DNA of 25,260 nt from a virus. Below are positions 1 through 25,260 of the stretch, one piece after another. The stretch's first letter is position 1; the number at the start of each line of letters is the position of its first letter. The translations under genes were made by a program, and so were the position numbers. The notes under the pieces are model-generated. The model was given only the letters and a program-made list of their open reading frames with translations, had not been told where the DNA came from and ran no database searches. The stretch spans positions 64,001-89,260 of IMG/VR virus record IMGVR_UViG_3300023171_000010. The stretch is one strand, 5' to 3'.

Positions 1-7
1 TTCATGG

Positions 8-223
8 TTATTTACTCTCAATTGCAATGTCAATAAGCTCAGAAAGTTCACCTGGTTTTGATTTACAATCTCCCATCTTGATAAAGAAGTTGTTCCACTC
101 CTCCGTTAAGGTAGGGAAAGGTGCTCTACAAGCCTCTTCAAAAGCTACCCAACGTTTTGCATTGAGAATGTCCTGTTCGGTAGCTTTATTAGAAACTGTA
201 GCTGACTTACGTGGGGTTTTCAT
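8..223 (-). CDS. Small hypothetical early phage protein, 71 aa
   Basis: I do not recognise this protein. It is basic at the N-terminus (MKTPRKSATVSNK) and then helical and acidic, with Trp/Phe-rich stretches and the ending IDIAIESK. The ATG at 223 is preferred over an in-frame TTG at 238 because GAGGAGAGATGTT sits just before it as a strong SD. It is the last complete minus-strand gene before the left window edge, and has its own candidate promoter at 257-285. The leader GAGGAGAGATGTxATGAA is nearly the same as those in front of the genes starting at 6176 (-) and 6647 (+). Confidence 0.75.
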   Translation of the reverse strand: MKTPRKSATVSNKATEQDILNAKRWVAFEEACRAPFPTLTEEWNNFFIKMGDCKSKPGELSELIDIAIESK

Positions 224-256
224 AACATCTCTCCTCAATATTCTGTGTGTAGGGAT

Positions 257-285
257 AGCTTAGGTGGTTTTTAGGGGTGTGTCAA
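257..285 (-). promoter_or_regulatory. Candidate sigma70 promoter for the 8-223 gene
   Basis: Reading the minus strand, TTGACA (280-285) is separated by 17 bases from TAAGCT (257-262), and the gene starts 33 bases further on. The -35 box is perfect and the -10 box is weak. The promoter overlaps the end of the upstream gene. The spacing to the ATG matches the other promoters in the window. Confidence 0.5.
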
Positions 286-516
286 GGTCACTATAAGCCT
301 ATTTTCTGCATAATTTCTCAAATAATCAGCAACATGTTGGGCACCTAAAGCCTCTGCATCTTCTGCACAAGAAAGGCACTCGTTGTACTTTGTTTTCTTA
401 ATAAGCTCCTTTACTTGCACTTTCCAATCTAACCACGCATCCAGGTCAAAATCACTACTGAATGCATTACGAAGTAATTGATTTTCTTGACGAAGCCTTT
501 CTAGTTCAGTCTGCAT
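271..516 (-). CDS. Small hypothetical protein with N-terminal coiled coil, 81 aa
   Basis: The protein begins MQTELERLRQENQLLRN, a leucine-heptad, coiled-coil-like stretch (residues 1-16). A mixed helical domain with two Cys (NECLSCAEDAEAL) follows. I place the start at the ATG at 516, directly after GGAGAAGGAAG, rather than the longer in-frame reading from 555, because the longer form would run through the well-formed Cys-rich gene 506-685. The first bases overlap that gene's end. The function is unknown; dimerisation is a guess from the heptads. Confidence 0.7.
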   Translation of the reverse strand: MQTELERLRQENQLLRNAFSSDFDLDAWLDWKVQVKELIKKTKYNECLSCAEDAEALGAQHVADYLRNYAENRLIVTLTHP

Positions 517-685
517 CTTCCTTCTCCTCACTCTGTATAAAGAATTTACACCCATTCTCGTTCATATCCTTACAAGCTACAATCATGCATAAGTAGGCCT
601 GATATTTCACAAGAGCGGTTTGTAGGTAGCGTTGACATTTGTGTTTTACGGGGCAGGATGTGCCTTCGCATTTACTCAGACTCAT
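506..685 (-). CDS. Cys-rich small protein, 59 aa
   Basis: Reading from ATG at 685 gives MSLSKCEGTSCPVKHKCQRY at the start and ends QSEEKEDAD. There are six Cys, four with C-x4-C-x5-C-like spacing near the N-terminus and two further on, so it may bind a metal. An SD-like GGTGAT precedes the ATG. It overlaps the upstream gene by 14 bases and the downstream gene by 11, the tight packing seen throughout this operon. The short Cys-x-Lys-Cys-Gln-Arg-Tyr pattern is one I associate with small phage proteins of unknown function. It is too short for many ORF callers. Confidence 0.7.
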   Translation of the reverse strand: MSLSKCEGTSCPVKHKCQRYLQTALVKYQAYLCMIVACKDMNENGCKFFIQSEEKEDAD

Positions 686-890
686 AGATCACCAAAGGCT
701 TGATCACATATTCATCTTGCTCATCAAACTTTTTACCAACGAGATGTTTTAGTTTGCTTGGTGGATAACCAGTGCGTCGGCAGAATGTTCCGTGCCAACT
801 TGTCTTAGCGCCACCTGTTGTATCAAAACAGGATCCCCAGCGTTCACCTGTTTCTTTGCTAATGATTACATAGCCGTGGATATCAGTCAT
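672..890 (-). CDS. Small hypothetical protein, 72 aa
   Basis: The product starts MTDIHGYVIISKETGERWGS. Two alternative starts exist. The ATG at 890 has AAAGGA eight bases upstream and begins directly after the stop of the preceding gene (892). The longer reading from 911 would overlap that gene and has no better SD, so I use 890. The sequence suggests a small beta-rich fold with several aromatic residues and a C-terminal EYVIKPLVIYESE. I do not recognise a family. Confidence 0.7.
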   Translation of the reverse strand: MTDIHGYVIISKETGERWGSCFDTTGGAKTSWHGTFCRRTGYPPSKLKHLVGKKFDEQDEYVIKPLVIYESE

Positions 891-891
891 T

Positions 892-1146
892 TTAATTATC
901 CTTTGAACCAATTTGTAGATAGCGTTTATTAAAGTATTCTTCTGTTTCAGCTATTCGAGGGTTACCCCTCAAGTCTGTGTATTGGAAATGTTTACCACAG
1001 CCATATTCTTCGTCCGTGTTAAACTCTTCCGTTGTTACCCAACCACCTTGGTCATAATAACCACTGCCGCTAGAGTGTACAAGCACCTCCACAATAGCTC
1101 CCTGATCTTGTGTTTCAAGCCACTTGATAAAATCTTTAACCAACAT
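892..1146 (-). CDS. Conserved-type phage hypothetical protein, 84 aa
   Basis: The protein begins MLVKDFIKWLETQDQGAIVE and is followed by VEVLVHSSGSGYYDQGGW, then an acidic Thr/Glu segment. The start LVKDFIxWL..QDQxAxVxV is a pattern I have seen in many phage hypothetical proteins, without a known function. The SD GGGAGG lies six bases before the ATG. It is the first gene behind a good sigma70 promoter (1182-1210), so it heads a sub-operon running left to about 271. Confidence 0.8.
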   Translation of the reverse strand: MLVKDFIKWLETQDQGAIVEVLVHSSGSGYYDQGGWVTTEEFNTDEEYGCGKHFQYTDLRGNPRIAETEEYFNKRYLQIGSKDN

Positions 1147-1181
1147 TTCATACCTCCCAAATACGTTTAATTGACCAACAC

Positions 1182-1210
1182 ACTCTATCCCACAGAGAAT
1201 AGTTTTGCAA
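1182..1210 (-). promoter_or_regulatory. Sigma70-type promoter
   Basis: On the minus strand, TTGCAA (1205-1210) lies 17 bases before TAGAGT (1182-1187). The next ATG (1146) is 35 bases beyond the -10 box. It sits in one of the few non-coding gaps of the left arm (1147-1257). Confidence 0.55.
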
Positions 1211-1215
1211 GGTTT

Positions 1216-1245
1216 CTAGGGTGGATTTTACCGCATAAATCCTAG
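1216..1245. repeat. Imperfect inverted repeat in the 1147-1257 gap
   Basis: CTAGG at 1216-1220 faces CCTAG at 1241-1245, with GGATTTTA and TAAATCC arms inside and a short central loop. There is no T-run on either side, so a terminator is not well supported. It lies just upstream of the 1182-1210 promoter and could be an operator or an RNA hairpin at the end of the upstream genes. Confidence 0.35.
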
Positions 1246-1257
1246 AATAATCTTGCT

Positions 1258-1440
1258 TTAGGGATTAGCTGTCAAGTACATTGCAATACCAAAGCATAAT
1301 ACAGCAAGAATCATACTTGTCAATGCTCTGGCTTCCCATTTGTGGTATGACCTGAAAGAGCTTGGTAGGTCAGTTATACACATAAAGATTAGTGAGAAGA
1401 TGAATAGGATAAGACCGATTGTCCACAAGGTTGTGATCAT
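1258..1440 (-). CDS. Small inner-membrane protein with two predicted membrane segments, 60 aa
   Basis: Residues about 3-23 (TTLWTIGLILFIFSLIFMCI) and 40-57 (LTSMILAVLCFGIAMYL) are hydrophobic and separated by a short polar loop with SSFRSYHKWEAR. No enzyme motif is visible. The ATG overlaps the stop of the upstream gene as ATGA, so translation is probably coupled. Small two-helix membrane proteins are common among phage early genes, including superinfection or host-takeover factors, but nothing here shows a role. Confidence 0.75.
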   Translation of the reverse strand: MITTLWTIGLILFIFSLIFMCITDLPSSFRSYHKWEARALTSMILAVLCFGIAMYLTANP

Positions 1441-1772
1441 TTTTCACTCTCTAACACTTTAATGATCAAACATTGAATCTTAGCTTTAACTTGACTGTAA
1501 TAGGCAATTTGAAGCGGTGGCAGTAAGTCAAGTATTTCTTCTGTTAAGACTAGGGCTTTTTCATCAGTTGTGGATGTTTCACTATCCAAATAATCTTTAA
1601 ATGCTTCCTCAACTGTACGATTAGACTCTGTGCCGTCATAATTCCAATCAAAATAAGCTGTAGCTAATTGATATGGATAGTCTGGTTTACTATTCCCCAC
1701 ATCCCAATCACATGTGTGGTGTTCCCATAAACGTTCTTGAAATTTGTCAATCCATTCTGCTTTGATATTCAT
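1437..1772 (-). CDS. Hypothetical phage protein, 111 aa
   Basis: It starts MNIKAEWIDKFQERLWEHHT, contains an aromatic acidic middle part (YFDWNYDGTESNRTVEEAFK), and ends in a helical Lys/Leu-rich tail. The SD is GGGTGAT before the ATG at 1772. The stop overlaps the next gene by four bases and the upstream gene ends four bases before this start. I do not recognise the family. Confidence 0.75.
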   Translation of the reverse strand: MNIKAEWIDKFQERLWEHHTCDWDVGNSKPDYPYQLATAYFDWNYDGTESNRTVEEAFKDYLDSETSTTDEKALVLTEEILDLLPPLQIAYYSQVKAKIQCLIIKVLESEK

Positions 1773-1775
1773 TTA

Positions 1776-2051
1776 TCACCCTGCGTAGTAGGTTAGTGGT
1801 GCAGATGTTGCACGTTTATCCATGACAATCATGTCACCAAAATCAATATATTCAGTAAACCACAGCCAGCTTAGATTGTATTGTTTAAAATAACTTTCAT
1901 GTGCCTTGTTCATCACAATAACACAATGCTCTGTATTAAACCAAGAGGGAAGGCCAAGTGTCTTGATAAGTTCGTCTGCAGGAGGTTTTTGATATTCCTC
2001 AAGTAATGCAAGTATACCTCTAAGCTGAGATTGTTGTCCTTGTGTTATCAT
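1776..2051 (-). CDS. Hypothetical phage protein, 91 aa
   Basis: It begins MITQGQQSQLRGILALLEEY and is followed by a segment rich in Trp, Tyr and Phe (YNLSWLWFTEYIDFGDM). No known motif is visible. The ATG at 2051 overlaps the stop of the upstream gene (ATGA), supporting both as real, coupled genes. Confidence 0.75.
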   Translation of the reverse strand: MITQGQQSQLRGILALLEEYQKPPADELIKTLGLPSWFNTEHCVIVMNKAHESYFKQYNLSWLWFTEYIDFGDMIVMDKRATSAPLTYYAG

Positions 2052-2239
2052 AGTTTCTCCAAAATATTTTCATAATACCACAAATAATCGTAAGCTCCTA
2101 AGTGAGCTTCCTTTGTCACATCATCGTCATGAAGTTTTCTGTCAATAGCTTGTTGAAGGGTGTGAGTAGAATAGCCTTCATAAACGTGTTGCTCTGCATC
2201 TAAAAGAGCTAAGAACCACTGAGATTTCTTGTGTGCCAT
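2048..2239 (-). CDS. Hypothetical phage protein, 63 aa
   Basis: The start is MAHKKSQWFLALLDAEQHVY, with CGGAG a few bases upstream as SD. The C-terminal half is acidic and aromatic (YDYLWYYENILEKL). It is linked to the downstream gene by an ATGA overlap. The function is unknown. Confidence 0.7.
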   Translation of the reverse strand: MAHKKSQWFLALLDAEQHVYEGYSTHTLQQAIDRKLHDDDVTKEAHLGAYDYLWYYENILEKL

Positions 2240-2242
2240 GTG

Positions 2243-2497
2243 TCACTCCGGTTTATCAGGAAGTGGTATCCAATGTGTCACTACAGGACGATTACAAAAG
2301 CCTGGACCATCTGCAACAGTTTCGACAAATTCGCAATGATCTTCAATGCTCAACCAGAAACCACCATTTTCATCAAAACAATCTCCTTGCCAGCGATCAA
2401 TCTCAATGGTGAAGTCTTCATCACCGGCATACAAGACATAAATTAAGCAGTCTTGGTTATTCTCGGGCTTCTTTTCTTTGATATTAAACCAAGTCAT
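2243..2497 (-). CDS. DUF551-like phage protein, 84 aa
   Basis: The N-terminal MTWFNIKEKKPENNQDCLIY and the C-terminal VVTHWIPLPDKPE match the pattern I know for DUF551, a small family common in phages and prophages. These proteins begin with a W-I-x-x-x-x-x-x-P-E motif, carry a short beta core, and end in THWxPLPxxP. The biochemical role of the family is unknown. Both diagnostic ends are present, so it is likely full length. The SD is AGGGG nine bases before the ATG. Confidence 0.7.
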   Translation of the reverse strand: MTWFNIKEKKPENNQDCLIYVLYAGDEDFTIEIDRWQGDCFDENGGFWLSIEDHCEFVETVADGPGFCNRPVVTHWIPLPDKPE

Positions 2498-2501
2498 TTT
2501 C

Positions 2502-2759
2502 TTAAGCCCCTTTAACTATTTCAAAATAAGAATCTTGCCAATCAATAATTTCCAGTTTATTAAGTGCGATCAAAGCACATTGACGATCTATTCTATTTGG
2601 ACCAACACGAATTCCAATTGCATGTTTTCCACCAAAATCTTCACCAAAATCACAACATGCAACACCTTCCTCGTAACCTTCGCAAAACATTACGTCATCC
2701 TTAAACTCAGGATTGATAGCAATCCTAATTGGTATATTTGTTAGGTCGATGTCTTTCAT
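2502..2759 (-). CDS. Hypothetical phage protein, 85 aa
   Basis: It begins MKDIDLTNIPIRIAINPEFK and continues with a Gly/Asp/Cys stretch (EGYEEGVACCDFGEDFGGKH), then IGIRVGPNRIDRQCALIALN. The ATG at 2759 is chosen over a GTG at 2765 because GAGG lies seven bases before it and it forms an ATGA overlap with the upstream stop. No family is recognised. Confidence 0.7.
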   Translation of the reverse strand: MKDIDLTNIPIRIAINPEFKDDVMFCEGYEEGVACCDFGEDFGGKHAIGIRVGPNRIDRQCALIALNKLEIIDWQDSYFEIVKGA

Positions 2760-2950
2760 TTCCACACCTCACAGAATTCAACTTCATCTACCCAATATTC
2801 AATATCAGATGTCTGGTAATTCCCTTGCATACTCTGTGCTGCGATGCTAGCTGTCTCTTCAGTGGAATAGGTGCCTACGTTTGAACGAGAGTAGCGAGTC
2901 CCTGTCCATTCATCACAGACAACTACGTATAGATTTTCTGGTGCTTTCAT
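2756..2950 (-). CDS. Hypothetical phage protein, 64 aa
   Basis: Starting MKAPENLYVVVCDEWTGTRY, this looks like a compact alpha/beta protein with VGTYSTEETASIAAQSM in the middle. The SD GAGGAG is at the right distance. It lies directly downstream of the frameshifted small gene (2962-3122). The function is unknown. Confidence 0.7.
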   Translation of the reverse strand: MKAPENLYVVVCDEWTGTRYSRSNVGTYSTEETASIAAQSMQGNYQTSDIEYWVDEVEFCEVWK

Positions 2951-2961
2951 TTGTCAACTCC

Positions 2962-3122
2962 TCAATAAAAACTGTCACGATAACTATCAATTTCCTGCTG
3001 TACATATTCTTGATATTCTTCATCAAGGTCACGCATTTGCTGATAGTATTCTTTGTCAGAAATTAGTCCATCAATATGATCTGTTGAATTTGTTCTAATG
3101 CTTTGTCATACCAGCTGTTCAT
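2962..3122 (-). pseudogene. Frameshifted small phage protein, about 53 aa if restored
   Basis: From ATG at 3122 the reading is MNSWYDKALEQIQQ and then, in the same frame, a stop at 3063-3065 (19 aa in all). In the -1 frame from about 3080 the sequence continues as DHIDGLISDKEYYQQMRDLD and ends YRDSFY at 2962. The joined product resembles a small phage protein type I know (SWYDxALEQ...DGxISxxEYxxxMRDL), so the frameshift breaks an otherwise coherent gene. The SD is GGAG before the ATG, and the start overlaps the upstream stop (ATGA). One base appears to be missing near CAGATC. No classical slippery heptamer is visible, so a mutation or a sequence error is more likely than programmed shifting. 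Confidence 0.65.
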
Positions 3123-3274
3123 AGTTCCACTCCGACAATTCTCAGTTTAAATTTATTCACTTCCCATTCATCGTAAGGCAAGAAATGATAGCCTGTTTCT
3201 TTGCTCCACACAAGCAATATTTTGTCAATGATCCTTTGGGATGTGTATTCTGTGAAGTTTTCTAGGTTGTGCAT
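3119..3274 (-). CDS. Small hypothetical protein, 51 aa
   Basis: The ATG at 3274 gives MHNLENFTEYTSQRIIDKIL and then LLVWSKETGYHFLPYDEWEV, ending VGVEL. It overlaps the end of the PcfJ-like gene by 13 bases and joins the next gene by ATGA. These overlaps, and the uninterrupted frame filling the gap exactly, support it despite its size. It is polar, with no membrane segment, and I do not recognise it. Confidence 0.6.
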   Translation of the reverse strand: MHNLENFTEYTSQRIIDKILLVWSKETGYHFLPYDEWEVNKFKLRIVGVEL

Positions 3275-4416
3275 TTATTAAGCTCCAAAAGAAGTATATT
3301 AGGAATAGCTTTCTCATCTTCATCTTGAATGTGTGCATTGCAGTATCCATAATGCTGATTGAAAGACCACTTAGGGTCTTCACCTGTGACAAACATCTGA
3401 TTAAAAGCAACAGTACTTGAACGTTTACCGTCCCTAGTAATCGAATAGACAAGATACCTACCTTGACGTACAGAATCAACATAACCACCAACACAATGGT
3501 GCATAGCTTGACCTTCTCCATGCACTAAAGATGCACTGTCTAGGAGAGTTGCTAGATAGCCTTTGTGCTCTACCTCTTTAACGCTAAAGTCTTTTAAACA
3601 GTTGAAAGGCTCCGGTGAGTATCGTTTTAGATTGACAAGCTTTACATACTCAGTGTGTTTTTCTTTCATCTTGTCGATTGACCAGTTATGATTAAAAGAC
3701 TTACCAAGTTCTTCAGACATTCTCTTAGTGTCTTCATATGTACGCGCCAGTAAAACTTGTTCTCTATTATTTCGTACAAAGTTCTTGCTGTTCAACTGCT
3801 TATTATCAAACAACCACTTTGTAGAAGCTGTCCACTGAAAATGGCAATTACCACCTTTCTTCAACATGTAGCTTGGCAATTCCAGTGCAGTTTGAATATT
3901 ATTTTCACCATATCGAAAACGTTTAGCACCAGAAGCTAGAAACTTGTTACGTGTCATGGATTGCTTACAAATCTTTTTCCACACACTTTTACCAAAGTCT
4001 TCTTTCAATCCTTGTGGATGATCTTCTTTTTCCAAGATCCATGGAACGATATTGTAGATACCATCCCTCTTAGCCTGTTCAACAATTTCCAGGTTGATCC
4101 AAATCTTCTTGATCATCCAAGGATTTAGCTTTTTACGGCTGTTGTAGGCAAAACGGTTTGCATGCTCTTTGATCGGGTCAACCCATACATTCATCATCAA
4201 AGCATTGAAAACTTTCTTGAATTTAGCTGGTGTGATTCCATATTTGTCACTGAATGCACGAGCCCAACGAACGTTTCCAGAGGACTCAAAGAATCCCATA
4301 ATAGAACGAACGTCAGTGGCTTTGTTAAGCATCTGAAATGAATTGAACTCTACACCAGCAAAGCTGATGGACTTGATTTTCCTGTTTACTACGAATTCAT
4401 TTGTAAAGGGTTTCAT
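3262..4416 (-). CDS. PcfJ-like protein, 384 aa
   Basis: The C-terminal third carries the pattern I associate with PcfJ-domain proteins (named after pCF10 of Enterococcus, function unknown). This is GEGQAMHHCVGGYVDSVRQG (residues 300-319, with His-Cys at 307-308), then YLVYSITRDGKRSSTVAF and, near the end, NQHYGYCNAHI (353-363). The N-terminal two thirds are helical and basic, without motifs I know. The family is found on plasmids and phages, and the His-Cys and Arg-rich signature looks like an active or metal site, but this is not established. The SD GGAGAATTTA precedes the ATG. The gene starts 13 bases after the palm-like gene stops, so the two probably share one transcript. The combination with a polymerase-like gene is unusual. 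Confidence 0.7.
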   Translation of the reverse strand: MKPFTNEFVVNRKIKSISFAGVEFNSFQMLNKATDVRSIMGFFESSGNVRWARAFSDKYGITPAKFKKVFNALMMNVWVDPIKEHANRFAYNSRKKLNPWMIKKIWINLEIVEQAKRDGIYNIVPWILEKEDHPQGLKEDFGKSVWKKICKQSMTRNKFLASGAKRFRYGENNIQTALELPSYMLKKGGNCHFQWTASTKWLFDNKQLNSKNFVRNNREQVLLARTYEDTKRMSEELGKSFNHNWSIDKMKEKHTEYVKLVNLKRYSPEPFNCLKDFSVKEVEHKGYLATLLDSASLVHGEGQAMHHCVGGYVDSVRQGRYLVYSITRDGKRSSTVAFNQMFVTGEDPKWSFNQHYGYCNAHIQDEDEKAIPNILLLELNKCTT

Positions 4417-4429
4417 TAAATTCTCCTAT

Positions 4430-5713
4430 TTATGCCAAGATTTTACTTTCTTGAAGCACATTAGCATCCTTCCAAGACATTTTCAAGGGGATTAATGAGG
4501 TAATCTCAAATTCTTCACGGAAAGAATCTCCCATTGCATTCTCTAGAAAGCCTACGTCTGACATTTTCACCACAAAACTATCATGAATAGGTAAGATTGG
4601 CTTCATTTCATCAACAAATTTCTCAATTACCCGCTGTGCAAGATACGAATCGGCATTCTGTAGGGCTAGACCAAAAGAATCATCCCGGCAATAACAAGGA
4701 ATGAAGTCAGGCGTCATACTATAAATGTGTTCCCTCACCTCTTTACCTGTATTCAAGCTTTTGTCAATAACCCAACCTTGTGTTTTGAACTTCACAATCT
4801 CTCTATTAATTGCACGATCAGCACTATCTGTTGTTTTAGAGTTAAACAGAATATTAATTGATAACTTAATCAGTTCACGGTGATCATCATTTTGCAATCG
4901 TTCTGGTAGAATATCCATATACACATCTAGTGGTAGATTCTCCATACTAATCTGTTCCATCAGGCTTGCAATCCTGTAGTGCAAGTTAGAGAAATCAATC
5001 TCCACAACCTGCTCTCCATTGATTGTAATATCAAGTCGAGCTTTAGTTTTCTTATGTTTAATCTTTAAAGCATCAGAATGGAAGTAACGACCACCATGTT
5101 CAAAATCCTTGTTGAAAATACGTGAATAGATATTAGTCATTACATTACCTCCGCCATCACGAATATCATGTAACTCATTAATCTTATTAAGTTTTTCTAC
5201 AATCTTACGCGCATTCTTAATGTTCTTGTTGTCTTGATAGTCAATAGCTTTACCATATTCATTGCGAAGAATGATCGTTTGAAGGCTAGCATTATAAGCT
5301 GCAATAGCGCTCTGCACCTCCTCATCCTTGGAGCAAAACTCAGCAATAAAAGCTTCAGATGGCGTGATGTAAGACATTATTCTCTTTTCCTTATCTACGT
5401 GACCTTTACCCACGAAGTTGTAAATGTAGCCTAAATCTTCAAGGGTGTCAATGCATTTCAGTAGACGATGGGTTTGTATGCCACGTCTGTTATATTTGGT
5501 TCTTTTTGTGCTATGATTATTCTTATCTCTTGAGTATAGAAGCTTCTCCTGTCTCTTCACACAAGATATGAGATTCATTACAATCACAGCAGATAACTCT
5601 TTATCCATTATCTTATTTATATGTCTGATCTTATTCATAACAGAAGTAGATACATTGATATTGTATGTCAATAATCTACTCTTAAGACTATACTCTTCCT
5701 CATTCTCTAACAC
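4430..5713 (-). CDS. Winged-helix protein with family A/single-subunit-polymerase-like palm, 427 aa
   Basis: Residues about 40-110 look like a winged helix-turn-helix (GIQTHRLLKCIDTLEDLGYI at 78-97). A conserved-looking YSRIFNKDFEHGGRYFHS (196-213) follows. Then come three features with the order and spacing of a polymerase palm: motif A-like VEIDFSNLH (Asp240), motif B-like HRELIKLSINILFNSK (Arg279, Lys283), and motif C-like LPIHDSFVV (His377-Asp378). FGLALQNADSYLAQRVI (347-363) occupies the place of the helix before motif C. HDS resembles T7 RNA polymerase more than the HDE of most family A DNA polymerases. There is no 3'-5' exonuclease domain, and the protein is far shorter than either family. 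The start is GTG at 5713 after GGGAG. The N-terminal part is very AT-rich. It could be a minimal RNA or DNA polymerase, a primase, a template-free nucleotidyltransferase or an inactive relative. The fold is an inference. Confidence 0.6.
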   Translation of the reverse strand: MLENEEEYSLKSRLLTYNINVSTSVMNKIRHINKIMDKELSAVIVMNLISCVKRQEKLLYSRDKNNHSTKRTKYNRRGIQTHRLLKCIDTLEDLGYIYNFVGKGHVDKEKRIMSYITPSEAFIAEFCSKDEEVQSAIAAYNASLQTIILRNEYGKAIDYQDNKNIKNARKIVEKLNKINELHDIRDGGGNVMTNIYSRIFNKDFEHGGRYFHSDALKIKHKKTKARLDITINGEQVVEIDFSNLHYRIASLMEQISMENLPLDVYMDILPERLQNDDHRELIKLSINILFNSKTTDSADRAINREIVKFKTQGWVIDKSLNTGKEVREHIYSMTPDFIPCYCRDDSFGLALQNADSYLAQRVIEKFVDEMKPILPIHDSFVVKMSDVGFLENAMGDSFREEFEITSLIPLKMSWKDANVLQESKILA

Positions 5714-5724
5714 TATTCCACTCC

Positions 5725-5808
5725 CTAGTCCCTCTTCTGTTCATATAAGTACAAATTTGATAGTAAGGTCAAGTAATACGTGGCATACAGAGGATTCCCG
5801 TAAGCCAT
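5725..5808 (-). CDS. Possible 27-aa micro-ORF
   Basis: ATG at 5808 gives MAYGNPLYATYYLTLLSNLY and ends YEQKRD just before the SD of the palm-like gene. AAGGAG is upstream but only one base from the ATG, which is closer than normal. A candidate promoter lies inside it. The aromatic, moderately hydrophobic content suggests membrane contact. This call is weak. Confidence 0.3.
   Translation of the reverse strand: MAYGNPLYATYYLTLLSNLYLYEQKRD
5743..5772 (-). promoter_or_regulatory. Candidate promoter for the palm-like and PcfJ-like genes
   Basis: On the minus strand, TTGACC (5767-5772) is followed after 18 bases by TTATAT (5743-5748). The GTG start of the palm-like gene lies 29 bases further on. 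It could give this two-gene unit its own transcription. Confidence 0.4.
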
Positions 5809-5833
5809 TCTCCTTATTAATTTATTGATTGCT

Positions 5834-5905
5834 CTAACTCCAATATTGAAGAACAGCACCAAGACAAACACCAATTAGGAATACCATCACATAGTCAATC
5901 TTCAT
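5834..5905 (-). CDS. 23-aa single-span membrane peptide
   Basis: ATG at 5905 gives MKIDYVMVFLIGVCLGAVLQ and ends YWS. Residues 5-20 form one hydrophobic helix. GGGGAG is seven bases upstream as a good SD, and the ATG overlaps the end of the preceding gene by 11 bases, as in its neighbours. Size alone keeps the confidence moderate. Such peptides are easily missed by annotation. Confidence 0.5.
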   Translation of the reverse strand: MKIDYVMVFLIGVCLGAVLQYWS

Positions 5906-6176
5906 TGTAAAACTCCCCATATTCCCCAACGTATGTGCAAGGGTATGAGCCACGTACAGATTTGTCAACAATATTGTAATGAGCTGAACACCATGAATTC
6001 CTGTGTGCCGGAGTCGTCTTGACGTAGACTAATTCAGGCACAGTAAAATGTGTAACGTCCACACCGTACTCCTTCAAGGCACACAGGAATTCTTCCACGC
6101 TGTGGTGTCCTTTGCTACGATAAATCTGCTCGTTGTCTGTGTGGCATGGTTCGATTACCAATTCATATTTCTTCAT
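5895..6176 (-). CDS. Hypothetical early phage protein, 93 aa
   Basis: It is the first gene of the leftward arm. The ATG at 6176 (MKKYELVIEPCHTDNEQIYR) is preceded by GAGGACAGATGTG, the shared leader. An in-frame longer reading to 6209 lacks an SD. The middle contains SVEEFLCALKEYGVDVTHFT and the C-terminus is rich in Tyr and Gly (YPCTYVGEYGEFYNED). Family and function are unknown. Confidence 0.75.
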   Translation of the reverse strand: MKKYELVIEPCHTDNEQIYRSKGHHSVEEFLCALKEYGVDVTHFTVPELVYVKTTPAHRNSWCSAHYNIVDKSVRGSYPCTYVGEYGEFYNED

Positions 6177-6211
6177 CACATCTGTCCTCATCAATTTATC
6201 CAACAGCACTC

Positions 6212-6240
6212 ATACTACCCAACAAATCCACAGGAGTCAA
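6212..6240 (-). promoter_or_regulatory. Strong leftward sigma70 promoter
   Basis: On the minus strand, TTGACT (6235-6240), 17 bases, then TAGTAT (6212-6217). The first leftward ATG (6176) is 35 bases downstream of the -10 box. It lies back-to-back with the rightward promoter at 6276-6304, so the 6177-6342 gap is the divergent control region of the window. Confidence 0.75.
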
Positions 6241-6275
6241 GAGAGAATTTAGAGAAATTATTTTGCATGGGGGTG

Positions 6276-6304
6276 TTGACAGCTATGGGGATGGGGTGTA
6301 ATCT
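6276..6304 (+). promoter_or_regulatory. Strong rightward sigma70 promoter
   Basis: TTGACA (6276-6281), 17 bases of G-rich spacer, then TAATCT (6299-6304). The first rightward ATG (6343) is 38 bases beyond. A perfect -35 box and a near-consensus -10 box suggest a strong early promoter read by host RNA polymerase. Confidence 0.8.
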
Positions 6305-6342
6305 TGGTCTACGTTAATCACAAACCTAATGAGGGAACAAAA

Positions 6343-6576
6343 ATGAAATGGTCAAGAGAATACGTTTGGTCTAAAGTACTTGAATTGATTCCTTATGCAA
6401 AAGAAGCTAGCATGAATCTACCGGAGGCTTTGAAATCCTCTGCTATCCAATTGTTCTTGTTAGACGAAGGCCCTTATAGTGGCAGCTATCGCGCTTATGT
6501 AATCAGTGAAGCCTTGAAGGAACTGCACGAAGTAGGCCATTTTACTTTTGGTGATGTCTCCGAGGACTGGCTTTAA
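6343..6576 (+). CDS. Hypothetical early phage protein, 77 aa
   Basis: The ATG at 6343 (MKWSREYVWSKVLELIPYAK) follows GAGGGAACAAAA. The longer in-frame reading from 6304 would begin in the -10 box and is rejected. The product is helical and acidic and ends FTFGDVSEDWL. It is the first gene of the rightward arm. I do not recognise it. Confidence 0.75.
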   Translation: MKWSREYVWSKVLELIPYAKEASMNLPEALKSSAIQLFLLDEGPYSGSYRAYVISEALKELHEVGHFTFGDVSEDWL

Positions 6577-6581
6577 TTGAC

Positions 6582-6610
6582 TTGACTGCACAGAATTTTA
6601 CGAGTATTAT
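6582..6610 (+). promoter_or_regulatory. Sigma70 promoter before the 6647 gene
   Basis: TTGACT (6582-6587), 17 bases, then TATTAT (6605-6610). The ATG at 6647 lies 36 bases downstream, behind the same leader sequence as seen for the genes starting at 6176 and 223 on the other strand. Confidence 0.75.
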
Positions 6611-6646
6611 TGATCGTATTGAAATTAATTGATGAGGAGAGATGTG

Positions 6647-6910
6647 ATGAAGATTGAATCAGGCTATGATAAAGTTTGGCAGGCAGGCTGTAGAGAATGT
6701 AACTATCTAAACTTTGGTTGTGGACATCATGAAGAAAAGCCAACGGAATGTGCTGAATTGTCTTTGAAGGTTGATGCTCGGATTAAGGAGCTTGAAGACA
6801 TGCTTTCTCGTCTGGTAAAAGAAAATGATCTGGCTATGCCAAATGAAAACTATCAGTGGATGTATTCACCAATGCGTGTAGAATGCTTGAAAGTATTGGA
6901 GGGTAAATAA
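6647..6910 (+). CDS. Small Cys/His-containing phage protein, 87 aa
   Basis: The start MKIESGYDKVWQAGCRECNY is followed by LNFGCGHHEEKPTEC. Four Cys and two His within about 25 residues (C-x2-C ... C-x-H-H ... C) suggest a zinc-binding knuckle. The rest is a helix-rich tail. The SD is GAGGAGAGATGTG. The stop overlaps the next ATG by one base (TAATG). No family is recognised. Confidence 0.75.
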   Translation: MKIESGYDKVWQAGCRECNYLNFGCGHHEEKPTECAELSLKVDARIKELEDMLSRLVKENDLAMPNENYQWMYSPMRVECLKVLEGK

Positions 6911-7074
6911 TGAGAGTTTGCAATTCTATTCAAGAGCTTCTTGATGAAGAGCTAAGCCAAATGTGGGAAGGTTTGGACTATGAAGGTCTGAATGTAGAGA
7001 ACACTAAAGAGTGGTTCGCAGGGGCAGATATTTTCCATCAAATTCTTGAAAAACTTAAAGAGGAGAATCAGTAA
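6910..7074 (+). CDS. Small acidic hypothetical protein, 54 aa
   Basis: MRVCNSIQELLDEELSQMWE begins an acidic, helical protein ending HQILEKLKEENQ. It is linked on both sides by TAATG overlaps (6908-6912 and 7072-7076), which is strong support for a coupled, real gene even though it is short. Confidence 0.7.
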   Translation: MRVCNSIQELLDEELSQMWEGLDYEGLNVENTKEWFAGADIFHQILEKLKEENQ

Positions 7075-7475
7075 TGGCAAACCTAGAAGGTTGGAAACCA
7101 AAGCTTGAGTGGAAGAAGGAAGGGAAGAACTTTCTTGTCTCTGTAACCAAGCATATTGGCTATGATGGTGAGAACAAGTGGTGTGTCTACCTGTATGTCT
7201 ATCCTAAGCATCCAGCATTTGCACGATTCAATCGAGACGGCAGTATGTTTGATCAACCTCACTTTGATTGTCACTCGTATGTAAGCTATTTCAATGCTCA
7301 TATTGCTTTCAAGACAGGTGAAGTGTGTAGCTATCAGCTTGGTTGGGATTACAACCACGACGGTGACAGTTATTACAATTCAATCGAGAGTGTTGACGAG
7401 GCTGGAAGCATCTTTTATGATGCAGAACGACTGTTTGAACAGGCCATGAGTTGGTATGAGGAGGAAAGTAAATGA
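7074..7475 (+). CDS. Hypothetical phage protein, 133 aa
   Basis: It begins MANLEGWKPKLEWKKEGKNF and continues with a beta-rich, aromatic segment (WCVYLYVYPKHPAFARF), then YNHDGDSYYNSIESV. The compact alternation of aromatic and charged residues suggests a soluble alpha/beta domain. There is a TAATG overlap upstream and an ATGA overlap downstream. The function is unknown. Confidence 0.75.
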   Translation: MANLEGWKPKLEWKKEGKNFLVSVTKHIGYDGENKWCVYLYVYPKHPAFARFNRDGSMFDQPHFDCHSYVSYFNAHIAFKTGEVCSYQLGWDYNHDGDSYYNSIESVDEAGSIFYDAERLFEQAMSWYEEESK

Positions 7476-8443
7476 AATACGTAAAGACAGCCGATGAAGC
7501 TTTTGAGTTCGTAAAAGGTTTGATGACAGCTTTGGAAAAGAAAGCTGAAAGTAATATTCCTTCAGTGATGAAGTTGAATAAAATCACAATGCCCTCTGTG
7601 GCTAATACATATGCTGGGAATGCTTTCAAATATGGCAGCAGCTATTATGAACGTGACCCTAAGACAGTTGAAGAAGTGGACACACGACTGACACAGCTTC
7701 TAGCCAAAGCTGAACAAGAGCGTGCTAAAGTTTTGGAAGAACATCAAGCCAACATTCCAGCTATTGAAAATAATCTGAAAGTACGTGATAAGATCACACA
7801 GATTATGAAGGATGTCGGTGTACCACCGAATTACACAACATCTGAATTCAAGACTCAACGTTCACGTACAAAGACAACAACAACTCACGCTGCTGGGTAC
7901 ATTGGAGACTTGCAACGAAACATCCCTGTAAGTGATGAGAAAGACCGTATGTTGACGCTAATTAAGAGCGCTGAAGACTCATTCAAGCGTACTGCTGACA
8001 CTCTTAAGGGTACGATCCGCAAAGAGCTACAAGAGGCTGAAAAGACCGAGAAAGCTAAGAAAGAAGTATTGGCTAAAACTCGTTTGCAGGTTAAGTATGG
8101 TCTGGATGAGGACAGTGATTGGTCAGATGTTCTTGAAGCGCTTGACAGCAAAGATAAATACTTTATGCTTGCTCGTGCTGGTGAAGAAACTCGTGGTTAT
8201 TGGGGCGAAGGATTTGGTAAAGTAGAATGGGCTCTTTCCAAGTTTGTTGTAGAAACCGAGGAAGACAAAGAGATTGAAAAGCTCTATTCTGAAATCCTTG
8301 AAGATCACAGCAATGGTGATTGTGAAGATGGACGAATCTTTCGAGACAACGCTTACTGTTATAGCACATTGTATGGTAAGGTGAGCGAAGAATTGTTGAA
8401 AGACTATGAAACTCTCAAAGAATTTTATGAGGTTTACGGATGA
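7472..8443 (+). CDS. Hypothetical phage protein with coiled-coil regions, 323 aa
   Basis: This is the largest gene of the right early block. Residues about 70-110 (TRLTQLLAKAEQERAKVLEE) and 165-200 (LKGTIRKELQEAEKTEKAKK) are highly charged helices that probably form coiled coils. The C-terminal part is acidic with WALSKFVVETEEDKEIEKLY. No catalytic motif is visible to me. GGAGGAAAG precedes the ATG, which overlaps the upstream stop by four bases, and the end overlaps the next gene by ATGA. A structural or DNA/protein-binding role is possible but not shown. Confidence 0.75.
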   Translation: MKYVKTADEAFEFVKGLMTALEKKAESNIPSVMKLNKITMPSVANTYAGNAFKYGSSYYERDPKTVEEVDTRLTQLLAKAEQERAKVLEEHQANIPAIENNLKVRDKITQIMKDVGVPPNYTTSEFKTQRSRTKTTTTHAAGYIGDLQRNIPVSDEKDRMLTLIKSAEDSFKRTADTLKGTIRKELQEAEKTEKAKKEVLAKTRLQVKYGLDEDSDWSDVLEALDSKDKYFMLARAGEETRGYWGEGFGKVEWALSKFVVETEEDKEIEKLYSEILEDHSNGDCEDGRIFRDNAYCYSTLYGKVSEELLKDYETLKEFYEVYG

Positions 8444-8658
8444 TTGACATCTCACAAATTAACCTAAACGTCTATTCCAAAGATGAGTTGCTAAGTTTCT
8501 CTAATTCTGGTATTCTGTTTTGTGGGAATATAGATTTGACGGAGCTTGTTAGCAAGATTATGGAGGGGACGTATAGTCAAGAGGAATTGGATAGGGCTGT
8601 TGATGAGGCAGAACTAGCCGATAGTAGTTATTGTGTTGAATGTGGAGAGGATATGTGA
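8440..8658 (+). CDS. Small hypothetical protein, 72 aa
   Basis: MIDISQINLNVYSKDELLSF is followed by GILFCGNIDLTELVSKIMEG and an acidic tail ending SYCVECGEDM, with a C-terminal C-x2-C pair. It is coupled upstream by ATGA and downstream by TGATG. The family is unknown. Confidence 0.7.
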   Translation: MIDISQINLNVYSKDELLSFSNSGILFCGNIDLTELVSKIMEGTYSQEELDRAVDEAELADSSYCVECGEDM

Positions 8659-8825
8659 TGATACCAATTTATGAAATTTACTATGAGCGTCAGAATGGCG
8701 ATGTTGTATTTTGTGGAATTCTTGAATCAGAAATTGACGCTATCGAAGAGATTAGGCTTCTTGGTACTGAGTTCCCCGAACACGATTATTGGTACGAAGT
8801 TACTTATGCAGATGAACAACAGTGA
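8658..8825 (+). CDS. Small hypothetical protein, 55 aa
   Basis: The start is at ATG 8658, which overlaps the upstream stop by one base. The in-frame start at 8640 lies inside the previous gene. The product begins MIPIYEIYYERQNGDVVFCG and ends WYEVTYADEQQ. It is acidic and beta-rich. No family is recognised. The 52 bases that follow hold no clear promoter. Confidence 0.65.
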   Translation: MIPIYEIYYERQNGDVVFCGILESEIDAIEEIRLLGTEFPEHDYWYEVTYADEQQ

Positions 8826-8877
8826 CTCTTGAAAGCATTTGAATTAAGGTGGGATTAGAGATTATGGGAGAGATGAT

Positions 8878-10620
8878 TTGAGTAACAAATATGGCATTGA
8901 CACCTCTCATGAGCATAAGACAGGTTGCCCAAGGTGTATCAGGAAGGGGCAAGACAAGTCTAGGAACAATCTTCATGTCTATGGTGAAGGTAAGGGGGCA
9001 TTCTGCTGGGCTTGTGAATTCACAATTCCTAGCGATGAATGGCTTGAAGAACATGGTGAAATTAAAGACGATGAAGAGGAGTTTGTAGTGGGAAGTTATT
9101 TTGATCTAGAAGTTAATGAGAAAATTAAGAAACAAACGGGCACAGATAGTAAGGGTTATCGAGGGATTCGTAGTGATATTTCCCGACCTTTTGGTGTGCG
9201 GTATAGTTATGATGAGGCTGATGGCAGTGTTGCTGCAACATACTACCCGACCACTCAGAATTATGAGATTTCAGGATACAAACTGAGGAAACACCCCAAA
9301 GACTTTACCAGTCCAGTAGGTGAGACTGGTAAGGATTGTGAACTTTTTGGTCAGTTTAAGTTCAAAACGATGACAGGCACTGTTGTTATTTGTGGCGGAG
9401 AGCATGACTCCCTCGCAGCTTTCCAGATGCTGTCTGACGCACAGAAGAATAAACAATATGATCCTGTAGCTTGCGTTAGTCCAACAATTGGTGAAAGTGG
9501 AGCCCATAAGCAAGTACAGAAACAATATGCCTTTTTCTCTCAAGCAAAGAAAATCGTAATTGCAACAGACAATGATAAAGCTGGTAAAGAAGCGGCCGAA
9601 AAGATTGCTAAAGTTTTGCCTCGTGGCCGTGTTTACATTATGAATATGCGCCTCAAAGATTGTAACCAATATATCGCTGAAGGTCGTGAACAAGATTTCA
9701 TTAATGATTTCTGGCAAGCAAAACCTTATAGTCCGGCTGGTGTTCACGCATCCAGTGGTTTGTTGACTGCTGCTATTGACTACTCTGACTTGAGTAAACT
9801 TACACTCCCACCTTTCATGGCTAAAGCTCAAACTATGTTTGGCGGCGGGTTGGTCAAGAATGAGCTAACTTGTTGTTTTGCCAAAACTTCTGTCGGTAAG
9901 AGCTTGTTTGTTGATTCCATGGTTGTGCATTGGGTTCTGACTGAACCAGCTGAGATTGTTGGCGTGTTGTCTCTTGAGGCGACCAAAGACAAATGGGCTA
10001 CAAACATTCTTTCCAATTATTTGGGCGTACGCCTGATTAACATGGATGGTGCAGCACGTCGTGAGTATCTATCTCGTGATGACATTCGTGACAAGGCTGA
10101 ACACTTCCTAATGAAAGAGGATGGTTCACCTCGTTTCTGGGTCTGTGATGAACGAGGAGCTTCCATTGAAGTTGTGAAAGAAAAGATTCTTGAGATGATT
10201 ATTCAACTCGGAGTTACTATCCTTGTTGCAGACGTTTATTCTGACTTGATGGCGGGTTTGAGTCTTGAAGCTCAAGAAGAATTGGTTGCATGGTTTAAGA
10301 AGCTGATTAAAGAGTATCCTCAAGTTAGTGTCTTGTTGGTATGTCATACCAGAAAAACAGATAACAATTCACAGCTAACTGAAAGTGATATTATTGGAAC
10401 TTCTACAATCATGAAGTCTGCTGCACAAACATTTAGTCTAGAACGCGATAAGCTCTCAGACAGTGATTTTGAGCGCAACTGCACCAAGGTTACTGTACAC
10501 AAGAATCGTCACCACTCAGAGACCGGCCCTGCTGGGATTGTGTATTTTGATAAGGACACTGGCAAACTATATGATCTAGACCAATATTTGATTGATCATC
10601 CAGAAATTACGGAGTTTTAA
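8878..10620 (+). CDS. T7 gp4-like DNA primase-helicase, 580 aa
   Basis: A bifunctional replisome protein that lays RNA primers and unwinds DNA ahead of the polymerase. In order: a zinc finger with CPRC (Cys17, Cys20) and CWAC (Cys43, Cys46); a Toprim fold with VICGGEHDS (Glu175) and IATDNDKAG (Asp231, Asp233); a RecA-like helicase with Walker A AKTSVGKS (335-342) and Walker B ILVADVYSD (Asp452), VCHTRK, the Gln motif SAAQTFSLER and HKNRHHSETGPAG near the C-terminus. Size and order fit T7 gp4 (566 aa). The Walker A lacks the usual first Gly. The start is TTG at 8878 with GGGAGAGATGA upstream. The order primase, polymerase, exonuclease is T7-like. Confidence 0.92.
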   Translation: MSNKYGIDTSHEHKTGCPRCIRKGQDKSRNNLHVYGEGKGAFCWACEFTIPSDEWLEEHGEIKDDEEEFVVGSYFDLEVNEKIKKQTGTDSKGYRGIRSDISRPFGVRYSYDEADGSVAATYYPTTQNYEISGYKLRKHPKDFTSPVGETGKDCELFGQFKFKTMTGTVVICGGEHDSLAAFQMLSDAQKNKQYDPVACVSPTIGESGAHKQVQKQYAFFSQAKKIVIATDNDKAGKEAAEKIAKVLPRGRVYIMNMRLKDCNQYIAEGREQDFINDFWQAKPYSPAGVHASSGLLTAAIDYSDLSKLTLPPFMAKAQTMFGGGLVKNELTCCFAKTSVGKSLFVDSMVVHWVLTEPAEIVGVLSLEATKDKWATNILSNYLGVRLINMDGAARREYLSRDDIRDKAEHFLMKEDGSPRFWVCDERGASIEVVKEKILEMIIQLGVTILVADVYSDLMAGLSLEAQEELVAWFKKLIKEYPQVSVLLVCHTRKTDNNSQLTESDIIGTSTIMKSAAQTFSLERDKLSDSDFERNCTKVTVHKNRHHSETGPAGIVYFDKDTGKLYDLDQYLIDHPEITEF

Positions 10621-10621
10621 T

Positions 10622-11494
10622 TTGAATTTTTCAGAAATTTTTAAATATGATGAAACAAGTCCAACATTTATTAGGTGGATAGAGCCATTTCGGATTGGCC
10701 GTGGTGGTAAACCTGTACGCCGAATAAATGATTGCCAAGCTGGTAATATTACAAGTGAAGGCCGTTTGGCAATTACGTACCAAGGCAAAGTCTACTCAAT
10801 CAACCAAGTTGTGTGGGAACTGTTCAATGGTAAGATTCCCAAGGGTAGGCAAGTTATGAATAAAGACGGGAATGCTTTGAATTGTAACATTGATAATCTG
10901 GAGTTGAATATAGTTTTAAATAAAAAAGATTATAAATATGGAGAGTATCTAGGCGAGTTCTTTATTTATGATGAAACATCTCCGAGTGGTTTGAGGTGGA
11001 AGAGGGTCAATACTCGGGGAAGTACAGCAAAAGTTGGAGATATCGTCGGGTCACTTGACAACGGATATTGGCGCGTACATGCCTTAGGTAGACATCTCAA
11101 GGGCCATAAAATTGTTTGGGCGTTAAATAACAACTTTGAAAATCAAGACGGCCTACATATTGATCACATTGATGGAAATCCCTCCAACAATAAGATCAAA
11201 AATCTGAGGTTGGTTGACCCTATTTTGAATGCCCGTAATAAACCAATGCTCAAAAGTAATACATCCGGGATTCATGGTGTATGTTTCCAGACTGTGAGGA
11301 CTAAAAATGGAAATTATGTTGACCGATATGTCGCCGGTTGGCGAGGTCTAGACGGAAAAGCGAAGACAAAATGTTTCTCTGTGAATGTCTATGGAGCAGA
11401 ATTAGCTGAATTTCTGGCAACTGAGTATAGACTTCACCAGATGGAGCTGTTAAACTTGATGGATGCTGGATACACTGAAAGGCACGGAACATAA
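10622..11494 (+). CDS. HNH-AP2 homing-type endonuclease with duplicated HNH module, 290 aa
   Basis: Probably a free-standing homing endonuclease. The protein has two copies of a module starting YDETSP (residues 9-14 and 116-121). Copy 2 (to about 200) has the active pattern: GHKIVW with His163, then LHIDHIDGNPSNNKIKNLRL with Asp181-His182. Copy 1 has the same layout, but NQVVW replaces the first His and QVMNKDGNALNCNIDNLEL lacks Asp-His, so it is probably a dead DNA-binding copy. An AP2 DNA-binding domain follows (NTSGIHGV at 213-220 to about 272). The start is TTG at 10622, one base after the primase-helicase stop, with CGGAG upstream. The gene sits between primase-helicase and DNA polymerase, a typical homing target. 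Confidence 0.82.
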   Translation: MNFSEIFKYDETSPTFIRWIEPFRIGRGGKPVRRINDCQAGNITSEGRLAITYQGKVYSINQVVWELFNGKIPKGRQVMNKDGNALNCNIDNLELNIVLNKKDYKYGEYLGEFFIYDETSPSGLRWKRVNTRGSTAKVGDIVGSLDNGYWRVHALGRHLKGHKIVWALNNNFENQDGLHIDHIDGNPSNNKIKNLRLVDPILNARNKPMLKSNTSGIHGVCFQTVRTKNGNYVDRYVAGWRGLDGKAKTKCFSVNVYGAELAEFLATEYRLHQMELLNLMDAGYTERHGT

Positions 11495-11508
11495 TTTAGG
11501 AGTAACAA

Positions 11509-13617
11509 ATGTTAGGTGAGAATGAGATTGTGCTGGATATTGAGGCAGATGGATTTATTTTTGAGTCCACAAAGGTTTGGACAGTTTGTGCAACCAATAT
11601 TCAAAGTGGGGAAAAGATTAAGGTAAATCCTTTTAAAGATGAGTCTGCCAAAGATCAGCTAATCTCATTCATCTTTAAAAAGCCTAATCCTGTGGTCATA
11701 GGCCACTTCATCCTTGGCTATGATATGTTCGTGTTGCAGAATATTGTGGGTATCAATTTCTCTGTTGGCAAAGACATGATTGACGGGAAGTCAGTTCAAT
11801 TTGTGGATTCTCTATATTTGAGCATGTTCCTTAACCCTGATCGTGTTGGGCACAGTGTTGAGGCATTTGGTGAAACTCTTGGACTTCCAAAGATTGATTG
11901 GCGAGAAAAAGCCATTGAACTTGGACTGATTGAGAAGAATGCCCCTAAAGGTGCAGAGTTCATGCAATGGCACCCAGAGATGGATGTGTACTGTGAGCGA
12001 GATACTGACGTAAACGTTTTACTATACCAATATCTTGCAAAAGAATGGAAAGATGTTTATGGAAAAGACTTCACAATCACTGATGCCTATAAGTGTGGAC
12101 AGAAGTCTTTTTATCTCATGTCTTGTCAGGAACTTACCGGCTTTAAGTTTGATAAAGATGCAGCAGTGGCATTACAGGGTCGCATCACTTTGATGATGGA
12201 AGAAATCCGAGCAGAGGTTGAGCCTAAACTTCCTCCAAGGGCTTTGAAGAAGTCTGAGGAAAAGTATTACAGCATGCCAGCCAAGCCCTGGAAAAAGTCA
12301 GGAGACTATTCTTCAGCGTGGGAAAAGTTTGTTGAGAAACACAATGGCGTCCTGAACACAGAGACGGGTTTTTGGGAATTTTATGGTGAAGAGTATCCCG
12401 TAGTTGCAGGAGCTATGTTGAATATTAAGCTTCCAATGGAAATGGCTAACCAAGATCAGATGAAAGACTGGTTTATACAGCAGGGTTGGAAACCAACTTT
12501 GTGGAATTACCAGAAAGATTCAAATGGTAAGCCAATACGCGATGCCCGTGGCAAACTTATCCAGACAAGTCCTAAGATTCAGGAAACACAGAAGATTTGT
12601 CCCAACTTGGAAAAGATGGAAGGACCGATTGTAAAACAAGTTGTTAAGTGGCTTTCATTGCGAAATCGTCAATCTGTTTTGAACGGATGGCTTGAAAATG
12701 AACGTTTCCAGATGGATGGGCGTCTTGGGGCTGGTCGTACAGGGATTGCCTCAACACACAGGCAGAAGCACAAAGTGGTTGTGAATGTTCCTAAAGCATC
12801 TGATAAGGTCTTACTCGGTAAGGAGTTCCGCTCCCTTTGGATTGCAGATGATGGTATGCTGATCGCAGCTGGAGACGCCGCCGCGCTGGAAGGAAGAGTG
12901 ATGGCGAGTTACACATGGAAGTATGATGATGGTAAAACCGCCCTTGAAATCCTTGAAGGCGATCCGCACTCTAAAAATGCAATGGCTTTCTATGGACATG
13001 AAAAGGATATTCAACAATTTGATATTGATTCACCGAGTTTTAGTAAAGATCACCCTATATTTAAACCATATCGTGATCGCAGTAAGAACGGATTTTACGC
13101 AATTTTGTATGGCGCTGGAGGGCCAAAGGTTGCAAGTACGCTTGGGTTACCCGAGAAGATGGGGAATGAGAAGCTCAATAAATTCTGGGAAGCCAACCCT
13201 GCAATTAAAGGTTTACGTGATAACCTAGAAAAGTATTGGGAGACCACCGGCCGTAGTAAATACCTCCCAGCAATTGATGGTCGTATGCTTTGCACACGTA
13301 AAAAGTCAGCACTCCTCAACACAATTTTCCAGAGTTGTGGAGGTATCACAATGGACTATGCTGGGTGTTTTATGGACCTGTGGCTAGGTGGCTTAAAGTG
13401 GGAAAATCGTAAACCTTATTACATGTACAAGGGTTATATCGTAAGGCGTGTAGCATATCAGCACGATGAGTACGAATTTGAAGCTGAAGAGCCAATTGCA
13501 CAAGAAATTGCACGGATGATTGAGAAATCTATTGAAAAAGCTGGACAGCACCTTAAGCTCAAAGTACCATTGGCTGGTGAAGGACAGGTAGGTAAAAATT
13601 GGAAAGAAGTGCATTAA
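11509..13617 (+). CDS. Family A DNA polymerase, T7 gp5-like, 702 aa
   Basis: The replicative polymerase with proofreading. The 3'-5' exonuclease has DIEAD (Asp10, Glu12), GHFILGYDMF (Asp72) and YCERDTDV (Tyr161, Asp165). The polymerase palm and fingers have motif A GDAAALEGRV (Asp456, Glu461), motif B RDRSKNGFYAILYGAG (Arg522, Lys526, Tyr530) and motif C QHDEYEF (His652-Asp653-Glu654). Tyr530 aligns with Tyr526 of T7 polymerase. Length is the same as T7 gp5 (704 aa), and no inteins or introns are seen. Motif A has Ala-Ala where DxSxxE is usual. The SD is AGGAG. It acts with the primase-helicase just upstream and the SSB downstream. Confidence 0.94.
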   Translation: MLGENEIVLDIEADGFIFESTKVWTVCATNIQSGEKIKVNPFKDESAKDQLISFIFKKPNPVVIGHFILGYDMFVLQNIVGINFSVGKDMIDGKSVQFVDSLYLSMFLNPDRVGHSVEAFGETLGLPKIDWREKAIELGLIEKNAPKGAEFMQWHPEMDVYCERDTDVNVLLYQYLAKEWKDVYGKDFTITDAYKCGQKSFYLMSCQELTGFKFDKDAAVALQGRITLMMEEIRAEVEPKLPPRALKKSEEKYYSMPAKPWKKSGDYSSAWEKFVEKHNGVLNTETGFWEFYGEEYPVVAGAMLNIKLPMEMANQDQMKDWFIQQGWKPTLWNYQKDSNGKPIRDARGKLIQTSPKIQETQKICPNLEKMEGPIVKQVVKWLSLRNRQSVLNGWLENERFQMDGRLGAGRTGIASTHRQKHKVVVNVPKASDKVLLGKEFRSLWIADDGMLIAAGDAAALEGRVMASYTWKYDDGKTALEILEGDPHSKNAMAFYGHEKDIQQFDIDSPSFSKDHPIFKPYRDRSKNGFYAILYGAGGPKVASTLGLPEKMGNEKLNKFWEANPAIKGLRDNLEKYWETTGRSKYLPAIDGRMLCTRKKSALLNTIFQSCGGITMDYAGCFMDLWLGGLKWENRKPYYMYKGYIVRRVAYQHDEYEFEAEEPIAQEIARMIEKSIEKAGQHLKLKVPLAGEGQVGKNWKEVH

Positions 13618-13632
13618 TCCCAAAATAAAAGC

Positions 13633-13661
13633 TTTACACAACACCCTTGTCATGCGATAAT
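13633..13661 (+). promoter_or_regulatory. Sigma70 promoter after the DNA polymerase gene
   Basis: TTTACA (13633-13638), 17 bases, then GATAAT (13656-13661), preceded by TGC as an extended -10 element. It lies in the 87-base gap between the polymerase gene and the gene at 13705 and could drive the genes up to the terminator at 16465-16491. Confidence 0.65.
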
Positions 13662-13704
13662 ATACGTGTAAATTAAATATCAAGATGAATGAAGGAGAGG
13701 GAAG

Positions 13705-14124
13705 ATGAGTATTCCAGCAGGATACCAGCTGCACATTACGTCTTGGACAAATGATGCTGACAACTATAACACGACCATTCACGATGGTTTGTCTGAGGAA
13801 GATGTTAAGTTTCTTCTTGATGTTGTAAAACCATTTAAGAGCAAGCACAACGGAGGTCAATTCGGTAATAATCCCAGCTGCACAAATCAGATTAACGAAC
13901 ACATTCTTGAGTGTCTGAAGAAATACCCAACTACGCAGTTTCAAGAGTATTTGAAAGGATTTGAGCAAGATAGTGATCCTGATGAAGAAGATATTGACGG
14001 ATTGAGTGACCTTGCGTATGATCTTGTTGGCCGTGATGAATATTGTGGTTGGCGAGTATTTGAAAGGGCTAAAGTCTTCTTTTACCCAGAAGAAGTTAAA
14101 GAAGTAACTAAAGATTTTATTTAA
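13705..14124 (+). CDS. Hypothetical phage protein, 139 aa
   Basis: It begins MSIPAGYQLHITSWTNDADN and contains EEDVKFLLDVVKPFKSKHNG, then an acidic stretch DSDPDEEDIDGLSDLAYDLV. The N-terminus resembles a type of phage hypothetical protein that I have seen near replication genes, with no known activity. GGAGAGGGAAG is the SD. It is first behind the promoter at 13633-13661. Confidence 0.75.
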   Translation: MSIPAGYQLHITSWTNDADNYNTTIHDGLSEEDVKFLLDVVKPFKSKHNGGQFGNNPSCTNQINEHILECLKKYPTTQFQEYLKGFEQDSDPDEEDIDGLSDLAYDLVGRDEYCGWRVFERAKVFFYPEEVKEVTKDFI

Positions 14125-14142
14125 AAACTGAGGAGAAATAAA

Positions 14143-14316
14143 ATGAACACACTAATCCAATACGTAGTGGCAGATGAACAAAACGTTTACGCTAACGCAT
14201 CAACTCGAAAGGATGCCCGCACATATCTCAAAACTGTAAAGCAAGAGCTTGGTAAAACTACTGCTAAGATTTATCAGCAAGAGTTTGTGTTGCTGTCTGA
14301 AAAGCAGGTTCGGTAA
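14143..14316 (+). CDS. Small hypothetical protein, 57 aa
   Basis: ATG at 14143 after GAGGAGAAATAAA gives MNTLIQYVVADEQNVYANAS and then TRKDARTYLKTVKQELGKTT, ending LSEKQVR. It is a small alpha/beta protein with a basic helix. The clean SD and exact fit between its neighbours support it. It is unrecognised. Confidence 0.7.
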   Translation: MNTLIQYVVADEQNVYANASTRKDARTYLKTVKQELGKTTAKIYQQEFVLLSEKQVR

Positions 14317-14317
14317 C

Positions 14318-14548
14318 ATGGGCTCAATCAAGATAACTGAAACATCTCAAGATGGCAATCTATCCTCTACAGTTGAATATGAATTCAGTGATTTCCAAGA
14401 TTATATTTCTTGGCGTAATCTGCAAAGTAAACAACTGAAAGATTCTCTGATGGATATCTTTGGTGGACTTGGGGAGCTTCCAGGGGAAGAACAACAGGCA
14501 GAGATTGTAGATATTTCTGTTGGGAAGAAGAAGGAGACAAAACATTGA
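14318..14548 (+). CDS. Small hypothetical protein, 76 aa
   Basis: The ATG at 14318 begins one base after the previous stop (MGSIKITETSQDGNLSSTVE). A longer in-frame reading would overlap the 14143 gene. The protein has a beta N-terminus and a Lys/Gln-rich helix (DYISWRNLQSKQLKDSLMDI). It ends by overlapping the TTG of the next gene. The function is unknown. Confidence 0.65.
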   Translation: MGSIKITETSQDGNLSSTVEYEFSDFQDYISWRNLQSKQLKDSLMDIFGGLGELPGEEQQAEIVDISVGKKKETKH

Positions 14549-14751
14549 GTAAAAGTAAAACTGTAAGTTTCCCACTATTTGGGATTCTAGGGCTGATCTT
14601 TGTAACATTGAAATTGGCTGAAATTGGTGCTGTCACTACATGGAGTTGGCTTTGGGTGCTTAGTCCCTTTTGGTTGCCAGTTGCTGTAATGTTGAGTATC
14701 ATGACAGTTATATTCATCGGAGCTTTGATTGTAGCTGCGGCGAGTAAGTAA
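14545..14751 (+). CDS. Small two-helix membrane protein, 68 aa
   Basis: TTG start with AAGGAG upstream, overlapping the previous stop by four bases. Hydrophobic segments at about 9-26 (FPLFGILGLIFVTLKLAEIG) and 37-65 (WVLSPFWLPVAVMLSIMTVI), joined by the Trp-rich turn TTWSWLWV. This pattern resembles small phage proteins annotated as transmembrane Fragile-X-F-like, a name without a known phage role. It probably sits in the inner membrane. Confidence 0.75.
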   Translation: MSKSKTVSFPLFGILGLIFVTLKLAEIGAVTTWSWLWVLSPFWLPVAVMLSIMTVIFIGALIVAAASK

Positions 14752-14789
14752 AGAATTTAGCGAGAGCTAGATAAAGTAGTAAACAATCC

Positions 14790-14803
14790 TCACAATAATG
14801 TGA
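14790..14803. repeat. Short inverted repeat upstream of the SSB gene
   Basis: TCACA (14790-14794) and TGTGA (14799-14803) flank ATAA. It lies in the 86-base gap (14752-14837) before the SSB gene. There is no T-run, so it might be an operator or chance. No convincing promoter is seen in the gap. Confidence 0.25.
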
Positions 14804-14837
14804 ACAAAACTATACACAACTTAATAGAGAGAAATAA

Positions 14838-15533
14838 ATGACTAACAAAACTGAAGTGATCGTCCGTGAGTTGCCTAAATCTGGTGGCCTTGAAACTGTA
14901 AATATCTACATCAAGAACGCCGTTGTATTTTATGCAGCAGTTCATGAAGCGAAGAAAAAGTATCAGAGTGAATCGAAAGAGTTCAGCGCTCAAGTGTTTG
15001 TGGATGAGGAAGCTAAGGACAAGCTACTTGATGAAGTTATGGTTAACAAAACCTTTGCTGAGGTTGGTGTAACGAAAACATCGAAACCGCCTAGGAAGAT
15101 CAAGTACATGACTTCTGAGCAAGCTGAAGAGGGTAAGGTTAACTACGATGTGGTTAAAGGTATGTGGGGTTTCAACGTTGCTAAACCAGAATTTAGCAAA
15201 AAGAATAACCCTATGACTGTTAACGTTATTAATACCGAAGGTGAAGCTTTTACTGATAACATCGGCAACGGCAGTGTGGTTAACTTGAAACTATTTGGCT
15301 ACCGAAATGTTGACAATCAAGTTGTGATTACTTTGGATACTGTACAAGTGGTTGAGCACATTCCGTTTGAAGGTCGTACTGCATCGGACAGTGTTGATGA
15401 CGATATTCTTGGTAGCTACAAAGTGAAGAAGGTTGAAGCCAAACCTGTTGAACAAGAGAAGGAAGCTCCAGAAGCTAAACCTACTCCACAACCTGAACCC
15501 GAGTTTGATGACTCTGATTCGCTGCCATTTTAG
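14838..15533 (+). CDS. Single-stranded DNA-binding protein, T7 gp2.5-like, 231 aa
   Basis: It coats single-stranded DNA at the fork and contacts other replication proteins through its acidic tail. The size and start (MTNKTEVIVRELPKSGGLET) and the position among replication genes fit gp2.5-type SSBs (T7: 232 aa). The middle holds basic and aromatic strands (KPPRKIKYM; VKGMWGFNVAKPEFSKKNNP). A low-complexity Glu/Pro linker (EKEAPEAKPTPQPEPE) leads to the tail EFDDSDSLPF, the acidic tip ending in Pro-Phe that is diagnostic of bacterial and phage SSBs. The SD is AGAGAGAAATAA. The OB-fold itself I infer rather than see. Confidence 0.82.
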   Translation: MTNKTEVIVRELPKSGGLETVNIYIKNAVVFYAAVHEAKKKYQSESKEFSAQVFVDEEAKDKLLDEVMVNKTFAEVGVTKTSKPPRKIKYMTSEQAEEGKVNYDVVKGMWGFNVAKPEFSKKNNPMTVNVINTEGEAFTDNIGNGSVVNLKLFGYRNVDNQVVITLDTVQVVEHIPFEGRTASDSVDDDILGSYKVKKVEAKPVEQEKEAPEAKPTPQPEPEFDDSDSLPF

Positions 15534-15544
15534 TAGTTGAAAAC

Positions 15545-15564
15545 GGAGGGCGTAAAAGCCCTCC
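15545..15564 (+). terminator. Perfect hairpin just after the SSB gene, possible terminator lacking its T-run
   Basis: GGAGGGC (15545-15551) pairs exactly with GCCCTCC (15558-15564), loop GTAAAA. The expected run of T after the stem is missing (CATTCAAAGG follows), and the HNH gene starts 17 bases later. It may be a weak terminator, an RNA stabiliser, or a terminator altered when the HNH gene arrived. Confidence 0.4.
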
Positions 15565-15581
15565 CATTCAAAGGGGTAATG

Positions 15582-16163
15582 ATGGGGAAGTATTATAAAC
15601 CTGTATTCGGGGTTGGTATTAATGACTTAGACAGAGACGTAACTTGGAAGGTTGATGGAAAGAGGGTTGCTTGTCCAATCTACCGAACTTGGCAAAACAT
15701 GTTAGGTCGTTCTTATGACACAGAATTTCACAAACGGCATCCATCGTATAGCGATTGTTCTGTTATAGATGGGTGGATTCATTTGAGCGATTTTGAAAAG
15801 TGGATGTTGACACAAGATTGGAAAGGTAAACAACTGGATAAAGATATTATACTGCCCGGTAATAAAGTTTATTCACCAGAAACTTGTGCCTTTGTTGATA
15901 AGAAGCTTAATTTGTTTATCATGGACACTGCTGCAACAAGGGGTGAGTGGCCTATAGGTGTCAGCTGGAATAAAAGGGACCAAACTTTTAAAGCAGAAAT
16001 CCGAAATCCTTTTACACACCGACGGGAAGGGCTTGGTTACTACGATAACCCAGAAGATGGTCACTTAGCTTGGAAGAAACGTAAACATGAGTTTGCATGT
16101 TTATATGCCGAACAACAAACTGATCAACGAGTAGCTGAAGCACTTCGCACACGCTATCTATAA
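15582..16163 (+). CDS. HNH-like homing-type endonuclease (LDKD/GNK type), 193 aa
   Basis: It is paralogous to the gene at 23553. Shared parts in order: GINDLDRDV, CPIYRTWQNMLGRSY, DGWIHLSDFEKWM, LDKDIILPGNKVYSPETCAFV (split by the same spacing), and a C-terminal AP2-like or DNA-binding part (WPIGVSWNKRDQTFKAEI). The LDKD...GNKxYSxxxC block matches phage and prophage HNH-like proteins with a Cys-based metal site. The ATG at 15582 is chosen because AAGGGG is five bases away; the ATG at 15579 is too close to it, and the TTG at 15537 lies at the hairpin. Activity is not shown. It sits right after the SSB gene, as expected for an intergenic homing gene. Confidence 0.72.
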   Translation: MGKYYKPVFGVGINDLDRDVTWKVDGKRVACPIYRTWQNMLGRSYDTEFHKRHPSYSDCSVIDGWIHLSDFEKWMLTQDWKGKQLDKDIILPGNKVYSPETCAFVDKKLNLFIMDTAATRGEWPIGVSWNKRDQTFKAEIRNPFTHRREGLGYYDNPEDGHLAWKKRKHEFACLYAEQQTDQRVAEALRTRYL

Positions 16164-16182
16164 TTTAACTTAGGAGAAACAA

Positions 16183-16455
16183 ATGACTGCACTGAATAAA
16201 GAAGCACTCTACACCCGAGCTAAGGCTCTGTACAACGAAGTGGTAACTCTGGAACAAGACCTTGAAGCACTCGCTGATGAGTTTACTTTCCAGAAAGACG
16301 AGAATGTAAACGGTCTAAAGAAAGACATTGTCAAAGCAACTCTTAAGGCTGCTGAAACATATGTTCGTAATAACGTAGAGAAAGTAGAAGAGAAGATTGT
16401 TAAAGATCAGGAATTCTTGGAGTTTTATAAAGAGCTTTCTGGTGAGTATCAATAA
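16183..16455 (+). CDS. Small helical phage protein, possibly a DNA-binding or transcription accessory, 90 aa
   Basis: It is almost entirely helical: MTALNKEALYTRAKALYNEV, VTLEQDLEALADEFTFQKDE, then GLKKDIVKATLKAAETYVRN. The layout of a coiled helix followed by a short turn (EFTF) and GLKKDI is one I have seen in small phage proteins, and it superficially recalls the T4 DsbA type. I do not claim that homology. The SD is TTAGGAGAAACAA. The gene ends just before the terminator at 16465-16491. Confidence 0.7.
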   Translation: MTALNKEALYTRAKALYNEVVTLEQDLEALADEFTFQKDENVNGLKKDIVKATLKAAETYVRNNVEKVEEKIVKDQEFLEFYKELSGEYQ

Positions 16456-16464
16456 GATTTACTG

Positions 16465-16491
16465 AGGGGAGCTTTTTGCTCCCTTTTGTTT
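16465..16491 (+). terminator. Rho-independent terminator
   Basis: GGGAGC (16467-16472), loop TTTTT, GCTCCC (16478-16483), then TTTTGTTT. It ends the unit that starts at the promoter 13633-13661. The SD of the exonuclease gene lies just after it, so expression downstream needs read-through or another promoter. Confidence 0.8.
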
Positions 16492-16506
16492 AAGTGGGAG
16501 AACGGA

Positions 16507-17508
16507 GTGACAAAACTAACATCAATAATTGACCTAGATTACGTAAAGTATGCTTCTGCATCAGTTGGTGAAAAACGTTCTATCATCGTCACTCACAAAT
16601 CATCAGGCCGTGAGAAAGAATTCAATACACGAACTGAGTTCTACGGACGAGATAAAGCAAAGTCTGGTGGTTGGCTTGGTGAACTAAACTCTAAACGCGA
16701 TAGTCCTTTTTCTGTTGATGAGTTTGAGATTGTAGACCAGCAGATTGCAGAACCAATTGACCACGTATTGCAGATTGCAAAGACTCAAGTTGAAGGCGAT
16801 CTAAAGCGACTTGGTACAAAAAAATACAAAGCATTCTTGGGTAAAGGTGATAGCTTTCGTGTTGAACTGTCTACGCTTAAAAAGTACAAAGATAACAGAA
16901 AGGATATGTTACGCCCTCTTCATATGGATGCTGTGACAGAGTACCTTGAACGGAAGTTTAAAGCTGAGGTTGTGACAGACATTGAAGCAGATGACCGATG
17001 TGTGATTGAAGCTTACAATAATCCTAATGCTGTAATTCAGGGCCTTGACAAAGATTACTACGGACAGCCTGTCAAGTTCTTTAACGTCAACCGTCCAGAT
17101 GAAGGTACTCAAGATTGTAACCAGTTTGGAAGTTTGTGGTTAGACGATAAGGGTGATGTTCGGGGTATTGGCAGGATGCATCTGTATTGGCAGATGGCAA
17201 GCAACGACACCTCTGACAACTATGCAGCTAATTGCTTCTCAGACATTAAGTGGGCGGGGAAATCAGCCTACAAAAGCCTTGTAGAAGCTAAGACAGACAC
17301 TGAGGCATGGGAGAAGCTTAAAGGGATTTTCCAGTACCTTTATCCCGAAGAAAAGACTGTTTTAGGCTGGAGAAATGACCCTATCAACCTCACTTGGGAT
17401 TATGTTTTGAATGAGATGTTTGTGATGGCTCGGATGCTTAGGTTTGAAGGTGAGAACTTGAATGCTTATGATGTGATGGATAAATTGGGAGTTAGTTATG
17501 CAAATTGA
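16507..17508 (+). CDS. 5'-3' exonuclease of the FEN/T7 gp6 type, 333 aa
   Basis: Probably the exonuclease that removes RNA primers and degrades host DNA or processes ends. Acidic metal-site residues appear in the order of this family: IIDLDYVKY near the N-terminus (Asp9, Asp11), DIEADDRCV (Glu160, Asp162, Asp163), LDKDYYG (Asp181), and MASNDTSDNYAAN (Asp234, Asp237), matching the GxxxDN/DxxDN step. The GTG at 16507, with GGGAG upstream, is preferred to a TTG at 16486 that lies in the terminator T-run. Length is close to T7 gp6 (300 aa). It follows SSB and polymerase as in T7-like gene orders. Its end overlaps the next gene by 11 bases. Confidence 0.8.
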   Translation: MTKLTSIIDLDYVKYASASVGEKRSIIVTHKSSGREKEFNTRTEFYGRDKAKSGGWLGELNSKRDSPFSVDEFEIVDQQIAEPIDHVLQIAKTQVEGDLKRLGTKKYKAFLGKGDSFRVELSTLKKYKDNRKDMLRPLHMDAVTEYLERKFKAEVVTDIEADDRCVIEAYNNPNAVIQGLDKDYYGQPVKFFNVNRPDEGTQDCNQFGSLWLDDKGDVRGIGRMHLYWQMASNDTSDNYAANCFSDIKWAGKSAYKSLVEAKTDTEAWEKLKGIFQYLYPEEKTVLGWRNDPINLTWDYVLNEMFVMARMLRFEGENLNAYDVMDKLGVSYAN

Positions 17509-17782
17509 AAAACTTGTAGAGATTCTTAACGAAATTAATTATCCCGTTCTTTTTGAAGTTGACCTAGAATCTATCTGGCAAATTGATGACGATAATATTT
17601 CTTGGAATAAAGATGGTAATAGGTTTGATCTAGAAAATGGAGAAGGTGAAACTTACTCTGGTTATCTTCCTGAAGGTTATACTGTTCAAGATAAATATGT
17701 AATCTGTAACGTTGATACACAATGTGGTCAATGGGTTACACATATCTTTTCAGCACTGAAAGAAGTGACGGCCCTTGAATGA
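17498..17782 (+). CDS. Hypothetical phage protein, 94 aa
   Basis: MQIEKLVEILNEINYPVLFE leads into an acidic beta-rich domain (LENGEGETYSGYLPEGYTVQ) and ends with a helical tail. It overlaps the exonuclease gene by 11 bases and the HNH nuclease gene by four (ATGA). No family is recognised. Confidence 0.65.
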   Translation: MQIEKLVEILNEINYPVLFEVDLESIWQIDDDNISWNKDGNRFDLENGEGETYSGYLPEGYTVQDKYVICNVDTQCGQWVTHIFSALKEVTALE

Positions 17783-18378
17783 CACTCCCAACCCAAGCAG
17801 ACATTGATAAACGTAAAGCTAATCTTGAAAAATTCTTAAAAGAAATTGATCCGGTGACAGGGAAGTCACATGAGAAAAGTATGGTCAGTGTGGTACGTTC
17901 ATCTATCCGTAAGGCGTGGATGCGATCACCTACGAAGCTCGCTTATTTGTACATGAAAACAGAGCCTGATATGGACCCTAACACTCGCACAAAGTGGAGA
18001 GTCATGTGCGAGTGTTGTGGGGAGTATTTCAAGATTAACGAAGTTGAGTGTGACCACATTGAAGGGAACAATACGTTTACTAAAGTCTCAGACTTTCAAG
18101 CTTACTTTGACAGCATCTTGATGGTTGGATTTGATGGGTTGCAAATCTTGTGTTCTGAGAACTGTCACCCCACAAAGACCCTGGCAGAAAAGCTTGACAT
18201 ATCTTTTGAATCTGCTAAAATTGAACGTGAAGTAATTAAAATCTGTAAACTGAAAGCATCACAAATTGATTGTTGGCTAAAAGAGCGGAATGTTGTAGTC
18301 GCTAAGAATCCTAAAAGTAGACGTGATGCTGTTCGTAATGTTTTAGAACAGGAGAAATACAATGAGCAAGCTAAGTAA
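17779..18378 (+). CDS. HNH (beta-beta-alpha metal) endonuclease, 199 aa
   Basis: Probably the recombination or DNA-debranching nuclease of the module, taking the place that gp3 endonuclease I has in T7. The nuclease core is zinc-finger-like: MCECCGEYFK (Cys77, Cys80), VECDHIEGNN (Asp92-His93), and LCSENCHPTK (Cys125, Cys129, His130). Before it lies a basic helix (VVRSSIRKAWMRSPTKLAYL) and after it a helical tail with another basic patch (NPKSRRDAVRN). Unlike the other HNH genes here it has no AP2 part and is joined by overlaps to both neighbours, so I read it as a resident replication gene rather than a homing gene. A T4 endonuclease VII-like role is possible. Confidence 0.7.
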   Translation: MTLPTQADIDKRKANLEKFLKEIDPVTGKSHEKSMVSVVRSSIRKAWMRSPTKLAYLYMKTEPDMDPNTRTKWRVMCECCGEYFKINEVECDHIEGNNTFTKVSDFQAYFDSILMVGFDGLQILCSENCHPTKTLAEKLDISFESAKIEREVIKICKLKASQIDCWLKERNVVVAKNPKSRRDAVRNVLEQEKYNEQAK

Positions 18379-18535
18379 AGAGACTATGTACACAGAGCTT
18401 AGTATTCAAATTGGTTCATTAACGGCTAAAGTTGATAAGATTTTAGAACTACTTCTTGAACAACAAAAGCCTTACACTATCACCCAGACAGTTAATATTC
18501 TTGATGATGAGAAGTTTCGGGAGGAGTTCAAATAA
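18362..18535 (+). CDS. Small hypothetical protein with helical N-terminus, 57 aa
   Basis: MSKLSKETMYTELSIQIGSL continues with a Leu-rich heptad (AKVDKILELLLEQQ) and ends DDEKFREEFK. The first 33 residues are probably a coiled coil. It overlaps the HNH nuclease gene by 17 bases and joins the next gene by TAATG. AGGAGAAATACA is the SD. Confidence 0.65.
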   Translation: MSKLSKETMYTELSIQIGSLTAKVDKILELLLEQQKPYTITQTVNILDDEKFREEFK

Positions 18536-18672
18536 TGTCACTTAAAGATAACATTACTCTGTCAATGTCGTACTATGACGGACATTATCTGGTTATTAAT
18601 GCTCTGGTTCAATACTATACATTCTTCTATGTGTGGCTCACTTGTATTGACACTTCTGTGTTTGGGTTTTAG
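18535..18672 (+). CDS. Small protein, aromatic and partly hydrophobic, 45 aa
   Basis: MSLKDNITLSMSYYDGHYLV is followed by INALVQYYTFFYVWLTCIDT and ends SVFGF. Residues 19-38 may be a membrane segment rich in Tyr and Phe. TAATG overlap upstream; the next ATG is two bases after its stop. Confidence 0.5.
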   Translation: MSLKDNITLSMSYYDGHYLVINALVQYYTFFYVWLTCIDTSVFGF

Positions 18673-18674
18673 CT

Positions 18675-18845
18675 ATGACTACTAAACTTCCTTGTCTAGT
18701 TCATAGGATTAAGCTTCAAACTGTGATTGATTTTTGGACTGAAGACTATCAAAACGATGATTATGTTGTTAAAGATACAGCTATAGATTCTTTGACCAAT
18801 GAACTTGTAGTAGTCTTGGAGAGAAAAGAAGATGGGCGAGATTAG
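18675..18845 (+). CDS. Small hypothetical protein, 56 aa
   Basis: MTTKLPCLVHRIKLQTVIDF then WTEDYQNDDYVVKDTAIDSL, ending VLERKEDGRD. It looks like a small beta-sheet domain. It overlaps the next gene by 14 bases. No SD is obvious (only TTTTAGCT precedes it), so translation probably depends on coupling. Confidence 0.55.
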   Translation: MTTKLPCLVHRIKLQTVIDFWTEDYQNDDYVVKDTAIDSLTNELVVVLERKEDGRD

Positions 18846-19071
18846 AGAGTTATTTCCTAAGAAGGCTGTGCAAGCTGCTGCCTCTAACAGAGAACCACAG
18901 GAAATTATTACAGACTTCCATAATAAGCTTGATGAAGTGTTAGATGAGTTTAATACATTGTCTGTTAGAGATAAGTACGAAGTTGTAGAGAGTTTGACGA
19001 TTATGAATAAGGATCTGTTTAAGCTTTATATGGATCTACGTAAGCGTCATGAATTTCATTTGAATAATTGA
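18832..19071 (+). CDS. Small helical hypothetical protein, 79 aa
   Basis: MGEIRELFPKKAVQAAASNR is followed by an acidic, helix-rich segment (ITDFHNKLDEVLDEFNTLSV) and ends LRKRHEFHLNN. GGAGAGAAAAGAAG is the SD. No motif is recognised. It lies just before the HTH exonuclease gene. Confidence 0.7.
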   Translation: MGEIRELFPKKAVQAAASNREPQEIITDFHNKLDEVLDEFNTLSVRDKYEVVESLTIMNKDLFKLYMDLRKRHEFHLNN

Positions 19072-19083
19072 GGGGTGATTGGT

Positions 19084-20013
19084 TTGAGTAATTGGAAAGA
19101 AGAAGCTTTGAAACTAAAAGAGCAAGGTTTGTCTAGTCGAACTATTGGACGAATTCTTGGTAAAGGTAAATCTACAATTAATGATTATTTGTCTACAGTA
19201 AAAAAGATGTTTGCTAATGATGAAGTGTCAAATGAAAATGTAAAATCGGGACCACGAGTCTTATTTATTGACATTGAAACTTCCAGTCTCAGCTTGGCAG
19301 GTTGGAGGTTGTTTGATCAAAACTTCTCCTTGAATCAGATTGAGCGTGACTGGTTTTTGTTAAGTTTTTGTGCAAAGTGGGGGGACTCGGACGAATTGTT
19401 TTACATGGACAAGCGTAATGCTGTAGACATGTATGATGATAAAGAAATTCTTAAAACAATCTGGACTTTGATGAACGAGGCTCACTATATTGTTGGTCAG
19501 AACAGTAAGCGATTTGATACCAAGAAAATTAACGCGAAATTCATTGAACATGGGTTTCCACCACCCTCACCATACCGTCAGATTGATACATTAGAGCAAT
19601 CCAAGCGTTCGTTTGCTTTCACCAGTCACAAACTTGAGTATATGACAGACCTTCTTTGTACTAAATACAAGAAGAGTACACATGGTAAGTTTGCTGGCTA
19701 TGAATTGTGGCGTCAATGTTTGTTAGGTAATATTGAAGCTTTTGAGGAAATTGAGGAATACAATAAGCTTGATGTTTTGTCCCTCCAAGAGTTGTACGAG
19801 AAATTGTGTGTTTGGGACACTAAACTTCCTAATTTCTCTGTTCATAACGATGAAGTGGAAGAACAAGATATTTGGGTCGAAGATGGTTTTGTATTCTCCA
19901 ACAGCGCCAAATATCAATGTTATCGTAATGTTCAAACAGGTCAGTTCCGTCGAGGTAAAACAAATCTATTGAGCAAAGAAAAACGCCAAAGCTTGTTAGC
20001 TAATATTGTATAG
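19084..20013 (+). CDS. DEDDy 3'-5' exonuclease fused to a helix-turn-helix, 309 aa
   Basis: Residues 1-38 carry a helix-turn-helix of the resolvase type (LKEQGLSSRTIGRILGKGKS, TINDYL). Then a RNase H-like exonuclease follows: FIDIETSS (Asp63, Glu65), VGQNSKRFDTKKIN (Asp145) and YNKLDVLSLQELY (Tyr226, Asp230), which are the DEDDy residues. The C-terminus (KYQCYRNVQTGQFRRGK) looks like a zinc-ribbon position from which most Cys have been lost. It could be a DNA-targeted proofreading, repair or host-degrading nuclease. TTG at 19084 is taken as start because GAGGGGTGAT is well placed; GTG at 19075 is too near the SD. The DNA polymerase has its own proofreading domain, so this is additional. Confidence 0.75.
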   Translation: MSNWKEEALKLKEQGLSSRTIGRILGKGKSTINDYLSTVKKMFANDEVSNENVKSGPRVLFIDIETSSLSLAGWRLFDQNFSLNQIERDWFLLSFCAKWGDSDELFYMDKRNAVDMYDDKEILKTIWTLMNEAHYIVGQNSKRFDTKKINAKFIEHGFPPPSPYRQIDTLEQSKRSFAFTSHKLEYMTDLLCTKYKKSTHGKFAGYELWRQCLLGNIEAFEEIEEYNKLDVLSLQELYEKLCVWDTKLPNFSVHNDEVEEQDIWVEDGFVFSNSAKYQCYRNVQTGQFRRGKTNLLSKEKRQSLLANIV

Positions 20014-20021
20014 AGGGTGAT

Positions 20022-20671
20022 ATGCCGGTAAGATCAAAACTAGAAGGACTTGCATTTGGACGATGGAACGTCCTGTCTTATGCGGGTTTGGTTGGTAAAA
20101 ATGCAAGTTGGAATTGCTTGTGTGCTTGTGGTACTGAACGTGCAGTGCTAGGATTTTTGTTGAAGAATGGAGACTCTACTTCCTGCGGTTGTTACTATGA
20201 AGATATTAAGAATCTCCCGAGAACGCATGGAATGAGTAATACACGCCCTCATCGTATTTGGGGTTCAATGAAAAATAGATGTAACTCTGATGATTTCAAA
20301 GATTATGGATCAAGGGGTATTACATATTGTGAATCTTGGGAGTCTTTTGAAGGGTTTTGGGCTGACATGCAAGAAGGTTATTCCGATAATCTGGAATTAG
20401 ACAGAATTGATGTTAATGGTACTTACTGTAAAGAAAATTGTCGGTGGGTTGATAAATCCACCGACAATACAATCGCAGGAAAAGCAACTTAAATACATCA
20501 GGATACACAGGAGTAAGTTATTACTTATCTAGGGATCAATGGGAAGCTTACATAACAGTTAATAAACAATTTATAAAGCTTGGATATTTCTCAACTGCTG
20601 AGTTAGCCTATAATGCAAGACAAGCGGCTGAGATGAAATACTTTGGATATCTAAAAGAAGGTAGAGAATAA
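20022..20671 (+). pseudogene. Frameshifted HNH-AP2 homing-type endonuclease, 216 aa if restored
   Basis: The first frame (20022-20492) gives zinc-finger-like WNCLCACGTERA and TSCGCYYED, then RIWGSMKNRC, YGSRGITYCESWESFEGFW and LELDRIDVNGTYCKENCRWV, a known HNH-like layout. It ends early after DKST. In the -1 frame the sequence continues R-Q-Y-N-R-R-K-S-N-L, then NTSGYTGVSYYLSRDQWEAY and YFSTAELAYNARQAAEMKYF to the stop at 20669, a clear AP2 domain. One base is missing near 20462 (ACC|GAC), so two domains are split. The SD is GAGGGTGAT and the AP2 stop abuts the next ATG. The gene could be dead, or the base could be lost in sequencing. The first frame could still make a truncated protein. Confidence 0.75.
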
Positions 20672-20983
20672 ATGAGCATTCACAACCGAGTACACGAAGC
20701 ATATAAACATCAGATTGAAAGGGACTTTAAAGAGTCTAACCTTCCCCAAACTATCAACGGACTGTTAGACTTTCTTTGTGATGATGAAGAACGAGGAGAT
20801 TATCGAGTCTACCACTTGAATGATGTCTATGAAAAGACTACACTGAAGCAACGTCTTAACGTGTTGTGGCTAGTACCTTTTTGGTGGATTATTGCGCCAT
20901 TTAAGTGGGTGTTTACTGGAAAGGCTGGCGTAAGTCAACATAGTAAAGTTGGTAAATGGCTGGCTAAGATAACCGGATTGTAA
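20672..20983 (+). CDS. Small protein with C-terminal membrane segment, 103 aa
   Basis: The N-terminal two thirds are soluble and helical (MSIHNRVHEAYKHQIERDFK; INGLLDFLCDDEERGDYRVY). Then LNVLWLVPFWWIIAPFKWVF (residues about 62-81) is a single Trp-rich membrane helix, with a basic tail ending VGKWLAKITGL. It is unrecognised. The ATG follows directly on the AP2 stop, with AAGAAGG before it. Confidence 0.7.
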   Translation: MSIHNRVHEAYKHQIERDFKESNLPQTINGLLDFLCDDEERGDYRVYHLNDVYEKTTLKQRLNVLWLVPFWWIIAPFKWVFTGKAGVSQHSKVGKWLAKITGL

Positions 20984-20996
20984 AAGGAGATTTAAT

Positions 20997-21155
20997 TTGC
21001 CAATAGAAGCCGCGATAATTGGAGGAACCTTCTTTTTATATGTAACAGTGAAATGGAGCTTTTGTGTAATAAATAGATTATTATTGAGCTATTCTGTCCG
21101 TAAAAATGATAGGGAGTTCCTTCACAGACAAAGGGAATATTTCAGGGGTAAATAA
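20997..21155 (+). CDS. Small membrane-anchored protein, 52 aa
   Basis: TTG start after AAAAGGAGATTTAA gives MPIEAAIIGGTFFLYVTVKW, a hydrophobic helix at about 4-30, and a basic C-terminus SVRKNDREFLHRQREYFRGK. It would sit in the inner membrane with its basic tail in the cytoplasm. It is unrecognised. The next gene starts right after its stop. Confidence 0.65.
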   Translation: MPIEAAIIGGTFFLYVTVKWSFCVINRLLLSYSVRKNDREFLHRQREYFRGK

Positions 21156-21326
21156 GTGGAAGACTCTCGCCTAAAGAATAGTGTATCACGGTTGGAAAAA
21201 GAAGTGGACATCCTCACAAAAGAGGTTTATACTTTAAACCAACAAATGAGTGGTATGCTCGACCAAATACAGAAATTGAAGAATATTGTTAAACAGACTG
21301 AGGAGAGGGTTGATGGAAGAAGCTAA
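21156..21326 (+). CDS. Small coiled-coil protein, 56 aa
   Basis: GTG start directly after the previous stop, with AGGGG seven bases upstream. MEDSRLKNSVSRLEKEVDIL, then TKEVYTLNQQMSGMLDQIQK, shows a continuous heptad pattern over nearly the full length, as in small phage proteins such as spanin-like or Lpp-like helices, but without a signal peptide. It overlaps the DUF3310 gene by 14 bases. Confidence 0.6.
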   Translation: MEDSRLKNSVSRLEKEVDILTKEVYTLNQQMSGMLDQIQKLKNIVKQTEERVDGRS

Positions 21327-21741
21327 GAAGTTTCGTGTAAGAGATGATATTTTGGTAAGTTATTATCTAGAACCTATTTCAGATGATGATACTCATGTAG
21401 TTTGGTGGATCGAGGATGATGGTACAAGAGAGTCAACCAAGTATCGAGCAGAGACCATTGAGAAGCATTTTGCAGATGGTACATTCAAGTTTGTTGATGT
21501 AAAACCACAGGATATTCAAGGTATTCAAACATCAGCCCTAGATAAACAAGTAAGCGGCAATCACTATAAAGATTGTGGTATTCAACCAATTGAATATATT
21601 CATGCCAATGGTTTGAACTACTTTGAGGGAAATGCTGTAAAATACATCACACGTCATCGTAAAAAGAATGGTAAAGCTGATATTGAGAAGGCTATTCATT
21701 ACCTTGAACTTTTACTTGAGATGGAGTATAAAGAACAATGA
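21313..21741 (+). CDS. DUF3310 protein, T7 gp1.7-like nucleotide kinase family, 142 aa
   Basis: Residues about 79-140 (QVSGNHYKDCGIQPIEYIHA; GNAVKYITRHRKKNGKADIE; KAIHYLELLLE) are the typical DUF3310 domain, the family that includes T7 gp1.7, described as a nucleotide kinase for dTMP and dGMP. The N-terminal part (RVRDDILVSYYLEPISDDDT) is a separate beta domain. The ATG at 21313 follows GAGGAGAGGGTTG. It is linked by ATGA to the DUF1937 gene and lies upstream of ThyX and NrdJ, which supports a role in dNTP supply. Kinase activity of this protein is not shown. Confidence 0.8.
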   Translation: MEEAKKFRVRDDILVSYYLEPISDDDTHVVWWIEDDGTRESTKYRAETIEKHFADGTFKFVDVKPQDIQGIQTSALDKQVSGNHYKDCGIQPIEYIHANGLNYFEGNAVKYITRHRKKNGKADIEKAIHYLELLLEMEYKEQ

Positions 21742-22061
21742 TTTACTTAGCCTCTCCATACAGCTACAAAGCTGATGCAGAACTTATGCATCTTCGATAT
21801 GAACAAGCTCTTGCCAAGACAGCAGAGCTTACGCTACAAGGTTTGGCAGTGTTTAGCCCAATCGTGTCTAGTCACCAGCTGTCTTTGGCCCATGAGATGC
21901 CTACAACTTGGGACTTCTGGAAAACTGTAGATTACAAATTTCTAGACGCCTCTAGTGAATTATATGTTCTTATGCTAGACTGCTGGGACAAGAGTGCAGG
22001 AGTTACGGCAGAAATTGAATATGCAAAAGAGATTGGGTTGCCAATTACTTATATTGTTTAA
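21738..22061 (+). CDS. DUF1937 protein, nucleoside 2-deoxyribosyltransferase-like, 107 aa
   Basis: MIYLASPYSYKADAELMHLR with FSPIVSSHQLSLAHEMPTTW and YVLMLDCWDKSAGVTAEIEY fits the DUF1937 family, which looks like a nucleoside 2-deoxyribosyltransferase fold (IYLAxPYS start, SPI, a D..GS-like region). In such enzymes a Glu near the SAGVxxEIEYA segment would be catalytic; GVTAEIEYAKEIGLPITYI is present. It may exchange bases on deoxynucleosides or hydrolyse nucleotides. It is coupled upstream by ATGA. Confidence 0.75.
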   Translation: MIYLASPYSYKADAELMHLRYEQALAKTAELTLQGLAVFSPIVSSHQLSLAHEMPTTWDFWKTVDYKFLDASSELYVLMLDCWDKSAGVTAEIEYAKEIGLPITYIV

Positions 22062-22072
22062 GGAGAAAAGAA

Positions 22073-22204
22073 TTGAAGTTTGACAAAAATGATCTATACT
22101 TGATCAAGGATTATCTAGAGGGGTTGCTTGAAGAATATGTTCTAGATGATCCAGATACAATGAAACGTGCTATTGAAGTTATTGATAAACTGATTAAGGC
22201 TTGA
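22073..22204 (+). CDS. Small helical protein, 43 aa
   Basis: TTG start after AAGGAGAAAAGAA gives MKFDKNDLYLIKDYLEGLLE and ends KRAIEVIDKLIKA. It is fully helical and acidic with a basic end. Short, but with an excellent SD and tight fit. The function is unknown. Confidence 0.55.
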   Translation: MKFDKNDLYLIKDYLEGLLEEYVLDDPDTMKRAIEVIDKLIKA

Positions 22205-22206
22205 AT

Positions 22207-22362
22207 ATGACTAAGCCCACAATGAACTGGAAGATTGACGTAAGAACAAAAGAATATTATAATGAATTAGTTGCTACAGGTTTAGCTTGGGAACTTTATA
22301 AAGATCTTCCCTTAACTTGGGAAGAGTGTTTGGAAGAATTGGAGGAGAGTGAGGATGAGTGA
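22207..22362 (+). CDS. Small acidic protein, 51 aa
   Basis: MTKPTMNWKIDVRTKEYYNE, then LVATGLAWELYKDLPLTWEE, ending CLEELEESEDE. It starts two bases after the previous stop and overlaps the ThyX start by eight bases. The SD is poor, so it is probably coupled. It is unrecognised. Confidence 0.55.
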   Translation: MTKPTMNWKIDVRTKEYYNELVATGLAWELYKDLPLTWEECLEELEESEDE

Positions 22363-22999
22363 GATTAAAGTTGAATTGCTGGACTATATGGGCGACGACC
22401 TTGCGGTGGTACAAGCAGCCCGTGTGAGTTTCGCTAAAGATGCAGAAAGCTTTGATGATAAACGTGATCCAAAGCTTATTGACTACTTAGCTAAACATGA
22501 TCACTGGACACCTTTTGCACACACAGCTTTGAAGTTTCGTGTAGCAGCCCCTGTTCCAATTCGTACACAGTGCTTTAAGCATAAGATTGGTATGGTAGAG
22601 AATGAAGAGAGTCGCCGGTATATCTCTACAATACCAGAGATTTTTATTCCTGAGTTCTTTCGCTCTAAACCAGAGGGAAGTATTAAACAAGGTAGTGGGG
22701 ATAAACACGAATGCTCAGACTATTGGCAGGAGCAGTACGAAATATCAACTAAACAAGCACTATCTACTTATTGGCGAATGCTGAATGATAATGTATGCCC
22801 TGAACAAGCTCGTTTTGTTCTGCCACAAGGCGCAATTGTTAATTGGATTTGGACAGGTAATCTGGCAAGCTTTGCTAACTTCTTTAATAAGCGCACTGAT
22901 CCAAATGCTCAGAAAGAAGTACAGATGGTTGCAGAGTTAGTCGGTAAAGAGGTTGAACGAATTTTCCCAGTTTCGTGGAAAGCATTGACGGAGAAATAA
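22355..22999 (+). CDS. thyX: Flavin-dependent thymidylate synthase ThyX, 214 aa
   Basis: It makes dTMP from dUMP using methylene-tetrahydrofolate, FAD and NADPH, independent of ThyA. The ThyX motif is present in a phage form: RTQCFKHKIGMVENEESRRY (residues 70-89), where the usual RHR is KHK and the run to Ser86 is one residue longer. Other family signs are ARVSFAKD, WTPFAHTALKFRV, PEQARFVLPQG (Arg153), and FNKRTDPNAQKEVQ. Length is normal. The start is ATG 22355, with GGAGGAGAGTGAGG before it; GTG at 22349 is less well placed. It lies with DUF3310, DUF1937 and NrdJ, which together supply dNTPs. Confidence 0.92.
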   Translation: MSEIKVELLDYMGDDLAVVQAARVSFAKDAESFDDKRDPKLIDYLAKHDHWTPFAHTALKFRVAAPVPIRTQCFKHKIGMVENEESRRYISTIPEIFIPEFFRSKPEGSIKQGSGDKHECSDYWQEQYEISTKQALSTYWRMLNDNVCPEQARFVLPQGAIVNWIWTGNLASFANFFNKRTDPNAQKEVQMVAELVGKEVERIFPVSWKALTEK

Positions 23000-23000
23000 A

Positions 23001-23201
23001 ATGATTAATGTCCGAAATGATTATGATGTATCTGCCTGGATTGCAGACTTGATCAACATCCTAAAGAAGCGTGGATTCCTGATGAAAAAAGAAGACGCCT
23101 GGCTTGTTGTCCAAGAAAATATTGTAGAGTTTATTGAGTTGTACGAAGGTGGTAGTTCACCACAAGAAGCTTTTGAAGAATACTTGGGAGAAGATAAATG
23201 A
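23001..23201 (+). CDS. Small hypothetical protein, 66 aa
   Basis: MINVRNDYDVSAWIADLINI, then LKKRGFLMKKEDAWLVVQEN and a helical end. It is compact and soluble and begins one base after the ThyX stop, with ACGGAG upstream, and ends in an ATGA overlap. The function is unknown. Confidence 0.7.
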   Translation: MINVRNDYDVSAWIADLINILKKRGFLMKKEDAWLVVQENIVEFIELYEGGSSPQEAFEEYLGEDK

Positions 23202-23563
23202 GCGTAGGATTTAATTTGAGTTTGTCAGACTTGCTTCTCTGTGAAGGCTTTGCCCAAGCATTTGGTGAAGACAATAAAGAAGAGATTAGTAAATTTCTTT
23301 TTAATAATGGATTGGATGTGAGCATGGGAGTTGATGAGGTAGTTTGTAAGCATCGTAATCTTCGTGGCAATGTTGTAGACTGTCTGATGTACCAAGGCCA
23401 CGAACGCAGTGGTGAATGGTTAACTCAAGGTGCAGCGAGTTGGGAAGCTATTGTAGCAAGTTGTGACCTTAACCTACGTATTGACTTGTTGAACATGGGA
23501 GCACAAAGTAATAACACTGGGATGATTCTACAGCAGATGGAGAAACACAAGGGTGGAGCTTAG
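23198..23563 (+). CDS. Hypothetical phage protein, 121 aa
   Basis: MSVGFNLSLSDLLLCEGFAQ, then EEISKFLFNNGLDVSMGVDE, VVCKHRNLRGNVVDCLMYQG and a helical end. It is soluble with a few Cys. It is linked upstream by ATGA and overlaps the HNH gene by 11 bases. Its position before NrdJ suggests it belongs to the nucleotide module, but no motif supports a specific role. Confidence 0.65.
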   Translation: MSVGFNLSLSDLLLCEGFAQAFGEDNKEEISKFLFNNGLDVSMGVDEVVCKHRNLRGNVVDCLMYQGHERSGEWLTQGAASWEAIVASCDLNLRIDLLNMGAQSNNTGMILQQMEKHKGGA

Positions 23564-24218
23564 GAAAAGGAATAGGCTAGTATGGGGATGGGGTATTAAT
23601 GATGCTGATTACAATGTAGTTCTCACAGATGAGAATGGTAAACAGGTAATGTGCCCCATATATGCAAGCTGGAAAGATGTTTTACGGAGGACAAAATCAG
23701 AAGAGTTTAAACTGAAATTTCCCACCTATAAAGAAGCCACAGTAACAGACAATTGGAAGTATTTTTCAAATTTTAAGTTATGGATGTCTTCATTGATGTG
23801 GGAAGGGATGGACCTAGATAAAGACATATTATCGCCGGGGAACAAGCATTATTCCGAAGATAGTTGTGTCTTTGTACCACACGAGATAAATACTTTACTT
23901 AGGCTAGTTACAACAAACACAACTACACCTGTGGGTGTTGCCTACGACAAAAGAAGGTATAAAGGTAAGAATTTGATTAACCCTTTCTTTGCTAGAGTTA
24001 ACTGTTTCGGCGGAGGATATAAACATCTGGGTATGACATCTGATCCATTTGTAGCTCACAAGGCTTGGCAATGGGAGAAGTCCATACAAATTGAAAAAGC
24101 TGTGAGTTGGTATGCATTACAGGCTTGTTTTAGAAGTGATGTAGCTGAAGCTTTAACATCTAGAGTTTGGAAGCTTAGGCTGGATCACTCTACAAACAAA
24201 GAAACTAAATATTTATAA
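23553..24218 (+). CDS. HNH-like homing-type endonuclease (LDKD/GNK type), 221 aa
   Basis: It is paralogous to the gene at 15582: GINDADYNV, CPIYASWKDVLRRTKSEEFK, DNWKYFSNFKLWM, LDKDILSPGNKHYSEDSCVF and a C-terminal DNA-binding part (PVGVAYDKRRYKGKNL) occur in the same order. Start GTG at 23553 (GGAG ten bases upstream) overlaps the previous gene. There is no in-frame ATG near. It stands immediately before NrdJ, a frequent target of phage homing genes. Catalysis is inferred from the family. Confidence 0.7.
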   Translation: MELRKRNRLVWGWGINDADYNVVLTDENGKQVMCPIYASWKDVLRRTKSEEFKLKFPTYKEATVTDNWKYFSNFKLWMSSLMWEGMDLDKDILSPGNKHYSEDSCVFVPHEINTLLRLVTTNTTTPVGVAYDKRRYKGKNLINPFFARVNCFGGGYKHLGMTSDPFVAHKAWQWEKSIQIEKAVSWYALQACFRSDVAEALTSRVWKLRLDHSTNKETKYL

Positions 24219-24230
24219 ATAAGGAGTTGT

Positions 24231-25260
24231 ATGAATACCGCTGGCAAAAATATGATGAGTCAATCAAAGTTTTACATGGGTTACTCTCGTTGGGATGAAG
24301 TTAAGGGTGGATATGAAACTTGGGATGAATCAGTTTCTCGTGTAATGAATATGCACCGTCAAAAGTATGCTTCTGTTATGACACCAGAGCTTGAAGAATA
24401 CATCTCTTTTGCAGAGCAAGCCTATAAAGATAAAGTTGTGTTAGGGGCACAACGAGCATTACAGTTTGGTGGTGAACAACTATTTAAACATGAAGCTCGT
24501 ATGTACAATTGCTCTGTATCTCATTGTGATCGCGCAGCATTCTTTCAAGAGTGTATGTATCTCCTGTTGTGTGGTTGTGGTGTTGGCTTCTCAGTCCAAT
24601 CTCACCACATTGCTAAGTTGCCAAAAGTACATAAGCGTTATGAGAAGAAAGTAAAAGTGTTCCAAGTTCCAGATACAATTGAAGGGTGGGCAGATGCTTT
24701 TGGTGTATTGTTCAGTAGTTACTTTGTAGACGGTGGAACATTCCCTGATTATAAAGGCTGTCAAGTACACTTTGACTTCAACAAGATTCGACCTAAAGGA
24801 GCTTTGATTAGTGGCGGGTTTAAAGCTCCAGGCCCTGATGGTTTGCGTAGTGCGTTGGTCAAGTGCGAGGCGTTGCTAGAAGCATTAGTTGAGGGTAAAA
24901 CAGAGGGTGTTAGCGTTCCTACCATCACAGCTTATGACTTTGTTATGCATATGTCTGATGCAGTTTTGAGTGGTGGTGTTCGCCGGTCTGCAACCATCTG
25001 TATGTTTGATAAAGATGATGATTTGATGTTGAAGGCCAAAACTGGTGATTGGTTTGTTGATAACCCTCAACGTGGTCGTAGTAATAACTCTGTAATGCTT
25101 GTTCGTGGTGAACTTAGCCGCGAAGAATGGGCTAACATTATGAAGTCTGTTAAAGACTTTGGTGAACCCGGTTTTATCTTTACAGAGAATAAAGAGTTCT
25201 GTTTCAACCCTTGCGTAGAAATTGGTATGTTGCCAGTTGCTGAGAATGGAGAATCAGGCT
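24231..25260 (+). CDS. nrdJ: Adenosylcobalamin-dependent (class II) ribonucleotide reductase NrdJ, partial at the right edge
   Basis: It reduces ribonucleoside triphosphates to dNTPs with B12 as radical source. The window holds the first 343 residues of an expected roughly 700-residue protein, so the gene runs off the edge. Seen: NCSVSHCDRAAFFQECMYLL (Cys94, start of the catalytic core), CGCGVGFSVQSHHIAKL, SGGVRRSATICMFD, and NPCVEIGMLP with Cys328, the likely thiyl-radical cysteine of the NPCxEI motif. TAAGGAGTTGT is the SD for the ATG at 24231. A class II enzyme needs no oxygen or separate small subunit, matching ThyX as another self-sufficient step. No intron is visible in the part seen. 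Confidence 0.9.
   Translation, partial: MNTAGKNMMSQSKFYMGYSRWDEVKGGYETWDESVSRVMNMHRQKYASVMTPELEEYISFAEQAYKDKVVLGAQRALQFGGEQLFKHEARMYNCSVSHCDRAAFFQECMYLLLCGCGVGFSVQSHHIAKLPKVHKRYEKKVKVFQVPDTIEGWADAFGVLFSSYFVDGGTFPDYKGCQVHFDFNKIRPKGALISGGFKAPGPDGLRSALVKCEALLEALVEGKTEGVSVPTITAYDFVMHMSDAVLSGGVRRSATICMFDKDDDLMLKAKTGDWFVDNPQRGRSNNSVMLVRGELSREEWANIMKSVKDFGEPGFIFTENKEFCFNPCVEIGMLPVAENGESG

Follow-up and report, generated by a model that had tools for sequence, protein, structure and literature searches.

A 427-residue open reading frame in the window, the stretch of 25,260 bases analysed here, which is the final part of an 89,260-base virus record (G000), raises the question of what a phage with a T7-like replicative polymerase does with a second polymerase-like protein of about half the usual size. 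The frame, noticed at 4430-5713 in an earlier note made from the letters alone, is real and lies on the minus strand, from 5713 to 4430 (Table 1); the plus strand across 4430-5713 contains many stops. No near match to G000 was found among 50,697 phage records. The same record carries a second copy of the gene (G000:40203-41444, minus strand), 45% identical to the first.

At the nucleotide level, similarity to the orthologues extends over the gene and some 70 bases upstream of it, ending at position 5784 in four of six cases. An upstream ATG (ATGAACAGAAGAGG, window 5714-5760) is in frame in several orthologues, in which it would add about 13 residues, and is out of frame in the window and in L004. 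Because of this difference in frame, the true start of the gene is unsure.

Table 1. Features of the window and of the polymerase-like protein, in window coordinates
Feature	Position	Strand	Remarks
PcfJ-like protein	3262-4416	minus	PF14284, 9.4e-13; 13 bases downstream of the polymerase gene
divPolA2 gene (PHROG 4756)	4430..5713	minus	427 aa; GTG start; stop 4430-4432
Motif C, H377-D378-S379	4577..4585	minus	positions of Pol I H881-D882-E883
Motif B/fingers helix, R279-xxx-K283 and N291	4841..4879	minus	positions of Pol I R754, K758 and Y766
H245	4979..4981	minus	position of the Pol I ribose gate E710; His 68/74, Glu 3/74
D240, motif A metal ligand	4994..4996	minus	74/74; position of Pol I D705
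R209, GGRYF hairpin	5087..5089	minus	Arg 72/74, Lys 2/74; position of Pol I R668 and T7 RNAP R425
Helical linker where a thumb would be	5172..5326	minus	helices 130-143 and 163-180 (model); conserved N176
N-terminal winged-helix-like domain, residues 38-118	5360..5602	minus	AlphaFold domain model, pLDDT 85
Upstream segment, kept with the gene in orthologues	5714..5784	minus	TTGAC-like box, ATATGAACAGAAGAGG, then GTG start
Primase-helicase (Toprim)	8878-10620
T7-like DNA polymerase	11509-13617
gp2.5-like SSB	14838-15533
Exonuclease	16486-17508

A member of the divPolA2 family

The window protein matches PHROG 4756, a family of unknown function, at 1.5e-56. A tblastn search finds relatives in 168 phage records, 115 of which are Rheinheimera phages, the others including phages of Vibrio, Aeromonas, Pseudoalteromonas, Klebsiella, Pseudomonas, Pseudaeromonas and Shewanella. 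The family has been named divPolA2 by Yutin et al. (2024; PMC11348598), who report it from 110 barbaviruses and other phages, some of which carry two or three paralogues. In their description the palm is intact and a homologous thumb is missing, the N-terminal globular domain has no reported similarity, and the neighbourhood varies. A repair DNA polymerase or an RNA polymerase is offered there as its role, with no measured function. The window protein resembles this family in profile and sequence, has motifs A, B and C in its palm, lacks an exonuclease and a homologous thumb, and comes with a standard replicative DNA polymerase in the same genome and with neighbouring genes that vary. It is therefore a divPolA2 member from an uncultivated phage group, of a kind already described: the remark in the earlier note that no characterised protein of this build was known holds, whereas the family itself was on record. 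Compared with the published description, the N-terminal domain is here modelled as winged-helix-like and the family is tied to bacterial proteins; what this analysis adds is this tie to bacteria, the identity of the gate residues and the pairs of paralogues that differ at the gate.

The family is widespread in phages of Vibrio, Aeromonas, Rheinheimera and others. Among them is the well-studied cholera phage ICP1, whose ORF100 (L209:3114-4778) is a member of 555 residues, extended at the N terminus (phrog_4756, 2.5e-163). A genome has one to three copies, patchily distributed and located in hypervariable regions. In the tree the phage copies form two deep groups; five genomes (G003, G004, G005, G009 and G013) hold one copy from each, and the two copies of G000, like those of G008, both come from the first. 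A viral scan with L012 as the sole query returned nothing.

Palm motifs and predicted fold

VEIDFSNLH, HRELIKLSINILFNSK and LPIHDSFVV had been read as motifs A, B and C of a palm of the family A or single-subunit RNA polymerase type. They occur in the claimed order, with D240 and D378 at the positions given for them, in a palm of that type, and the protein indeed has no exonuclease domain. The motifs are not a product of chance, given the PHROG match, the relatives in 168 phage records and active-site residues kept in 74 of 74 aligned relatives.

An AlphaFold model computed with 50 related sequences (pLDDT 90.5, pTM 0.85) places D240 at the close of a long strand (234-241), D378 in a hairpin turn (374-376, 379-383) and R279, K283 and N291 on a single helix (276-291). 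In this model, palm and fingers are arranged as in family A. A Foldseek search of the PDB returns 30 chains below 1e-3, with family A polymerases at the top (8jrb, 5.8e-6; apicoplast DNAP, 7.9e-6; Pol theta, 4e-5), followed by yeast and human mtRNAP (2.4e-3 to 2e-2) and T7 RNAP (1.1e-2); in a viral library the match is a 'DNA polymerase' of barbavirus 31A (2.7e-19). Of the checks proposed in the earlier note, structure prediction thus gives a confident palm model with significant fold matches to family A polymerases, and the searches of PDB and Pfam, as well as of NCBIfam, give no significant match for the 427-residue protein by sequence or profile. Profile-profile comparison with single sequences of Pol I, T7 DNAP, T7 RNAP and N4 gp16 aligns the right motifs, below significance. 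The assignment of fold and family can be regarded as nearly certain.

The winged helix said to precede the palm stands in part. The order of elements in the model (H38-53, E56-60, H81-93, E97-100, E114-118) fits such a domain, but its fold matches stay below significance, the best Foldseek hit having an E value of 0.095 and most hits being PadR, LmrR or MarR winged helices over about 46 columns. In the helical linker that follows, N176 is kept in 47 of 50 sequences.

Conservation of the active site

R226, D240, R279, K283 and D378 are invariant in all 74 relatives, and N291 is kept in 73. In motif C, Asp is found in 74, His in 71 and Ser, at the position of E883, in 70. The hallmarks of family A, namely the E710 gate, Y766 and HDE, are absent in most members, which have His, Asn and HDS instead; the position of Pol I F762 is occupied by Asn, Leu or Met in nearly all 74, and that of Y766 by Asn in 73. 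Orthologues are 87-93% identical, with dN of 0.04-0.09 against dS of 1.15-1.5 (n=5), giving a dN/dS of about 0.03-0.06. Because of the universally kept catalytic residues and this low ratio, the protein is very likely a catalytically competent polymerase of the DNA polymerase I/T7 RNA polymerase superfamily, an activity that we infer from sequence.

Bacterial relatives and the TV-Pol connection

Plasmid matches in Thioclava and Paracoccus gave entry to a bacterial set of 79 loci, with relatives that are stand-alone genes, mostly from Rhodobacterales and SAR116, with a few from gammaproteobacteria, betaproteobacteria and others. The bacterial proteins align over their full length, N-terminal part included. 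Profile searches (hmmsearch) between the phage set and 24 bacterial proteins give 1e-29 to 1e-66, and reciprocal tblastn between phage and bacterial sequences reaches down to 1e-13 to 8e-26; phrog_4756 matches all 50 members of alignment A7. A single, fully supported branch of the tree separates the 50 phage from the 24 bacterial sequences. Tyrosine integrases account for three of the nine scanned neighbour proteins of the bacterial relatives.

The taxa of these relatives are those listed for TV-Pols, predicted prim-pols for which stand-alone forms are also listed (Iyer, Abhiman and Aravind 2008; PMC2579912). Like TV-Pol, the proteins have a two-helix thumb unit, a hairpin Arg, a palm with two Asp, RxxxK fingers and no nuclease, and some of the bacterial relatives are located near integrases. 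Unlike TV-Pol, the phage genes have no D5-like helicase or resolvase beside them: neither these nor an integrase or transposase adjoins the window gene, and none is constant in the phage loci. The missing link only lowers the case for TV-Pol membership, since stand-alone forms are listed (PMC2579912). D263, the candidate for the TV-Pol fingers Asp, aligns in part of the set only.

A published TV-Pol is carried by Ma-LMM01 (PMC2579912), and profile A7 gave no direct match to it. A wider profile ranks gp030 first among the 123 ORFs of Ma-LMM01, as a candidate for the published TV-Pol, with a marginal E value of 0.0065. This gene lies beside two transposase genes and encodes GLRVY...FREV...NYDVVKCH, having in common with divPolA2 the pattern GxRVY...R...D...H at marginal sequence similarity. 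A link of divPolA2 and its bacterial relatives to the TV-Pol family is likely, though not settled.

Genomic context

The divPolA2 gene lies to the left of the replication module and is divergent from it. The T7-type polymerase that the earlier note credited to this phage is present, as the DNA polymerase of that module. The N-terminal part of this T7-like polymerase also matches the phrog_403 exonuclease profile, and a separate 'DNA polymerase exonuclease subunit' gene stands at 19075-20013 (phrog_403, 5.9e-94). Four HNH endonuclease genes (10592-11494, 15537-16163, 17779-18378 and 23553-24218) are spread across the replication region, and window positions 24201-25260 are 94.8% identical to G000:1-1060: a long, imperfect direct terminal repeat.

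No neighbour of divPolA2 is constant, even between copies that are 93% identical, and a constant partner gene was rejected, as none, the PcfJ-like neighbour included, recurs next to relatives. Homing-like mobility of a lone gene was also set aside, given that orthologues (L003, L006) occupy roughly the same location, to the left of the replication module. In G011, the closest relative, this copy is missing only as part of a replaced, non-homologous stretch, and there is hence no clean empty site. With neighbours that are unshared and a copy replaced in G011, the gene is therefore accessory; it is under strong selection, in a part of the genome where genes are exchanged rapidly.

A possible accessory primase-polymerase

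Homology, the fold model, residue conservation, purifying selection and the accessory distribution of the family are established; the start of strands, the sugar choice and the role we infer. The reading that we favour, tentatively and a little short of an even call, is that of an accessory primase-polymerase, tolerant of NTPs and poor in thumb. By homology, D240 and D378 would hold two metals, R279 and K283 on the fingers helix would bind the incoming nucleotide and the R209 hairpin would contact the template, the N-terminal winged helix probably holding DNA. Y766 of Pol I has a part in ribonucleotide exclusion. E710 and F762 of Pol I exclude ribonucleotides, as stated for CCPol (PMC7581432). 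Acceptance of NTPs is expected because these three residues are His, Asn and Asn here, and short products are expected because there is no proofreading domain and a two-helix stump stands for the thumb. Such an enzyme would start strands and briefly extend them, as RNA, DNA or a mixture of both, acting beside, and not instead of, the DNA polymerase and primase-helicase of the phage. Against this reading speaks the doubtful need for another primer-maker in a phage that has a Toprim primase-helicase, a T7-like DNA polymerase and a gp2.5-like SSB.

The closest functional parallel is found in the CCPol-MP and PolA-SSB primases, mobile-element genes with an A-family polymerase domain, as here, and proven de novo primer synthesis (PMC7581432, PMC10061031). 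CCPol, which needs its partner MP to prime (PMC7581432), is close to Pol I and retains E710 and F762; it works with dNTPs and has an OB-fold partner encoded beside it. None of these traits is seen in divPolA2, beside which no OB-fold partner is constant, the downstream gene here being PcfJ-like. There are few strand-starting polymerases that belong to neither of the two classical primase families, and in the A-family branch a single one is proven. If divPolA2 primes or makes RNA, it would illustrate how the Pol I/T7 RNAP fold, reduced to a handful of elements, can turn from the synthesis of DNA to that of RNA or back, and it would provide a compact laboratory enzyme.

DNA or RNA polymerase

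The spacing of the motifs bears on the two roles proposed by Yutin et al. (PMC11348598). The distance from the hairpin Arg to motif A is 31 residues (E. coli Pol I, 37; T7 RNAP, 112), that from motif A to the motif B Lys 43 (53 and 94), and that from this Lys to the motif C Asp 95 (124 and 181). The protein is therefore without the insertions of T7-like RNA polymerases. The earlier note had taken HDS to point to the RNA polymerase side, a view that is not supported in that form, as the spacing is family-A-like or shorter and the top fold matches are DNA polymerases. The GRxY hairpin, the HDS motif and the lack of the Glu are RNA-polymerase-like traits all the same.

An accessory DNA polymerase that fills gaps, takes part in recombination or bypasses damage, extending existing primers with dNTPs, would explain the Pol I-like spacing, the architecture from hairpin Arg to motif A, which is that of E. 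coli Pol I and T7 gp5, and the fold matches to Pol theta and apicoplast DNAP, as well as a subgroup with Glu at the E710 position and HDE. Such a role is nonetheless unlikely: the Pol I ribose gate is missing in most members, in which E710, F762, Y766 and E883 are all replaced, the exonuclease and a full thumb are lacking, and there are no conserved repair neighbours.

We consider even less probable a small single-subunit RNA polymerase that transcribes certain genes of phage or host and recognises promoters through its winged helix. With T7-like enzymes, mitochondrial RNAP and N4 RNAP II included, divPolA2 shares the palm fold, the GRxY hairpin, R-xxx-K, HDS and the absence of a Glu gate; mtRNAP and T7 RNAP are among its fold matches, and a few members weakly match RNA_pol (0.0013) and the phrog_414/2051 RNA polymerase profiles. 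It differs from them in having about half their length, no promoter-element insertions between motifs and Asn in place of Y639. In addition, the largest family of repeated 18-mers in G000 has 3 copies, against 15 in the T7 control with the same script, a count that short or degenerate promoters escape. The sigma70-like sites number 66 where chance would give 50 (sd 7.7), a slight excess that speaks neither for nor against host promoters. A transcription enzyme of the T7 style, served by promoters of its own, was set aside, as no repeated 18-mer family in G000 exceeds three copies. A Pfam RNA_pol search of the 89-kb record gave no match, and the control was likewise unmatched, so that this search is no evidence of absence.

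A template-independent or specialised nucleotidyltransferase, directed against host defences or competing phages, would suit the patchy, accessory occurrence in one to three copies within hypervariable regions, and also the two deep paralogous lineages in the same genomes. It is improbable, in that PADLOC gives no match and the presumed template contacts, R209 and R226, are kept as strictly as the metal ligands. That the motifs are coincidental and belong to another fold and function, as the lack of significant Pfam, NCBIfam and PDB sequence matches might suggest, is for practical purposes refuted by the confident palm model, the significant fold matches, the universal active-site conservation and independent published modelling (PMC11348598).

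Paired paralogues with different gates

Three sequences, L203, L205 and L207, have Glu at the gate, together with HDD, HDE or FDE in motif C, and also lack E238 and the D355-S356 pair. Each of them shares its genome with a paralogue that has HDS and no Glu. Judging from these three sequences, a linked set of residues looks to have changed naturally. An extension of the accessory primase-polymerase reading, speculative and rather doubtful, is that divPolA2 forms a separate class of phage primase-polymerases with a naturally switched sugar choice, His/HDS members using ribonucleotides and Glu/HDE, HDD or FDE members deoxyribonucleotides, so that some phages (those of L203, L205 and L207) would have both. 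The pairing makes the question of sugar choice directly testable. A few members depart from the common gate in other ways, with Trp in place of H245 in a barbavirus copy and Phe in place of N291 in L022.
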